From NCBI RefSeq assembly GCF_000236585.1, contig NC_017278.1:1178001-1242000 (forward strand): a stretch of DNA of 64,000 nucleotides, written 5' to 3'. Under the pieces are notes generated by a model that searched no databases, was not told where the DNA came from, and saw only the letters and a list, made by a program, of their open reading frames with translations. Below, piece after piece: positions 1-64,000 of this stretch. The stretch comes from Thermus sp. CCB_US3_UF1. Its GTDB lineage: Bacteria > Deinococcota > Deinococci > Deinococcales > Thermaceae. The position numbers and the translations under genes are program-made. Every line of letters starts with the position of its first letter. Position 1 is the first letter of the stretch.

Positions 1-735
1 GCCCGTCTGCCCCACCTGCTCGGCGTAGGGCCGCCAGCCGGCGTCCACCACCGCCCGGGTGGCCCCCACGGCCCCGCCCAAGAGGGCCGCCAGTTCCTCC
101 ACCCCCTTGAAGGCCTCGGGGCTCCCCATTCCCCGGCCTCCCGTCACCACCACATTGGCCTCGGCCAGGGATACCCCCTTCCTCTCCTCCTGGACCCGTT
201 CCAGTATCTCCACCGTGGGCACCGGGGGCACCGCCAGGGGTACCACCTCCCCCTGGGTCCCCAAGGGCTCGGCCAGGGGGGTGGTGTTGGCCTTCACCGT
301 GAGCACCACGGGCAGGGGGGCCCGCTGCCTCTGGGTGACCCGGTTCAGGTAGGCGTAGCGGGTGGCGTGGACCATGCCCCCTTCGGCAGCGCTTTCCAGG
401 GTGTCCTCCAGGAGGCCGGCCTTGAGGGCGTAGGCCACCCGGCCCAGGTAGGTCCGGCTCTGCCGGGAAGAAGGGGCCACGATGGCCTTGGCCCCGCCCT
501 TGGCCGCCTCCAGGAGGGCCGCCGCCCACTTCTCCGCCGTGTAGGGGCCGAGCTCGGCCACATAGAGGACCTCCACGTAGCCTCGGGCCTCCTCCACAGG
601 GGCAGGGCCTTCGGCAAGGAGCACCCCTGCCACCTTTTCTCCCAGGGCCTCGGCCAGCTGGCGGGCCCGGGTGAGGGCCTCGAGGCTGGCCTTCCGCAGC
701 TTGCTGCCGTCGTGGTCCAGTACCACCAGTACCAT
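1..735 (-). CDS. etfA: Electron transfer flavoprotein alpha subunit (3' end cut by window edge)
   Basis: ETF-alpha takes electrons from acyl-CoA dehydrogenases through FAD and passes them with EtfB to the quinone pool. The ATG at 735 starts MVLVVLDHDGSKLRKAS, the usual opening of the ETF-alpha N-terminal domain, and about 245 residues are present. A GGRGMGS stretch near residue 197 marks the approach to the FAD-binding C-terminal domain, most of which lies beyond base 1. It is 11 bases downstream of etfB on the same strand, so acyl-CoA dehydrogenase, etfB and etfA read as one operon. A fixB-type homologue is the only real alternative. The pairing with a dehydrogenase favours a catabolic ETF. 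Confidence 0.93.
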   Translation of the reverse strand, partial: MVLVVLDHDGSKLRKASLEALTRARQLAEALGEKVAGVLLAEGPAPVEEARGYVEVLYVAELGPYTAEKWAAALLEAAKGGAKAIVAPSSRQSRTYLGRVAYALKAGLLEDTLESAAEGGMVHATRYAYLNRVTQRQRAPLPVVLTVKANTTPLAEPLGTQGEVVPLAVPPVPTVEILERVQEERKGVSLAEANVVVTGGRGMGSPEAFKGVEELAALLGGAVGATRAVVDAGWRPYAEQVGQTG

Positions 736-746
736 GGGATCCTCCC

Positions 747-1490
747 TCAGATGACCTTGGCCTCTTCGTGGAGGAGCCTCACCAGCTCCTCCGCTGCCTG
801 GACGGGATCCTTGCCGTCCAGCACCTTTCCTAGACGGGCCTTCTCCTGGATGCCCTCTTCCAGGATCTCCACCCGGGGGTTCCCGGCGAAGGCCACCTTC
901 TTGATCTCCTTCTTCTTGGCCTTCATGATCCCGGGGAGGGTGGGGTAGCGGGGCTCGTTCAGGCCCTGCTGGGTGGTGAAGACCGCGGGCAGGGGGACCC
1001 TTACCCATTCCGCCCCCTCGTCCAGGTCATGCTTGGCCTTGGCGGTGGCCCCCTCCAGCTCGAGGACGGTGGTCCAGGCCACCACCGGGACCCCCAGGGC
1101 CTCCGCCAGGGCACCGCCTAGGGCCTGGCTGTCCCAGTCCGCCTGCTGCCCCCCGGTGAGGATCAGGCTGGGGGCCTCCTCCCGCAGCACCGGGGCCAAG
1201 GCCTCGGCGGCGGTGACGGGGTCGGCGTAGCCCTCGTAGACCACGTGCACCCCCCGGTCCATGCCCATGGCCAAGGCGGTGCGGATGGCCTCCTCGGTGC
1301 GCTCGGGGCCAAAGCCCACCACGACCGCCTCGCCGCCATGCTTTTCCTTGAGGCGGAGGGCCTCTTCCACCGCGTACTCGTCCATCTGGTCCAGGATCAG
1401 GGTGGCCCCGGAGAGGTCCACCCGGCCTCCTTGGACCTTGAGTCTGCTCTCCCCGTCGGGAACCTGCCGGATCACCGCTACGAACTTCAT
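747..1490 (-). CDS. etfB: Electron transfer flavoprotein beta subunit
   Basis: EtfB pairs with EtfA and binds AMP in the heterodimer. The 247-residue product starts MKFVAVIRQVPDGESRLKV and has the usual ETF-beta length. I chose ATG 1490 over the in-frame GTG at 1508 because AAAGGAGG lies between them, about 7 bases before the ATG, and would be inside the coding region if the GTG were used. The gene starts about 15 bases after the acyl-CoA dehydrogenase stop and is followed at once by etfA. Together these give the electron-transfer route for fatty-acid or aromatic-CoA oxidation. Confidence 0.94.
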   Translation of the reverse strand: MKFVAVIRQVPDGESRLKVQGGRVDLSGATLILDQMDEYAVEEALRLKEKHGGEAVVVGFGPERTEEAIRTALAMGMDRGVHVVYEGYADPVTAAEALAPVLREEAPSLILTGGQQADWDSQALGGALAEALGVPVVAWTTVLELEGATAKAKHDLDEGAEWVRVPLPAVFTTQQGLNEPRYPTLPGIMKAKKKEIKKVAFAGNPRVEILEEGIQEKARLGKVLDGKDPVQAAEELVRLLHEEAKVI

Positions 1491-1504
1491 CCCCTTGCCT
1501 CCTT

Positions 1505-2650
<1,146 letters not shown>

Positions 2651-2687
2651 GCCCACCTCCTAGAGCAAGGGGCCCACTCTTTGACCA

Positions 2688-2718
2688 AGTCTAAGATTTT
2701 GCCCTATGTACACGTCAA
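2688..2718 (-). promoter_or_regulatory. Hybrid promoter of the acd-etfBA operon, -35 supplied by the IS end
   Basis: On the minus strand the native -10 TAGACT occupies 2688-2693. After the IS inserted, the nearest -35-like hexamer is TTGACG (2713-2718), inside the IS terminal repeat, with a 19-base spacer. Before insertion the same -10 would have been 17 bases from TTGCAA, now at 3899-3904 on the far side of the IS. The TAGACT hexamer also serves as the -10 in the PaaJ and livK promoter candidates of this window. Confidence 0.55.
2695..2703. repeat. Left target-site duplication of the IS
   Basis: GATTTTGCC here is repeated at 3883-3891 directly outside the other end of the element. The identity runs on for two more bases (CT), so the duplication could be counted as 9 to 11 bases. 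Nine is preferred because both IS ends then begin with CT. Confidence 0.85.
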
Positions 2719-3795
2719 AACCTCCATAGGGCATAACCCCAAGGGACTTCCGCGCCTTCCTCCCCCTGCACCCCAGAGGGCAAGCGCCCAAAGGGTGAGC
2801 AGGTCCAGCCCCGCCCGGAAGAGGCTCTGTCCCAGCCTCCCGTGCTTCTTGGGCCTCACCGGACGCACCCGGTGCAGCACAAGCCCCGTCCGAAACGCCC
2901 ACACGAAGGCCAGGCTCAAGGGGACCAAAAGCCGCGAAAGCCTCTCCCCCCGCGTCACGTGCGTGGCCTCCAGGTCAAATCCCCGCCCCTTCAGGGCCCC
3001 AAAGAGCCGCTCTATCCCCCACCTGAGCCCGTACACCTCCAGCACCCGGTGAGGGTCCAGGTCCGTAGCCACAATCAGCCACTCCCGGACCCCAAGGCGC
3101 AACCCCACCACCCACATGCGCCGCCCGTAGACCCAGTACCGCCGCCTGGGCACCCGGCTCTCTCCCACCTTCAGGGAGGCAAAGAGCTCCCAGGCCCGAG
3201 GGCCCGAGCCCAACCGCCACATCCGGGTGTTGGCCTTGATTCGGATGCACCGGGGGATGCCCTTCTCCTCCAGGTACCGGAACCACGCCTCCCCTATGAA
3301 CTCCCGATCCGCCAGGAACCCCTCCACCCGGAGGTGGGGGAAGTGGGCCCTCAGGAAAGCCAAGGCCCTCTCCATCAGGGCGATGCGTTCGGGGGTGGAG
3401 GAGTTGCCGTCGTGGGGAAGGAAGCTCCAGAACAGGGGGACGGCCAGGCCTTGGTACAGGAAGGCCAGCATCAGGAGGTTGACCTTGCTCTTCCCCAGCT
3501 CCCACTCGGTCCGGTCCATGACCAGGAGGAGCCCTTGGGGTCGGAGGAGGGCGAAGATGAAGCGGGCATAGCCCTCCCCGTCCAGCCCCGGCCAGGCCAA
3601 GAACCGCTGGAACCTTCGGTAGGCGGAGCGGGGGTCAGGGCTGGCTATGGAGCCGAGGGAAAGAGCGAGTCTGGGGCCGCTTGTGGTGCGGGCGGTGACC
3701 AGAGCCATCACCAGGGCGGCCAGGAAGGTGAGGCGCCTGAGGTCGGCCTTCCAGTATCGCTTCAAGGCGTTGATGAGTGGGGTAAGCTGTTCCAT
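2704..3795 (-). CDS. IS4-family DDE transposase
   Basis: This 363-residue protein catalyses cut-and-paste movement of the IS. The first catalytic Asp is in VMDRTEWELGKSK and the second in FLADREFIGEAW. The C-terminal YGLRWGIERLFGALK is a perfect Y-(2)-R-(3)-E-(6)-K signature of IS4-family enzymes. ATG 3795 (MEQLTPLINALKRYWK) is preferred to the GTG at 3804 because AGGAGGT stands 7 bases upstream. The frame is intact. The stop codon TAG is formed by the last three bases of the element; the opposite end, which has CTC instead of CTA there, could not supply it. Confidence 0.95.
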   Translation of the reverse strand: MEQLTPLINALKRYWKADLRRLTFLAALVMALVTARTTSGPRLALSLGSIASPDPRSAYRRFQRFLAWPGLDGEGYARFIFALLRPQGLLLVMDRTEWELGKSKVNLLMLAFLYQGLAVPLFWSFLPHDGNSSTPERIALMERALAFLRAHFPHLRVEGFLADREFIGEAWFRYLEEKGIPRCIRIKANTRMWRLGSGPRAWELFASLKVGESRVPRRRYWVYGRRMWVVGLRLGVREWLIVATDLDPHRVLEVYGLRWGIERLFGALKGRGFDLEATHVTRGERLSRLLVPLSLAFVWAFRTGLVLHRVRPVRPKKHGRLGQSLFRAGLDLLTLWALALWGAGGGRRGSPLGLCPMEVLTCT

Positions 3796-3882
3796 GGGGA
3801 CCACCTCCTATGGGTACCTGCCCATCCACGTGGGCGCAGGTCCATCCTAAAGGGGTGGTCCCACGTTTTGACGTGTACTGAG
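2704..3882. mobile_element. Complete IS4-family insertion sequence, 1179 bp
   Basis: The element carries one transposase on the minus strand. The ends are inverted repeats of 18 bases with two mismatches: CTATGTACACGTCAAAAC at 2704-2721, and the complement of 3865-3882 reading CTCAGTACACGTCAAAAC. It is bracketed by a perfect 9-base direct repeat. The CT ends and 9-base duplication are typical of IS4-family elements such as the IS10/IS50 groups. An intact transposase, near-identical ends and an undamaged duplication point to a recent insertion. The target was the intergenic space between a minus-strand dehydrogenase and a plus-strand histidine kinase. Confidence 0.9.
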
Positions 3883-3891
3883 GATTTTGCC
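3883..3891. repeat. Right target-site duplication of the IS
   Basis: GATTTTGCC is an exact copy of the left flank. Joining 2703 to 3892 rebuilds the pre-insertion locus, in which TTGCAA and TAGACT stand 17 bases apart on the minus strand. Confidence 0.85.
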
Positions 3892-3933
3892 CTTCCCCTT
3901 GCAACCCAGCCCCCATGCTACCATTGGAGGCAG

Positions 3934-6828
3934 ATGAGACTCGTGGGCCAGCTAGAGATTCTGGGGCGTTTTCAGCGGGCGCTGCTCAAGGAATTGGAAC
4001 CCGTACAAATCTTACGCAACCTCCTGGAGGTGGCCACGGAGGAGGGGGTGGAGCGGGCCGCCCTCTTCCTCTACCACCCCGAAACCCGGGAGCTCATGGG
4101 GGAGGTGGCCTCGGGCCGGGGGCGGCACTACACGGTTTCCGCCATCGTCCTTCCCCTGTACCAAAAGGGACCGGTGCAGGAAGCCTTCTTCGCCGCGGGA
4201 CCCGTCAAGCGGGGGGAGGAATGGCTTCTGCCCGTGGTGGGGGAGGAGGACTCCTATTGCTGGGCTGACCCCGAGGCCCGCTGCAGCGTCCGACCCCGGG
4301 CCACCCGGGACACCCGGGCCCTGGTCTGCCCCTCCTGTCCCCGTTTTGTCCCCAAGGGGGTGCTGAGCCTGGAGGGGGTTCCCCCGGCCTTGCAGCCCCT
4401 TCTGCCCCTTCTGGCCCAGCTCACCGCCTTGGCCCTGAAGAACGGGGAACTCCTGGCCGAGCGTAACGCCGCCTTGTCCCGGCTTTCCCGCCACGTGGAG
4501 GCCCTTTCCCACGTGAGCGCCCTGGCCCGCGAGGTGGCCAAGGCCCTGGAGCCGGATGCCGTGCTGGCCACCCTGGCCCGCTCCCTTTCCGAGCGGTTTG
4601 GCTTTTACCGGGTCACGGTGGCCCTGGTCAAAGGGGATCGCCTGGAGGGCCACCTGACCGTCAAGGGTTCTTCCTTGTACTGGACGGAGGGGCGAAGCCG
4701 TATCCACCTGGCCTGGGGCTCCTCCCCAGACCCCCTGGCCCGGGCGGTGCGGGAGCGTAGGACCCTGGTCCTGACCAAGGGGGAGCTTCCCCAAGGGGTG
4801 GCCCAGGAGGCAGGGGCCAGCGTGGCCTATGTCCCCATATTGGCCGAGGCCGAGGTTCTGGGGGCGGTGGCGGTGGACCATGGGCCCGGCGGGGGCTTGG
4901 TGAACGAGGACGAGGTGCGCTACGTGGAGCTCCTCTCGGGGGTGGCCGGGGTGGCCCTGAGGAACGCCCAGCTCTACCGGGAGAAAACCCAGCTTTCCCT
5001 GGCCTTGGCCGCGGAGCGAAGGCGGCTTTCCCAGGTGCTGGAGGAGCTTCCCGACGGGGTGGTGGTCCTCTTCGGGGACCGGGGCTTTGCCAACAGCCGG
5101 GCGCGGCAGGTCCTTGGGGTGGGCCCGGAGGTGGACCTTATGGACCTTCCCGGGGCCTTGGCCCCGGCCCTGGAAGGGGGGCGGTTGGAGCTGGCCCTGC
5201 GGGGGGGCAGCTACAGCGTCCGGGGGCGGCGCCTGGAGGAGATGCGCCTTCTCGTCCTCCACGACATCAGCGAGCGCACCCGCATGGAGCGGGTCTTGAG
5301 GGAGCAGGTGGCCTTCACCCAGGGGCTGGTGGACGTGGCCCAGGCCGCCTTGCGGCAGACGGGGATGCGTGCCTTGGCCGAGGCCATCGTGAGCCGCCTT
5401 CAGGCCCTTTTCGCTGCCGACGAGGGGATGCTCCTGGCCGAGGGGGAAGGGGAGCTGCAGGCGCTCTACAGCACCTGCCCCCTGCCTGCCCCCTTGCCCC
5501 GCCCCAACCTCCTGGAGCAGGCCTTGGAGGCCGGGGCCCCCTTGGGGGTGGAGGCCTTGCCTCCGGAAGCCTGCGCCTTGGCCGGGGGCCTGGGGTTAAA
5601 GAGTGCCTTGGTGGTGCCCTTCCGGGCCGGGGGATTTGAGGGGGGGCTCCTCTTGGGCTATCGGCAAGGGAGGCGTTTTGGGGAGCGGCTTTTGGGCCGT
5701 CTGCACCAGGTGAGCACCCTTCTCGCCTTGGTCTTGGAGAAGGCCCACTTCCTGGAACTCCTCGAGGCCGAGGAGGAGCGCCTGAAGGCCCTCATGGAGA
5801 ACTCGCAGGACGTGGTCTATGTCCTGGACCGGGAGGGCCTGGTCCGCTTCGTGAGCGCCAGCGTCCGCACCGTTTTGGGTTACGACCCCGAGGGGTACAA
5901 GCGCGCCCCCGTGGCCGCCTTGGACTTTGTCCACCCCGAGGACCGGCTGGCGGCGGAGGAGCTTTTGCGCGACCTCCTGGCCCATCCTGGGGAGGTGCGC
6001 ACCGGGGAGTTCCGCGTCCTCCACGCCGACGGCACGCCCATCCCCATGGAGGCTTGGGGGCGGAACCTCCTGGACGAGCCCCGGGTCCGGGGGGTGGTGG
6101 TGAACCTGCGGGACCTGCGGCCAAGGCTGGAGGCCGACCGCCTGAAGGGGGAGTTCATCGCCGCGGTTTCCCACGAGCTCCGCACCCCCTTGGCGGTGAT
6201 CATGGGCCTGGCGGAGCTCTTGCGGGAGGAAGGGCTTTCCCCCTCAGCCCAGGAGTCGGTGGACCTGATCCTGGAAAGCGCCTTCCGCCTCAAGACCATG
6301 GTGGATAACCTCCTCGACACCAGCCGCCTCGAGGCGGGCCGCTTTGAGGTGGCCAAGCGGCCGGTGAACCTCAAGCCCCTCCTGCAGGAGCTGGCCCGAA
6401 GCTTCCAGGGGGTGGCCCGGCTTTCGGGGGTGGATTTCCAGGTGGAGTTGGGCGAGCTGCCCCTTTTGGAGGCGGATCCCGATCGGCTGGTGCAGGTGGT
6501 GGGCAACCTTCTTTCCAACGCCTTCAAGTTCACCCCCCCAGGGGGGCAGGTGCGCCTGCGGGCCAGGCCGGAAGGGGAAAGCCTCCTCCTGGAGGTGGCC
6601 GACACCGGCCCTGGCATTCCCCAAGAGGAGCTTCCCCGGCTTTTCCAGCGCTACGCCCGGGCCAAGAACGCCCGGGCCCGGGGGGTTTCCGGCACGGGGC
6701 TTGGCCTATTCATCTCCAAGCACATCGTGGAGGCCCACGGGGGGAGGATGGAGGTGGAAAGCGAGGAGGGGAAAGGAAGCCTCTTCCGGGTTATCCTACC
6801 CCTGTATGGCCCGCATCCTGTTGGTTGA
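3934..6828 (+). CDS. Multi-sensor (GAF-GAF-PAS-GAF-PAS) histidine kinase
   Basis: A soluble 964-residue sensor kinase; no membrane segment is visible. A first GAF-like domain (about residues 20-160) holds Cys109, Cys117, Cys132 and Cys135, a possible metal or Fe-S site. A second GAF (about 200-340), a PAS-like segment (about 360-440), a third GAF (about 470-600) and a PAS (about 610-730) follow. The kinase core has the H-box VSHELRTPL (His near 747), the N-box NLLSNAFKFT (near 857), DTGPGIP and GTGLGLF (near 920). ATG 3934 follows GGAGG, with TACCAT 9 bases upstream; the open frame to its left is only antisense to the transposase. The response regulator overlaps its 3' end. The signal sensed is unknown. 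Confidence 0.92.
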   Translation: MRLVGQLEILGRFQRALLKELEPVQILRNLLEVATEEGVERAALFLYHPETRELMGEVASGRGRHYTVSAIVLPLYQKGPVQEAFFAAGPVKRGEEWLLPVVGEEDSYCWADPEARCSVRPRATRDTRALVCPSCPRFVPKGVLSLEGVPPALQPLLPLLAQLTALALKNGELLAERNAALSRLSRHVEALSHVSALAREVAKALEPDAVLATLARSLSERFGFYRVTVALVKGDRLEGHLTVKGSSLYWTEGRSRIHLAWGSSPDPLARAVRERRTLVLTKGELPQGVAQEAGASVAYVPILAEAEVLGAVAVDHGPGGGLVNEDEVRYVELLSGVAGVALRNAQLYREKTQLSLALAAERRRLSQVLEELPDGVVVLFGDRGFANSRARQVLGVGPEVDLMDLPGALAPALEGGRLELALRGGSYSVRGRRLEEMRLLVLHDISERTRMERVLREQVAFTQGLVDVAQAALRQTGMRALAEAIVSRLQALFAADEGMLLAEGEGELQALYSTCPLPAPLPRPNLLEQALEAGAPLGVEALPPEACALAGGLGLKSALVVPFRAGGFEGGLLLGYRQGRRFGERLLGRLHQVSTLLALVLEKAHFLELLEAEEERLKALMENSQDVVYVLDREGLVRFVSASVRTVLGYDPEGYKRAPVAALDFVHPEDRLAAEELLRDLLAHPGEVRTGEFRVLHADGTPIPMEAWGRNLLDEPRVRGVVVNLRDLRPRLEADRLKGEFIAAVSHELRTPLAVIMGLAELLREEGLSPSAQESVDLILESAFRLKTMVDNLLDTSRLEAGRFEVAKRPVNLKPLLQELARSFQGVARLSGVDFQVELGELPLLEADPDRLVQVVGNLLSNAFKFTPPGGQVRLRARPEGESLLLEVADTGPGIPQEELPRLFQRYARAKNARARGVSGTGLGLFISKHIVEAHGGRMEVESEEGKGSLFRVILPLYGPHPVG

Positions 6829-7189
6829 GGACGAGCCCCTGGTGGCCCACATGGTGCGCCGCATGCTGGAGCGGGCCGGCCACCAGGTGGCCTGGGCGGC
6901 CTCGGGCCAGCTGGCCCTGGAGCGGCTCGCCCAGGAAGCCCAGGGGTTTGACCTGGTGGTCTGCGACCTGGTGATGCCCGGCGTCTCGGGGGTGGAGGTC
7001 ATCCGGGAGGTGCGGCGCCGGGGAGGGCCACCCGTGCTGGCCCTTTCCGCCAGCGTTTCCGCCCAAAGCCAGGAGGAGGCCTTAAAGGCGGGAGCCCAGG
7101 CCTTTTTGGGCAAGCCCTTTGAGGGCCAGGCCCTCCTGGCCCAGGTGGAACGGCTCCTGCAGGGCACCCCGGGGGCAGCCGGGCCCTAG
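6806..7189 (+). CDS. Single-domain response regulator (CheY-like receiver)
   Basis: The 127-residue protein is a bare receiver domain. Acidic residues sit at 8-10 (VEDE), the phospho-acceptor is Asp54 (LVVCDLVMPG), the switch Ser is in ALSAS, and the conserved Lys is in FLGKPF. No DNA-binding or enzyme output domain follows, so it probably acts by protein contact or in a phosphorelay. Its ATG lies 23 bases inside the 3' end of the histidine kinase, which makes the two translationally coupled and almost certainly cognate. Confidence 0.92.
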   Translation: MARILLVEDEPLVAHMVRRMLERAGHQVAWAASGQLALERLAQEAQGFDLVVCDLVMPGVSGVEVIREVRRRGGPPVLALSASVSAQSQEEALKAGAQAFLGKPFEGQALLAQVERLLQGTPGAAGP

Positions 7190-7201
7190 CCTGGTGGGGC
7201 T

Positions 7202-7230
7202 TTGACCTCCCGGACGCTTCCCGGTAAACT
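7202..7230 (+). promoter_or_regulatory. Sigma-A-type promoter for the TRAP binding protein
   Basis: TTGACC (7202-7207), a 17-base spacer and TAAACT (7225-7230) lie 21 bases before the start codon, with AAGGAGGGAG as ribosome site between. It starts right after the response-regulator stop, so the binding protein has its own transcript. Confidence 0.75.
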
Positions 7231-7251
7231 GGAGCCCACCAAGGAGGGAGC

Positions 7252-8328
7252 ATGAAGCGGAGGGACTTCCTCAAGCGGGCTGGTGTGGGTCTGGCGGCAA
7301 GCCTCGCCTACACCGCCTACGCCCAGGCCCAGCCCCAGGTGCGCTGGCGGCTCGTCTCCAGCTACCCCAGAAGCCTGGATACCCTGTACGGCGGGGCCGA
7401 AGACCTGGCCCGGCGGGTGGCCGACCTCACCGAGGGGCGCTTCCAGATCCGGGTCTACCAGGCAGGGGAGATCGTGCCCGGGGCCCAGGTCCTGGACGCG
7501 GTGCAGCAGGGCACCGTGGAGGCGGGGCACACCTACGGGCCCTTTTACGTGGGCAAAAACCCCGCCCTGGCCTTTGACGGGGGCGTGCCCTTCGGCCTGA
7601 CCTACCGCCAGCACAACGCCTGGATGCTCTTCGGCGGGGGGTTGGAGCTCCTGCGGGGGGTGTACGCCGATTTCGGCCTCCTCCAGTTCCCCGGGGGCAA
7701 CACCGGGGCCCAGATGGGGGGGTGGTTCCGCAAGGAGATCCAGACCGTCAACGACCTTCGGGGCCTCCGCATGCGGATTCCGGGCCTTGGGGGGGTGGTG
7801 ATGGGGCGGCTTGGGGTGGTGCCCCAGACCCTGGCCGCCGGGGACATCTACCCCGCCTTGGAGCGGGGAACCATTGACGCCACCGAGTTCTCCGGCCCCT
7901 ACGACGACGAGAAGCTGGGCTTTTACAAGGTGGCCCGGTACTACTACTACCCTTCCTTCTGGGAACCCTCCGCCCAGCTTTCCTTCCTGGTCTCCCAGAG
8001 GGAGTGGCAACGCCTGCCCAAGGAGTTCCAGGAGGCCTTCCAGGTGGCGGCGGCGGAGGTCAACCTCACCATGATGGCCAAGTACGACGCCCTGAACCCG
8101 CCCGCCCTCCAGCGCCTGCTCAGGGCCGGGGTGCGCCTGAGGCGTTGGCCGGCGGAGATCATGCGCAAGGCCCTACAGGAGGCCCAGGCTCTTTACGAGG
8201 AGCAGGCGGCCAAGGACGCCACCTACCGCAAGGTCTACGCCGCCTACTGGGCCTTCCGGGGGGAGCAGTACCGCTGGTTTTCCGTGGCCGAGCTGGCCTA
8301 CGAGACCTTCGCCTTCCCTTCGGCTTAA
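7252..8328 (+). CDS. TRAP-type (DctP-like) periplasmic solute-binding protein with Tat signal
   Basis: The 358-residue product opens with MKRRDFLKRAGVG, a twin-arginine signal, followed by a hydrophobic stretch and an AQA-type cleavage region near residue 27. The mature part (VRWRLVSSYPRSLDTLYGGA onward, with TPYGPF-like and FPGGNTGAQMGGWF segments) resembles the DctP/TakP family that binds carboxylates or 2-oxoacids for TRAP transporters. No DctQ or DctM membrane subunit is nearby, so the partner must be elsewhere in the genome. It ends 7 bases from the convergent formate dehydrogenase gene. The ligand is not predictable from sequence alone. Confidence 0.85.
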   Translation: MKRRDFLKRAGVGLAASLAYTAYAQAQPQVRWRLVSSYPRSLDTLYGGAEDLARRVADLTEGRFQIRVYQAGEIVPGAQVLDAVQQGTVEAGHTYGPFYVGKNPALAFDGGVPFGLTYRQHNAWMLFGGGLELLRGVYADFGLLQFPGGNTGAQMGGWFRKEIQTVNDLRGLRMRIPGLGGVVMGRLGVVPQTLAAGDIYPALERGTIDATEFSGPYDDEKLGFYKVARYYYYPSFWEPSAQLSFLVSQREWQRLPKEFQEAFQVAAAEVNLTMMAKYDALNPPALQRLLRAGVRLRRWPAEIMRKALQEAQALYEEQAAKDATYRKVYAAYWAFRGEQYRWFSVAELAYETFAFPSA

Positions 8329-8335
8329 AGGGGTT

Positions 8336-10378
8336 TCAGTCCACCTTCTCCAGGCGCACGGCGCTCACCTTGTATCCGGGGATGCGGCTGATGGGGTCCA
8401 GGGCGTCCAGGGTGAGCCGGTTGGCGGGGGCCTCGGCGAAGTGGAAGGGGGCGTAGACCACGCCCTCCGGGGTGCGCTCCGTCACCCAGGCCCGGGCCCT
8501 GATCCGGCCCCTCCGGCTCACCACGTACACGGGTTCCCCGTCGGCGAGGCCCAGGCGCTGGGCGTCCAGGGGGTTCACCTCCACCTTGAGCTCGGGGTAG
8601 GCCTCCTGCAGGCGGCTGTTGCGGCTTAGGGTGCCCCCGTGCCAGTGGAAGAGGACCCGGCCCGTGGAGAGGGTAAGGGGGTAGTCCGGCGAGGGGGGTT
8701 CCACCGGGGGGGTAGGGTGGACGGGGAAGAAGCGGGCCCGCCCCGAGGGGGTGTTGAAGCGCTCCCGGAAGAGGACAGCCTCCCCCGGGTGGTCCTCCAA
8801 GGGGCAAGGCCAGCGCACCCCCTCCTTTTCCAAGCGGGCGTAGCTGATCCCCCCCATCATCTCCGGGATGGCCCGGCGCACCTCCTCCCAGATGGCCTCC
8901 GGCCCCGGGTATACCGGCCAGGGGCGGCCCAGGCCCCGGGCCAGCCGCCGGCCCAGCTCCTGGGTGATCCACCAGTCGGGCCGGGCCTCCCCCGGGGGGT
9001 CCAGGAGCCGGCGCACCCGCTGGACCCGGCGGTCGGTGTTGGTAAAGGTCCCCTCCTTTTCCAGGAAGCTGGCGGCGGGCAGGACCACGTCGGCGAGGGG
9101 GGTGGTTTCGTTCTCCAGGATGTCCTGGACGATGAGGAAGGGGAGGGCCTCCAGCTGGGCCTTCAGGTGGTCCTGGTAGGGCTCGCTGGTCACCGGGTCC
9201 TCCCCGATGAGGTAGATGGCCTCCACCTTGGGGATGGCCTGGAAGACCTCGGTCATGCGCAGGCCCGGCGTGGGGCTGAGGGGCACGCCCCAGAGGGCTT
9301 CAAACCGCTTCCGGGCTTCCCCATCCGCCACCTTGAGGTAGCCCGGGTAGACGTCGGGCAAGGCCCCCATGTCCCCTGCCCCCTGGACGTTGTTCTGCCC
9401 CCGCAAGGGGTTCAGGCCCGCCCCTTCCTTGCCCACCTTGCCGGTGAGGAGGGCCAGGTTGACCAGGGCCTGGGCGGTGGCCGTGCCGTGGGTGTGCTGG
9501 GTCACCCCCATGGCCCAGTAGGCCCCGGCCCGCTCGGTGGTGGCGTAAAGCCGGGCGGCCTGGGCGATCCTCTCCCGGGCTACGCCGGTGACCCGCTCCG
9601 CCTCCTCTAGGGTGTAGGCCTCGAGGGAGGCCCGCCACTCGGCGAACCCCTCCGTCCGCTCCTCCACGTAGGCGCGGTCCCATAGGCCTTCCTCCAGGAT
9701 GTACCGGGCCATGGCGTTCAGGAGGAAGAGGTCGGTGCCGGGGCGTACCCGGAGCCACAGGGTGGCCGCCTCGGCCATCCCCGTGTACCGCGGGTCCACC
9801 ACGATGAGCCCTGCCCCCTGGCGCACCCGCTTCTTGATCATGGCGGCGATCACGGGATGGGTTTCCGTGGTGTTGGACCCCACCACCAGGAAGAGGTCGG
9901 TCTTCCCGATGTCCTCCAGGGGGTTGGTCATGCTGGCCCCTCCCAAGGAGCGGCTTAGGGCGGCGGTGGAGGAGGAGTGGCAAAGCCGGGAGCAGTGGTC
10001 CACGTTGTGGGTGCCGAGGAGAACCCGGGCCAGTTTCTGGGCCAGGTAGACCTCCTCGTTGGTGGTCTTGGCGGAAGGAAAGACGGCCAGGGCTTCAGGG
10101 CCTTGGCGCCTTAGCACCTCCAGGAGCCGGGATGCGGCGTAGTCCAAGGCTTCTTCCCAGGTGGCCCGGCGCAGGGGCCTGCCCTTCCCTTCCCGGAGCA
10201 TGGGGTAAAGGAGGCGCTTCCCCGAGAAGGGGAAGTCCAGGCCAAAGCGGCCCTTGACGCACAAGGCCCCATGGTTGGGGGGAAGGTCCGGGGCCAGGAC
10301 CCGGACCACACGGCCATCCCGCACCTCGGGCTCCACCTGGCAGCCCACGCCGCAGTAGGGGCAGGTGGTGCGCATCAT
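8336..10378 (-). CDS. Formate dehydrogenase-like molybdopterin oxidoreductase, catalytic subunit
   Basis: A 680-residue member of the FdhF family. The N-terminal CPYCGVGCQ plus a later Cys in GALCVKGRFG are the four [4Fe-4S] ligands. The active-site segment is VDHCSRLCHSSS: a cysteine stands where E. coli FdhH has selenocysteine, followed by the conserved His. The C-terminal third is the molybdopterin dinucleotide-binding domain. Two ATG codons in tandem (10378 and 10375) follow GGAGGT and overlap the stop of the upstream ferredoxin-like gene. With the next two genes it forms a diaphorase-linked complex, so NAD-dependent formate oxidation or CO2 reduction is the best guess. Other substrates of this broad family remain possible. 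Confidence 0.85.
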   Translation of the reverse strand: MMRTTCPYCGVGCQVEPEVRDGRVVRVLAPDLPPNHGALCVKGRFGLDFPFSGKRLLYPMLREGKGRPLRRATWEEALDYAASRLLEVLRRQGPEALAVFPSAKTTNEEVYLAQKLARVLLGTHNVDHCSRLCHSSSTAALSRSLGGASMTNPLEDIGKTDLFLVVGSNTTETHPVIAAMIKKRVRQGAGLIVVDPRYTGMAEAATLWLRVRPGTDLFLLNAMARYILEEGLWDRAYVEERTEGFAEWRASLEAYTLEEAERVTGVARERIAQAARLYATTERAGAYWAMGVTQHTHGTATAQALVNLALLTGKVGKEGAGLNPLRGQNNVQGAGDMGALPDVYPGYLKVADGEARKRFEALWGVPLSPTPGLRMTEVFQAIPKVEAIYLIGEDPVTSEPYQDHLKAQLEALPFLIVQDILENETTPLADVVLPAASFLEKEGTFTNTDRRVQRVRRLLDPPGEARPDWWITQELGRRLARGLGRPWPVYPGPEAIWEEVRRAIPEMMGGISYARLEKEGVRWPCPLEDHPGEAVLFRERFNTPSGRARFFPVHPTPPVEPPSPDYPLTLSTGRVLFHWHGGTLSRNSRLQEAYPELKVEVNPLDAQRLGLADGEPVYVVSRRGRIRARAWVTERTPEGVVYAPFHFAEAPANRLTLDALDPISRIPGYKVSAVRLEKVD

Positions 10379-10977
10379 CCCACCTCCAAGGCCAGGGGCC
10401 GGAGGGCCCCTGTGGGGCAGACCTGGACGCAGTTGCCGCAGAAGACACAAGGGGTTTCCGGAAGGGGGCGGTCCAGGGGGGTGGTGGGGTGGGCCAGGAG
10501 GCCCCGGCCCTCCAGGGTCAAGGCCCAGACCCCCATGAGCCCGTCCCCGCAGGCGTCCACGCAGCGGCGGCAGTTCACGCACTTGGCGTAGTCCCGCAGG
10601 AAAAAGGGGTTGTCCCTCAGGGCCTCCCGGCCCTGCCGGCCAGGCACCTCTCCCCAGCGCCCCGGTTCCCCCCCGTGGCGTTCCAGAAGGGCTCTTAGCC
10701 CGGGGGCCTGGGAGAGGTCGGTGGTGAGGGCCAGCCACTCCAGGAGGGTTTTGCGTAGGGCGCGAAGCCCCGGGGTGTCCGTCCGCACCTCCATGCCCTC
10801 CTGGGCCCGCGTGGCGCAGGCGGGCAGGAGGCGGCCTTCCACCTCCACCAGGCAGAGGCGGCAGAGCCCCTTGGTTTCGCTAAGGGGGTGGTAGCAGAGG
10901 GTGGGCACCTGGACCACCTCCAGGAGAAGGGCTCCTTCTTGGGCTTCCACCTCGCGCCCATCCACCTTAAGCCGCAC
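10375..10977 (-). CDS. 2Fe-2S/4Fe-4S electron-transfer subunit (NuoG N-terminal/HoxU-like)
   Basis: The 200-residue protein carries electrons between the molybdenum subunit and the flavin subunit. Residues 1-60 form a plant-type [2Fe-2S] domain with Cys ligands in VPTLCYHP, GLCRLCLVE and LLPACAT. Two [4Fe-4S] motifs follow, CVNCRRCVDAC and CVFCGNCVQVCP. In many formate dehydrogenases this module is fused to the N-terminus of the catalytic chain; here it is a separate gene whose stop overlaps the catalytic subunit start. Its own start overlaps the end of the NuoF-like gene by 11 bases. A HoxU role in a hydrogenase is possible, but no hydrogenase genes are present. Confidence 0.88.
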   Translation of the reverse strand: MRLKVDGREVEAQEGALLLEVVQVPTLCYHPLSETKGLCRLCLVEVEGRLLPACATRAQEGMEVRTDTPGLRALRKTLLEWLALTTDLSQAPGLRALLERHGGEPGRWGEVPGRQGREALRDNPFFLRDYAKCVNCRRCVDACGDGLMGVWALTLEGRGLLAHPTTPLDRPLPETPCVFCGNCVQVCPTGALRPLALEVG

Positions 10978-12439
10978 CTTCCACCTCCAAGAGGCTTTGG
11001 TAGGCCCAGTAGGCCGACTGGCCCAGGCCGCAAAGGCTCCCCTTCAGGGTCTGGGCCAGGTCGGCCAGGAGGCCCGGGTCCTTGGCCCGCCGCTTGACCA
11101 TCTCCACCTGCACCGCCGTGCCCAAGGGGCAGGGGAAGCACTTGCCGCAGGACTCCTCCTGCAGGAAATGGGCCAGGCCCAGGAGGACCTCCCAAAGGTC
11201 CACCCCTGGGCCAAAGGCCACGATGGCCCCGGCCCCCAGGGGCCGCTTTTCCCGGAAGCGCAAGGGGAAGTCCCAATCCCGGGTAAAGACCCCGGCGGCT
11301 CCCCCCAGGAGGACGGCCTGGAGCGTCCCCGGCTCCCCTCCGGCCCGGCGCAGGGCTTCCCCTAGGGGGGTTCCCAAGGGGAGCTCGTAAAGCCCCGGAC
11401 GGGCCACGTCCCCGCTGAGGGAGAAGAGCTTGGGCTCCCGCCTGCGCCAGGCTTCCGGGCCTTCCCGCAGGATCAGGGGAAGGTTGGCCAGGGTTTCCAC
11501 GTTCTGCACCAGGGTGGGCCTTCCCCAAAGCCCACGCTCCACGGGGAAGGGGGGTTTCAGGCGGGGCTCGGCCCGCTTCCCCTCCATGGACTCCAGCAAG
11601 GCGGTTTCCTCCCCGCAGATGTAAAGGCCCCCGCTGGGGAAGACCTCGGCGGGAAGGGGAAGGAGGCCGGCCTCCTCCAGCTCGGAAAGGGCCCTTTGCA
11701 GGCCCAAGATGGCGGCCTGAAACTCCTCCCGCACGTAGAGGTAAAGGTGGCTAGCCCCCACGGCCAAGGCGGCCAGGAGGGCCCCCTCCAGGACCAGGAA
11801 GGGGTGGTGTTCCAGGAGGAAGCGGTCCTTGAAGTTGCCGGGCTCGGACTCGTCGGCGTTGACCACCAGGTACTTGGGGGCCTGCCCTTGGGCCACGGCC
11901 CGAAGCTTCACGTGGGCCGGGAAGGCGGCCCCGCCCCGGCCCAGAAGCCCCGCCTCCTCCACCGCCCGGAGGAGGGTTTCCGGGCGGAGGAGGCCTTGGG
12001 CCATGGCCTTCAGGCCCTCCATCCCCCCTAGGGCCCGGTACTGGCCCAGGGTGAGGATGGGCTCCGGGGGGAGGAGCCTTTCCCCGTGCCCCAGGGCGAA
12101 GGGCAGGCGGAACTCGGTGAAGGGCACCAGGCCTCCTTTCCACTCCACGAAGCGCCCCTCGGGGGTGAAGCGCAGGTACACCGGGGAGAGGGCCTCGAGG
12201 CCCAAGGGGGGATGGGTTCCCTCGGCCTCCTCCCGCAGACGGGCAAACCCCCGGGCGCGGGCCACGGGGTCATCCACCAGGAGCCGGCCCTGGGGCAGGC
12301 CCCGGTAGCGGGGGTAGTAGCGCACCACCCCCCAGGCCTGGGCCAGGGGTACCCCGGCCAGGCGGGCCGCCTCCGCCACCTTCTCCTCCGTGAGGGGAAG
12401 GCGCGCGTCCAGGAGGGGGAGGAGGCTTGGCCTTTCCAT
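10967..12439 (-). CDS. NuoF-like NAD(H)-oxidising flavin subunit with NuoE-like N-terminal helices
   Basis: The 490-residue protein has the NuoF/FdsB diaphorase core: GLLGRGGAAFP for FMN/NADH binding, VVNADESEPGNFKDR, and a C-terminal SCGKCFPCPLG plus SLCGLG for a [4Fe-4S] cluster. Residues 1-70 (LTEEKVAEAARLAGVP, then GVVRYYPRY) resemble the helical start of NuoE, but the following NuoE thioredoxin-fold domain is missing and there is no Cys before the NuoF core. It starts 15 bases after galK and leads the formate dehydrogenase-like set, giving NAD coupling to the molybdenum subunit. A complex I subunit is unlikely because no other nuo gene is present. Confidence 0.86.
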   Translation of the reverse strand: MERPSLLPLLDARLPLTEEKVAEAARLAGVPLAQAWGVVRYYPRYRGLPQGRLLVDDPVARARGFARLREEAEGTHPPLGLEALSPVYLRFTPEGRFVEWKGGLVPFTEFRLPFALGHGERLLPPEPILTLGQYRALGGMEGLKAMAQGLLRPETLLRAVEEAGLLGRGGAAFPAHVKLRAVAQGQAPKYLVVNADESEPGNFKDRFLLEHHPFLVLEGALLAALAVGASHLYLYVREEFQAAILGLQRALSELEEAGLLPLPAEVFPSGGLYICGEETALLESMEGKRAEPRLKPPFPVERGLWGRPTLVQNVETLANLPLILREGPEAWRRREPKLFSLSGDVARPGLYELPLGTPLGEALRRAGGEPGTLQAVLLGGAAGVFTRDWDFPLRFREKRPLGAGAIVAFGPGVDLWEVLLGLAHFLQEESCGKCFPCPLGTAVQVEMVKRRAKDPGLLADLAQTLKGSLCGLGQSAYWAYQSLLEVEGAA

Positions 12440-12454
12440 GCCCTTAGCTTACCC

Positions 12455-13498
12455 CTAGAGGAGGCGCAGGCCGGGGAAGCGGTCCCGGAGGGTTCTCTGG
12501 AAATCCTCCCAAAGGGCTTCCGCCACCAGGGCCACCACCGCCCCGCCAAACCCGGCCCCGGTGAGCTTGGCCCCAAGGGCTCCGGCCTCCAGGGCGGCCT
12601 CCACCAGGGCATCCAGCTCGGGCAGGCTCACCTCGTAGTCCTGGGCCAGGGAGCGGTGGCTTTGGGTCATGAGCGCGCCGAACCCCCCGGCATCCCCTTT
12701 CCGCAGGGCCTCCACCCCCCGCAGCACCCGCAGGTTCTCGCTCACGATGTGCCGGGCCCGCCGGTCCAGGGGGGAGGGGAGGCTTTCCACCAGGCACAGG
12801 TCGGCCACCTCCCGCAAGGAGCGCACCCCCAGGCGTCGGGCAGCCTCCTCGGCCTCCTGCCGCCTTTGGTTGTACCCCCCCTCGGCCAGCCTGCGGGAAA
12901 GCCCGAGGTCCAGCACGGCCACCCGGGTGCCCTGGGGTAGGGGCAGGTTCTCGTGCTCCAGGGTCCGGGTGTCCAGGAAGAGGGCCTGCCCCACCTCCCC
13001 CAGGCTTGCCGCCATCTGGTCCATGATCCCGCACCGCACCCCCACGTAGGCCACCTCGGCCCGCTGGGCCAGGAGGGCCACCTCCAGGTCGGAAAGGGGC
13101 AGGCGGTAGAGGGCGCGCAGGGCCTTGAGGGCCGCCACCTCCAGGGCGGCGGAGCTGGAAAGCCCCGCCCCCAGGGGCACCTGGCTCCTCACGTAGAACC
13201 GGGCCCCGGGCACAGGGTGCCCCGCTTCCCGCAGGGCCCAGACCACGCCCAGGAGGTAGTCCAGAAAATCCCCCTGGGCGGGGCTGGCCAGGGGCCTGGC
13301 CCTAAGCTCCCCCAGGGTTTCGCTGTAGGCTTCCACCCGCCCCTCGGCCCGGCCGGCCTCCACCTGGGTGAAGTACGGGATGGGGGTGGGAAGGACGTAC
13401 CCCTCCTGGTAATCCGTGTGTTCCCCTAGCAGGTTCACCCGCCCCGGGGCCCGGGCGCTGGCCTCGGGCAGGGCGCCGAAGACCTCTTGAAAGCCCAT
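12455..13498 (-). CDS. galK: Galactokinase
   Basis: GalK phosphorylates galactose at C1 with ATP in the Leloir pathway. The 347-residue protein has all three GHMP-kinase motifs: GRVNLLGEHTDY at residues 19-30, the ATP loop GAGLSSSAALEVA in the middle, and AKLTGAGFGG near the end. CGIMDQMAASLG holds the expected catalytic Asp. It is 7 bases after the znuA-like gene with GGAGG in the gap. No galT, galE or sugar transporter is near, so the operon with a metal-binding protein and a dehydrogenase looks like simple co-transcription. Confidence 0.95.
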   Translation of the reverse strand: MGFQEVFGALPEASARAPGRVNLLGEHTDYQEGYVLPTPIPYFTQVEAGRAEGRVEAYSETLGELRARPLASPAQGDFLDYLLGVVWALREAGHPVPGARFYVRSQVPLGAGLSSSAALEVAALKALRALYRLPLSDLEVALLAQRAEVAYVGVRCGIMDQMAASLGEVGQALFLDTRTLEHENLPLPQGTRVAVLDLGLSRRLAEGGYNQRRQEAEEAARRLGVRSLREVADLCLVESLPSPLDRRARHIVSENLRVLRGVEALRKGDAGGFGALMTQSHRSLAQDYEVSLPELDALVEAALEAGALGAKLTGAGFGGAVVALVAEALWEDFQRTLRDRFPGLRLL

Positions 13499-13505
13499 GC
13501 CTCCA

Positions 13506-14354
13506 TTATGGGCAAAGGGCCTTCCGGTTGTGGTCCAAAAGGGCCAGGTAGCTGGGCACCCTTGGGTCCAGGGTATCGGTGTAGAGCACGGCCACCTGGG
13601 CGGAAAGGGCCTCCGCCAAGGCCTTTAGGGCTGTGCCGCGGAACTGGGGTTCGGCCAGGATCAGGCGCACCCCCTCCCGCTTGGCCCTGGCCAGGAGGTT
13701 GAGGAACCCCCTACTCCCCACCTCCTGGGCCCCCCCCTGGCTCAGCACCCCCACCACCTGGAGGCCGTAGCGGCGGGCGAAGTAGCGGAAGGCGTCGTGC
13801 TGGGCCACCACCTTGACCCCCTTGAGGCCGCAGGCCTGGAAGGCCTGGTCCCGCTTTTCCACCTCCTTTTGGAAACGAACCAGGTTGCTTTGGTAGAGGG
13901 CTTTCCCCGCAGGGTCTAGGCGGGAAAGCTCCTCGGCGATCCGCTCGGCGTAGCGCAGGGCGTAGGTGGGGTCCAGCCAGAGATGGGGGTCGCAGGGGCC
14001 GTGGTCGTGGCCTTGGTGGGGTTTTTCCTCCCCTGGGCAGATGAGGCCGGGCTGGCCCTCCCCCAGGCGGACCACCCGGGCCCCCGGGGGCAGGAGGTTT
14101 TGCACCTTGGGCAAGAAGGCCTCGAGGCCCAGGCCGTTGGCGAAGAGGAGGCGGCTTTGCCCCAGGGCCTTGGCGGTGGAGGGGGTGGGCTCAAAGGTGT
14201 GGGGGTCGGCCCCCGGGGGCACCACGCCCACCACCTGGACGCGGCCTCCCCCCACCTGCTTCACCAGGTCGGCCAGGATGGGGGTGGTGGCCGCCACCCG
14301 CACCTGGGCCAGGGCGGGGGCTAGGGAGAGGAGGAGGATCAGGGCAGCCCTCAT
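13506..14354 (-). CDS. ZnuA-like metal ABC transporter substrate-binding protein
   Basis: The 282-residue protein starts with a signal peptide (MRAALILLLSLAPALAQ) and belongs to the cluster A-I metal-binding family that delivers Zn or Mn to ABC importers. Metal ligands are visible in GADPHTFEPTP and DPHLWLDP, and a short His-rich loop, HQGHDHGPCDPH, lies just before the latter, which favours zinc. The ZnuB and ZnuC partners are not in the window. Its promoter puts the transcript start at or within a base or two of the ATG, and an inverted repeat covers the -10, so metal-dependent repression is likely. Confidence 0.88.
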   Translation of the reverse strand: MRAALILLLSLAPALAQVRVAATTPILADLVKQVGGGRVQVVGVVPPGADPHTFEPTPSTAKALGQSRLLFANGLGLEAFLPKVQNLLPPGARVVRLGEGQPGLICPGEEKPHQGHDHGPCDPHLWLDPTYALRYAERIAEELSRLDPAGKALYQSNLVRFQKEVEKRDQAFQACGLKGVKVVAQHDAFRYFARRYGLQVVGVLSQGGAQEVGSRGFLNLLARAKREGVRLILAEPQFRGTALKALAEALSAQVAVLYTDTLDPRVPSYLALLDHNRKALCP

Positions 14355-14390
14355 GACAATACTGATAAACTATTTTCACTTTCTGGTCAA
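14354..14390 (-). promoter_or_regulatory. Promoter and candidate metal-repressor operator of the znuA-like gene
   Basis: Minus strand: TTGACC (14385-14390), 17-base spacer, TATCAG (14362-14367), start codon at 14354, so the mRNA should be leaderless. An inverted repeat, TGACAATA (14354-14361) and TATTTTCA (14371-14378), with 7 of 8 positions complementary and a 9-base gap, covers the -10. It would suit a Zur- or MntR-like repressor. The regulator is inferred. Confidence 0.6.
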
Positions 14391-14412
14391 GCCCCGGGCC
14401 CGCCCCGCGGCG

Positions 14413-14418
14413 TATAAT
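14413..14418 (+). promoter_or_regulatory. TATAAT -10 element of the aminotransferase operon
   Basis: A perfect TATAAT lies 8 bases before the ATG at 14427, so the transcript starts at or next to the start codon (leaderless). No good -35 is seen 16-18 bases upstream; the sequence there is GC-rich. It is back to back with the znuA promoter 23 bases away. Confidence 0.6.
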
Positions 14419-14426
14419 CCCCCCAA

Positions 14427-15749
14427 ATGGACCTCAAGGCCCTGCACAAGAAGCACGTCCTCACCCCCTGGGTGGCCCAGGCTGCCCTCAACCCCCCCCT
14501 TGTGGTGCGAGGGGAGGGGGTCTGGCTTTACGACCAGGAGGGGCACCGCTACCTGGACTTCTCCGCCGGCCTGGTGGCGGTGAACCTGGGCCACGCCCAC
14601 CCCAGGCTGGTCCGGGCCATCGCCGAGCAGGCGGGGAGGCTGGCCTACGCCCCCCCCAGCTTCTTCCATGACGGGCGGGCCCTCCTGGCCCAGGCCCTCT
14701 CCCAACTGAGCCCCTGGCCCGAGGGGGGGCGGGTCTTCTTCACCCCTTCGGGGACCGAGGCCAACGAGGACGCCCTGAAGTTCGTCCGCCACCTCACGGG
14801 CCGGCCCAAGGTCCTGGCCGCCTACCGTTCCTTCCACGGGGCCACCCACGCCGCCGCCAGCCTGACGGGGGAGAACCGCCGCTGGCCCGCGGAGCCGGGG
14901 GTCCCCGGCGTGGTGCACTTCTTCGCCCCTTACCCCTACCGGAGCCCCTTCCACACGGAAGACCCCAAGGAGGAAACCCGGCGGGCCCTGGACCACCTGG
15001 AGCGGGTCCTCCTCCACGAGGACCCTGGGAGGGTGGCGGCCATCTTCCTGGAGCCCGTGGTGGGCTCCAACGGGGTCATCGTTTACCCCGAGGGGTATCT
15101 GCAGGGGGTGCGGGCCCTTTGCGACCGGCACGGGATCCTTCTGGTCTTTGACGAGGTGATGACCGGGTTTGGCCGCCTGGGTGCGGCCTTCGGCGGGGAG
15201 CGCTTTGGGGTGGTGCCGGATCTCATCACCTTCGCCAAGGGGGTGACCTCGGCCTACGTGCCCTTGGGGGGGGTGCTCCTGCGGGAGGGCCTGGCCCGGC
15301 GCTTTGACGAGGTTCCCCTGCCCACGGGCCACACCTACGCCGGCCACCCCTTGGCGGTGGCCGCGGGGCTTGCCGCCCTCCGGGCCTACCAGGAGGAGGG
15401 GATCTTTCCCCGGGTCCGGGCCATGGAGGGCTTCTTCCGCGAGGTGCTTGGGGACCTGGCTGCCCGCCACCCCTTGGTGGGGGAGGTGCGGGGGCTTGGG
15501 GCTTTCTTCGGGCTGGAGCTGGTGCGGGACCGCAAGGACAAGGAGCCCCTCTCCCCCTGGCACGGCCCCGTTAGCCCCCCCATGCAGGCCCTCCAGAGGG
15601 CCCTCCTGCAGGAGGGGGTCTACCTCATGGCCAAGCACAACATCCTCCTGGTGGCCCCGCCCCTCACCATCCGCGAGGAGGAGTTCCTGGAGGGGGTGGA
15701 GCGGCTTTCCCGGGCCCTGAGGCGGGTGGAGGTGGAGGTCCTGGGCTAA
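14427..15749 (+). CDS. Class-III PLP aminotransferase (omega-amino acid type)
   Basis: This enzyme moves an amino group between an amine or omega-amino acid and an oxo-acid or pyruvate. The 440-residue protein shows the fold-type I pattern: substrate and phosphate-binding loop FTPSGTEANEDA, the LVFDEVMTGFGRLG Asp segment, and Lys271 in ITFAKGVTSAY as the PLP lysine. THTYAGHPLA is the partner-subunit phosphate loop. It is the first of three class-III aminotransferases in this operon and is followed without any gap by an ABC-class ATPase. Beta-alanine, taurine or putrescine could be substrates; sequence alone does not decide. Confidence 0.88.
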   Translation: MDLKALHKKHVLTPWVAQAALNPPLVVRGEGVWLYDQEGHRYLDFSAGLVAVNLGHAHPRLVRAIAEQAGRLAYAPPSFFHDGRALLAQALSQLSPWPEGGRVFFTPSGTEANEDALKFVRHLTGRPKVLAAYRSFHGATHAAASLTGENRRWPAEPGVPGVVHFFAPYPYRSPFHTEDPKEETRRALDHLERVLLHEDPGRVAAIFLEPVVGSNGVIVYPEGYLQGVRALCDRHGILLVFDEVMTGFGRLGAAFGGERFGVVPDLITFAKGVTSAYVPLGGVLLREGLARRFDEVPLPTGHTYAGHPLAVAAGLAALRAYQEEGIFPRVRAMEGFFREVLGDLAARHPLVGEVRGLGAFFGLELVRDRKDKEPLSPWHGPVSPPMQALQRALLQEGVYLMAKHNILLVAPPLTIREEEFLEGVERLSRALRRVEVEVLG

Positions 15750-17420
15750 ATGCGGCGGCTTTCCGACCTCTTCTCCCTTCTTGCCTCCCTCGAGGGCCGC
15801 CCCTACCCCCTGTACAAGGGCCTTGGGGGGGCCTGGCAGGGGGAGGGGTTTACCCTCTGCTTCGTCCACGTTCAGGGGGACCCCTTCGCCTCCCCCAGCG
15901 TGGTGGAGGTGCGCTACCCGCCCCAGGCCCTAGAGGGGCTTTGGGTCTTTACCCGGCCCGAGGGCCGGGTGGCGGTGGAGGACTTCCTCCTGCGCACCCT
16001 GAAGTCCCGCCTCCGCCACCTGCCCCCTGTGGGGGGGAGCGGCCACTCGGGGAGGGTTTGGGTGGAGGTGGAAAGCCCCAAGATCCTGAAGCGGGCCGGG
16101 GCCCACCTGGGGGAGGGGGGGCTTTACCTCCGCTTCCGCGTGGGCCTGCCCGCGGCGGGCCGGCGCATCCTGGGCAAGGAGGCGGAAAGGCTCTTCCGGG
16201 CCCTAGCGGAGCACCTCAGGGGCCTTCTTCCCGAGCTGGAGGGGAGGGCCCTCCTGCGCCATGTGCACCAGGCCGAGGACTTCGCCCACATCCAGGAGGG
16301 CCTGGCCGGGCGGGGCCTGGTGGCCTTCGTGGGGGAGGGGGCCATCCTGCCCCGGGAAAGCGGGGTGAGCCAGCGCCCCCTGAGGGGGGCCGTCCCCTTT
16401 CTCTCCCCTCCTGCCCTCCGGGTGGGTTTCCGGGTACCCCACGCGGGGGAGGTTTTCGGCATGGGCCTGCCCCAGGGCCTCACCCTCATCACCGGCGGGG
16501 GCTTCCACGGCAAGACCACCCTCCTGGAGGCCCTGGTCCACGGGGTCTTCCCCCACGTGCCCGGGGATGGGCGGGAGTGGGTGGTGACGGAGGCCCGGGC
16601 CCAGCGGGTCCAGTCCGAGGACGGCAGGAGCGTCCAGGGGGTGGACCTCAGGCCCTTCGTCCACGGCCTCCCCCTGGGCTTGGACACCGCCTTCTTCTCC
16701 ACCGAGGACGCCTCGGGCTCCACCAGCCTGGCTGCGGCCATCCTCGAGGCCTTGGAGCTTGGGGCCCAGGTCCTCCTCCTGGACGAGGACACCTCGGCCA
16801 CCAACCTCCTGGTGCGGGACGCCCGCATGCAGGCCCTGGTGCGCCAGGAAACCCTCACCCCCCTCCTGGACCGGGTGGCGGAGTTCAAGGCCCAAGGGAT
16901 CAGCCTGGTCCTGGTGGTGGGGGGCGTGGGGGACTACCTGGAGCTGGCGGACACCGTGGTCCTCATGGAGGCCTACCGCCCCCAGGAGGTGACGGCGGAG
17001 GCCCGGAGGGTGGCCCAGGCCCACCCCACGGGCCGGCGCTTCGGCGGGCCCGGCTACCCCTTGCGGGTGGTCCCCCGGGCCCCCTTGCCGGAAAGCTTTG
17101 ACCCCCGGCGGGGCCGGAAGGCCCGGGTGAGGGGAAGGGGCCTGCGGGAGCTCCTCTATGGGGAGGAGGTGGTGGACCTCTCTGCCCTGGACCTCTTTGA
17201 AGAGGCCCAGGTGCGGGCCATCGGCGCCCTTTTCCGCCTCCTGGAGCGCCGGGCGGACGGGAAGACCCCCTTGCGGGCCCTGGTGGAGGGGGTCCTGGGG
17301 GAGGGGGACCTTTTCGCCCTGGAGGAGGTTCCCGAGCTGGCCCAGGTCCGTCCCCTGGAGCTGGGGGCGGCGGCCAACCGCCTGCGGGGCCTCCTGGTGC
17401 GGCAGGTGGCGGGGGGGTAG
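15750..17420 (+). CDS. Predicted ATPase of the ABC class (COG3044 type), function unknown
   Basis: The 556-residue protein matches the soluble COG3044 family. It has a P-loop-like GGGFHGKTTLLEAL near residues 249-262 and a Walker B-like QVLLLDEDTSATNLL near 345-360. A serine-rich segment, DASGSTSLAAAILEALELG, before the Walker B stands in the place of the ABC signature. There is no membrane domain, so it is not an ordinary transporter ATPase. The ATG follows the aminotransferase stop directly, and the PucR gene begins 3 bases after its end. The family has no established biochemical role; its fixed place between a transaminase and a regulator suggests a link to nitrogen-compound metabolism. 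Confidence 0.8.
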   Translation: MRRLSDLFSLLASLEGRPYPLYKGLGGAWQGEGFTLCFVHVQGDPFASPSVVEVRYPPQALEGLWVFTRPEGRVAVEDFLLRTLKSRLRHLPPVGGSGHSGRVWVEVESPKILKRAGAHLGEGGLYLRFRVGLPAAGRRILGKEAERLFRALAEHLRGLLPELEGRALLRHVHQAEDFAHIQEGLAGRGLVAFVGEGAILPRESGVSQRPLRGAVPFLSPPALRVGFRVPHAGEVFGMGLPQGLTLITGGGFHGKTTLLEALVHGVFPHVPGDGREWVVTEARAQRVQSEDGRSVQGVDLRPFVHGLPLGLDTAFFSTEDASGSTSLAAAILEALELGAQVLLLDEDTSATNLLVRDARMQALVRQETLTPLLDRVAEFKAQGISLVLVVGGVGDYLELADTVVLMEAYRPQEVTAEARRVAQAHPTGRRFGGPGYPLRVVPRAPLPESFDPRRGRKARVRGRGLRELLYGEEVVDLSALDLFEEAQVRAIGALFRLLERRADGKTPLRALVEGVLGEGDLFALEEVPELAQVRPLELGAAANRLRGLLVRQVAGG

Positions 17421-17422
17421 GC

Positions 17423-18805
17423 ATGGGCCTGCCCCTGGAGGAACTCCTCACCCTCCCGGCCCTGGCGCGGGCCCGCCTCCTGGGGGGTGACCCCAGGCGC
17501 CGGGTTTCCTGGGTGCACGTGGTGGACCTGCCCGACCCCGGGCCCTGGGTGCGGCCCGGCCAGCTGGTCCTCACCACGGGCTACGCCTGGCCCCGGGAGG
17601 AGGGAGCCCTAAGGGGCTTTGCCCAGGGGCTGGCCGAGCGGGGGCCCGCCGCTGTGGCCTTGGCGGTGCCCCAGTTCTTTGAGCGCTTTCCCCAGGCGGC
17701 CCTCGAGGTCCTGGTGCCGCGGGGGATCGCCGCCTTGGAGCTGCCCTGGGAGGTGCCCTTTGCCCAGGTGACCGAGGAGGTCCTCCGGCACCTCCTGGCC
17801 CGGCAGCTTTCCCTGCAGGAGAGGGTGCAGACCCTGCACCGGGCCCTGATGCAGTCGGTCCTGGACCGGGAGGACCTGGGGGCCTTTCTGCAACGGCTAT
17901 CCCAGCTTCTGGGCCGGCCGGTGCACCTGGCCCAGGCCCCCCAGGGCCTGGCCGTGCCCATCCCCTTGGGCCGGGAGCGGGGGGGGTACCTGGTCCTGGA
18001 AGGGGAGGGGGAGGAGTGGGAGCGCCAGGCCCTGGAGAACGCGGCCTTGGTGGCCGGCCTCATCCTGGCCCACCAGCGGGCCTTGGCCGAGCAGGAGGCC
18101 CGGCTGGGGTACGCCTTCCTGGACGCCCTCTTGGAGGGCCGTCGTGAGGCCCTCACCCCGGAACGGGCCCGGGCCTTTGGCCTGGACATGGCGGGCCGTT
18201 ACCGCTTGGGCCTCCTCTTGCTTCCCCTGCCCCTGCCCCTCAATGAGGAAGGCTTCCAGGAAAGGGAGCGGGTCCTGCGGGAGGTGCGGGGGATTTTGCG
18301 GCGCCGGGGCGGTTCGGCCCTGCTTTCTGTGAACCTAAACCAGGTGCGCTTCCTCCTGCCCGAGGGCCTGGACCCCAAGGGCTTTTTCCTGGAGCTTCCC
18401 GGCCCTTGGCCCCTTTACCTTTCCCGGCCCCGGACCCTGAGCGAGTTGGCGGGGGCCTTGGAGGAGGTGGAGCGCCTTCTGGCCTTTCGCGAGCCCGGGG
18501 TTTACCTGTACGAGGCCCACCTGGTGCCCCGCCTTCTCCTGGGGGACCTCGAGGCCCGCCGGGAACTCCTGGCCCGGCTCGCTGCCCTCCGCCAGGCCGA
18601 GCGGGCCTCCCTGCTGGCCTGGGTCCGCCAGGGCTTCTCCTACAAAAAGGCCGCGGAAGCCCTAGGGGTCCACCTCAACACCCTGCGCTACCGCCTGGCC
18701 CGGGCGGAGGCCAAGCTGGGCCTTTCCCTGGGGGACCCGGAGGACCGCTTCGTGGTGGAGCTGGCGGTCCGGATCTGGGTTTTAGAGCACAAAGAAGACG
18801 CCTGA
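17423..18805 (+). CDS. PucR-family transcriptional regulator
   Basis: The 460-residue protein has the PucR N-terminal domain (residues about 5-125, with VSWVHVVDLPDPGPWVRPGQ-like sequence) and the C-terminal CdaR/PucR helix-turn-helix. The latter reads FSYKKAAEALGVHLNTLRYR near residues 405-425. PucR-type proteins usually sense a nitrogenous metabolite and activate catabolic genes for purines, GABA or related compounds. It lies inside the aminotransferase run, 3 bases after the ATPase gene and 68 bases before gabT, so it is the likely local regulator of the operon. Confidence 0.88.
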   Translation: MGLPLEELLTLPALARARLLGGDPRRRVSWVHVVDLPDPGPWVRPGQLVLTTGYAWPREEGALRGFAQGLAERGPAAVALAVPQFFERFPQAALEVLVPRGIAALELPWEVPFAQVTEEVLRHLLARQLSLQERVQTLHRALMQSVLDREDLGAFLQRLSQLLGRPVHLAQAPQGLAVPIPLGRERGGYLVLEGEGEEWERQALENAALVAGLILAHQRALAEQEARLGYAFLDALLEGRREALTPERARAFGLDMAGRYRLGLLLLPLPLPLNEEGFQERERVLREVRGILRRRGGSALLSVNLNQVRFLLPEGLDPKGFFLELPGPWPLYLSRPRTLSELAGALEEVERLLAFREPGVYLYEAHLVPRLLLGDLEARRELLARLAALRQAERASLLAWVRQGFSYKKAAEALGVHLNTLRYRLARAEAKLGLSLGDPEDRFVVELAVRIWVLEHKEDA

Positions 18806-18873
18806 ACCTTGTGCTTTGCAGCCGTAGCAGCCGCCGCTCCCAGGGCCTAGCCTTTTAGCTCAAAGGAGGCAAC

Positions 18874-20175
18874 GTGGCCCTGGTGGAGTCGCGAAACCAA
18901 GCCCTTTGGCAGTTGCGGGAGCAGTACATCCCCCGGGGGGTGGCCCAGGCCCACCCTATCTTCGCCGCCCGGGCGGAGGGGGTTCGCATCTGGGACGTGG
19001 ACGGCAAGGAGTACCTGGACTTCGCCGGGGGCATAGGGGTGATGAACGTGGGCCACGGGCATCCCCGGGTCCTGCAGGCGGTCCGGGCCCAGCTGGAGCG
19101 CTTCACCCACGTGGCCTTCCAGGTAACCCCCTACGAGGTCTACCTCCGCCTGGCCGAGCGGCTGGCCCACCTGGCCCCCGGGGAAGGCCCCAAAAAAACC
19201 CTTTTCCTCACCACGGGGGCCGAGGCGGTGGAGAACGCGGTGAAGATCGCCCGGGCCTTCACCGGCCGCCCGGCGGTGGTGGCCCTAACCCACGGGTTCC
19301 ACGGGCGCACCCTGCTGGGCATGTCCCTCACGGGTAAGGCGGGCTACTACAAGCAAAACTTTGGACCTTTCGCCCCCGAGGTCTACCACGCCCCCGTGCC
19401 CTACCCCTACCGGGGGGTTTCCGAGGCCCAGGCTTTGGAGGGCCTCGAGGAGCTCTTCCGCACCCAGGTGGATCCCGAGCGGGTGGCGGCCCTCATTCTG
19501 GAACCGGTCCTGGGCGAGGGGGGGTTTATCCCCCTTTCCCCGGACTACCTGCAGGCGGTGCGCCGGCTTACCCAGGCCCACGGCATCCTTCTGGTAGCGG
19601 ACGAGATCCAGTCCGGGTTTGGCCGCACCGGCCGCTTCTGGGCCATCCAGCACAGCGGGGTGGTGCCCGACCTCCTCCTCTTCGCCAAAAGCGTGGCCGC
19701 TGGGCTTCCCCTTTCCGGGGTGGTGGGCCGGGCCGAGGTCATGGATGCCCCCAGGCCCGGGGGGCTTGGCGGCACCTACGCGGGCAACCCCCTGGCCTGC
19801 GCCGCCGGCCTGGCGGTGCTGGAGGTCTTCCAGGAGGAAGGTTTGTTGGAGCGGGCCCAGACCTTAGGGGAGCGTCTTTGGCAGGGCCTGGTCTCCCTGC
19901 AGGCCCGCTTTCCCCAGGTGGGGGAGGTGCGGGGCCTGGGGCCCATGGTGGCCCTGGAGCTGGTTCGGGACCCGGTGGGCAAGGCGCCCGCCCCTGAGGC
20001 AGCCCAGCGGGTCCTGGAGGCGGCCCGCGCCCGGGGCCTCATCCTGCTCAAGGCGGGGATGTACGGGAACGTGATCCGGGTGCTGGTGCCCTTGACGGCC
20101 GGCGAGGAGGAGGTCCAGGAGGGGCTTCGCCGTTTGGAAGGGGCTTTGGAGGAGGCCTTGACGGAGGAGGGGTGA
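18874..20175 (+). CDS. gabT: Class-III aminotransferase, 4-aminobutyrate transaminase type
   Basis: The 433-residue PLP enzyme probably converts GABA (or another omega-amine) and 2-oxoglutarate to the semialdehyde and glutamate. Evidence is [20 protein letters not shown], the Asp loop [18 protein letters not shown] Lys272 in [12 protein letters not shown], and [11 protein letters not shown] used GTG 18874 because AAAGGAGG stands just upstream. The next gene (potA) starts inside its stop codon. The assignment to GABA rather than ornithine or putrescine rests on overall resemblance and the polyamine transporter that follows. Confidence 0.86.
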
Positions 20176-21293
20176 GAGGAATCTTCGCGCTCGCCAGGCG
20201 GAAACGCAAGGGGGAGGCCGGAACCTGGGAGGGGCCTCCTCCCGGGGCCCAAGGGGGTGGCCGGGCCGAGGCCCTGGGGGCGGGGGCGGAGGGGCTTCGC
20301 CTCCAGGGCCTTAGGAAGCGCTTCGGGGAGCTGGAGGTCCTGAAGGGGATTTCCTTGGAGGTGCGCCGGGGAGAGTTCTTTACCCTTTTGGGACCCTCGG
20401 GCTGCGGCAAGACCACCCTGCTGCGGGTGGTGGCGGGGTTTGAGGTGCCGGACGCCGGACGGGTGGTGCTTTCCGGACGGGACCTCACCGGGCTTCCCGC
20501 CCACCAGCGGCCGGTAAACACCGTGTTCCAGAACTACGCCCTCTTTCCCCACCTCAGCGTGTACGAGAACGTGGCCTTTGGCCTGCGAAGCCGCCGCTTC
20601 CCCGAGGACCAGGTGCGGGCCAAGGTGGGGTACGCCCTGGGCCTTTTGCGCCTGGAGTCCTTGGTCCACCGCTACCCCCACCAGCTTTCCGGGGGGCAGA
20701 AGCAGCGGGTGGCCCTGGCCCGGGCCCTGGTCAATGAGCCGGAGGTCCTGCTGCTGGACGAGCCCATGAGCGCCCTGGATGCCCAGCTGCGGGCCGAGGT
20801 GCAGGTGGAGCTCAGGAACCTCCAGCGTCGGCTAGGGGCCACCTTCATCCTGGTGACCCACGACCAGGAAGAGGCCATGGCCGTTTCCGACCGCATCGGG
20901 GTCATGGAGGGGGGGCAGCTTCTGCAGGTGGGGAGCCCCGAGGAGGTCTACGAGAGGCCCCGGACCCGCTTCGTGGCGGAGTTCCTGGGGGCGGCCAACC
21001 TCATTCCTGCCCGGCGGACCCCCCTGGGGGTGGAAACCCCCTTTGGCCCCTTCCCCCTAAAGGTGCCTTGGGAGGAAGGCCTTTTGGCCCTGCGCCCCGA
21101 GCGGGTGGAGGTCTTTCCCCATCCCGTGCCGGGGGGGGTGCCCCTCCGGGTACGCCAGGTGGTCTACCGGGGGGCCTACCTCGAGGCCTTCCTGGAACCC
21201 CCTTTGCGTGTGCGCACCGCCTTGCGGCTGGAGCCGGGGCAGGAGGTCTTCGTCCGTTTGCCCCAGGAGGGGTTGGTGGTCCTCTATGGCTAG
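20172..21293 (+). CDS. potA: Polyamine-type ABC transporter ATPase (PotA-like)
   Basis: The 373-residue ATPase powers import of spermidine/putrescine-like solutes. It has Walker [13 protein letters not shown] (near residues 75-86), signature [15 protein letters not shown], Walker [12 protein letters not shown], the His switch VTHDQEEAM, and a C-terminal TOBE-like regulatory domain. It starts at GTG overlapping the gabT stop (GTGA). This gives an unusual basic and Gly/Pro-rich N-terminal extension of about 40 residues before the ABC fold begins at [11 protein letters not shown]; no later in-frame ATG or GTG would remove it. It is the first gene of a complete potABCD set. Confidence 0.92.
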
Positions 21294-22191
21294 GCTTTTG
21301 GTTTGGTACGGGGAGCTCGCCACGGCCAGAAGCCTTTTCCTGCGGGGCCTCCTCCTGGTGTTGCCCGGCCTGCTTTGGCTTCTGGCCTTCTTGGTCCTGC
21401 CTGGCCTTCTCCTCCTGCCCCTCTCCCTGGCGGAGCGGGGGAGCTTTGGCGAGGTGGTGTGGACCTTCAGCCTGGAAAACTACCGGCGGCTCCTGGGCTT
21501 TGGCGTTTTGGGCTATAGTCCCGACAACCTGCTGGCCCTCCTGCGCACCCTCTGGGTGGCCTTGGTCACCACGGGGCTCTGCCTGCTCCTGGCCTACCCC
21601 ATCGCCTTTTTCATCCGCTCCCAGCCCCCTAGACGGCGCTACCTCTACCTCGCCTTGGTCCTCATCCCCTTTTGGACCAACCTGGTGATCCGCACCTACG
21701 CCTGGCAGCTCCTCCTGGCCCCGGAGATGCCCCTGGCCCGGGGGTTTTCCGCTTTGGGATGGCTGGAGCCCGGCATGGCCCTTTTCCCCAGCGGCCTGGC
21801 CGTCTACCTGGGCATGGTGAGCGCCTTCTTGCCCTTCATGGTCCTGCCCCTTTACTCCAGCGTGGAGCGGTTGGATGAGAGCCTTCTGGAGGCGGTGCGG
21901 GACCTGTATGGGGGGCCCCTGCGCGTCTTCCTCCACGGGGTCTTGCCCCAGACCCTGCCGGGCCTGACCGTGGGGGTCATCCTCACCTTCATCCCCGCCA
22001 TGGGGATGTTCGTGGTGCCGGACCTTCTGGGGGGGGCCAAGCACCTTCTGGTGGGCAACCTGGTGCAGCAGGCCTTCTACACCATGCGGGACTGGCCTTA
22101 TGGGGCCGCCCTGAGCCTGGTCTTGATCGTCTTTACCCTGGTAGCCCTGCGCCTTTACCGCCGTTATGGGAAGGAGGTGGAGCTGGCGTGA
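21286..22191 (+). CDS. potB: Polyamine-type ABC transporter permease (PotB-like)
   Basis: This 301-residue inner-membrane protein has about six hydrophobic segments, the first right after residue 18. The EAA-type coupling loop is LLEAVRDLYGGPLRVFLHG near residue 205. The ATG overlaps the last 8 bases of potA, and the next permease starts inside its stop codon. An in-frame start further upstream would lie inside potA, so ATG 21286 is preferred. It pairs with PotC to form the membrane channel. Confidence 0.92.
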   Translation: MARLLVWYGELATARSLFLRGLLLVLPGLLWLLAFLVLPGLLLLPLSLAERGSFGEVVWTFSLENYRRLLGFGVLGYSPDNLLALLRTLWVALVTTGLCLLLAYPIAFFIRSQPPRRRYLYLALVLIPFWTNLVIRTYAWQLLLAPEMPLARGFSALGWLEPGMALFPSGLAVYLGMVSAFLPFMVLPLYSSVERLDESLLEAVRDLYGGPLRVFLHGVLPQTLPGLTVGVILTFIPAMGMFVVPDLLGGAKHLLVGNLVQQAFYTMRDWPYGAALSLVLIVFTLVALRLYRRYGKEVELA

Positions 22192-22979
22192 GGGCCTCCC
22201 CCTTGACCCAGGCCGTGGCCCTGGCCTCCCTGGCCTTCTTGTACCTGCCCATGCTGGCCGTGGCCCTTTTCTCCTTCAACCGTACCCGCCACGGCCTGGG
22301 TTGGGGCGGGTTCACCCTGGACTGGTACGCCCGCCTCTTCCAGAACCAAGCCCTCCTGGAGGCGGCCTGGAACACCCTTCTCCTGGCCTTTTTCTCCACC
22401 CTGCTGGCCACCTTCTTGGGCACCCTTTTGGCCTTGGGCCTGGAGCGCCACCCTTTTGGCCGCCGGGCGCGGGCCTGGTTGGAGACCGCCTTGTACCTCC
22501 CCGTGGTTACCCCGGACCTGATCCTGGCCGCCGCCTTGGTGGTGGCCTTCAGCGTTCTGCGCCTCTTTGTCCCCCTATTTGAGCCTGGCCTTCCCGCCAT
22601 GGTGGTGGGGCACGTTACCTTCCAGGTGGCCTTTGTGGCCCTGGTGGTGATGGGCCGCCTGAAGAGCCTCCCCCGGGAGCTGGACGAGGCGGCCCGCGAC
22701 CTTTACGCCACCTACCCCGACTACCTCCGGCGGGTTCTCCTGCCCCTCCTGGCCCCGGGGATCGTGGCCGGGGCCATGCTGGCCTTTACCCTCTCCCTGG
22801 ACGATTTCGTCATCAGCTTCTTCACCGCCGGGCCCACCAGCCAGACCCTTCCCCTCCTCATCTACGCCTCCACCCGGCGGGGCATCACCCCCGAGATCCA
22901 CGCGGCGTCCACCTTGCTTTTCCTCCTCACGGTGGTTCTGGTCCTCGGCGCGGAGCGCTTTACCAGGAGGTCGGCATGA
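22188..22979 (+). CDS. potC: Polyamine-type ABC transporter permease (PotC-like)
   Basis: The 263-residue second permease starts at GTG overlapping the potB stop (GTGA). It has six predicted membrane segments and the coupling loop LDEAARDLYATYPDYLRRVL near residue 165, followed by LLPLLAPGIVAG. SLDDFVISFFTAGP is characteristic of PotC proteins. The potD start codon overlaps its stop (ATGA). Confidence 0.93.
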   Translation: MRASPLTQAVALASLAFLYLPMLAVALFSFNRTRHGLGWGGFTLDWYARLFQNQALLEAAWNTLLLAFFSTLLATFLGTLLALGLERHPFGRRARAWLETALYLPVVTPDLILAAALVVAFSVLRLFVPLFEPGLPAMVVGHVTFQVAFVALVVMGRLKSLPRELDEAARDLYATYPDYLRRVLLPLLAPGIVAGAMLAFTLSLDDFVISFFTAGPTSQTLPLLIYASTRRGITPEIHAASTLLFLLTVVLVLGAERFTRRSA

Positions 22980-24001
22980 ACAAGGTACTGGCGTGGTTAG
23001 GGGTTCTCTTGGCCTTGGCCCTGGCGCAGAAGGGGGAGCTTAGGCTTTTCATCTGGTCGGAGTACATCGATCCCGCCCTCCTCGAGGCCTTCACCAAGCA
23101 GTACGGTTACCGGGTGCGCGTGGACCTCTACGAGTCCAACGAGGAGATGATCGCCAAGCTCCAGGCGGGCGGGGTGAGCCAGTACGACCTCATCTTCCCT
23201 TCTGACTTTTACGTGCCTTCCCTCATCCAGCTCCGCCTGGTCCAGCCCCTGGACCAGGCCAGGATCCCCAACCTCAAGAACCTGGACGAGAAGTTCAAGA
23301 GCCCCCCCTTTGACCCGGGAAACCGTTACTCCGCTGCCTACCAGTGGGGGACCACGGGCCTCATCTACCGCAAGGACCGGGTGGCGGCCCCGCCAAGCTG
23401 GGCGGTCCTGTTCCAAGAGCCCAAGGCCCCCTTTGTTCTCATGGACTCCTCCCGGGAGATGCTGGGGATCGCCCTTCGGTACCTGGGCTTCTCCGTGAAC
23501 ACCAAAAATCCCAAGGAGGTGCAGCAGGCCGGGCAGGTGCTCCTCCAGGCCAAGCGGAGCCGCTACTTCTTGGGATTTGAGGGCGGGGTAGGGGGGAAGA
23601 ACCGGGTGGTGGCGGGGGCGGCGGCCTACGCGGTGGTCTACAACGGGGATGCGGTGAGGGCCGCCGATGAGTACCCGGACCGGGTGGGCTTCGCCATCCC
23701 CAAGGAGGGGGCCACCCTTTGGGTGGACTCCATGATGATCCCCGCCCGGGCCCCCAACCCCGAGGCTGCCCACCGCTTCATCAACTTCATCCTCGAGCCC
23801 AAGGTGGGGGCCCAGCTCTCCAACTTCAACCGCTACGCCACCCCCAACAAGGCGGCCCTGGCCTACATCAACCCCACCGACCGCAAGAACCCCGCCATCT
23901 ATCCCAGCGCCGAGGCCATGAAGCGCCTGGAGTTCATCCTGGACCTAGGCAAGGACAACCGCCTCTACGACGAGGTCTGGACCGCGGTGAAAAGCCGCTG
24001 A
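22976..24001 (+). CDS. potD: Polyamine-binding periplasmic protein (PotD/PotF-like)
   Basis: The 341-residue protein starts with a signal peptide (MNKVLAWLGVLLALALAQ). The mature part begins GELRLFIWSEYIDPALLEAF, the usual PotD opening. YDLIFPSDFYVPSLI and WGTTGLIYRKD are other family landmarks. It would deliver spermidine, putrescine or a related amine to PotABC. Spacing to the following aminotransferase is 9 bases with GGAGGG in the gap. Confidence 0.92.
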   Translation: MNKVLAWLGVLLALALAQKGELRLFIWSEYIDPALLEAFTKQYGYRVRVDLYESNEEMIAKLQAGGVSQYDLIFPSDFYVPSLIQLRLVQPLDQARIPNLKNLDEKFKSPPFDPGNRYSAAYQWGTTGLIYRKDRVAAPPSWAVLFQEPKAPFVLMDSSREMLGIALRYLGFSVNTKNPKEVQQAGQVLLQAKRSRYFLGFEGGVGGKNRVVAGAAAYAVVYNGDAVRAADEYPDRVGFAIPKEGATLWVDSMMIPARAPNPEAAHRFINFILEPKVGAQLSNFNRYATPNKAALAYINPTDRKNPAIYPSAEAMKRLEFILDLGKDNRLYDEVWTAVKSR

Positions 24002-24010
24002 GGAGGGGGT

Positions 24011-25354
24011 ATGGGTTACATTCGCTTGCGTACGGAGATCCCCGGACCCAAGAGCCGGGAACTGCTGGAACGCAGGGCCAAGGCCGTCTCCCGGGGCCTG
24101 GCCCAGGCCAACCCCATCGCCGTGGCCCGGGCCCACGGGGCCTTGGTGGAGGACGTGGACGGGAACCTCCTCGTGGACCTGGCGGGGGGGATTGGGGCCC
24201 TGGCCGTGGGCCACACCCCGGAGGGGGTGGTGGAGGCCCTGAAGGCCCAGGCGGAGCGGTTCATCCACGTGTGCGCCATCGTGGCCAACTACGAACCCTA
24301 CGTGGCCCTGGCCGAGGCCCTGAACGCCCTCTACCCCGGTCCTGGACCCGCCAAAACCCTGCTGGCCAACGGGGGAGCGGAGGCGGTGGAGAACGCGGTG
24401 AAGCTGGCCCGGGCCTATACCGGAAGGGCCGGGGTCATGGTCTTCGAGGGGGCTTACCACGGGCGCACCAACCTCACCATGGCCATGACCTCCAAGTACG
24501 CCCTCTTCAAGAAGGGCTTTGGCCCCTTCGCCCCCGAGGTCTACCGCCTGCCCGTCCCCAACCTCTACCGCACCCCCCAGGGGATGACCGAGGCCGAGTA
24601 CCTGGAGTGGTCCTTGTGGAACCTGGAAAACGCCCTGGTGGCCCACATCGACGGCTCGGCCTTGGCGGCCATCGTCATCGAGCCCGTCCTGGGGGAGGGA
24701 GGGTTTATCCCGGTGCCCCACGCCTTCTTGCGCAAGTTGCGGGAGATCGCCGACCGCACGGGGGCCCTCCTCATCGCCGACGAGGTGCAGTCGGGCTCGG
24801 GGCGTACGGGGCGCATGTGGGCCATTGAGCATAGCGGGGTGGTGCCGGACCTCCTCGTTTCCGCCAAGAGCCTGGGGGCAGGGATGCCCATCAGCGCGGT
24901 GACGGGGCGGGCCGAGGTGCTGGATGCCCCCCATGTGGGCGGGGTGGGGAGCACCTACGGGGGCAACCCCTTGGCGGCGGTGGCGGCCCTCGAGGCCCTG
25001 CGGATCCTCCAGTCCCCCGGTTTCCTGGACCGGGCCCGGGAGATAGAGGCCAAGGTGCGGCAGGTGTTCGAGCCCCTCAAGGCCCGGGTACCCGCCCTGG
25101 GGGATGTGCGGGGCCTGGGGGCCATGATGGCCCTGGAGTTCGTAAAGGACCCCAAGAGCAAAGAACCCTGGCCCGAGTTTGTCTTGGAGTTGGTGCAGCG
25201 AAACGCCGAGAAAGGGGTGATCACCATCCGGGCAGGGCTTTACTCCAACGCCCTCCGCTTTCTTCCCCCCTTGGACATCCCCTTGGACATGCTGGAGGAG
25301 GCCCTGGGGGTGGTGGCCGAGAACATCCAGGAGGTGTATGCCGCCCTTGCCTGA
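24011..25354 (+). CDS. Class-III aminotransferase, second GABA transaminase type
   Basis: The 447-residue enzyme resembles the actinobacterial/Firmicute type of 4-aminobutyrate transaminase. It has [20 protein letters not shown], the Asp loop LLIADEVQSGSGRTG, PLP Lys286 in LLVSAKSLGAGMP and VGSTYGGNPLA. It is clearly distinct from the gabT at 18874, so the two probably have different amine donors. GGAGGG precedes the ATG. The GNAT gene begins 17 bases before its end, so the two are coupled. Confidence 0.87.
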   Translation: MGYIRLRTEIPGPKSRELLERRAKAVSRGLAQANPIAVARAHGALVEDVDGNLLVDLAGGIGALAVGHTPEGVVEALKAQAERFIHVCAIVANYEPYVALAEALNALYPGPGPAKTLLANGGAEAVENAVKLARAYTGRAGVMVFEGAYHGRTNLTMAMTSKYALFKKGFGPFAPEVYRLPVPNLYRTPQGMTEAEYLEWSLWNLENALVAHIDGSALAAIVIEPVLGEGGFIPVPHAFLRKLREIADRTGALLIADEVQSGSGRTGRMWAIEHSGVVPDLLVSAKSLGAGMPISAVTGRAEVLDAPHVGGVGSTYGGNPLAAVAALEALRILQSPGFLDRAREIEAKVRQVFEPLKARVPALGDVRGLGAMMALEFVKDPKSKEPWPEFVLELVQRNAEKGVITIRAGLYSNALRFLPPLDIPLDMLEEALGVVAENIQEVYAALA

Positions 25355-26006
25355 ACCCCTCCTTCTTTCCCCGGACGGCCGCTTCGCCGTGGTCCAGTCC
25401 CAGCCCTGGATGGCCGGGGCCCTGGAGGCCATCCAGGAGGCCAGTTTTCCCACCCTCTCCCGGGAGGAGCGCATGACCCGGGAGCATTACCTTGCCCACA
25501 TGCGCATCTTCCCCGAGGGTCAGCATGCGGTGGTGGAGCGGGCTACGGGAAAGGTGGTGGCCTGTTCCACCGATTTCCGCACCCGGGTGGATTTCCACCA
25601 CTATCTCCACCGCTACCTGGAGGCCGTGGCCGGCAACTGGCTTACCCGCCACGACCCCGAGGGGGATTGGCTCTATGGGGCGGATATCGGCGTCCTGCCC
25701 GAGTACCGCGGCCAAGGCCTTTCCAAGCTCCTCTACCAGGCCCGGCAGAACCTGGTGCGCCGCTTGGGCCTCAAGGGCCACGTGGCGGGGAGCATGCCCA
25801 AGGGGTACCACCGCTACGCCCAGGCCATGCCCATTGAGGAGTACGTGCACCGGGTGGTCCGGGAAGAGCTGATGGACCCGGTGCTTTCCGTCCAGCTCAA
25901 GCGGGGCTACCGGGTCTACGGCATCCTCCCCGACTACCTGGAGGACCCCAGCTGCGGGAACTACGGGGTCTTCGTGGTCTGGCGCAACCCGGAGGTGGGC
26001 TGGTGA
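25338..26006 (+). CDS. GNAT-family N-acetyltransferase
   Basis: The 222-residue protein has the acetyl-CoA-binding motif IGVLPEYRGQGLSKLLYQAR (near residues 117-136), with the R/Q-x-x-G-x-G/A core as RGQGLS. The remaining sequence is rich in aromatic and His residues and is not one I can match to a defined subfamily. It overlaps the preceding transaminase by 17 bases, and the amidohydrolase GTG overlaps its stop. In this setting it may acetylate an amine or amino acid intermediate, as in the N-acetylated polyamine routes. That is inference. Confidence 0.8.
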   Translation: MPPLPEPLLLSPDGRFAVVQSQPWMAGALEAIQEASFPTLSREERMTREHYLAHMRIFPEGQHAVVERATGKVVACSTDFRTRVDFHHYLHRYLEAVAGNWLTRHDPEGDWLYGADIGVLPEYRGQGLSKLLYQARQNLVRRLGLKGHVAGSMPKGYHRYAQAMPIEEYVHRVVREELMDPVLSVQLKRGYRVYGILPDYLEDPSCGNYGVFVVWRNPEVGW

Positions 26007-27472
26007 GGGAGGTGGTGGGCCGCATCTACGCGCCCGATGCCCAGGGGCGGTACCGCCCTTACCGCCGCCTCTGGGTGCGGGAAGGGCGGGTGGCGGGCCT
26101 GGAGCCGGGACCAGGAGAGGGTGAGGCCGTTCTGCCCGGCTTCCACGACGCCCACGTGCACGTCTGGAAGGTGGGCCAGCTCCTCACCGACCTGCTGGAC
26201 CTGCGGGAGGTGCGCTCCCTGGATGAGCTGGCCAGCCTCCTGCAAGAGCGCGACCGGAGGCTACCTCCAGGAACCTGGTTGCTTGGCCGGGGCTGGAACG
26301 AGGCGGGGCTGGGGGGGATTCCCAATCGGGATTTCCTGGACCGGATCCTTCCGGGCAGGCCCGTCCTCCTCACCCGCACCTGCGCCCACATCCACGCCCT
26401 GAACTCCCGGGCCCTGGCCTTGGCGGGGATCGGCCCCGACACCCCAGACCCCCCCGGCGGGGAGATCCGCTATGGGGAGGGCCTTCTCCTGGAACGGGCC
26501 TACGGCCTGGTGGAGCGGGTCCTTCCCCGGCGCACGGTGGCGGACTACCGCCGCTACGTCCTGGCGGGGGCCCGGCACCTCCTCGCCCAGGGGATTACCT
26601 CGGCCCTCGAGGCGGGCGCCGACCCCCTGCTCCTGGAGGCCTACCGCTCCTTGGACCGGGAGGGGCTCCTCCCCTTGCGGGTTTCCGTCTTGGCCATCCT
26701 GCGCCCCGACGGGGAGGAGACCACCTACCCCCTGCCGGAACCCTACCGTTCAGAGCGGCTTCTCATCGCCGGGGTGAAGCTCTTTGCCGATGGGGGGCTT
26801 TCCGGAGCCTCGGCAGCGGTGAGCCGCCCCTACCGCGGGGTGGGGGGGAAGGGGGTGTTGCGCCTCCGCGCCGAGGAAGTGTACGCCCTAGCCCTCCCCG
26901 CTCACCGCCAGGGCTTCTTCGTGGCCACCCACGCCATCGGCGACGTGGCCATCCGCGAGGTGCTCCTGGCCTACGCCCGGCTTTACCGGGAGGATCCCCG
27001 GCCCCTCAGGCACCGCCTGGAGCACTTCGGCCTGCCCGGGCCCAGGGAGCTGGCCCAGGCCCGGGCCCTGGGGGTGTGGGCGGTGCCCCAGCCCATCTTC
27101 CTTCAGGAGCTGCGGGAGAACTTCCTCCGCTACCTGCCCGAGGGTTTCCTGCCCCGCTGCTACAACCTGGGGCGCATGGAGCGGGCGGGGCTATCCTTGG
27201 CCTTTTCCTCCGATGCCCCGGTGGTGCGGGAGGTTTCCCCCCTGCGGGGGGCTTTGGCCGCGGCCCGCCACCCCCTCTTTGGGCGCGGGCTTCCCTTGGA
27301 GCGGGCCCTTCTGTACTACACTCGCCCTGAGGCCAGCGGCTTCCCGGCCATGCGCCTCTGGCCTGGGCACCCGGCGGACCTGGTGGTCTTTTCCCATGAC
27401 CCTTTCGCCCACCCGGAGGAGGCCCGGGTGGTGCGCGTGGAGGTGGACGGTGTGGCGGTCTTTACGGCTTGA
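26003..27472 (+). CDS. Amidohydrolase family protein (YtcJ-like)
   Basis: The 489-residue metal-dependent hydrolase belongs to the large COG1574 group. The HxH metal motif is in PGFHDAHVHVW (near residues 47-57). Later ligands appear in FVATHAIGDVA and HRLEHFGLP, and the Asp in FSSDAPV. Enzymes of this type hydrolyse N-acyl or formamide bonds. The preceding acetyltransferase and this hydrolase could therefore form an acylation and deacylation pair. GTG 26003 overlaps the GNAT stop. The exact substrate is unknown. Confidence 0.82.
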   Translation: MREVVGRIYAPDAQGRYRPYRRLWVREGRVAGLEPGPGEGEAVLPGFHDAHVHVWKVGQLLTDLLDLREVRSLDELASLLQERDRRLPPGTWLLGRGWNEAGLGGIPNRDFLDRILPGRPVLLTRTCAHIHALNSRALALAGIGPDTPDPPGGEIRYGEGLLLERAYGLVERVLPRRTVADYRRYVLAGARHLLAQGITSALEAGADPLLLEAYRSLDREGLLPLRVSVLAILRPDGEETTYPLPEPYRSERLLIAGVKLFADGGLSGASAAVSRPYRGVGGKGVLRLRAEEVYALALPAHRQGFFVATHAIGDVAIREVLLAYARLYREDPRPLRHRLEHFGLPGPRELAQARALGVWAVPQPIFLQELRENFLRYLPEGFLPRCYNLGRMERAGLSLAFSSDAPVVREVSPLRGALAAARHPLFGRGLPLERALLYYTRPEASGFPAMRLWPGHPADLVVFSHDPFAHPEEARVVRVEVDGVAVFTA

Positions 27473-29162
27473 CCTGAAGGCGCAAAAGGCGTACTGGCAG
27501 GAGGTTTCCCCCGAGGAGGTGGCCTGGGGCGGGCGCTACCGTACCGGAAGCCTCCTCCTGGAGCGGGAGGCCTACCGCTTCGACCCCCTTGCCCCGGAAA
27601 ACCCCCTGGTTTTCGCCGTGGGCCCCCTGGCGGGCACGGGCTTCTCCAACGCCAACCGCACCAGCGTGGGCACCCGCAGCCCCCTCACCCTGGGCATCAA
27701 GGAGGCCAACGGCGGGGGCACCTTCGGCTACGCCCTGGGGCAGATGCGGCTCGCCCACCTGGTCCTGGAGGGGGAAAGCCCCAGCTGGGTGGTCCTGCGC
27801 CTCACCCGGGAGGGGGAGGTCTTCTTTGATCCGGCGGAGGGGCTTTTGGGCCTGGGGAACTTTGAGGCGGCCAAGAGGCTGTTCGCCGCCTACGGCCGCA
27901 AGATAGCCTTCGCCCTCCTGGGCCCGGTGGGGGAGTACGGGGGCCTCCTTTCCGGCATCGCTTTCTCCGATACCGATGGGCGCCCTTCCCGCCTGGCGGC
28001 CCGGGGCGGGGTGGGGGCGGTGATGGGGCGGAAGCGGGTGAAGGCCATCGTGGTGGAGGTCCCGGGCAGGGTGGAGGTTTGGGACAAGCCCAAGGTCACC
28101 GAGGCCATCCGCCGCTACGCCGGCCTCCTGCGGGAAGACCCCCTGGTGATGCAGTTCTACAACGCCATCGGCACCATGGGCATGGCCGACTTCCAAAATG
28201 CTTTCGGCGGACTGCCCGTGCGCAACTTCCGCGAGGGGCGCCTGGCCCCTCCCGAGGCCTTCCGCATGGGGGGGCAGTACATCGCCCCCCTCAACCGGGC
28301 CCGGGGGGGGAAGCACACCCACGCCTGCATGCCGGGGTGCGTGATCCAGTGCTCCAACGTGATCGTGGACGAGAAGGGGGAGGAGGTGGTCTCCCCCCTG
28401 GAGTACGAAACCATCGGCCTTTTGGGCACCAACTGCGGCCTTTCTGACCCCGACGCCCTGGCCCGCCTCAACCGCATGGCCAACGACCTGGGGGTGGATA
28501 CCATCGAGACCGGGGCCACCCTGGCCCTCCTCATGGAAAAGGGCCAGGCCGCCTGGGGGGACTACGCCTTCATGGAGGCCAAGCTGAGGGACCTCTACAC
28601 CCCTTCGGAGGAGTCCCGCCTCCTCGCCCAGGGCACGGCCCGGGTGGGGGAGGCCCTGGGCCTCAAGCGGGTTCCCGTCATCAAGCGCCAGGCCATCAGC
28701 GCCTACGACCCCCGGGTGGTGGAGGCCACGGGCATCACCATGATGCTCACCGCCCAGGGGGCCGACCACACCGCGGGGAACGCCCCCCGGCTGGAAACCC
28801 GGGCCATGGGGGTGGCGGAGGTCCTCGAGGCCAGCTACCAGGCCCAGGTGAACGCCGCCGCCAACGACGCCCTGGGGCTTTGCGTCTTTGGGGGCAGCGT
28901 GACCAACAAGCAGGTGGCCTTCATCGTGGAGAGCGTGAACGCCGCCCTGGGCACCGCCCTCACCCCGGAGTTCTGGCGGACCCTAGGGGAGGAGGTCTTG
29001 CGGCTGGAGCACCGCTTCAACCACCTGGCGGGCTTCACCCACGAGGACGACCGCCTGCCCGCCTTCTTCTACGAGGAGCCCCTTCCCCCCAAGGGCTACA
29101 CCGCCCGCTTCCGCCCCGAGGACCTGGCCCCCCTTTACGCGAGGCTCCACCAGGGATCGTAA
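27450..29162 (+). CDS. Aldehyde:ferredoxin oxidoreductase (tungsten/molybdopterin family)
   Basis: The 570-residue protein matches the AOR family, which oxidises aldehydes to acids and reduces ferredoxin. The N-terminal pterin-binding part has AGTGFSNANRTSVGTRSP. The [4Fe-4S] ligands are in HACMPGCVIQCSN (near residue 291-303) with the fourth Cys in LGLCVFGG near the C-terminus, and DLGVDTIETG is a second family landmark. GTG 27450 is chosen because GGAGG precedes it; it overlaps the amidohydrolase by 23 bases. As last gene of the aminotransferase run it could take the semialdehydes made by transamination. It overlaps the convergent AidB-like gene by 28 bases. Confidence 0.88.
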   Translation: MWRSLRLDLKAQKAYWQEVSPEEVAWGGRYRTGSLLLEREAYRFDPLAPENPLVFAVGPLAGTGFSNANRTSVGTRSPLTLGIKEANGGGTFGYALGQMRLAHLVLEGESPSWVVLRLTREGEVFFDPAEGLLGLGNFEAAKRLFAAYGRKIAFALLGPVGEYGGLLSGIAFSDTDGRPSRLAARGGVGAVMGRKRVKAIVVEVPGRVEVWDKPKVTEAIRRYAGLLREDPLVMQFYNAIGTMGMADFQNAFGGLPVRNFREGRLAPPEAFRMGGQYIAPLNRARGGKHTHACMPGCVIQCSNVIVDEKGEEVVSPLEYETIGLLGTNCGLSDPDALARLNRMANDLGVDTIETGATLALLMEKGQAAWGDYAFMEAKLRDLYTPSEESRLLAQGTARVGEALGLKRVPVIKRQAISAYDPRVVEATGITMMLTAQGADHTAGNAPRLETRAMGVAEVLEASYQAQVNAAANDALGLCVFGGSVTNKQVAFIVESVNAALGTALTPEFWRTLGEEVLRLEHRFNHLAGFTHEDDRLPAFFYEEPLPPKGYTARFRPEDLAPLYARLHQGS

Positions 29163-30682
29163 GCTTCGGGCCGCCGCGCCCCAGGGGGAAGCCCCTCCCC
29201 CAGCAAAAAGGCCTTGGCGAAGAGGCGGGCCAGCTCGGGGAAGGGGTCTTTGGGGATGCGTTCCAGGGCGTAGAGGCTCACCGCGTCCGCCAGCCCCCTT
29301 AGGGCCTCCTTGGCGTACCAGGAGCCTTCCTCCTCCAGGCGCTTCAGGACCCTTTGCGCGTGGGCCAGCGCCAGAGGGCTTGCGGCCAGCAGGGCCAGCA
29401 AGGGCTCGTGGGCCCGCTTTTTGGCCAGGGCCTCGGCCATGTCCAGGGCCTGGATGTTGGCCGGTCCCTCCCATATGGGGGTGATGAGGGCTTCCCGGTG
29501 CCAGCGGGCCACCCCGTACTCCTCCAAAAAGCCCAGGCCCCCAAAGAGCTCCATGGCCAGGCCGGTGATCTCCGCGGCGTGTTCCGCGGTCCGCCCCTTG
29601 GCCAGGTGGGAGAGGAGCCGGGCCAGGTGGTAGTCCGGGCTGTAGGGGGGGCGTTCCTGCCACACCCGGTCAAAGGCCTGCACCGCCAGGAAGGCCAAGG
29701 CGGTGCCCGCCACCTGCTTGAGGCGCATCCAAAGGAGGTCCCGCTGGATGAGCTCGTGCTCCAGGAGGGTTTTCCCGAAAGCGGTGCGCCGCCTTACGCG
29801 GAAGAGGGCTTCCAGATGGGCCTTTTTGGCGATGCCCATGGCGGCCACGGCGTTGGCCAGCCGGCTCACCGTAAGGTTTTCCAGGGTGTAGTAGATCCCC
29901 TCCTCGGCCTGCCCGATCAGGTAGGCCAGGCTCCCCTCCAGCTCCACCTCCCCCGAGGGCACCGCCCGGGTGGCCAGCTTCTCCTTGAAGCGCCGCACCC
30001 GGAAGTTGAGCTCCCCCCCTACCCGCCGGGGCAGGAGGAAGAGGGCCAGGCCCTTGGGTCCGGGCGGGGCGCCCTCGGGCCGGGCCGTGACCAGGGCGTA
30101 GTCCGCCAGGCCGGCCCCCGAGGCGAAGTACTTGTCCCCGGCGTAAAGGCGGTAGGCTTCCCCTTCCCGCCGGGCCACGGTCCGGTTGGCCCCCAGGTCG
30201 CTTCCTCCCTGGATCTCCGTCATCCAGGTGGCCCCGTAGGCCTGGCCATAGAGGAGTTCCCGCTTTACCCCTTCCCACTCGGGGGCGTACTTGTGCAGGG
30301 CGTAGGCGGTCTGCTGGGTGATGGTGAGGATGCAGTAGAGGCCCCCGTCGGCCAGGAGGTAGCCGAAGGCGTAGTGGAGGGGCCAGCCCCGGCCCTCGTA
30401 GGCGGGGCGCATCATGGGGCGCAGCTTGGCCAAGAGGGCCTCCTGGGCAGGGGAGAGGAGGGCCTGGTCCAGGCGGCGGCCATCCAGGTCGTGCATGAGG
30501 AGGCGGGGCGGGGCCTCCTGGTCCACGTGGTGGGCCACCTTCAAGACCTCCTTCCCCACCAGCCGGCCAAAGGCCCCCAGCTCCTCCTGGGGAAGGCCGG
30601 GGGCAAAGGTATCTAGGATCGCTTTCAGGTCCGGGTCCAAAGCATAGTGATCCTCGCCTTGGCTGTAGAAGCGGGCTTTCAT
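29135..30682 (-). CDS. AidB-like acyl-CoA dehydrogenase
   Basis: The 515-residue flavoprotein is longer than ordinary acyl-CoA dehydrogenases (about 380) and has the AidB arrangement: an extra N-terminal domain, WMTEIQGGSDLGAN for flavin/substrate contact, and a C-terminal helical domain with GGLGFLEEYGVARWHREA. E. coli AidB binds DNA in the alkylation response; whether this relative is an enzyme or a DNA-protecting protein cannot be told. ATG 30682 (MKARFYSQGEDHYALD) has GGAGG 8 bases upstream. It is divergent from marR across a 96-base gap containing an inverted repeat, and may be controlled by MarR. Confidence 0.86.
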   Translation of the reverse strand: MKARFYSQGEDHYALDPDLKAILDTFAPGLPQEELGAFGRLVGKEVLKVAHHVDQEAPPRLLMHDLDGRRLDQALLSPAQEALLAKLRPMMRPAYEGRGWPLHYAFGYLLADGGLYCILTITQQTAYALHKYAPEWEGVKRELLYGQAYGATWMTEIQGGSDLGANRTVARREGEAYRLYAGDKYFASGAGLADYALVTARPEGAPPGPKGLALFLLPRRVGGELNFRVRRFKEKLATRAVPSGEVELEGSLAYLIGQAEEGIYYTLENLTVSRLANAVAAMGIAKKAHLEALFRVRRRTAFGKTLLEHELIQRDLLWMRLKQVAGTALAFLAVQAFDRVWQERPPYSPDYHLARLLSHLAKGRTAEHAAEITGLAMELFGGLGFLEEYGVARWHREALITPIWEGPANIQALDMAEALAKKRAHEPLLALLAASPLALAHAQRVLKRLEEEGSWYAKEALRGLADAVSLYALERIPKDPFPELARLFAKAFLLGEGLPPGARRPEAYDPWWSLA

Positions 30683-30735
30683 GGGTACCTCCGCCCCCGA
30701 GGCTACCCCTGCGGCCCCGGGCGGGTCAAGGGGGC

Positions 30736-30764
30736 TTACTTCACAATCAAGTAGTTTGAAGTAA
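30736..30764. promoter_or_regulatory. Candidate MarR operator between aidB-like gene and marR
   Basis: TTACTTCA (30736-30743) and TGAAGTAA (30757-30764) are a perfect 8-base inverted repeat with a 13-base gap containing a second smaller one (TCAA-GTAGT-TTGA). The region is markedly AT-rich. It sits where marR -35 and -10 elements would be: TAAAAT (30762-30767) or TAATAT (30767-30772), only 6-11 bases before the marR ATG. Autoregulation and control of the divergent gene are likely. Confidence 0.65.
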
Positions 30765-30778
30765 AATAATATGGCGGC

Positions 30779-33216
<2,438 letters not shown>

Positions 33217-33220
33217 GGGC

Positions 33221-34756
33221 GTGGAGGGCCTTTACCTGGTCTTGGGCGGTGGGCTTTCCGGGGTTTCCGAGGAGGCGGGCCGCTTGGCCCAGGCCCTGGC
33301 CCGCTTCCTCCTGGCCTCCCCTCCGCCGGGGCTTCGGGAGGCCGTGCCCGCCTACAGCACCCTCTACCTGGAGTACGACCCCGCCCTCCTTCCCCGGGCC
33401 CGGCTCCTGGCCCACCTCCGCCGCGCCCCCTTGGCCGAGGCGGAGGGGCGCGAGGTCATCCTCCCTGTGCGCTACGACGGGGAGGACCTCCCGGAGGTGG
33501 CCCGGCGCACCGGCCTTTCCCTGGAGGAGGTGAAGCGCCGCCACCAGGCCCCCCTGTACCGGGTCTACGCCCTGGGCTTCACCCCGGGCTTCCCCTTCAT
33601 GGCCCCCGTGGACGAGGCCCTGCGCCTTCCCCGCCGCCCCCACCCCAGGCCCCGGGTGCCCGCCCACGCCGTGGCCATGGCCGGCCCCCAGACGGGGGTC
33701 TACCCCCTGCCTTCCCCCGGGGGGTGGCACCTCTTGGGCACCGCCCTGGTGGCCGTCTACGATCCCCACCGCCCCGAGCCCTTCCTCCTCCAGCCTGGGG
33801 ACCGGGTGCGCTTCCGGGAGGCCCAGGGCCCCGCCCCGCCCGAGCCCCTTCCCCTGGAGCTCCTTCCCCCAAGCCCCAGGCTCCCTGCCCTTAGGGTGGA
33901 GGAGGAAGGGCTTTTGGACCTGGTGGTGGACGGGGGGCGGTTCCTCGCTGCCCACCTGGGCCTGGCCCGCTCGGGGCCCCTGGACCCCTATTCCGCCCAT
34001 CTGGCCAACCGCCTGGTGGGGAACCCTCCTGGGGCTCCCCTCCTGGAGGTGGCCTACCGGGGTCCCGTCCTCACCGCCCTCAGGCCCCTGGTGGCGGCCG
34101 TGGCGGGGTACGGCCTGGTGGCCCTCCTGGAGGGGGAGGAGATCCCCCCGGGGCAGAGCTTCTTCTGGCCCCAGGGCAAGACCCTCCGCTTCCGGCCCAA
34201 GGGCAAGGGGGTGCGGGTCTACCTGGCCCTGGCCGGGGGCCTCGAGGCCCACACCTTCCTGGGCTCGGCTTCCCCCGACCTCCGGGGCCGGGTGGGCCGT
34301 CCCTTACGGGCCGGGGACCTTCTGGGCCTAGGGGAGGAGCGGCCCGTCCGCCCCGGGCGGGCCTTTCCCCAGAGGCCCCTCCTGCCCTTCCGCTTCCGCC
34401 TCCTCCCCGGGCCCCAGTACAGCCCGGAGGCCCTGGCCGCCTTCCTTTCCGGAAGCTTCCGCGTGGTCCGGGCGGACCGGATGGGGGTGGAACTGCAAGG
34501 CCCCGAGGTCCCGGGAGGGGAGGGGCTTTCCGAGGCCACGCCTCTAGGGGGGATCCAGGTCCCGCCCTCGGGCAGGCCCCTGGTCCTCCTGGCCGACAAG
34601 GGCAGCCTGGGCGGCTACAGCAAGCCCCTGCGGATCCATCCCCAGGACCTTTGGCGGCTGGGCCAGGTTTGGCCAGGAGTCGAGCTTATTTTCACGAGCG
34701 AGGGAAATCGTGAAAATATACACAAAATCATCCCCCGCCTGCCCTGGGAAGGGTAG
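33221..34756 (+). CDS. Fused 5-oxoprolinase subunits B and C (PxpB-PxpC; KipI-KipA type)
   Basis: The 511-residue protein joins a PxpB/KipI half (residues about 1-205, with VYALGFTPGFPFMAPVDEAL and VAMAGPQTGVYPLPSPGGW) to a PxpC/KipA half (about 220-511, with LGLARSGPLDPYSAHLANRLVG-type sequence). With PxpA the two subunits open 5-oxoproline in an ATP-dependent way. A fused form is known from T. thermophilus. PxpA is not in the window. It starts at GTG 5 bases after the exporter gene with a weak ribosome site. Its last 60 bases are unusually AT-rich and hold an 11-base inverted repeat. It converges on the thiolase gene, stop to stop. Confidence 0.88.
   Translation: MEGLYLVLGGGLSGVSEEAGRLAQALARFLLASPPPGLREAVPAYSTLYLEYDPALLPRARLLAHLRRAPLAEAEGREVILPVRYDGEDLPEVARRTGLSLEEVKRRHQAPLYRVYALGFTPGFPFMAPVDEALRLPRRPHPRPRVPAHAVAMAGPQTGVYPLPSPGGWHLLGTALVAVYDPHRPEPFLLQPGDRVRFREAQGPAPPEPLPLELLPPSPRLPALRVEEEGLLDLVVDGGRFLAAHLGLARSGPLDPYSAHLANRLVGNPPGAPLLEVAYRGPVLTALRPLVAAVAGYGLVALLEGEEIPPGQSFFWPQGKTLRFRPKGKGVRVYLALAGGLEAHTFLGSASPDLRGRVGRPLRAGDLLGLGEERPVRPGRAFPQRPLLPFRFRLLPGPQYSPEALAAFLSGSFRVVRADRMGVELQGPEVPGGEGLSEATPLGGIQVPPSGRPLVLLADKGSLGGYSKPLRIHPQDLWRLGQVWPGVELIFTSEGNRENIHKIIPRLPWEG
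34687..34718. promoter_or_regulatory. Inverted repeat with CACGA-N10-TCGTG core (copy 1)
   Basis: TATTTTCACGA (34687-34697) and TCGTGAAAATA (34708-34718) are perfect 11-base arms with a 10-base gap. It lies in the AT-rich 3' end of pxpBC, about 45 bases beyond the thiolase stop. A second copy of the core with identical spacing lies at 36044-36063, so the two flank the thiolase gene. No run of T follows, so a simple terminator is unlikely. Confidence 0.5.
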
Positions 34757-34759
34757 GGG

Positions 34760-35962
34760 CTAGAGGGCCTCCACCACCATGGCGATGCCCTGGCCGACCC
34801 CGATGCACATGGTGGCGAGGCCGAACTGGACCTTGCGCCTTGCCATCTCGTGGACCAGGGTGGTGAGGATCCGGGCCCCCGAGCACCCCAGGGGATGGCC
34901 CAGGGCGATGGCCCCGCCGTTGGGGTTGAGCCTGGGGTCTTCCATGGGGAGGCCCCACTCCCGCAGCACCGCCAGGGCCTGGGCGGCGAAGGCCTCGTTG
35001 AGCTCCACGAGGCCGAGGTCCCCTAGGGTAAGCCCTGCCCGTTCCAGGGCCTTCCGGGTGGCGGGCACGGGGCCGAGGCCCATGATCCTCGGGGGCACCC
35101 CGGCCACGGCCACGCTGCGGATGCGGGCCAGGGGCTTGAGCCCGTGGGCCTTGGCGTAGGCATCGGAGACCAGGAGCACCGCCGCCGCCCCGTCGTTTAG
35201 GGGGCTGGAGTTGCCGGCGGTCACCGTCCCCCCTTCCCGGAAGACGGGCTTGAGCTGGGCCAGGCGCTCCAAGGAGGTGTCCCGCCTGGGCCCCTCGTCC
35301 ACCGCCACCAGGGCCTCCTCCTTGCCCCGCTTCACGGGGATGGGGACCACCTCCTCCTGGAAGCGCCCCTCGTCCCAGGCCCGCACGGCCTTTTGGTGGG
35401 AGAGGAGGGCGAAGCGGTCCTGCTCCTCCCGGGGGATGCGGTACATCTCCGCCAGGTTCTCTGCGGTTTCCCCCATGCTCTCCGTGCCGTAGAGGGCCTG
35501 CATCCTGGGGTTGACGAAGCGCCAGCCCAAGGTGGTGTCGTACATCACCTGGTTGCCGGTGGGGAAGGGCTTTTCCGCCTTGGGCACCACGAAGGGGGCG
35601 CGGGACATGGACTCCACCCCGCCCCCCACGTACACCTGGCCCTCCCCGGCCCAGATGGCCCGGGCCGCCTGGGCCACCGCCTCTAGCCCCGAGCCGCAGA
35701 GGCGGTTCACCGTGCAGCCGGCCACCTCCACGGGGAAGCCGGCCAGGAGGAGGGCCATGCGGGCCACGTTGCGGTTGTCCTCCCCGGCCTGGTTGGCGCA
35801 GCCGGCGTAGACGTCCTCCACCTCCTCCTTGGGGACCCCGGCCCGTTCCATGAGGGCGCCCAGCACGTGGGCCAGGAGGTCGTCGGGGCGCACCGGGGCC
35901 AGGGCCCCCCCGTGCCTGCCGATGGGGCTTCGCACCGCTTGTACGATCCAGGCTTCGGGCAT
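34760..35962 (-). CDS. paaJ: 3-oxoadipyl-CoA thiolase type acyltransferase
   Basis: This thiolase would cleave 3-oxoadipyl-CoA to succinyl-CoA and acetyl-CoA at the end of phenylacetate breakdown. The 400-residue protein has the active Cys in [12 protein letters not shown] (near residue 89), [13 protein letters not shown] with the second Cys, and NEAFAAQ with the His region. [14 protein letters not shown] and [11 protein letters not shown] are typical of the PaaJ/PcaF group rather than of acetoacetyl-CoA thiolases. ATG 35962 ([13 protein letters not shown]) follows GGAGGT. It lies apart from the main paa operon, with its own promoter. A general beta-oxidation thiolase is the alternative. Confidence 0.85.
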
Positions 35963-35992
35963 GGTTTTACCTCCCACGGAGGGTATGGCTGG

Positions 35993-36026
35993 AGTCTAAA
36001 GGGGGTGGGGGGAGGCGTCAACGCCT
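35993..36026 (-). promoter_or_regulatory. Promoter of the paaJ-type thiolase with overlapping palindrome
   Basis: Minus strand: TTGACG (36016-36021), 17-base spacer, TAGACT (35993-35998). Both hexamers are identical to those of the livK promoter candidate. A 14-base inverted repeat, AGGCGT-CA-ACGCCT (36013-36026), covers the -35 and could be a repressor site. The thiolase ATG is about 24 bases after the expected start. Confidence 0.7.
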
Positions 36027-36043
36027 GTGGTTGAGAAGGTAAG

Positions 36044-36063
36044 CACGAACCGGGATAATCGTG
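36044..36063. promoter_or_regulatory. Inverted repeat with CACGA-N10-TCGTG core (copy 2)
   Basis: CACGA (36044-36048) and TCGTG (36059-36063) have the same 10-base gap as copy 1. The flank to the right (GAACAC, AAGCACAAAC) is also similar in character to copy 1. It is upstream of the thiolase -35 and just beyond the stop of the DUF255 gene, a place suited to an activator or a shared regulator. Confidence 0.45.
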
Positions 36064-36077
36064 AACACAAGCACAAA

Positions 36078-38022
36078 CTAAAACCCCCGTCCGTACACCA
36101 CCACCAACTCCCTCTCCAGCCCCTCGAGGCCCTCCACCGGCAGGCGGCAGGCTCCTTCCCGGCAAAGGTAAAGCCGGCCAGGCTCCTTGCCCTCCAGGCC
36201 GGGAAGGGCCCCCGCAGGCCCCACCACCAGCTGGGTCAGGGGCAGGTGGAGCCGCCGCACCTCCTCCCAAAGGGGAGAGGGGAGGGGAACGGCCAGCTCC
36301 GAGCCCTGGGCCAGGAGACGGTGGGCCAGGAGGAAGCCCGGCAGGGCCTGGGGGTAACGGCCAAGCCAGAGGGCCTTCCCCTGCAAAAGGGCCTCCGCCC
36401 GTTCCCGAAAGTCCCCGCCCAAAAGGGCCTGCAGCCGCCAGAAGGCCTCGGCCAGGGCGCTTTCCCCGGAGGGAAGGGCCCCTTCTTCCACCTCCCGGGC
36501 GGGCAGGGGCAGGGCTCCCTCCTTCCCCAGGGCCTCCCAGGCCGCCTCGGCCAGGCTCCGGGCGGCGTCCAGGTAGGGCCACTCCCCGGTGGCCGCATAG
36601 AGTTCCAAGAGGGCCAGGGCGGCGAAGCTCTGGTCGCTGAGGAAGGCCTCCTCCCCGAGGCTTCCCTCGCGCCAGACGTGGCGCAGAAGGCCCTCCCTTC
36701 GCATCCTCCCCAGGAGGAAGTGGGCCCCCTTGCGGGCGGCCTCGAGGTACCGCCCTTCCCCCAGAAGCCTCCCCCCTTGGGCCAGGGCCCGGACCGCCAG
36801 GGCCGACCAGTCCGCCAGGACCTTGTCGTCCAGGGCAGGGGGCATGCGGCGGCGCCGGGCGGCCAGGAGCCTGGCCCTAACTCCCTCCCGCCAGGCGGCA
36901 AACCCCTCGCCCAGCTCCCGCCCCACCACCTCCTCCCCCCAGGCGGTGAGGACGGACCGCTCCCCCAGGTCCTCCCCCAGGGCGAAAAGGCGCTCCGCCA
37001 GGGAAAAATCCGCTCCCAGGGCCGCCTTAAGCTCCTCCCTGGTCCAGGTGTAGTACCGCCCCTCCTCCCCCTCGCTCTCCGCGTCCAGGGCGGTGTAGAA
37101 CCCCCCTTCCCGCCCCTGCAGGGAAAGGAGCCAGTCCAGGGTTTCCCGGGCCACGCGCAGGAAAAGGGGGTCCCCGAACACCCGGTGGGCCTCGAGGTAG
37201 ACCCGGGCCAGGAGGGCGTTATCGTAGAGCATCTTCTCAAAGTGGGGCACCCGCCAGAAGCGGTCCACGCTGTAGCGGTGGAAGCCTCCCCCCACCTGGT
37301 CGTACACCCCGCCCAGGGCCATGGCCCGAAGGGTTTTGCGGAGGATGCGCCTGGGCTTCTCCTCCCCCTGCCAGGCCCGGGCCAGGAGGTAGAGGAGGAG
37401 GGGGGGCTTGGGGGAAACTTGGGGGCGGGGAGGAACCCCCCCACTCGGGGTCAAAGGCGCGCTCCAAGGCCTCCAGGGCCCTTTCCTCCATCCCTTGGGG
37501 CAGGGGCCCCGGGGGCGGGGAGAGGCTTCGCCAGAGGGCCTGGGCCAGGCGTTCGGCCTCCTCCAGGATCCCTTGCCGCTCCTCCTGCCAGGCCCGGGCC
37601 ACCGCCAGGAGGACCCGCTTGAACCCGGGAAGCCCCTTTTGGTCCTCCTTGGGGAAGTAGGTGCCCCCAAAGAAGGGCTTCCCCTCCGGGGTGAGGAAGA
37701 GGCTCATGGGCCAGCCCCCCTGGCCGGTCAGGCTCACCAGGGCCCGCATGTAGGCGGCGTCCACATCGGGCCGCTCCTCCCGGTCCACCTTGACCGGGAC
37801 AAAGTGGGCGTTGAGGAGGGCGGCCACCTCGGGGTCCTGGAAGCTTTCCCGGTGCATCACGTGGCACCAGTGGCAGCTGGAGTAGCCCACGGAGAGGAAG
37901 AGGGGCTTGTCCTCGGCCCGGGCCCGGGCGAAGGCCTCCTCCCCGAAGGGGTACCAGTCCACGGGGTCCTGGGCGTGGGCCAGCAGGTAGGGGCTCCTTG
38001 CGCCTTGCAGGCGGTTGGCCAT
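36078..38022 (-). pseudogene. Thioredoxin-domain DUF255 (YyaL/SPATA20-like) protein, frameshifted
   Basis: The family has an N-terminal thioredoxin-like domain and a C-terminal (alpha/alpha) barrel. The N-terminal part (38022 to about 37443) carries [13 protein letters not shown] and the CxxC site [14 protein letters not shown]. The C-terminal part (about 37414 to 36078) carries [32 protein letters not shown] and PALDDKVLADWSALA. They are in different frames. Between them the conserved GGF..APKFPP motif is in a third frame. One missing base in the G7 run (37436-37442 on plus) and one in the C5 run (37410-37414) would restore a protein of about 648 residues, the usual length. It could be a decayed gene, slippage-dependent expression, or two sequencing errors. 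Confidence 0.85.
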
Positions 38023-38068
38023 GCCCTCCAGGCTAGCCTAAAGGGGGGAAGGGCGGCCTCCCCTTCCT

Positions 38069-38074
38069 TACAAT
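38069..38074 (+). promoter_or_regulatory. -10 element of nadC, leaderless
   Basis: TACAAT ends 7 bases before the ATG at 38082, so the transcript should begin at or near the start codon. This also rules out the in-frame ATG at 38073, which is part of the hexamer. No clear -35 is visible. Confidence 0.55.
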
Positions 38075-38081
38075 GGGGGGC

Positions 38082-38909
38082 ATGGTGCCGGACGAAACCC
38101 TGAGGGCCTGGCTCCAGGAGGACCTGGGCCACGGGGACCTCACCAGCCTCCTCACCGTGCCCGAGGGCCTCGAGGGCGAGGCAGTCATCCTGGCCAAGGA
38201 GCGGGGCGTTCTCGCCGGGCTGCCCGTGGCCGCGCGGGTCTTTGCCCTGGCGGAGGCGCGCCTGGCCTTCCTTCCCCAAAAGGAGGAGGGCGACCCCATC
38301 GCTCCCGGGGAGGAGGTGGCCCGGATCCGGGGCCCCTTACGGGGCATCCTGGCCGGGGAGCGGCTGGCCCTCAACCTCCTCCAGCGCCTTTCGGGCATCG
38401 CCACCCTCACCCGGGCCTACGTGGAGGCCCTGGCGGGGACCCGGACCCAGGTCCTGGACACCCGCAAGACCACCCCCGGCCTCCGGGCCCTGGAGAAGTA
38501 TGCCGTCCGGGTGGGCGGGGGAAGGAACCACCGCTTCGGCCTCTTTGACGGCATCCTCCTCAAGGAGAACCACCTCCGGGCCGCTGGGGGGGTCAGGGCG
38601 GCGGTGCGCCGGGCCAAGGAAGGGGCCCCCCACTACCTCCAGGTGGAGGTGGAGGTGACGAACCTGGAGGAGCTGGAGGAGGCCCTGGCGGCGGGGGCCG
38701 ACCTCATCCTCCTGGACAACTTCCCCCCGGAGGCCATGCGCGAGGCCGTGCGCCGGGTAGGGGGGAGGGTCCCCCTCGAGGCCAGCGGCAACATGACCCT
38801 GGAGCGGGCCCGGGCGGCGGCAGAGGCCGGGGTGGACTACGTGAGCGTGGGGGCCCTCACCCATTCCGCCAAGGCCCTGGACCTTTCCCTTCTCGTGGTC
38901 CGCCCGTGA
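38082..38909 (+). CDS. nadC: Nicotinate-nucleotide diphosphorylase (quinolinate phosphoribosyltransferase)
   Basis: NadC turns quinolinate and PRPP into nicotinate mononucleotide, the third step of de novo NAD synthesis. The 275-residue protein shows [12 protein letters not shown] near the start, [16 protein letters not shown], the PRPP/quinolinate-binding [31 protein letters not shown] and EVEVTNLEE. All are family hallmarks in the expected order. It heads nadC-nadA-nadB. The intervening 126 bases before nadA hold a second -10 and a short open frame. Confidence 0.95.
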
Positions 38910-38922
38910 GGAGCTGGGGTGC

Positions 38923-38928
38923 TACCAT
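38923..38928 (+). promoter_or_regulatory. -10-like element before the short open frame and nadA
   Basis: TACCAT lies 6 bases before an ATG at 38935, the same geometry as other leaderless starts here. It could drive a separate nadA-nadB transcript. No convincing -35 is present. Confidence 0.4.
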
Positions 38929-38934
38929 GAGGGC

Positions 38935-39039
38935 ATGGCGCGCTTCCAGACACGCCAGGCCGCGGCCCTGGAGGGGTTCTCCCATGCCCGGTGGCCCTTG
39001 GCCCTCCCTAGCCTCCTGGTTCCAGCTGGCGCCAGGTGA
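38935..39039 (+). CDS. Possible 34-residue leader peptide upstream of nadA
   Basis: An ATG placed 6 bases after a TACCAT element opens a frame for MARFQTRQAAALEGFSHARW and 14 more residues, ending in a TGA that overlaps the GTG start of nadA (GTGA). The position and overlap fit a leader frame that couples translation into nadA, or a broken remnant of another gene. The peptide resembles no family I know. It is too short for codon use to be a strong argument. Confidence 0.35.
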   Translation: MARFQTRQAAALEGFSHARWPLALPSLLVPAGAR

Positions 39040-39995
39040 GCCTGGCGGAGCGAGGTTTCCTTGACCCAACCATGGAAGGAAAAACCCTGAACGAAGCGGT
39101 AGAGCGGCTCAAGCGGGAACGGCAGGCGGTTATCCTGGCCCACTCCTACCAGCTCCCCGAGGTGCAGGAGGTGGCGGACTTCGTGGGGGACTCCCTGGGC
39201 TTAGCCCGGGAGGCCCAGCGAACCCGGGCCCGGGTGATCGTCTTCGCCGGGGTGCACTTCATGGCCGAGACCGCCGCCATCCTGAACCCGGAGAAGACCG
39301 TGCTCCTGCCGGACCTCGAGGCCGGCTGCTCCCTGGCGGACAGCATCCGCCCCGAGGACATCCTGGCCTGGAAGGAGGCCCACCCGGACGGGATCGTGGT
39401 GGCCTACGTGAACACCAAGGCCGAGGTCAAGGCCCTGGCCGACGTCTGCGTGACCAGCGCCAACGCCGTGGAGGTGGTGGCCCGCCTGCCCCAGGACCGG
39501 CCCATCTTCTTCGTGCCCGACATGTTCCTGGGGGCCCACGTGGCCCGGGAAACCGGGCGGAAGCTGGACCTTTTCCCAGGGGAGTGCCACGTGCACGCCG
39601 GGATCCGGGAGGAGCACCTAAAGGCCCTTTTGGAAACCCACCCCGAGGCGGAGTTCCTCATCCACCCCGAGTGCGGCTGCGGCTCGGGCTGCCTCTACCT
39701 GAAGCCCGACGCCAAGCTGCTCTCCACCGAGGGCATGGTCCGCTACGCCAAGGGGGCCCAGGCCCAGGCCTTCGTGGTGGCCACGGAGGTGGGCATCCTC
39801 CACCGCCTCAAGAAGGAAGCCCCGGGGAAGGCCTTCATACCCGTCAAGCCCGACGCGGTCTGCCCCTACATGAAGCGGATCACCCTGGAAAAGATTTACC
39901 TCTCCCTCAAGGAGATGCGCCACGTGGTGCGGGTACCCGAAGGGGTGGCCCAACGGGCCAGGCGGGCCCTGGAGGCCATGGTGGCCGTGGGGTAG
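39036..39995 (+). CDS. nadA: Quinolinate synthase
   Basis: NadA condenses iminoaspartate and dihydroxyacetone phosphate to quinolinate with a [4Fe-4S] cluster. The protein has AHSYQLPEVQEVADFVGDSL, the cluster Cys in LEAGCSLADSI, and a Cys-rich HPECGCGSGCLY segment. GTG 39036 gives 319 residues and overlaps the stop of the short upstream frame. ATG 39072 would give 307 residues but has no ribosome site, while homology begins near it. I favour the GTG only moderately. nadB follows after 2 bases. Confidence 0.94.
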   Translation: MSLAERGFLDPTMEGKTLNEAVERLKRERQAVILAHSYQLPEVQEVADFVGDSLGLAREAQRTRARVIVFAGVHFMAETAAILNPEKTVLLPDLEAGCSLADSIRPEDILAWKEAHPDGIVVAYVNTKAEVKALADVCVTSANAVEVVARLPQDRPIFFVPDMFLGAHVARETGRKLDLFPGECHVHAGIREEHLKALLETHPEAEFLIHPECGCGSGCLYLKPDAKLLSTEGMVRYAKGAQAQAFVVATEVGILHRLKKEAPGKAFIPVKPDAVCPYMKRITLEKIYLSLKEMRHVVRVPEGVAQRARRALEAMVAVG

Positions 39996-39997
39996 GC

Positions 39998-41491
39998 ATG
40001 CGCACCCTCACCGCCGACCTCCTGGTCCTGGGGGCTGGGGTGGCGGGGGTCTACGGGGCCCTGGCCGCCGAGGCCCGGGGGGCCAGGGTCCTCCTCCTGA
40101 GCAAGGACCCCCTGCCCTCGGGCTCCACCCCCTGGGCCCAGGGCGGGGTGGCCTTCCCCTTGGACGAGGCCGACCTCGAGGCCCACCTCCAGGACACCCT
40201 CCGGGCAGGGCGGGGCCTGGTGGAGGAGGGCGTGGCCCGCTCCATCCTGGAGGAGGCCCCGCGCCACCTGGAAAGGCTTCTGGCCTGGGGGCTTCCCTTC
40301 CACCCCGAGCCCACCCGGGAGGGGGGGCACTCCCGCCCCCGGGTGCGCCACCTGGGGGGGGACCGAAGCGGCCTCCTCCTCCTCCAGGGCCTCCTGGCCC
40401 GGCTTAGGGGCCCGGTGCTGGAGGGCCACCTGGCGGCAAGCCTCCTGGTGGCCGGGGGGCGGGTGGCGGGGGCCTACGTCCTCTCCCCCGAAGGCCCCCT
40501 TTGGGTGCGCTCCGGGGCCGTACTCCTGGCCACAGGGGGCCTGGGGCGGCTTTTCCCCGTGACCACCAACCCCCCGGGGGCCACGGGGGACGGGATGGTC
40601 CTGGCCTGGCGGGCCGGGGCCACCCTGAGGGACTTGGAGTTCGTCCAGTTCCACCCCACCGCGCTTCCCGACGGCTCCTTGGTGAGCGAGGCCTGCCGCG
40701 GGGAAGGGGCGGTGCTCCGGAACGCCCGGGGGGAGCGGTTCATGCCCCGCTACGACCCCCAAGGGGAGCTGGCCCCCCGGGACGTGGTGGCCCGGGCGGT
40801 GTTCGCCGAAGGGCAGGCCACGGGAGGGGTTTACCTGGACCTCCGCCCCATCCCCAGGCTGGAGGAGCGCTTCCCCAGCGTCGTGGCCCAGGCCCGGGCC
40901 CTGGGGCTGGACCCTTTGCGGGAGCCCCTCCCCGTGGCCCCCGCCGCCCACTACGCCATGGGGGGGGTGCGGACGGACCCAAGGGGCTTCACCGGCCTCC
41001 CGGGCCTCTTCGCCGCGGGGGAGGTGGCCTCCAGCGGCCTCCACGGGGCCAACCGCCTGGCCTCCAACAGCCTCCTGGAGGGCCTGGTCCTGGGGGAGCG
41101 GGCGGCCTTGGCGGCCCTGGAGGACCTGGCCTTTCCCCTAGGGGCCGAACCCCTGCCTGCCCCGCTCCTGGATCCCGGGCTTCTTCCCGCCCTTCGGGCC
41201 CGCATGGGGGAGGCGGCGGGGGTGGTGCGCCGGGGGGAGGGGCTGCGGGAGGCCCTGGCCTGGGTCCAGGGGCTTCCCCTGGAGGAGGGCCTGCCCGGGG
41301 CCCTGGAGGCAAGGCCCCGCCTCGAGGCCGGCCACCTGGCCCTCCTGGCCCGCCTCCTCCTGGAGATGGCCCTCCTCCGTGAGGAAAGCCGCGGGGCCCA
41401 CTTCCGCCAGGACTTCCCCCAACCAGGCCCCGAGGCCTACCACCTGGAGGCCCAGGGCACTTCCCTCCGCAAGGTGCCCGTGGGGGTATAA
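39998..41491 (+). CDS. nadB: L-aspartate oxidase
   Basis: NadB oxidises L-aspartate to iminoaspartate for quinolinate synthesis. The 497-residue flavoprotein has the FAD-binding LLVLGAGVAGVYGAL at the N-terminus, STPWAQGGVAF, FVQFHPTAL, and the substrate and FAD region AAHYAMGGVRTD with GEVASSGLHGANRLASNSLL. The C-terminal helical part typical of the succinate dehydrogenase/NadB family is present. The start is 2 bases after nadA. Its TAA stop is built into the TATAAT of the bacterioferritin promoter. Confidence 0.95.
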   Translation: MRTLTADLLVLGAGVAGVYGALAAEARGARVLLLSKDPLPSGSTPWAQGGVAFPLDEADLEAHLQDTLRAGRGLVEEGVARSILEEAPRHLERLLAWGLPFHPEPTREGGHSRPRVRHLGGDRSGLLLLQGLLARLRGPVLEGHLAASLLVAGGRVAGAYVLSPEGPLWVRSGAVLLATGGLGRLFPVTTNPPGATGDGMVLAWRAGATLRDLEFVQFHPTALPDGSLVSEACRGEGAVLRNARGERFMPRYDPQGELAPRDVVARAVFAEGQATGGVYLDLRPIPRLEERFPSVVAQARALGLDPLREPLPVAPAAHYAMGGVRTDPRGFTGLPGLFAAGEVASSGLHGANRLASNSLLEGLVLGERAALAALEDLAFPLGAEPLPAPLLDPGLLPALRARMGEAAGVVRRGEGLREALAWVQGLPLEEGLPGALEARPRLEAGHLALLARLLLEMALLREESRGAHFRQDFPQPGPEAYHLEAQGTSLRKVPVGV

Positions 41492-41492
41492 T
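41487..41492 (+). promoter_or_regulatory. -10 element of the bacterioferritin gene
   Basis: A perfect TATAAT shares bases with the nadB stop codon. The bfr ATG is 18 bases downstream with GGAGG between. No consensus -35 is seen in the nadB 3' end. Confidence 0.55.
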
Positions 41493-41510
41493 GGGCTCCG
41501 GAGGTTTCCC

Positions 41511-41987
41511 ATGAAAGGCCACCCGGAGGTCATCCAGAGCCTGCAGGAACGGCTTTCCGAGGAACTCGCCGCCATCTTGCAGTACATGGTCCACGCGGAG
41601 ATGGCGGAGAACTGGGGCTTCAAGGCCCTGGCCCGCCACCTCAAGGCCCACGCCATCACCGAGATGCGCCACGCGGAAAAGCACATTGAGCGCATCCTCT
41701 TCCTGGAGGGCTTCCCCGAGGTGAGCCGGATTGGGGAGATCCGGATCGGGAAAAACGTGGAGGAGATTCTCTTCAAGGACTACGAGGGGGAGCTTCAGGC
41801 GGTGAAGGGATACAACGAAACCATGAACCTGGCCCAGTCCCTGGGGGATAACGGCACCCGGGACCTGGTGGCGGAGATCCTCAAGGACGAGGAGGCCCAC
41901 GTGGACTGGCTGGAAAGCCAGCGGGAGCTCAAGGAGCAGATGGGCCTCGCCAACTACCTGCAGTACCTGGCAGGGGAGGCCGACTAG
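41511..41987 (+). CDS. bfr: Bacterioferritin
   Basis: The 158-residue protein stores iron in a 24-subunit shell. All ferroxidase ligands are at the canonical positions: Glu18, Glu51, His54, Glu94, Glu127 and His130. Met52, the haem ligand, is also present (ITEMRHAEKHIERILFLEG), which separates it from haem-free ferritins. GGAGG precedes ATG 41511. Its TAG stop and that of the convergent hxlR-type gene share the palindrome CTAG. Confidence 0.96.
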   Translation: MKGHPEVIQSLQERLSEELAAILQYMVHAEMAENWGFKALARHLKAHAITEMRHAEKHIERILFLEGFPEVSRIGEIRIGKNVEEILFKDYEGELQAVKGYNETMNLAQSLGDNGTRDLVAEILKDEEAHVDWLESQRELKEQMGLANYLQYLAGEAD

Positions 41988-42307
41988 CCCACGGGGGCCT
42001 TCAGGTTCCTCCGGGCCCAGCGGTCAATGGCCTGGATGACTTCCTCCAGCTCCCGCCCGGCCTGGGTGAGGCTGTACCGGGTCCGGGGTGGCATGTAGGA
42101 CTCCACCCGCTTCTCCACCACCCCCAGGGCCACCAGGTGCTCCAGGCGCTGGGAAAGGGTGGCGGGGTTCACCCCCCCGATGGCCCGGGAAAGTTCGTTG
42201 AAGCCCTTGGGCCCCTCCAGGAGGGCCCGGACGATGTGCAGGGTCCATTTCTCCTGGAGGAGGTTCAGGGCGGCGTAGACCGGGCAGAAGGCCTCGGGCT
42301 CGGCCAT
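41984..42307 (-). CDS. HxlR-family transcriptional regulator
   Basis: The 107-residue winged-helix protein has the family opening FCPVYAALNLLQEKWTLHIV, with the conserved redox-prone Cys at residue 8, and FNELSRAIGGVNPATLSQRL as the DNA-reading helices. Some HxlR proteins sense aldehydes or electrophiles. It lies 16 bases downstream of paaZ on the same strand but also has its own -10, so it may belong to the paa operon or be independent. Confidence 0.9.
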   Translation of the reverse strand: MAEPEAFCPVYAALNLLQEKWTLHIVRALLEGPKGFNELSRAIGGVNPATLSQRLEHLVALGVVEKRVESYMPPRTRYSLTQAGRELEEVIQAIDRWARRNLKAPVG

Positions 42308-42313
42308 ACCCCC

Positions 42314-42319
42314 ATGGTA
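42314..42319 (-). promoter_or_regulatory. -10 element of the hxlR-type gene, leaderless
   Basis: TACCAT on the minus strand ends 6 bases before the ATG at 42307. This fits a leaderless transcript starting inside the gap after paaZ. No -35 is clear. Confidence 0.45.
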
Positions 42320-42323
42320 CCAC

Positions 42324-44327
42324 CTAGGGGGCGTCCCCGGTCCCCTGGCGGGCCACCAGGGTGAGGACGGTGTAGGCGGCCACGGTCTTCCCCTCCTGGT
42401 TCACCACCTCCACCGCCCACTCCACCACCCCCGTCTTCTCATCCCGGGGGCGTTTGGCCTTCACCGTGAGCCGGGCCTGGAGGGTGTCCCCCGCCCCCAC
42501 GGGCTCGGTGAAGCGCAGGCCCTCGAGGCCGTAGTTGGCCAGGACCGGCCCTGGGGCGGGGTCCACGAAGAGGCCGGCGGCGGCGGAGAGGACGAAGTAC
42601 CCGTGGGCCACCCGGCGGCCAAAGAGGCTCTTCTGGGCCGCGATCTCGTCGGTGTGGGCGTAGAAGTGGTCCCAGGAAAGGTGGGCGAAGAGGGCGATGT
42701 CCGCCTCGGTGAGGGTGCGGCGGTGGGTCCAGAGGGTTTCCCCCACCTCCAGGGCCTCGTAGGGCTTGCGGAAGGGGTGGACCGTGGCGGGCTTCTCCCC
42801 TCCCTTGGCGTACTCCCCCGTGAGGGCCTGGAGGGTCAAGGGGTCAGCCTGGAGGGCCAGGCGGGCCAGGTGCCGCCTCACCGAAAGCATCCCTCCCAGC
42901 TCCTCCCCCCCTCCCGCCCGCCCCGGCCCCCCGTGGAGCAGGCGGGGCAGGGGAGAGCCGTGGCCGGTGGAGCTGTGGGCGTTCCTGCGGTTCAGGAGGT
43001 GGAGGCGGCCCACATGGCCGGAGAGGCCCTCGAGGAAAAAGCGGGCCTCCTCGGGGTCGGGGGTGGCCAGGGTGGCCGCCAGCATCCCCCCGGCCAGGCG
43101 GGCCAGGCCCACCGCCTCCTCCAGCGTGCGATAGGGGAAGAAGGTGGCCACGGGGCCGAAGGCCTCCACCTGGTGGAGGGGAGGGCCATAGGGGTCCTCT
43201 GCCAGGAGCAGGGTAGGGGGGAAGAAGGCCCCGTCGGCCCGGCCGGGGTGGCGCCAGGCCAGCCTGGCCCCCCCCTGAAGGAGGGCTGCCACCGCTCCCT
43301 CCACCTCGGCCTTCTGCTCCAAGGAGGCCAAGGGGCCCAGGTCCACCGCCTCCTCCCGGGGGTCCCCCAGGCGGAGGCCCTCCAGGCGGGCCTGGGTGGC
43401 CTGGAGGAGGGCCTGCAGGCGGTCTTCGGGCACCAGGACCCGGCGGATGGCCGTGCACCGCTGTCCCGACTTGATGGCCAGTTCCTGGGCGATCTCCTCT
43501 GCCAGCCTTTGCAGTTCTTCCTCCCCGGCCTCCATCCCCAGGATGGCGGCGTTGAGGGAGTCGGTTTCGGCGTTGAAGAAGGCCCCCCGTTCCAGGAAGG
43601 CGGGGTGGCGCCGCAGGCGGTCGGCGGTGGCCTTGGAGCCCGTGAAGTAAAGGCTATCCCGGTGGTCCAGGGCCTCGAGGGCCTCCCCCAACCCCCCGGC
43701 CACGAACTGCAGGCTCCCCTCGGGCAGGAGGCCCGAGGCCACCATGCGCCGCACCAGCCCCTCGGCCACGTGGGCCGTGGGGGTGGCGGCCTTGGCCAGG
43801 GTGGGCACCCCGGCCAAGAAGGCGGGGGCGAACTTCTCCAAAAGCCCCCAGACGGGGAAGTTGAAGGCGTTCACCTGGACCGTGATCCCCCCCTTGGGGC
43901 CCAGGAGGTGCCGCCCCTGGAAGGAAAGGTCCTTGCTTAGGGGGAGGTTTTCCTCCTCGGGGAGGAAGTTGCCCTCGGGCAGGTTCCGGGCCAAGCTGGC
44001 GTAGCTGTAGAGGACCCCGATCCCCCCGTCCACGTCGTACCAGGCGTCCCGCCGCGTGCCCCCGGTGGTGGCATAAAGGCGGTAAAGCTCCTCCTTGTGC
44101 TCGGAAAGGTAGGCCGCCAGGGCGCGAAGCCTCCTTCCCCGTTCGGGGAAGCCCAGGGCCAGAAGGGCCCTGCCCCCCACCTCCCGCCCCCAGGCCAGGG
44201 CCTCGGCCAGGGGCAACCCCTCCGAGGTCACCCGGGCCAGGACCTCCCCGGTGGTGGCGTCCCGGAGGGGGACCCCCTCCCCTTGGCCCTCCCGCCACGC
44301 CCCCATGAGGTAGCTCTTCACCTTCAT
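42324..44327 (-). CDS. paaZ: Bifunctional oxepin-CoA hydrolase / semialdehyde dehydrogenase
   Basis: PaaZ hydrolyses oxepin-CoA to open the ring and oxidises the resulting aldehyde with NADP. The 667-residue protein has an N-terminal aldehyde dehydrogenase domain with the catalytic Cys in KSGQRCTAIRRV (near residue 290) and a C-terminal MaoC-type hydratase domain (about 530-660) with WDHFYAHTDEIAAQ. The two-domain layout and length are those of PaaZ. ATG 44327 is preferred to the GTG two codons upstream because of ribosome-site spacing. It is the last paa gene of the operon, 9 bases after paaD. Confidence 0.93.
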   Translation of the reverse strand: MKVKSYLMGAWREGQGEGVPLRDATTGEVLARVTSEGLPLAEALAWGREVGGRALLALGFPERGRRLRALAAYLSEHKEELYRLYATTGGTRRDAWYDVDGGIGVLYSYASLARNLPEGNFLPEEENLPLSKDLSFQGRHLLGPKGGITVQVNAFNFPVWGLLEKFAPAFLAGVPTLAKAATPTAHVAEGLVRRMVASGLLPEGSLQFVAGGLGEALEALDHRDSLYFTGSKATADRLRRHPAFLERGAFFNAETDSLNAAILGMEAGEEELQRLAEEIAQELAIKSGQRCTAIRRVLVPEDRLQALLQATQARLEGLRLGDPREEAVDLGPLASLEQKAEVEGAVAALLQGGARLAWRHPGRADGAFFPPTLLLAEDPYGPPLHQVEAFGPVATFFPYRTLEEAVGLARLAGGMLAATLATPDPEEARFFLEGLSGHVGRLHLLNRRNAHSSTGHGSPLPRLLHGGPGRAGGGEELGGMLSVRRHLARLALQADPLTLQALTGEYAKGGEKPATVHPFRKPYEALEVGETLWTHRRTLTEADIALFAHLSWDHFYAHTDEIAAQKSLFGRRVAHGYFVLSAAAGLFVDPAPGPVLANYGLEGLRFTEPVGAGDTLQARLTVKAKRPRDEKTGVVEWAVEVVNQEGKTVAAYTVLTLVARQGTGDAP

Positions 44328-44336
44328 CCCCACCCC

Positions 44337-44792
44337 CTAGACCGCCTTGAAGGCCTCAAAGGGCTCGCCGCAGGCGGCGCACTGGTAGAGGCGCTTGCAC
44401 AGGGTGGAGCCGAAGGGGTTCTTGAGGAAAACCTCCCGGCTCCCGCACCGGGGGCAGGGGGGGTCCTCCTCGGCCAGGGGTAGGGGCAGGGGCGGGGCGA
44501 TGCCGTAGGCCAGGAGTTTCTCCCGGGCCTCCTCCCCCAGGGCCTCCGTGGACCAGGGGGTCCGGGCCTCCACCACCTCCACCTCCTGGGCCCCCGCGGC
44601 CAGGAGGGCCCTTTGGATCTCCTCCCGGATGGTCTGGAGGGCGGGGCAGCCCGAGAAGGTGGGGCGGAAGCGGACCCGGACCCTTTCCCCTTGGGCCTCG
44701 AGGTCCAGGATCATCCCCATCTCCACGATGTTCAGCACGGGGATCTCCGGGTCCTTGACCCCCTTTAGGGCCTCCCAGTAGCGGGCTACCAT
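44337..44792 (-). CDS. paaD: Phenylacetyl-CoA epoxidase assembly protein PaaD
   Basis: PaaD (a SufT/DUF59-type protein, named PaaJ in some schemes) is thought to help metal-centre assembly of the epoxidase. The 151-residue protein has the MIP18/DUF59 part (VKDPEIPVLNIVEMGMI, and the Cys in TFSGCPALQTI) and a C-terminal zinc-ribbon (CPRCGS, CKRLYQCAACGE). The ATG overlaps the paaC stop by 7 bases. Order paaA-B-C-D is the usual one. Confidence 0.92.
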   Translation of the reverse strand: MVARYWEALKGVKDPEIPVLNIVEMGMILDLEAQGERVRVRFRPTFSGCPALQTIREEIQRALLAAGAQEVEVVEARTPWSTEALGEEAREKLLAYGIAPPLPLPLAEEDPPCPRCGSREVFLKNPFGSTLCKRLYQCAACGEPFEAFKAV

Positions 44793-45547
44793 GCCTTGGC
44801 CTCCCGGTCCCAACGGGCCACGGACTGCATCTCCGCCAGGAGGGACCAGAGGTACTCCGTGTGCTCCTGGCGGCCCTTGGGCACATACCCTCCCTCGGGG
44901 GGCTTGAGCCCGGCCCTTTGCAGGTGGGCGCCCACCGTCTCCAGGTAGACCCCTTCCAGGCCCTTTAGGTCCGGCACCACCCCCGCCTCCACCAGGGCCT
45001 CCTCCTCGGGGAGGGGCTGGAAGAGCTGGCGGGCGTAGGGGAAGAGGAGGTCCAAGGCCTCCTGGGCCCGGCGGTGGCTTTCCTCGGTGCCCAGGCCCAG
45101 CCGTTCCACCCACAGGCCGCTATGGCGCAGGTGGAAGCGTTCCTCCTTAAGGATCCGGCCCGCCACCTCGGCCAGGGGCCCGTAGGCGCTCCTTTGGGCC
45201 TCCTTAAGCCACAGGTTCTCGTAAGCGTCAAAGAGGTACTGCCGCACCAGGCTAAAGGCCCAGTCCCCCTTGGGAAGCTCTACCAGGACGGCATTGCGGT
45301 ACTCCAGGGGGTCGCGGAGGAAAACCAGCTGGTCGGGGTCGGAGCCGTCCAGTTCCTGGCGGAGCTCCAGCCAGAGCTTGGCGTGGCCCAGCTCGTCCTG
45401 GGCCAGGTTGGCGATGGCGATGTCCTCCTCCAGGATGGGGGCGTGGGCCACCCACTCGGAAAGCCGCTGGGCCAGGACCACCTCGTCGTCGGCCAGGGCG
45501 GTCAGCTTGGCCACCAGGGCCTCCTTCAGGTACGCGTCAAGCGTCAT
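44786..45547 (-). CDS. paaC: Phenylacetyl-CoA epoxidase structural subunit
   Basis: PaaC is the inactive ferritin-like partner of PaaA and helps substrate binding. The 253-residue protein is all-helical with NLAQDELGHAKLWLELRQEL and ILKEERFHLRHSGLWVERL, traces of the di-iron scaffold. ATG 45547 follows GGAGGT and overlaps the paaB stop by 11 bases; an in-frame start further upstream would lie inside paaB. Confidence 0.93.
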   Translation of the reverse strand: MTLDAYLKEALVAKLTALADDEVVLAQRLSEWVAHAPILEEDIAIANLAQDELGHAKLWLELRQELDGSDPDQLVFLRDPLEYRNAVLVELPKGDWAFSLVRQYLFDAYENLWLKEAQRSAYGPLAEVAGRILKEERFHLRHSGLWVERLGLGTEESHRRAQEALDLLFPYARQLFQPLPEEEALVEAGVVPDLKGLEGVYLETVGAHLQRAGLKPPEGGYVPKGRQEHTEYLWSLLAEMQSVARWDREAKAW

Positions 45548-46064
45548 CCCCCACCTCCTTGGCCGTGATGAGGCCGTAGTAGCTCTGCAGGCGGTAGGTT
45601 TTCTCCTTGGCCGGGGCGAACCAGCTCTCCACCACCTCGGCCGTGGGTTCCGTGCCCACCACCTCCCGTTCGGGCACGGCCCAGAAGGCCACCCCCTGGG
45701 CCTGGAGGAGGGCCTGGGCCACGGCCTCCTCAGGGCTTGAAGCGGCAAACCGCCCCACCAGGTCCCCGTAGACCATGCTCCGGCGGTGGCCCCGCTTGGC
45801 GAAGACCCAGTAGGCCTCCTCAGGCCCTGGGCCCTTGGGCCTTAGGGCCTCGGGATCCTTAAGCCCCTCCTGGGTGATGTGGAAGAAGGCCTCCGCCGGG
45901 GCCACGAAGAGGGCGTAGCAAGAGGGCCTCCGGACAAAGACGTGCCGGGCGATGAGGAGGGCGTGCTCGGGATCCGCGGCGTGGACCGAGCCCACCATCT
46001 GCGGCAGGGCCTTGGGGGTGTCCTGCTTGATCACCTCGTAGCGCGGCCACTCGGTGCCCCACAT
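45537..46064 (-). CDS. paaB: Phenylacetyl-CoA epoxidase subunit B, doubled form
   Basis: PaaB bridges PaaAC dimers. E. coli PaaB has about 95 residues; this one has 175 and contains two PaaB-like halves. The first runs about residues 8-60 (RYEVIKQ, MVGSVHAADPEHALLIAR, YALFVAP) and the second about residues 83-135 (YWVFAKRG, LVGRFAASSPEEAVAQAL, AFWAVPER). The C-terminal tail SWFAPAKEKTYRLQSYYGL is separate. It lies between paaA (9-base gap) and paaC (overlap). Confidence 0.88.
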   Translation of the reverse strand: MWGTEWPRYEVIKQDTPKALPQMVGSVHAADPEHALLIARHVFVRRPSCYALFVAPAEAFFHITQEGLKDPEALRPKGPGPEEAYWVFAKRGHRRSMVYGDLVGRFAASSPEEAVAQALLQAQGVAFWAVPEREVVGTEPTAEVVESWFAPAKEKTYRLQSYYGLITAKEVGDDA

Positions 46065-46073
46065 GCCGCCCCC

Positions 46074-47045
46074 CTAGTCCGCCGCTTGGGCCAAGCGGCG
46101 CTTGGCGTAGGCCTCGAGGGCCTCCCGTACCCACCGCCCCTCCTCGTGGGCCTTCCTTCGGGCCAGGAGGCGGTGGCGGTTCATGGGGCCCTCCCCACCG
46201 ATCACCTTCCAGAACTCGTCCCAGGGGATGGGGCCGTGGACCCAGTTCCCGGTCTTCTCGTCGTAATGAAGCCCGGGGTCCGGGGGGACGAGGCCCGCCT
46301 CCAGAAGCTCGGGGACGTGCTCGTTCAGGAACTCCTGGCGGATCTGGTCGTTGGTCTTGGTCTTGATGCCCCAGCGCAGGAGAAGGGGGGTGTGGGGGGA
46401 GTCGGTATCGTGGGGGCCCGCCATCATCAGGGTGGGCCACCACCAGCGGTTCAGGGCATCCTGGACCATCTGGCGCTGCTTCCTGGAGCCCTTGGCGTAA
46501 AGGAGAACCGCCTCCTTCCCCTGCTTGTGGTGGAAGGTCTCCTCGGCGCAGATGCGCACCATGGCCCGGGAATAGGGCCCGTAGGAGCACTGGGCCAGCA
46601 TGGTCTGGTTCTTGATGGCCATCCCGTCCACCAGCCAGCCGATGATGCCGATGTCGGCCCAGGTGAGGGTGGGGTAGTTGAAGATGTTGGAGTACTTGGC
46701 CCTGCCGGAAAGGAGGGCCTCCACCATCTCCTCCCGGGTGATGCCCAGGGTTTCCGCGGCGTGGTAGAGGTACTGGCCGTGCCCGGCCTCGTCCTGCACC
46801 TTGGCCAGGAGGATGAGCTTCCGCCTCAAGGAAGGGGCCCGGGTGATCCAGGCCCCCTCGGGGAGCATCCCCACCCACTCGCTGTGGGCATGCTGGGAGA
46901 TCATGCGGATGAGCTGGCGCCGGTACTCGGCGGGCATCCAGTCCCCGGGCTCAATCTTCTCCCCCCGGGCGATCCGGGCCTCAAACTCCGCGAGCCTCTC
47001 CCCGTAGTCGGGGTCTTCCGGGTAGCCTATCCTAAGCCGCACCAT
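46074..47045 (-). CDS. paaA: Phenylacetyl-CoA epoxidase catalytic di-iron subunit
   Basis: PaaA makes the 1,2-epoxide of phenylacetyl-CoA using O2 and a di-iron centre. The 323-residue protein has iron-ligand regions [25 protein letters not shown] and [14 protein letters not shown], all as in the family. AAGGAGG precedes the ATG, which overlaps the paaR 3' end by 14 bases. The reductase PaaE, needed to pass electrons from NADPH in E. coli, is not in this cluster, so another electron donor must serve. Confidence 0.95.
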
Positions 47046-47610
47046 CCTCGCCCTCCTTCACGCCCAGGGCCCGCAAGGCCATCCGGGCGTAGATTTCCCC
47101 AAGCTCTTCGGGGGATAGGGGCCCTTCCGGGCGGTACCACTGGTAGGTCCAGTTCAGGGCGGAGAGGAGGAAAAGGGTCGCCAGGCGCACGCTTTCCACC
47201 CGGAAAACCCCCTTCTCTACCCCCTCTTGGATCACCCCCTGCACCCCTTCCTCGTAGCGGCGGCGCAGGGCCTTGGCCTCCTCCAGGAGGGGAGGGGAGA
47301 GGTGTTTCCACTCGTGGAAGAACACCGTGGCCCGGGGGAGCTCCTCGGCGATGACCCGAAGATGCCCCCGCACCAAGGCCCGCACCTTGGCCACGGGGTC
47401 CCCTTCCAGACCCTCCAGCACCGCCAAAAACCGCGCCGCTGCCTGGCGGACCACCTCCAAAAGGAGTTCCTCCTTGGAGGCGATGTGGGCGTAGAGGCTT
47501 CCCCCTTGGAGGTTGAGCTCCTTGGCCAGGTCCCGCATGCTGGTGGCGTGGTAGCCCCTCTGGCTGAAGAGCTTGCCCGCCACGTGGAGGATCTGGTCTC
47601 GGCGCTCCAT
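47032..47610 (-). CDS. paaR: TetR-family repressor of phenylacetate genes (PaaR)
   Basis: The 192-residue protein has the TetR N-terminal helix-turn-helix ([20 protein letters not shown] then [20 protein letters not shown]) and a helical ligand domain. PaaR of T. thermophilus represses paa genes and is released by phenylacetyl-CoA. Here it heads the operon with paaA-B-C-D-Z, and a site matching its known operator covers its own transcription start 3 bases upstream of the ATG. Identity follows from position, family and operator together. Confidence 0.9.
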
Positions 47611-47612
47611 GG

Positions 47613-47626
47613 CTAACGGTCGTTTG
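47613..47626. promoter_or_regulatory. PaaR operator upstream of paaR
   Basis: CTAACGGTCGTTTG fits the published T. thermophilus PaaR consensus CNAACGNNCGTTNG at every fixed position. It covers the expected transcription start (about 47622) and ends 3 bases before the paaR start codon, so bound PaaR would block initiation. Confidence 0.85.
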
Positions 47627-47628
47627 TT

Positions 47629-47657
47629 AGGTTAGCACGCCAAGGGGGAAGGGACAA
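47629..47657 (-). promoter_or_regulatory. Promoter of the paaR-paaABCDZ operon
   Basis: Minus strand: TTGTCC (47652-47657), 17-base spacer, TAACCT (47629-47634). The -35 is part of a palindrome, GGACA-AG-TGTCC (47652-47663), similar to one in the livK promoter. The leader is only about 12 bases. Confidence 0.7.
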
Positions 47658-47674
47658 GTGTCCTCCCTCACCAT

Positions 47675-48601
47675 TCAGAGCTCGGGCAACCGGGAGGCCG
47701 CCTCCTTCAAGCGCTCCCTCGAGGCGTGGAGGTAGATCTGGGTGGTGGCGATGGACTCGTGGCCCAGAAGGTCCTTGACCGCGTCCAGCTCCACGCCCAC
47801 CTCCACCAAGAGGGTGGCGTAGGCGTGGCGGAGCTTGTGGGGGGTAAAGCGCCGGGGGTCCAGGCCGGCCCGGAGGGCGGCCATGCGGAACTTGGCCTCC
47901 ACGTAGCGGGCGGAAGGCACGTGTCCCTTGCGCTTGCCCTGGGCAAAAGTGAAAATGGGCACATTACCCTGGGGAAGGCCCAGCTCCCCCAAGGCCTCCT
48001 GGGCCGTTTTGGAAAGGGGTACCAGGCGCTCCTTGTTGCCCTTGCCCACCACCCGCACCGCCGCGGGCCGCCCCCCCTCCAGGAGCACGTTCCGCCCCTT
48101 GAGGGAAAGGGCCTCAGAGATGCGCAAGCCCGTGCCGTAGAGGAAGCGGGCCAAGGCCGTGAGGAGCCTGGCCTCTTTTTCCTCGACGAAAGCCTGGAGG
48201 AAGCGCTTGAGCTCCTCGGGGTTGGGGTGCAGGGGAAGCCGCCGCCCTGCCTTGGGGCGGCCGATGCCCTCCGTGGGGTCCTCCACGGCCTCCCCCCGCA
48301 CCTGGGCCAGGTAGCGGTAATAACTCCTCAGGGCGGCCAGGAAGCCCTGGACCCGCCTCGGGGCCCAGCGCTCCTCCAGGAGAAGGGCCCGCACCGCCTC
48401 GGGCCCCGGGGGAAGGGCGTGGGCCTCGAGGAAGCCCAGCCAGAGGACCAGGTCCTGGAGGTAGCGCCGCACCCCCCGGGGGGAGTAGCCCCGTTCCAAG
48501 AGGAGGTACTCCGCGTAGGGGGCCAGGACCAGAAGGGCCTGGCTTGGCCTTCTAATGCCCAAGGTTTTCCAAAGAGCGTGGGCGGGAAGGCTGGGGTCCA
48601 T
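47675..48601 (-). CDS. Tyrosine site-specific recombinase (XerC/D/A-like)
   Basis: The 308-residue protein has a core-binding N-terminal domain and a catalytic domain with the full R-K-HxxR-H-Y set: Arg160 in GTGLRISEALSL, Lys in VVGKGNKERLVPL, HKLRHAYATLL, LLGHESIATTQIY and Tyr290 in QIYLHAS. Size and sequence fit a chromosomal Xer rather than a phage integrase, and no phage or integron genes are near. A TATAAT lies 6 bases before the ATG, and a 28-base dif-like palindrome lies right behind it. It may be the single Xer protein for chromosome dimer resolution. Confidence 0.9.
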   Translation of the reverse strand: MDPSLPAHALWKTLGIRRPSQALLVLAPYAEYLLLERGYSPRGVRRYLQDLVLWLGFLEAHALPPGPEAVRALLLEERWAPRRVQGFLAALRSYYRYLAQVRGEAVEDPTEGIGRPKAGRRLPLHPNPEELKRFLQAFVEEKEARLLTALARFLYGTGLRISEALSLKGRNVLLEGGRPAAVRVVGKGNKERLVPLSKTAQEALGELGLPQGNVPIFTFAQGKRKGHVPSARYVEAKFRMAALRAGLDPRRFTPHKLRHAYATLLVEVGVELDAVKDLLGHESIATTQIYLHASRERLKEAASRLPEL

Positions 48602-48607
48602 GGGGGC

Positions 48608-48613
48608 ATTATA
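48608..48613 (-). promoter_or_regulatory. -10 element of the recombinase gene
   Basis: A perfect TATAAT on the minus strand ends 6 bases before the ATG at 48601, so the mRNA is probably leaderless. It touches the dif-like palindrome, so recombinase bound there would repress its own promoter. Confidence 0.6.
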
Positions 48614-48639
48614 TGCGCGAAATGTACCTTTCGCGCAAA
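48612..48639. other. Candidate dif-like Xer recombination site
   Basis: TGCGCGAAA (48614-48622), centre TGTACC (48623-48628) and TTTCGCGCA (48629-48637) form a perfect 9-base inverted repeat with a 6-base centre. With two more bases on each side the length is 28, the classic 11-6-11 layout of dif sites. The TGCGC of the left arm and the TGTA of the centre also occur in E. coli dif. It lies directly beside a xer gene, as in XerS/difSL and XerH/difH systems. An autoregulatory operator is the other reading. Confidence 0.5.
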
Positions 48640-48655
48640 TTGGCTTAGCGGTTCC

Positions 48656-51253
48656 CTAGCCCGCCGCCACGCCTTCCTTTAGGCCTGCCTGGGCCGCGGC
48701 CAGCCGGGCGGTGAGGACCCGGTAGGGGCTCGCCGAGGTGTAGTCCAGGAGGGGGGCCACCAAGGCCACGCTCCGGGCCTCCCCCCCGTGCTCCCCGCAG
48801 AGGCCCACCTTGAGCCGGGGGTTGGCCCGCCGCCCCTCCTCCACCGCCAGCCTGAGGAGGCGGCCCACCCCCTTCTCGTCCAGGCGCTCCGTGGGGTCAA
48901 AGGGGAAAAGCCCTTCCTCCACGTACCGGGGCAGGAACTTCCCCGCATCGTCCCGGGAAAGGCCGAAGGCCATCTGGGTGAGGTCGTTGGTGCCGAAGCT
49001 GAAGAAGTCCACCAGGGGGGCGATCTCCCCCGCCAGGAGGGCGGCCCGGGGGGTCTCGATCATGGTGCCGAAAGGGATGGGCCCGTAGACCCGGAAGAGC
49101 TCCTCGGCCAGGGCCCGGGCCCGCTCCACCTCTTTGGGGTCGGCCACCAGGGGGACCATGACCTCGGGGCGGGGGTCCAGGCCCTCCTGGCGGAGCTCCT
49201 GGGCGGCCTCGAGGAGGGCCCTAAGCTGCATGCGGAGGATGCTGGGCCTAAGGAGGAGGAGCCTAACCCCACGGAAGCCCAGCATGGGGTTTTGCTCCCT
49301 TAGGGCCTGGGCCCGCTCCAGAAGGGCCTGGGCCTCCTCGTCCCCGGCCTCGGCCTTGGCCTTGAGCTCCTCCCAGGGGGGGAGGAACTCGTGCAGGGGC
49401 GGGTCCAGGAGGCGGACGGTGACGGGGAGGCCGTCCATGGCCCGGAGGATGGCCTTGAAGTCCTCCTTCTGGAAAGCGAAGAGGGCCGACAGGGCCGCCT
49501 CTTCCTCCTCCTCCGTGGCGGCCAGGATGAGCCTTCGCACCCAGGGCAGGCGCTCCTCGGCGAAAAACATGTGCTCCGTGCGGCAGAGCCCGATCCCCTC
49601 GGCCCCGAAGGCCCGGGCCCGGCTGGCGTCCAGTGGGGTGTCGGCGTTGGCCCTCACCCCCAGGCGGCGGTGGGGCTCGGCCCAGGCGAGGAGCTTGGCC
49701 AGCAGGGCCTCCCCCTGGGCCTCCACCAGGGGGACCGCCCCCAGGTAGACCGCCCCCGTGCCCCCGTCCAGGGTGAGGAGGTCCCCCTCCCGGATCTCCA
49801 CCCCCTCCGCCACGGCCCGCCCCTCCTCGGGGTAGACCCTAAGGGCCTCGGCCCCCACCACCGCCGGCACCCCCAGGCCCCGGGCCACCACGGCGGCGTG
49901 GGAGGTGAGGCCCCCCCGGGCGGTGAGGATCCCCTTGGCTAGGTACATGCCCGTGATGTCCTCGGGGGTGGTCTCCGGCCGCACCAGGACCGCGGGGAGG
50001 CCTTGGGCGGCGTAGCGTTCCGCGGCCTCGTTGCTGAAGACCGCATGGCCAAAGGCGGCCCCGGGGCTTGCGGGAAGCCCCTGGAGGAAGGGCTTGGGAG
50101 CCCTTTCCCGGTCCACGGCGGGCCGGAGGAGGCCAGGGAGGGCGTTGGCCTCCACCCGGAGGACCGCCTCCTCCCGGGTGATGAGCCCCTCCTCGGCCAT
50201 CTCCACGGCGATGCGCACCGCCGCCTGGGCCGTGCGCTTGCCCGAGCGGGTCTGGAGGAGGTAAAGCCGCCCCCGCTCCACGGTGAACTCAAAGTCCTGC
50301 ATGTCGCGGAAGTGGCGTTCCAGGAGCTGGGCGATGGCCTCAATCTCCCGATAAAGCCCAGGGGCGTAGTCCAGAAGGCGCTCCAGGGGTTCGGGGGTGC
50401 GCACCCCGGCCACCACGTCCTCCCCTTGGGCGTTCCGCAGGTACTCCCCGTAAAGGCCCCTTTCCCCGGTGGCGGGGTTGCGGGTGAAGCCCACCCCGGT
50501 GCCCGAGTCCTCCCCCAGGTTGCCGAAGACCATGGCCTGGACCACCACCGCGGTCCCCAGGTCCTCGGGGATGCCGTAGATGCGGCGGTAGGTCCTGGCC
50601 CGGGGGTTCTGCCAGCTTCGGAAGACGGCCTCCACCGCCCCCCGGAGCTGGGCCCAAGGGTCTAAGGGGAAGGGGGTGCCGCGGGCCTCCAGGTGGCGCA
50701 GGTACCCAAGGGCCAGCTCCTCCAGGTCCTCGGCGGAAAGCTCGGCGTCCGTGCGCACCCCCCGCCGGGCCTTGAGGGCGGATAGCCTTTCCTCAAAGAC
50801 CTCGGCCCGCTCCCCCAGGACCACCTCCCCGTACATGGCCAGAAGGCGGCGGAAGGCGTCCCAGGCGAAGCGGGGGTTGCCCGTGGCCCGGGCCAGGGCC
50901 CCTACCCCTTCCAGGGAAAGCCCCAGGTTCAGGATGGTGTCCATCATCCCCGGCATGGAGACCGGGGCCCCGCTCCTCACGGAAACCAGGAGGGGAGGGG
51001 CACCCCCCTCCCCCTGGCCAAACCGCTTCCCCGTTAGGCCCTCGAGGGCCGCCACCTTGGCCTCCACCTCCTCCCAAAGCCCCGGGACCTTCCCCTCCTG
51101 GAGGAAGCGGCGGCAGGCCGCGGTGCTCAGGATAAAGGCCGGGGGCACGGGGAGGCCGGCCCGGTGCATGGCCACCAGGCCGAACCCCTTTCCGCCCAGG
51201 ACCTCGCGGGAAAGCCCTTGGGCTTCCGTTAGCAGATAGGCAAACCGCTCCAC
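48656..51253 (-). CDS. ppdK: Pyruvate, phosphate dikinase
   Basis: PPDK interconverts pyruvate, ATP and phosphate with phosphoenolpyruvate, AMP and pyrophosphate. The 865-residue protein has the nucleotide-binding domain with GGKGFGLVAM and SVRSGAPVSMPGMMDTILNL, the phospho-carrier His452 in ARGGLTSHAAVVARG, and the C-terminal PEP/pyruvate barrel with GLCRTEHMF and FSFGTNDLTQMAFGLSRDD. Length agrees with bacterial PPDKs (about 870-890). It starts at GTG 51253 close after GGAGG. In this setting it could help feed carbon from aromatic acids into gluconeogenesis; that link is inference. Confidence 0.95.
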   Translation of the reverse strand: MERFAYLLTEAQGLSREVLGGKGFGLVAMHRAGLPVPPAFILSTAACRRFLQEGKVPGLWEEVEAKVAALEGLTGKRFGQGEGGAPPLLVSVRSGAPVSMPGMMDTILNLGLSLEGVGALARATGNPRFAWDAFRRLLAMYGEVVLGERAEVFEERLSALKARRGVRTDAELSAEDLEELALGYLRHLEARGTPFPLDPWAQLRGAVEAVFRSWQNPRARTYRRIYGIPEDLGTAVVVQAMVFGNLGEDSGTGVGFTRNPATGERGLYGEYLRNAQGEDVVAGVRTPEPLERLLDYAPGLYREIEAIAQLLERHFRDMQDFEFTVERGRLYLLQTRSGKRTAQAAVRIAVEMAEEGLITREEAVLRVEANALPGLLRPAVDRERAPKPFLQGLPASPGAAFGHAVFSNEAAERYAAQGLPAVLVRPETTPEDITGMYLAKGILTARGGLTSHAAVVARGLGVPAVVGAEALRVYPEEGRAVAEGVEIREGDLLTLDGGTGAVYLGAVPLVEAQGEALLAKLLAWAEPHRRLGVRANADTPLDASRARAFGAEGIGLCRTEHMFFAEERLPWVRRLILAATEEEEEAALSALFAFQKEDFKAILRAMDGLPVTVRLLDPPLHEFLPPWEELKAKAEAGDEEAQALLERAQALREQNPMLGFRGVRLLLLRPSILRMQLRALLEAAQELRQEGLDPRPEVMVPLVADPKEVERARALAEELFRVYGPIPFGTMIETPRAALLAGEIAPLVDFFSFGTNDLTQMAFGLSRDDAGKFLPRYVEEGLFPFDPTERLDEKGVGRLLRLAVEEGRRANPRLKVGLCGEHGGEARSVALVAPLLDYTSASPYRVLTARLAAAQAGLKEGVAAG

Positions 51254-51289
51254 GCCTCCAGTCTCCCCCGGGGCATGGAAGCGTGGAAA

Positions 51290-51314
51290 GGTGTAGGCGC
51301 GCGACCCCTACACC
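51290..51314 (-). terminator. Weak hairpin between the short-chain dehydrogenase and ppdK
   Basis: GGTGTAGG (51290-51297) and CCTACACC (51307-51314) are perfect 8-base arms with a 9-base loop. On the minus strand the hairpin follows the dehydrogenase stop and is trailed by TTTCC, so it may be an attenuating terminator. The T run is poor, so a 5' leader structure of ppdK is possible. Confidence 0.4.
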
Positions 51315-51318
51315 GCCC

Positions 51319-52116
51319 TTAGGAGAGGAGGTGGCGCATGCGGCTTTGGATGAGCCGGGTGGCGCGAAGGGGGCTTAGGCGGTAGAGGAGGTCCATGGTG
51401 CGGGCGTCCTGCCCCAGGAGGACCCGGAAGGCGTCCCGCTCCACGGCATCCAGGAGGATCTGGGCGGCCCTTTCCGGCTCCAGGATGGGCACCTTCACCT
51501 GCCCCCCGGCCCCCGGGGCCGCCACCCCGGAGTGCTCGGCGATCCCGGTGCGCATGGCCCCGGGCAGGGCCAGGGTCACCCGCACCGGCGTACCCTGGAG
51601 CTCGGCCCAAAGCCCCTCGGTGAGAAGCTTCACCGCCGCCTTGGAGGCCCCGTACACCGTCTGCCCCGGGACGGGCAGAAACCCCCCCATGCTGGAGACG
51701 TTGACCAGGTGGGCCTCGGGCCGGGCCAAAAGCCGGGGCAGGAAGGCCCGGGTCATGTAGAGGGTGCCCCAGAAGTTCACCCGCATCACCCGCTCCAGGG
51801 TGGCCTCCTCCAGCTCCCAAAGCCGCTTGAAGGGCTGGATGATGCCGGCGTTGTTGATGAGCCCGTCCACCTGGCCGTGCGCCGCCTCCACCTCCTGGGG
51901 CAGGGCCTCCACCCCCTCGCGGTGGGTGATGTCCAGGACGTGGAGGCTCAAGCCCTGGGCCAGGCGGCCCGCCCGCTCCTGGGTGGCCCTCAGGCCCTCC
52001 TCCCTCAGGTCCACCGCCGCCACCCTCGCCCCCCGCCTAAGGAGCTCCAGGGCCAGGGCCTGGCCCAGCCCGCTTCCCGCCCCCGTGACCACCACCACCT
52101 TGCCGGCCAGCTTCAT
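51319..52116 (-). CDS. Short-chain dehydrogenase/reductase (SDR)
   Basis: The 265-residue NAD(P)-dependent oxidoreductase has the classical SDR motifs: TGAGSGLGQA (residues about 11-20) for the cofactor, NNAGI near residue 88, the active Ser in VNVSSMGG, and YGASK with the catalytic Tyr and Lys. VAAVDLREE, with an Asp after the second strand, favours NAD. It is the last gene of the livK-paaK operon, separated by 33 bases from the FlK-like thioesterase. The substrate is unknown; a hydroxyacyl-CoA step is conceivable. Confidence 0.88.
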   Translation of the reverse strand: MKLAGKVVVVTGAGSGLGQALALELLRRGARVAAVDLREEGLRATQERAGRLAQGLSLHVLDITHREGVEALPQEVEAAHGQVDGLINNAGIIQPFKRLWELEEATLERVMRVNFWGTLYMTRAFLPRLLARPEAHLVNVSSMGGFLPVPGQTVYGASKAAVKLLTEGLWAELQGTPVRVTLALPGAMRTGIAEHSGVAAPGAGGQVKVPILEPERAAQILLDAVERDAFRVLLGQDARTMDLLYRLSPLRATRLIQSRMRHLLS

Positions 52117-52149
52117 AAGGGCCTCCTTCCCCCTAAGGATAGGGCTTCC

Positions 52150-52575
52150 TCAGGCGGGACCCGCCCCTTCCCGCCAGCGGGCCCTGAGCCGGGCGAAGAG
52201 GACCTCCACCTTGGCCTTGGGCAGGATCACCTGCTCGGTGCGCCCCCGGCCGATGAGGTCGCCCAGCTCGTTGAAGGCTTCCATGGTGGCGTGGACCCGG
52301 TTTCCCTCGGTGCGCTCGTGCCGGGCTACGATGCGCACCCGCATGCCCGGCAGGGCCGAGGCCAGGTGGCGCACCTCCACGTAGCTCCCGATCCCCTCCT
52401 CCCCCTCCTCCAGAAAGGGCAGGATGATCTTCCGCCCGGCCAGCTCCATGTGCTTGGCCATCCAGTAGGTGGCGTAGACGGGGTGGACGGGCCCCAGCTC
52501 CTCAAAGTCCACGGTCATGGCCTCGGTGACCACCAGCTCAAAGGTGGCCTCGTAGCCCGGAGGGATGGGGCGCAT
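52150..52575 (-). CDS. Hotdog-fold thioesterase, FlK-like
   Basis: The 141-residue protein fits the FlK (fluoroacetyl-CoA thioesterase-like) hotdog family: [20 protein letters not shown] near the start with the Thr/Glu region, and [19 protein letters not shown] in the central strand. It probably hydrolyses a CoA thioester that stalls during aromatic-acid breakdown. It starts 2 bases before the end boundary of paaK on the same strand. Distinct from the PaaI-type hotdog two genes upstream, so the operon has two thioesterases. Confidence 0.78.
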
Positions 52576-52577
52576 GG

Positions 52578-53915
52578 CTAGGCCTTTCTCAGGTCCAAGA
52601 CCCGCCGGAGCTTCCCCCCCTCGCTCCTTGGGGCCCCCCCTGGGGCCAGGAGGGTCACCTTCATGCTCACCCCGATGGTGTCCTTGATCCTGTGGGCCAC
52701 CCTCTCCCTCAGGGCATGCAGGCGGTGGTCGGCCTCAATGACCTCGTCGGAGAGGGCCTTTTGCCCGATCTCCCGGAAGAAGGCCTCGGAAACCTCCACC
52801 TTGAGCTCGGCCTCGTCCAGGGTGCCCTCCCGCCGCACCACGATCTGGTAGTAGGGTTCCACCTCAGGGATCCCCAGGAGGACCGCCTCCACCTGGGTGG
52901 GGTAGACGTTGACCCCGCGGATGATGAGCATGTCGTCGGTGCGGCCCAGGACGGGGCCCATGCGCACGTGGGTGCGGCCGCAGCTGCAGGGGGCGTAGGT
53001 GAGGAAGGTGAGGTCCCCCGTCCAGTAGCGCAGGAGGGGCATGGCCTCCTTGGTGAGGGTGGTGAGGACCAGCACCCCCACCTTCCCCTCGGGCAGGGGT
53101 TCCCCGGTTTCCGGGTCCACCACCTCGGGGAGGAAGTGGTCCTCCCAGATGTGGCTTCCTTGCCGCTCCTCCACGCACTCGTTGGCCACCCCGGGGCCGA
53201 TGATCTCGGAGAGGCCGTAGATGTTGGTGCTCCTCACGCCAAGCCCCTCGTCCACCTGCTTCCTTATGGCCTCCGTCCAGGGCTCGGCCCCCAAGACGGC
53301 GTACGCCAAGGAGAGCTCCGCCGGGGATACCCCCCGCTTGCGAAACTCCTCGGCCAGGGTCTGGGCGTAGGAGGGGGTGCAGGAGATCACCTCGGGGCGC
53401 AGATCCTGGATGAGGGTGAGCTGCCGCTCCGTCATCCCCCCGGAGGCGGGGACCACGTTGAGCCCCAGGGCCTCCGCCCCCCCGTGGAGGCCAAGCCCGC
53501 CGGTGAAGAGGCCATACCCGTAGGCGTTGTGCAGGGTCATGCCCGGCCTGGCCCCGGCGGCGGCCAGGGAGCGGGCCACCACCTGGGCGAAGACCCGGAG
53601 GTCGGCCTTGGTGTAGCCCACCACCGTGGGCTTGCCCGTGGTGCCGCTGGAGGCGTGGATGCGGGCAAGCTCCTGCCGGGGGACGGCGAAGAGGCCGAAG
53701 GGGTAGTTCTCCCGCAGGTGGTCCTTGCGGGTGAAGGGGAGCCGGGGGAGGTCCTCGAGGCCCCGCACCCTGCCGGGGTCCACCCCGGCCTCGTCCAGGA
53801 GGCTTCGGTAAAAGGGCACCCGTTGGTAGACGTAGGCCACGATGTGGCGAAGCCTCTCCTCCTGCAGCTGCCTAAGGCTATTCCTGGGAAGGGTTTCCAG
53901 TTCCGGCTGGTACAT
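52578..53915 (-). CDS. paaK: Phenylacetate-CoA ligase
   Basis: PaaK activates phenylacetate with ATP and CoA, the first step of the pathway. The 445-residue AMP-forming ligase has [20 protein letters not shown] as the phosphate loop, [12 protein letters not shown], and YWTGDLTF with the conserved Asp. The C-terminal [19 protein letters not shown] is as in PaaK. ATG 53915 ([18 protein letters not shown]) follows AGGAGG, and the start lies 38 bases inside the 3' end of paaI. Confidence 0.95.
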
Positions 53916-54276
53916 CCTCACCTCCTAAGCGGAACACCGTGCCCGTGAAGAGGGCGATGCGCTTCTCCTCGGAAACTACCTCCACCTGGTAGGTGGCGGT
54001 GCGGCGGGAAAGGTTCACCTCCTTGGCCCGGGCCTCCACCCGGGCCCCTGGAGGGAGGGGGCGGAAGTAGTCCATACGGCAGGAGAGGGCCACCGCCGGC
54101 CCCCGGGCGTTGGAGGCCAGGGCGAAGGCGCTGTCCGCCAAGGCGTAGAGGAAGCCTCCGTGGGCGGTGCCGTGCAGGTTCAGGTGGGCCTCCCCCACCA
54201 CCCCCGCCACCACCGCCTCCCCCGGGGCCAGGTGGAGGAGGCGGAAGCCCAGGGTTTCCATAAAGGGATCCCTCAT
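53878..54276 (-). CDS. paaI: PaaI-type hydroxyphenylacetyl-CoA thioesterase
   Basis: PaaI releases CoA from ring-hydroxylated or dead-end phenylacetyl-CoA species. The 132-residue hotdog protein has LHGTAHGGFLYALADSAFAL, with the HGG-x(3)-LAD signature of the family, and the core strand DYFRPLPPGARVEARAKEV. The T. thermophilus PaaI structure is of this type. The ATG overlaps the livF stop (ATGA) and the gene overlaps paaK, so the transporter and pathway genes are co-translated. Confidence 0.93.
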   Translation of the reverse strand: MRDPFMETLGFRLLHLAPGEAVVAGVVGEAHLNLHGTAHGGFLYALADSAFALASNARGPAVALSCRMDYFRPLPPGARVEARAKEVNLSRRTATYQVEVVSEEKRIALFTGTVFRLGGEDVPAGTGNPSQE

Positions 54277-54998
54277 CCCTCCTCCACCTCCCGGGCCAGG
54301 CCCAGGTAGGCCTCCACCACCTTGGGGTCCTGCCTGAGCTCCTCCGCCCGCCCGGCCAAGGCCACCTCCCCCGCCTCCAGCACCACCCCCCGGTCGGCCA
54401 GGGCCAGGGCCACCTTGGCGTTTTGCTCCACCAGGAGGAGGGTGGTCCCTTCCTCCTTGAGCCCCCGCAGGATGCGGTAGATCTCCCGCACCATCAGGGG
54501 GGCAAGGCCCAGGGAAGGCTCGTCCAGGAGGAGGATCCGGGGCCGGGCCATCAGGGCCCGACCGATGGCCAGCATCTGCTGCTCCCCCCCGGAAAGGGTC
54601 CCCGCGGGCTGCCGCCGCCTCTCCAAAAGCCGGGGAAAGAGGGCGTACACCCTCTCCAGATCGGGCTTCAGGTTCTCCCGGCGGCGGAAGCGGCGGAAGC
54701 CCCCCAGGAGGAGGTTGTCCTCCACGGAAAGCCCGGGGAACAGGGCCCGCCCCTCGGGCACCAGGACTACCCCCCGCTCCAGGAGGGCCTCTGGGCTTCG
54801 CCGCCCGAGGGCTTCCCCCTCCAGCACCACCCGGCCCTCGGCCCGGGCCAGGCCCAAAAGCCCCCGCAGGACCGAGGTCTTCCCCGCCCCGTTGGGGCCG
54901 ATGAGGGCCAAGGCCTCCCCGGCCTCCAGGGCCAAGGACACCCCCCGTACCGCCTCCAGGGGGCCGTAGCGCACGGTGAGGCCTTCCACCCGGAGCAT
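54273..54998 (-). CDS. livF: Branched-chain/aromatic ABC transporter ATPase (LivF-like)
   Basis: The 241-residue ATPase has Walker A LIGPNGAGKTSVL, signature LSGGEQQMLAIGRALM, Walker B RILLLDEPSLGLAP and the switch LLVEQNA, all typical of LivF. ATG 54998 shares bases with the stop of the preceding fused livMG gene (TGATG). It ends in the paaI start codon. With the LivG half of the upstream protein it makes the ATPase pair of a HAAT-family importer. Confidence 0.93.
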   Translation of the reverse strand: MLRVEGLTVRYGPLEAVRGVSLALEAGEALALIGPNGAGKTSVLRGLLGLARAEGRVVLEGEALGRRSPEALLERGVVLVPEGRALFPGLSVEDNLLLGGFRRFRRRENLKPDLERVYALFPRLLERRRQPAGTLSGGEQQMLAIGRALMARPRILLLDEPSLGLAPLMVREIYRILRGLKEEGTTLLLVEQNAKVALALADRGVVLEAGEVALAGRAEELRQDPKVVEAYLGLAREVEEG

Positions 54999-56752
54999 CA
55001 GGCCGCCTCCTCCTCCCCCAGGTAGGCCGCCCGCACCGCGGGGTTCCGCTGCACCTCCTTGGGGATACCCTCGGCGATCTTCTCCCCGTAGTTCATCACC
55101 ACCACCCGGTCCGCCAAGCCCATGATGAGGTCCATGTCGTGGTCCACCAGGAGCACCGTGTACCCCTCCTTGGCCAGGGAGCGGAGGAGGGCGGCCAGCT
55201 CCCGCTTCTCCCCGGCCCGCAGGCCCGCCCCCGGCTCGTCCAGGAGGAGGACCTCCGCCCCCGAGGCCAGGAGGCGGGCGATCTCCAAGAGGCGCTGCTG
55301 CCCCACGGAAAGCCGCTCGGCCCGCTCCAGGGCCAGGCCCTCCAGGCCCACCCGCTTCAGGGCCCCATAGGCCGTGGCCAGGGCCCGGGCCTCCTCCTGG
55401 CGGAAAAAGCCTAGGAGCACGGAGAAAAAGCCCGCCCGGGTGCGGGCGTAGGTACCCAGGGCGGCGTTTTCCAGCACCGAGAGCTCGGGGAAAAGGTGGG
55501 GGTGCTGGAAGGTGCGCCCCAGGCCCAGGCGGTGGACCCGCTGGGGGGGTAGGCCGGTGATCTCCTGGCCGAAGAGGACCACCCGCCCTCCATCCGGGGG
55601 GAGGGCCCCGGTGATGAGGTTGAAGGTGGTGCTCTTCCCCGCCCCGTTGGGGCCGATGAGGGCCAGGATCTCCCCCCGCCTCAAGGCAAAGGAAACCCCG
55701 TTCACGGCAAGAAGCCCGCCGAAGGCCTTCTTTAGGCCCTCCACCGCCAAGACCACCTCCCCTCGAGGCCCTGAGGGGGCGGAAAGGGAAAGGGGCTCGG
55801 CCCGGGGCAGCCGCCCCTCCCGCTGGGGAAGGCGGCGCTCCAGTAGGGGCCAAAGCCCCTTAGGGGCCAGGAGGAGGATCAGGGCCAGGATGAGGCCGTA
55901 GGCGATGGTCTCGTAGTTGCCCTGCCGGCCCAGGAGGAGGGGGAGGAGGTCCTTGAGCCAGTCCTCGAGGCCGGTGAAAAAGGCCGCTCCCAGGAGGACC
56001 CCGGGGACGCTCCCCACCCCCCCGGCCACGGCCATGACCAGGTACTTGATGGAGGCCTCCAGGGAAAAGGGGGTGGGGTTCACGAAGCGCAGGAAGTGGG
56101 CGTAGAGGAAACCGGCAAGCCCGGCGATGGCCCCGGAGAGGAGAAAGGCCTTAAGGCGCAGGCTGGCCGGGTCCACCCCGAAGCTGGCCGCCGCCAGGGC
56201 GTCCCCCCTGAGGGCCAGAAGGGCCCGGCCCAGGCGGCTATGCCGCAGGTTGGAAAGGGCCAGGACCAAAAGGACCAGGAGGAAGAGGCTCAGGAGGGCG
56301 TAGCGGAAGCCCGTGTCCAGGGGAAGGCCGAAAAGGGAAAGGGGCGGCAGGTCGGTAAGGCCGGTATGCCCCCCGGTGAGCCAGACCAGGTTCCCCGCCA
56401 GGATGTACAGGGCCACCTGCCAGGCGATGGTGGAAAGGGGGAGGAAGTGGCCCTTGAGGCGCACCGTAAGCCCCCCCAGGACGAGGGCCAGGAGGAGGGA
56501 AAGCCCCAGGCCCGCCAATAGCCCAAGCCAAGGGGAAAGCCCCGCCTTCACCGTGATAAGGGCCGTGGCGTAGGCCCCCATCCCCATGAAGGCCGCCTGG
56601 GCGAAGCTGGTCATCCCCGCCAGGCCGGTGAGCACGTAAAGGGAAAGGGCCACCATGCCGGAAAGGGCGAAGAAGTTGAGCAGGGTGAGGTAGAAGGGGA
56701 AGGGGGAAAGGAGAAAGGGCAGGGCCAGGAGGGCAAACCACAGGTAGCGCAT
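54998..56752 (-). CDS. Fused LivM permease - LivG ATPase
   Basis: A 584-residue single chain joins a LivM-type permease (residues about 1-310, some nine hydrophobic segments, GLAGMTSFAQAAFMGMGAYA and AGGVGSVPGVLLGAAF) to a LivG-type ATPase. The ATPase half (about 340-584) has Walker A LIGPNGAGKSTTFNLITG, signature RLSVGQQRLLEIARLL and Walker [14 protein letters not shown] charged linker, RRLPQREGRLPRAEPLSLS, separates them. These are two proteins in E. coli. ATG 56752 overlaps the livH stop. Confidence 0.92.
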   Translation of the reverse strand: MRYLWFALLALPFLLSPFPFYLTLLNFFALSGMVALSLYVLTGLAGMTSFAQAAFMGMGAYATALITVKAGLSPWLGLLAGLGLSLLLALVLGGLTVRLKGHFLPLSTIAWQVALYILAGNLVWLTGGHTGLTDLPPLSLFGLPLDTGFRYALLSLFLLVLLVLALSNLRHSRLGRALLALRGDALAAASFGVDPASLRLKAFLLSGAIAGLAGFLYAHFLRFVNPTPFSLEASIKYLVMAVAGGVGSVPGVLLGAAFFTGLEDWLKDLLPLLLGRQGNYETIAYGLILALILLLAPKGLWPLLERRLPQREGRLPRAEPLSLSAPSGPRGEVVLAVEGLKKAFGGLLAVNGVSFALRRGEILALIGPNGAGKSTTFNLITGALPPDGGRVVLFGQEITGLPPQRVHRLGLGRTFQHPHLFPELSVLENAALGTYARTRAGFFSVLLGFFRQEEARALATAYGALKRVGLEGLALERAERLSVGQQRLLEIARLLASGAEVLLLDEPGAGLRAGEKRELAALLRSLAKEGYTVLLVDHDMDLIMGLADRVVVMNYGEKIAEGIPKEVQRNPAVRAAYLGEEEAA

Positions 56753-57729
56753 CACTCCTCCACCGCGCGGGCCCGCAGGCTCTGGTAGAAGAGGGCGGGC
56801 ACCAGGAGCAGGAAGACCAGGGCCTCCTTGTAGGCGCTGGCGTAAAAGCTGGTAAAGCTCTCAAAGAAGCCCACCAAAAGGGCCCCCAGGAAGGCCACGG
56901 GGTAGCTCATGAGCCCCCCCAGGATGGCGGCCACAAACCCCTTGAGGCCCAGCATGAAGCCCATGAAGTAGGCGGCGTTGATGAGGGGGGCCAGGAGAAG
57001 GCCGGAAAGGGCGGAAAGCAGGCTGGCGATGGCAAAGGCCACCATCCCCGCCTCCTGGGGGGAGATCCCGGAAAGCCTGGCCCCAAGCCGGTTCTCCGCC
57101 GCGGCCAGGAGGGCCTTGCCGAAAAGGCTTTGCCGGAAGAAGAGGTAGAGTCCCACCACGGCCAGGAGGGCAAAGAGGAGGACCAACCCGCCTTGGCGGG
57201 AGAGGCCCACCAGGATCTCCCCCTCCAGGAGGGGCCGGGGGCGGAACTGCTCCGGACCGAAGAAGACCAGGCCCAGGCCCATGTAGGCCACGTGGAGCCC
57301 CACGGCCATGATGAGGAGGGAGAGGACGGTGGCCTCCCGCATGGGCTGGAAGAAGACCCGGTAGGTGGCGGCCCCCAGGTAGACCACCAGGGCCACGGCG
57401 GCGGGGTAGGCCAGGGCCGGGACCCGGAGGGCCAGGAGGAGCAGGAGGGCTACCCCCAGGCCGCCCCCCACGGGGAGGAGGGCCTCCCGCCCCCGGGCGA
57501 GGAAGGCCCAGGCCCCGCCCAGGGCCAGGGCCAGCCACAGGGTCCCGGGGAGCTTCCCCTCCAGGAGCCAGACCAAGGAAAGGGGGGCAAACATGAGGAG
57601 CTCCCCGATGGGCACCAGGATCACCCGGGTCACGGCGAAGACCAGGACCAGGGAAAGGGCCAGGAGGCCGTAGACCACCCCGTTCTGCAGCCCGTCCAAG
57701 AGGAGGAAGCCGAGGATGGTGGCGTCCAT
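56752..57729 (-). CDS. livH: Branched-chain/aromatic ABC transporter permease (LivH-like)
   Basis: The 325-residue membrane protein has LQNGVVYGLLALSLVLVFAV at the first helix and the coupling segment AAENRLGARLSGISPQEAGM near residue 220. AAILGGLMSYPVAFLGALLV follows. It is slightly longer than E. coli LivH because of extra hydrophobic sequence near residues 65-115. It starts 3 bases after livK and pairs with the LivM half of the next protein. Confidence 0.93.
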   Translation of the reverse strand: MDATILGFLLLDGLQNGVVYGLLALSLVLVFAVTRVILVPIGELLMFAPLSLVWLLEGKLPGTLWLALALGGAWAFLARGREALLPVGGGLGVALLLLLALRVPALAYPAAVALVVYLGAATYRVFFQPMREATVLSLLIMAVGLHVAYMGLGLVFFGPEQFRPRPLLEGEILVGLSRQGGLVLLFALLAVVGLYLFFRQSLFGKALLAAAENRLGARLSGISPQEAGMVAFAIASLLSALSGLLLAPLINAAYFMGFMLGLKGFVAAILGGLMSYPVAFLGALLVGFFESFTSFYASAYKEALVFLLLVPALFYQSLRARAVEE

Positions 57730-57732
57730 GGC

Positions 57733-58905
57733 CTAACGGAAGGTGCGCTCCAGCTTCCAGCGGCCGCCTTCCACCCGTACCATCACCGCGCTGTCCTCAA
57801 AGCGCAGGCCCAGGTGGTCCTCCCGGGAGAAGGTGAAGACCCCATGGGTGGCCACCAGGCCCCGGGTGGCCTCGATCTCGTCCCGCAAGGCCGCGCGGAA
57901 GCCGGCCAGGTCCTTGGCCGGGTCGGCCCGCTTCAGGGCCCGCTCCAGGGCCGGCTTCAGGATCAGCCAGGCATCCCAGGCGTGGGCCCCGAAGGTGGAG
58001 TAGCTGCCGATGCCGTAGCGGGCCTCGTAGCGCTGGATGTAATCCAGGGAAGGCCGCTTGGTGGGGTAGCCCGAAGGGAGCTGCTCCGCCACCAGGATGG
58101 GGCCCGCGGGCAGGAGGGTACCCTCCACGTCCGCCCCGCCCACCCGGAGGAAGTCGGGGTTGGCCACCCCGTGGGTCTGGTAGATGAGGCCGGCGTAGCC
58201 CCGCTCCTTCAGGGTGCGCTGGGGCAGGACCGCCGGGGTGCCGCTGGCCCCGATGAGGACCGCGTCGGGCCGCCGGGCCAGGATGCGGAGCACCTGCCCG
58301 GTCACCGAGGTGTCCGTGCGGGCGTAGCGCTCGCTCGCCACCACCTGGAGGCCCTTGGCCCGGGCCTCGGCCTCAAAGAAGCGGGCCCAGCCCTCCCCGT
58401 AGGCGTCGTTGAAGCCGATGTAGCCCACGGTCTTCACCCCCCGGGCCACCATGTCCGCCACGATGGCCCGGGCCATGAGCTCCTCCGTCTGGGGGGTCTT
58501 GAAGACCCACAGGCGCTGGGCGTCCACGGGGTGGATGATGTCCTTGCTGGCCGCCAGGGAGATGGTGGGCACCCGGGCCTCGGCCACCACGGGGATCATG
58601 CCCAAGGAGGCCGGGGTGGTGGTGGTGCCCACGATGGCCACTACGCCCTCCTCCACCAGCCGCCTGGTGTTGCGCACCGCCTGGGTGGTGTCCGAGGCGT
58701 CGTCCAGGATGACGAACTGCACCTTCCGTCCCGCCACGCCCCCCGTGCGCTCCAGGAGGTCCTGGAGCATGAGGAAGGTGTTGCGCTCGGGGATGCCCAG
58801 GGAGGCGGCGGGGCCCGTGGCGGAGACCACCACCCCCACCTTCAGGGCCTCCTGGGCCAGGGCCGGAAGGGCCAGGACCAACGCGAGGGCCAACCAACGC
58901 TTCAT
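57733..58905 (-). CDS. livK: Branched-chain/aromatic acid ABC transporter binding protein (LivK-like)
   Basis: The periplasmic receptor has 390 residues with a signal peptide (MKRWLALALVLALPALAQ). The mature part begins ALKVGVVVSATGPAASLG, the usual start of family 6 Liv-type receptors. ATG 58905 has AAAAAGGAGG 7 bases upstream; the start 7 codons earlier lacks a site. It is the first gene of the livK-H-MG-F-paaI-paaK operon and has a PaaR box in its leader, so the ligand is more likely phenylacetate or a relative than a branched-chain amino acid. Confidence 0.9.
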   Translation of the reverse strand: MKRWLALALVLALPALAQEALKVGVVVSATGPAASLGIPERNTFLMLQDLLERTGGVAGRKVQFVILDDASDTTQAVRNTRRLVEEGVVAIVGTTTTPASLGMIPVVAEARVPTISLAASKDIIHPVDAQRLWVFKTPQTEELMARAIVADMVARGVKTVGYIGFNDAYGEGWARFFEAEARAKGLQVVASERYARTDTSVTGQVLRILARRPDAVLIGASGTPAVLPQRTLKERGYAGLIYQTHGVANPDFLRVGGADVEGTLLPAGPILVAEQLPSGYPTKRPSLDYIQRYEARYGIGSYSTFGAHAWDAWLILKPALERALKRADPAKDLAGFRAALRDEIEATRGLVATHGVFTFSREDHLGLRFEDSAVMVRVEGGRWKLERTFR

Positions 58906-58951
58906 GCTCTTCCTCCTTTTTCCCACCGGGTAGGACCCGGATAGGGTCTAA

Positions 58952-58965
58952 CTAACGACCGTTCG
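58952..58965. promoter_or_regulatory. PaaR operator upstream of livK-paaK operon
   Basis: CTAACGACCGTTCG fits the PaaR consensus CNAACGNNCGTTNG at all fixed positions. It lies just downstream of the -10 of the livK promoter, over the first transcribed bases, so it should act as a repressor block. It places transport, activation and thioesterase genes under PaaR. Confidence 0.85.
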
Positions 58966-58976
58966 GCTTACCTCCT

Positions 58977-59005
58977 AGTCTACGAAGGGACATCTGTCCC
59001 GTCAA
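58977..59005 (-). promoter_or_regulatory. Promoter of the livK-paaK operon
   Basis: Minus strand: TTGACG (59000-59005), 17-base spacer, TAGACT (58977-58982), the best promoter of the window. The spacer holds a palindrome, GGGACA-TC-TGTCCC (58987-59000). The -35 ends 2 bases from the stop of hpaD. Confidence 0.8.
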
Positions 59006-59006
59006 G

Positions 59007-59966
59007 CTAGGTCACGTGCTCGGGGATGCCGGCCAGGGGGGAAGGACGGGTGGGGAGGGGCTTGTCCTCGAGGTCCAAGAGGAGGCTTCCCTCCAGGAAC
59101 CAGCTCCTTGGGGTCCTGTGCCCCCAGAGGGTCTGGCGCCTGGGGTCATCCAGGCTCCAGCGCACCGGGGGCAGGTCGGGGTCCACGGTGAGGTAATCCG
59201 AGGTGTAAAGCTCCAGGCGGTGGCCGTCGGGGTCGCGCAGGTAGAGGAACATGGCGTTGGAGATCCCGTGCCGCCCAGGGCCCCGCTCGATCTGCTCCGT
59301 CCGCCTGGCCCCGGCCAGGATGTCCGCCGCCTTGAGGATGGCCAGGGGGTCGGGAAGCCAGTAGGCGAAGTGGTGGAGCCTGGGGCCCTCCCCGTTGGTG
59401 AAGGCCACGTCGTGCACGTTCCCCTTGCGGTGGAGCCAGCTGGCCCAAAGCCGCCCCGCCTCGTCCTCGGTGTACTCCGTGAGGCGGAAGCCCAGGGCTT
59501 CCTGGTAGTAGCGGGTGGCCCGGTCCACCTCCGGGGAGAAGAGGTTCAGGTGGTCGATGCGCAAGACCCCAGGGCCCCGGTGGAGGTGGTACTCCTGCAG
59601 CATGCGGGGCAGCTTCTCCGACCGGAAGTAGAAGGCCAGGGGATAGCCGAAGGGGTCCTGCACCCTTAGGATGCGCGGCTTCCCCCAGTCGGCCTCCTCC
59701 CGGTGGGGAAGGCCCTGGTCCCGGGCCCAGGCCAGGAGGCCTTCCAGGGCCTCCTCCCCGTCCACCTTGAAGCCCAAGGCCCGCACCGCGGGGAATGGAG
59801 CCTGGGTGAGCTTCAGGCTCCACTCCCGCTCCTCGTAGCCCCGGAGGTAGGCGGTTTCCCCTTCCCGCCTCTCCAACCGGAAGCCCAAAAGCCCCTCGTA
59901 AAACTCCAGGCTCCGCTCCAGATCCCTCACCCAAAGCTCCAAAAACCCTACCCTGACGATGGCCAT
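59007..59966 (-). CDS. hpaD: 3,4-Dihydroxyphenylacetate 2,3-dioxygenase (extradiol type)
   Basis: HpaD cleaves homoprotocatechuate next to its hydroxyls. The 319-residue protein has two glyoxalase-fold halves. The metal triad is visible in the second: His in LRIDHLNLF, His in PRLHHFAYWL and Glu in GHRLELYTSDYL, as in type I extradiol enzymes of the HpaD/MndD group. ATG 59966 (MAIVRVGFLELWVRDLERS) overlaps the hpaC end by 19 bases. It is the last gene of the hpa operon. The set hpaB-C-D-E-G supports the named substrate. Confidence 0.92.
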   Translation of the reverse strand: MAIVRVGFLELWVRDLERSLEFYEGLLGFRLERREGETAYLRGYEEREWSLKLTQAPFPAVRALGFKVDGEEALEGLLAWARDQGLPHREEADWGKPRILRVQDPFGYPLAFYFRSEKLPRMLQEYHLHRGPGVLRIDHLNLFSPEVDRATRYYQEALGFRLTEYTEDEAGRLWASWLHRKGNVHDVAFTNGEGPRLHHFAYWLPDPLAILKAADILAGARRTEQIERGPGRHGISNAMFLYLRDPDGHRLELYTSDYLTVDPDLPPVRWSLDDPRRQTLWGHRTPRSWFLEGSLLLDLEDKPLPTRPSPLAGIPEHVT

Positions 59967-60424
59967 ACCAGCCTCCTGTAGCCCCTGGCGTAGTAGACCA
60001 AGGGGGGACCCATCTCCCCCAGCTCCACGGCCTCCACCCGGCCCACCACCAGCCGGTGGTCCCCCCCGGGGTAGAGGGCCTCCAGCCGGCAATGGAGGAC
60101 GGCCAAGGCCCCCGCCACCCGGCCCTCCGCCAGGCCCACCCCCTCCTTGGGCTTGCCGGCGAAGTGCTCGGAAACCCCTTCCTGCCCCTCGCGGAGGAGG
60201 CTCACCCAAAAGGCCCCGCTTGCCTCTAGGAGGGGAAGGACCTTGGCCCCATGCCAGATCCCCAGGGCCACCAGGGGGGGCTCCAGGCTCAAGGACATGA
60301 AGGCCGTGGCCGTCATGCCCCGCTCCTCCTCCCCCAGCCGGGCGGAAACCACGGTAACCCCGGCGGCGAAGCGGCTTAGGGCCTCCTTGAAGCGGGCTTG
60401 CAGTTCCTGGGTGGCGCTTTCCAT
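59948..60424 (-). CDS. hpaC: Flavin reductase component of 4-hydroxyphenylacetate 3-monooxygenase
   Basis: HpaC supplies reduced FAD to HpaB using NADH. The 158-residue protein has the flavin-reductase fold: RFAAGVTVVSARLGEEERGMTATAF with FMN/FAD contacts, SLEPPLVALGIWHGAK, and GGDHRLVVGRVEAVEL with the conserved GDH. It follows hpaB by 24 bases and overlaps hpaD. Structures of the T. thermophilus enzyme are known and of this size. Confidence 0.94.
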   Translation of the reverse strand: MESATQELQARFKEALSRFAAGVTVVSARLGEEERGMTATAFMSLSLEPPLVALGIWHGAKVLPLLEASGAFWVSLLREGQEGVSEHFAGKPKEGVGLAEGRVAGALAVLHCRLEALYPGGDHRLVVGRVEAVELGEMGPPLVYYARGYRRLVWPSSG

Positions 60425-60448
60425 ACCCTCACCTCCGCCCGGAGGGTA

Positions 60449-61900
60449 TCACGCCCCCACCTCGGCGAAGACCGCCAGGCTCCCCTTCAAGAAGGTGCGG
60501 ATCCGCTCCTTGTAGGGCTCCTTGTCGTAGACCCCGTAAAGGGTCTGGTGCATGCGCACCGGGTCGCCGAAGAAGAAGCGCTCGTAAAGCTCCTGCCGGG
60601 CCCCGAAGCCGGAGAGGGTCATGTCCCAGGCCAGGCGGAAGAGGGCCACCCGCTCCCGCGCCTCCAGGGTTGCCCCCTGGAGGTACTTCTCCAAAAGGGG
60701 GGCCAGGGGTCCCCGGAAGTCCCGCTCCGAGGGCAGGGTGATGAGGCCCGAGGCCCCGATCTGCTCCAGGATCTCCCGCATCCTGGGGTAGAGCCTGGGG
60801 TAGAGGTTGCGGGCCCCGTCCAAGGCCCCCCGGTCCGGGACCAGGAGGCCGAAGGCGTTCTCCTTGGCCTCCTCCTCCGCCCGGGTCCAGAAGGCCCGCA
60901 TGGCCTCGAGGTAGACGATGATCTCGGCGATCTTCTCCTGCACGTGGCCGTAGGCGTCGGCCCCGATCCCCTCGGCCATGAGGGCCGCCACCCCCAGGAG
61001 GGCCTCGGTCTTGGCCGTCTTCAGCACCACCACCTGGTGGGCCATGTGGTGGAGGGCCCCGGTGGCCGCGTAGGCCTGGTTGCACCGCTCCACATCCCCC
61101 AGGATGAAGACCCGCTCCCAGGGGACCAGGACGTCGTCAAAGACCACCAGGCAGTCCATCTCCTCCAGGCGGCTGGAAAGGGGGTGGTCAAAGGGGCTAT
61201 CCCCCCCCACCAGGCCCTCACGGCAGACGAAGTGGAGCCCGGGGGTGGCGGTAGGCAGGGCGAAGGCGATGGCGTACTTCTCGCTTCCCGGCCCCTCCTT
61301 GAGGAGGGTGGAGGGGAAGATGAGGACCTCGTCCGCCAGGGGGAAGGTGGCCGTCATCCGCGCCCCCCGCACCACGATCCCCCGCTCCGTCTGTTTCACC
61401 ACCCCCACGGGGATATAGGGGTCGGGCTGGGCCGAAGGGGGCTTGGCCCGGTTCACCTGGGGGTTGGTGAGGGCGTGGGTGGTGGCCAGGTCCTTGTCCC
61501 TAAGGAGGCGGTAGTAGGCGCGGACGTTCTCGGCAAACTCCCCAAAGTAGGGGGCGCTGGCGGCGTAGGCCATGACCACGGCGTTCAGGTAGTCGGGGCT
61601 TCGGCCCATCATCCCCAGGTTCTGGTCGGCCCAAAGCTTGTAGGCCCGCCCCCTGCGCTTCAGGTCCTCCTTGCTCTTGGGGATGAGGAAGCTCATCCCG
61701 TGCCGCTTCCCCTCCTCCTCGTAGGTGAGGGCCTCCCGGTACCGGGGGTCGTGCTGCAGGTCGTAAAGGGCGGCCATGGTGCGGGCGATCCCCCGGAAGA
61801 CGGGGTGGGTGGTGGGGTCCTCCACCTTCTCCCCCTTGTACCAGAGGTTGGGGGGACGCTCCCGTAGGGCCTCGAGGTACTCCGCTCCGGTCCTTGCCAT
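60449..61900 (-). CDS. hpaB: 4-Hydroxyphenylacetate 3-monooxygenase, oxygenase component
   Basis: HpaB hydroxylates 4-hydroxyphenylacetate to homoprotocatechuate with FADH2 and O2. The 483-residue protein has the acyl-CoA-dehydrogenase-like fold and HpaB landmarks: MARTGAEYLEALRERPPNLW at the start, NLGMMGRSPDYLNA, HALTNPQVNRAK and VLVPWERVFILGDVE. ATG 61900 follows AGGAGGT, and the in-frame start 9 codons upstream would lie in hpaE. It follows hpaE closely and precedes hpaC. Confidence 0.95.
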   Translation of the reverse strand: MARTGAEYLEALRERPPNLWYKGEKVEDPTTHPVFRGIARTMAALYDLQHDPRYREALTYEEEGKRHGMSFLIPKSKEDLKRRGRAYKLWADQNLGMMGRSPDYLNAVVMAYAASAPYFGEFAENVRAYYRLLRDKDLATTHALTNPQVNRAKPPSAQPDPYIPVGVVKQTERGIVVRGARMTATFPLADEVLIFPSTLLKEGPGSEKYAIAFALPTATPGLHFVCREGLVGGDSPFDHPLSSRLEEMDCLVVFDDVLVPWERVFILGDVERCNQAYAATGALHHMAHQVVVLKTAKTEALLGVAALMAEGIGADAYGHVQEKIAEIIVYLEAMRAFWTRAEEEAKENAFGLLVPDRGALDGARNLYPRLYPRMREILEQIGASGLITLPSERDFRGPLAPLLEKYLQGATLEARERVALFRLAWDMTLSGFGARQELYERFFFGDPVRMHQTLYGVYDKEPYKERIRTFLKGSLAVFAEVGA

Positions 61901-61901
61901 A

Positions 61902-63452
61902 CTACCTCCTGCCGAACTTGGGCACATGGGGGGGCTTCAGGGGAAGCCCCACGCTCTTGAGGTCGGTGTAAAACTCCAGGGCGTAAACGCCCCCTTCCCG
62001 CCGGTCCCCGCTCCCCTTGACCCCGCCGAAGGGGGTGGGGAGGTGGCGGACGTTGTGGCTGTTGAGGTAGACCATCCCCGCCTCCAGCTCCAGGGCCAGG
62101 CGGTGGGCCCGCTCCAGGTCCCGGGTGAAGACGTAGGCCGCCAGGCCATAAGGGGTGTCGTTGGCCTTCCTCAGGGCCTCCTCCTCATCCCGGAAGGGGA
62201 TGGCCACCAGCACGGGGCCGAAGATCTCCTCCTGGGCGATTTTCATGTGGTTTTCCCCCACGAAGAGGGTGGGCTCCAGGTAGTTCCCCCGGGACAGGTC
62301 CTCCCCGCGGAAGGAGGTGGAGGCCCTTTTCCCGCCCACCAGGAGCCTTGCCCCCTCCTCCAACCCGGCCTGGACGTAGCCCAGGACCCGCTCCAGGTGC
62401 TCGGGGTGGATGAGGGGCCCCACCTCCGTCTCCGGGTCCAGGGGGTGGCCCACGCGGATGGCCCGGGTGCGCTCCGCCACCTGGGCCACGAAGTCCTCAA
62501 AGATGGAGGCCTCTAGGAGGAGCCTGGAGCTTGCCGTGCACCTCTCCCCGTTGAAGGAGTAGATCTGGAAGACCACGGCGTCCAGGGCCCGCTCCAGGTC
62601 GGCGTCGGCGAAGACCAGGGCCGGGCTCTTGCCCCCAAGCTCCAAGGAGAGCCGCTTGAGGTGGCGGGCGGCGTTGGCCATCACGATCCGCCCCGTCTCC
62701 GTCTCCCCCGTAAGGGTGAGGAGGGGCACCAGGGGATGGGCCACCAAGGCCGCCCCCGCCTCCTCCCCAAAGCCCTGGACCAGGTTGAAGACCCCGGGGG
62801 GCAGGTCCGCCTCCTGCAGGATCTCCGCCAGGAGGCTGGCGGTGAAGGGGCTCCACTCCGCCGGCTTCAGCACCACGGTGTCCCCGAAGGCCAGGGCGGG
62901 GGCGATGCGCCAGGTGGAGAGCATCAGGGGGGCGTTCCAGGGGGTGATGATGCCCACCGGCCCCGCGGGGACCCTAAGGGCGTAGTAGAGCCACTCCCCG
63001 TCCACGGGGTAGGTGCGGTCCTCCATGGCGTGCTCGGCGTACTCCGCGTAGAAGGCGAAGTTCTCCGCCGCCCGGGCCACCTGGGCCCGGACGATCCTCA
63101 GGACCTGCCCCGCGTCCAGGCACTCCGTAACCGCCAGCTCGTCGGCCCGTTTCTCTATGAGCTCGGCGATCCGCAGGAGGTAGCGCTTCCGTTCCCGGGC
63201 CGGGGTGCGCCGCCAGCGGGAAAAGGCCTCATGGGCCGCCCGGGCCGCCCGGTCCACCTCCTTCTCCCCTCCCCTGGCCGCCTCCCCCAGGACCTCCCCC
63301 GTGGCCGGGTCCAGGGAGGGGAAGGTGGCCCCGTCCTCCGAGGGTAAAAACCTCCCCCCGATGAAGTGCAGGGCAGGCTTTTCCTTGAGGCGCCTCCGCA
63401 CCCCCTCAATGGTCTCCCAGGGGATGCCCGCCACCTGGTCCGCGTACCTCAT
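61902..63452 (-). CDS. hpaE: 5-Carboxymethyl-2-hydroxymuconate semialdehyde dehydrogenase
   Basis: HpaE oxidises the ring-cleavage semialdehyde with NAD. The 516-residue aldehyde dehydrogenase has ITPWNAPLMLSTWRIAPALA and KPAEWSPFTA for NAD binding, LSLELGGKSPALVFADADL with the general-base Glu, and NGERCTASSRLLL with the catalytic Cys. GVKGSGDRREGG lies near the end. It overlaps hpaG (ATGA) and ends one base before the hpaB start. Confidence 0.92.
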   Translation of the reverse strand: MRYADQVAGIPWETIEGVRRRLKEKPALHFIGGRFLPSEDGATFPSLDPATGEVLGEAARGGEKEVDRAARAAHEAFSRWRRTPARERKRYLLRIAELIEKRADELAVTECLDAGQVLRIVRAQVARAAENFAFYAEYAEHAMEDRTYPVDGEWLYYALRVPAGPVGIITPWNAPLMLSTWRIAPALAFGDTVVLKPAEWSPFTASLLAEILQEADLPPGVFNLVQGFGEEAGAALVAHPLVPLLTLTGETETGRIVMANAARHLKRLSLELGGKSPALVFADADLERALDAVVFQIYSFNGERCTASSRLLLEASIFEDFVAQVAERTRAIRVGHPLDPETEVGPLIHPEHLERVLGYVQAGLEEGARLLVGGKRASTSFRGEDLSRGNYLEPTLFVGENHMKIAQEEIFGPVLVAIPFRDEEEALRKANDTPYGLAAYVFTRDLERAHRLALELEAGMVYLNSHNVRHLPTPFGGVKGSGDRREGGVYALEFYTDLKSVGLPLKPPHVPKFGRR

Positions 63453-64000
63453 GCTTCCTCCTCTATGGGGTTTTCCAGGGCCCCCAGGCCCTCCACCTCC
63501 AGGCGCATCACGTCCCCGGGGAAGACCTGGCTGATCCCCTTGGGCGTGCCGGTGAGGAGGACGTCGTAGGGCTCCAGGGTCATGAACTCCGAGACGAACT
63601 CCAGGAGCTCGGCCACGGAGTAGAGCATCCTCGAGGTGTGCCCCTCCTGCCGCAAGGCCCCGTTCACGTAGGCCCTTAGGGCCAGGTTCTGCGGGTCCGC
63701 CACCTCCCCCACCACCAAAAAGGGCCCCAAGGGGAGGAAGGTGTCCCGCCCCTTGGCCCGGATGGGGGGGCGGAAGGTGTCCCGCACGTAGTCCCGGGCC
63801 ACCAGGTCGTTGGCGATGGTGTAGCCCAGGACGTAGTCCAGGGCCTCCCGCGCCCTCACCCGCTTCATGGGCCGGCCCACCACCACGGCCAGTTCCACCT
63901 CGTAGTGGACGAACCGGGCCCCCTTGGGGTAGCGCACCACCCCCAGGTGGGGGAGGAGGGTGTTGGGGGGTTTCCAGAAGAGAGCGGGCTCCTCGGGGCG
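63449..64000 (-). CDS. hpaG: Fumarylacetoacetate hydrolase-family decarboxylase/isomerase (5' end cut by window edge)
   Basis: This FAH-family enzyme would decarboxylate or isomerise the 5-oxo-pent-3-ene-tricarboxylate formed by HpaE. 183 residues are present and the frame is open to the window edge, where FWKPPNTLLPHLG, the N-terminal landmark of the family, is visible. EVELAVVVGRPMK has metal-binding acidic residues; YTIANDLVARDY and LTGTPKGISQVFPGD are the other hallmarks. The missing part includes the start codon and any promoter. Whether it is one half of a bifunctional HpaG or a single-domain enzyme cannot be seen. Confidence 0.88.
   Translation of the reverse strand, partial: RPEEPALFWKPPNTLLPHLGVVRYPKGARFVHYEVELAVVVGRPMKRVRAREALDYVLGYTIANDLVARDYVRDTFRPPIRAKGRDTFLPLGPFLVVGEVADPQNLALRAYVNGALRQEGHTSRMLYSVAELLEFVSEFMTLEPYDVLLTGTPKGISQVFPGDVMRLEVEGLGALENPIEEEA

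Follow-up and report, generated by a model that had tools for sequence, protein, structure and literature searches.

Chromosome dimer resolution by a single recombinase that acts beside its own dif site is a known design, represented by XerS/difSL and XerH/difH (PMC5357621). XerS/difSL of streptococci and lactococci is FtsK-linked and pairs a recombinase of 356 amino acids with a 31-bp site that has an 11-bp centre, and its single gene immediately adjoins that site (PMC5357621). XerH of Helicobacter and Campylobacter measures 354-362 amino acids (PMC5357621), likewise works as a single recombinase with its site near the gene, and is FtsK-dependent (PMC5357621, PMC9765430). In Legionellales, XerL acts alone at a terminus-proximal dif whose inverted repeats are long and uninterrupted, and a related site and recombinase occur on plasmids (PMC9765430). 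Finally, archaeal XerA is a single recombinase with a 28-bp site that sometimes forms a xerA/dif module with its gene (PMC5357621).

The stretch of DNA analysed here (the window, 64,000 nucleotides) is part of a 2.24-Mb Thermus chromosome, in a genome that also includes one 19.7-kb plasmid-like contig. The minus strand encodes a 308-amino-acid Xer-type tyrosine recombinase (47675..48601), and beside this gene is a 28-bp sequence (48612..48639, with no strand assigned) that fits the expectation for dif, namely about 28 bp made of two dyad-symmetric arms of about 11 bp around a 6-bp centre. On the plus strand, positions 48614-48637 read TGCGCGAAA-TGTACC-TTTCGCGCA, in which two perfect 9-bp arms enclose the centre. 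The gene-side arm TGCGCGAAA (48614..48622) and the distal arm TTTCGCGCA (48629..48637) are presumed Xer half-sites, and the centre (48623..48628; GGTACA in the xer sense) is the presumed strand-exchange region. A predicted -10 element, TATAAT, is present on the minus strand (48613..48608), and TATAAT or TATACT occupies the same place in relatives. This element stops 6 bases short of the xer ATG, and therefore the transcript looks leaderless. The outer two bases of the gene-side arm form part of TATAAT, such that the site covers the xer core promoter.

We conclude, with a probability of roughly 0.9, that this site serves as dif on the Thermus chromosome and that the adjacent gene encodes the one Xer acting there. 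This reading draws on comparisons among genomes that place the site at the terminus, find it conserved and linked to xer, indicate that one recombinase gene is sufficient, and detect FtsK with a gamma domain throughout the genus. The initial annotation had already proposed the 11-6-11 plan beside a xer-type gene, the contact with its TATAAT and a single-recombinase system, and had named GC skew, presence in relatives and copy number as checks. On each of these points the data given below agree with it.

The recombinase matches PF00589 (Phage_integrase, 8e-31) and PF02899 (SAM-like), and its motifs LRISE, GKGNKER, HKLRH and LGH...IY supply R160, K187, H255, R258, H281 and Y290, which complete the R-K-H-R-H-Y catalytic set of tyrosine recombinases. 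Its best NCBIfam matches are to XerC, XerD and XerA, all far below the respective cut-offs: 171.7 versus 335.15 for the XerC equivalog (TIGR02224), 155.4 versus 329.6 for the XerD equivalog (TIGR02225), and 132.5 versus 220 for archaeal XerA (NF040815). The score with the XerS model (NF003462) is also below its cut-off (70.3 versus 267), and the Thermus system further differs from XerS/difSL in its 28-bp site, 6-bp centre and 308-residue protein. This length is likewise outside the range of XerH, and among solved sequences the protein is closest to XerD (1a0p), with a weaker match to XerH (5jjv). The long uninterrupted arms of the Thermus site recall XerL, which we compared by description rather than by sequence. 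In L. pneumophila, a distance of more than 400 kb separates xerL and dif (PMC9765430), whereas gene and site are adjacent in 25 of 27 Thermus genomes. XerA appears to be FtsK-independent (PMC5357621), in contrast to the situation in Thermus, where all 27 genomes encode FtsK with a gamma domain.

Orthologues of the window Xer occur in 26 of the 27 Thermus genomes, with 83-90% identity. In two of these (G036 and G045, drafts that are 99% complete), the orthologue is the only PF00589 protein encoded, and thus one recombinase must suffice. The canonical KOPS sequence GGGNAGGG is polarised on one chromosome arm only (451 versus 336 on the left, 301 versus 300 on the right), and a scan of octamers for KOPS-like polarity revealed only a general G-rich bias, with no octamer prominent.

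Symmetry alone is weak evidence for a dif site, because this genome has about one perfect 9-6-9 inverted repeat per 18 kb (44 in the 800 kb that were sampled); the window contains one, the site itself. It is conservation, not symmetry, that raises the site above chance. The recombinase and an arm-conserved site are found together in 26 of 27 Thermus genomes, and the one exception (G038) lacks both. Among the 24 copies that are linked to the xer promoter, the arms are essentially invariant, with agreement at nearly every arm base, and the centre GGTACA is common to 22. Conservation ends abruptly beyond the distal arm, where the information drops from roughly 2 bits to at most 0.6. The genes on the xer side are common to most species, and those past the distal arm mostly differ; the flanking genes of Legionella dif are likewise reported to vary (PMC9765430).

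One earlier interpretation is weakened by this comparison. The symmetry of the arms had been taken as something that a single recombinase would need, but perfect symmetry proves to be nearly unique to this species, and most relatives carry TTCGCGAAA/TTTCGCGCA, with one arm mismatch. Changed centres are seen in three Thermus chromosomal sites: GATTTC in G029 (L042), GCGCGA in G045 (L058) and GCTACC in G035 (L052). G045 also carries a second, imperfect dif-like repeat about 650 bp beyond its site (L058:3087).

The exact site occurs once in the genome, and a search of the GTDB collection with the 24-mer yielded matches in Thermus only. One other arm-like site exists on the same chromosome, at 269.9 kb (TTCGCGAAA-CGTAGC-TTTCGCGAA; L145:10001-10024, G000:C2:269864), and it has a different centre. 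It is located in a transposase-rich region, with transposases on both sides and a GmrSD-type restriction gene nearby, and its centre CGTAGC recurs in G028, G039 and G046.

These distributions bear on whether the site and gene might instead be the attP-integrase pair of a mobile element that inserted near the terminus by chance. In its favour, the relatives of this Xer are often plasmid-borne, and the genes past the outer arm differ between most species. But an insertion of this kind is hard to reconcile with a pair that is nearly universal in the genus, where the flanking genes on the xer side are mostly shared, with a single copy that has no second att copy bounding an element, and with a terminus position that is constant although the flanks are rearranged. 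Broad conservation and single copy led us to reject this explanation, which we consider extremely unlikely.

The position of the site on the chromosome provides further evidence that it functions as dif. In eight of eight complete or near-complete Thermus chromosomes, the site is opposite dnaA, at 0.476-0.546 of the circle, with a maximum deviation from the antipode of 0.046. The chance that all eight would fall so close is about 5e-9 if positions were random and independent, although the species are related and this figure overstates their independence. Genes around the site are rearranged between the eight species, and the terminus position is constant. GC skew was computed for the chromosome of the window from the window itself and 40 sampled stretches of 20 kb. 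It is mostly positive between 0.1 and 1.18 Mb and, from about 1.24 Mb onward, mostly negative, and the site is at 1.2266 Mb. In G030, a relative, the skew changes sign at the site itself, from +0.008 immediately before it to -0.020 immediately after.

A terminus location would also be expected if the sequence were a replication-fork trap (Ter-like) or another terminus-binding site rather than a recombination site. Known fork traps, however, are asymmetric and multiple. The Thermus sequence is two-fold symmetric and single-copy, has 11-6-11 spacing, and is linked to a tyrosine recombinase, and this combination makes a fork trap barely credible.

The overlap with the promoter raises another alternative, in which the palindrome is only an operator through which Xer or another repressor controls xer, with no role in recombination. 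It is true that the site spans the xer core promoter in 24 genomes, and that similar sites are found just upstream of the integrase genes of mobile elements. An operator, however, does not predict a terminus position in every complete chromosome, nor does it need the conserved spacer hexamer. Moreover, the site is displaced in two lineages. In G035, the xer promoter keeps its TATAAT without the site, which is located 230 bp away, and in the sister genus represented by G049 a site of the form TTTGCGAAA-GGTAAC-TTTCGCTAA is about 2.3 kb from xer. Given these displacements, the site is kept for a reason other than the xer promoter. Terminus position and the displaced copies led us to reject a purely regulatory role as very unlikely.

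If the site is indeed dif, then the following mechanism can be envisioned. When a chromosome dimer forms, septal FtsK would bring the two terminus copies of the site together, and synapsis would involve four Xer subunits, each bound to one arm. Tyr290 would then exchange strands across the 6-bp centre to restore two monomers. In this scheme, Xer binding, catalysis and dependence on FtsK are inferred. Because the site extends over the xer core promoter, Xer bound there would probably also repress its own transcription. Such autoregulation is plausible from the overlap, but the xer promoter of G035 lacks the site.

A second Xer system is present in the rest of the family. Apart from Thermus and G049, all 22 Thermaceae genomes encode another Xer of about 347 amino acids, which shares about 29% identity with that of the window and which we call the Meiothermus type. 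It resembles the Thermus system in being a core Xer whose promoter is overlapped by an 11-6-11 palindrome, located at the terminus where checked, but differs in sequence, in length and in its arms, which are GCGCACTTA/TAAGTGCGC or of the TTTCCCCTAA type. The palindrome was found at the promoter in 12 of 13 loci read, with 9-11 of 11 arm pairs matching, and G016 was the one locus read in which no palindrome was present at the promoter. The form in genus g4 is [AT]GCGCACTTA-N6-TAAGTGCGC[AT]-like, and that in genus g2 is ATTTCCCCTAA-N6-TTAGGGGAAAT. In Meiothermus and related genera (L196, L199, L201, L207-L217), the palindrome is nearly or fully perfect, with arms that differ by genus and centres that vary. 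The site is opposite dnaA in G009 (0.513) and G019 (0.524). The equivalent sites in genera g2 and g3 are off the dnaA antipode (0.63 and 0.68). In G001 the site is off the antipode but no more than about 50-100 kb from the point where the skew switches sign.

G038, the only Thermus genome without the window-type Xer, instead encodes a Meiothermus-type Xer (48-50% identity), with the palindrome ATCCTCACTAA-GATTGC-TTAGTGAGCAT at its promoter (L261:982-1009 for the site and 1032-2102 for the gene; G038:C23). None of the 50 genomes carries both a Meiothermus-type Xer and a window-type orthologue, the latter being 83-90% identical within Thermus and 64% identical in G049. Proteins related more distantly to the window Xer (56-60%) are found alongside the Meiothermus type in a few genomes (G003, G007, G010, G017 and G022); one such relative is on a Meiothermus taiwanensis plasmid, and the G017 copy is on a contig that bears dnaA.

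Within the order, the window-type Xer is found in Thermus, in G049 and sporadically elsewhere, and its relatives are often on plasmids. In a tree that we used for grouping only, given its long branches, its midpoint root and the omission of two sequences, the window-type Xer clusters with these distant relatives and with the Xers of Thermus plasmids, and a very long branch sets it apart from the Meiothermus core Xer. The simplest reading of these sequence relationships is that a whole module was replaced in the Thermus lineage. In a fuller version, to which we give about even odds, recombinase and site were swapped for a module related to plasmid resolution in the lineage ancestral to Thermus and its sister genus, the older Meiothermus-type Xer/dif survived in the other sampled Thermaceae and in one Thermus, and mobile elements, which carry host-dif arms beside their own integrase, would rely on the host Xer while keeping a centre of their own.

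In the literature searched, which did not include subscription papers, we found no description of a Thermus dif. Neither Thermus nor Deinococcus appears in the main text of a large dif survey (PMC3025954) or of a review of single-Xer systems (PMC5357621). Putative dif sites have been mentioned for Deinococcus radiodurans (PMC9764985), and a 2026 study did not confidently identify a canonical dif in that species (PMC13342612). What is new, as supported by the comparisons above, would be the Thermus instance of a known design and the unusual replacement of a module across a family. These findings offer a concrete candidate dif and recombinase for the whole genus, together with a search rule, which is to seek an 11-6-11 palindrome at the promoter of a terminus-located Xer. 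Two mutually exclusive systems in one family suggest that a recombinase and its site can be replaced as one unit although the function that they serve in cell division is conserved, and this idea is directly testable given that Thermus is genetically tractable.

Sites with Thermus arms and other centres are also found on plasmid-like contigs, and just upstream of integrases of about 390 amino acids that adjoin tRNA genes. The same integrase-adjacent arrangement exists in Meiothermus genomes, there with Meiothermus arms. Examples near an integrase start, with host-dif arms and a different centre, are L149-L154 and L162-L164 in Thermus and L218 and L219 in Meiothermus. Because these sites bear Thermus arms in Thermus and Meiothermus arms in Meiothermus, the arms track the Xer of the host, which suggests that the host Xer acts on the elements, most likely for the purpose of resolving element multimers. 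Mobile DNA bearing sites that resemble host dif is known from pdif, cer and IMEX systems (PMC6449649, PMC5357621). The Thermaceae element sites differ from these in that they copy the host arms with other centres, and in that several are beside their own integrase, often near tRNA genes. Since mobile elements carry similar arms, arm sequence alone is insufficient to identify the chromosomal site. The chromosomal centre is absent from all other sites listed, but chance alone predicts the same, and so we do not count this as evidence. In a phage collection, a tblastn search produced no match above about 33% identity among the best matches listed; the arm pattern is present in six viral contigs, whose GC content is 38-55%.

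Xers encoded on Thermus plasmids form a related clade (about 45-50% identity to the window Xer), and their own promoters bear another pair of arms, in the palindrome TTCGCCAAA-N6-TTTTGCGAA about 95 bp upstream of the start (L146:14290-14313, on the genome's own contig C1; L181, L202 and L203). The initial annotation had expected one site per megaplasmid, and this is not general, as the T. thermophilus megaplasmid Xers examined (L180, L182, L183, L184) have no such palindrome within 700 bp upstream. These proteins are nearly identical to small-plasmid Xers, and their genes directly follow a VapC-type gene. A Meiothermus plasmid-type Xer (L179, L189, L190, L204), 56% identical to that of the window, has the 11-6-11 site TTTTATGGAAA-TCGGCA-TTTCCATAAAC at -88. 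Finally, contigs C1, C2 and C5 of G025 carry host-type sites every ~12.2 kb or ~9 kb, as if they were head-to-tail plasmid multimers, with two different sites per unit in C1.
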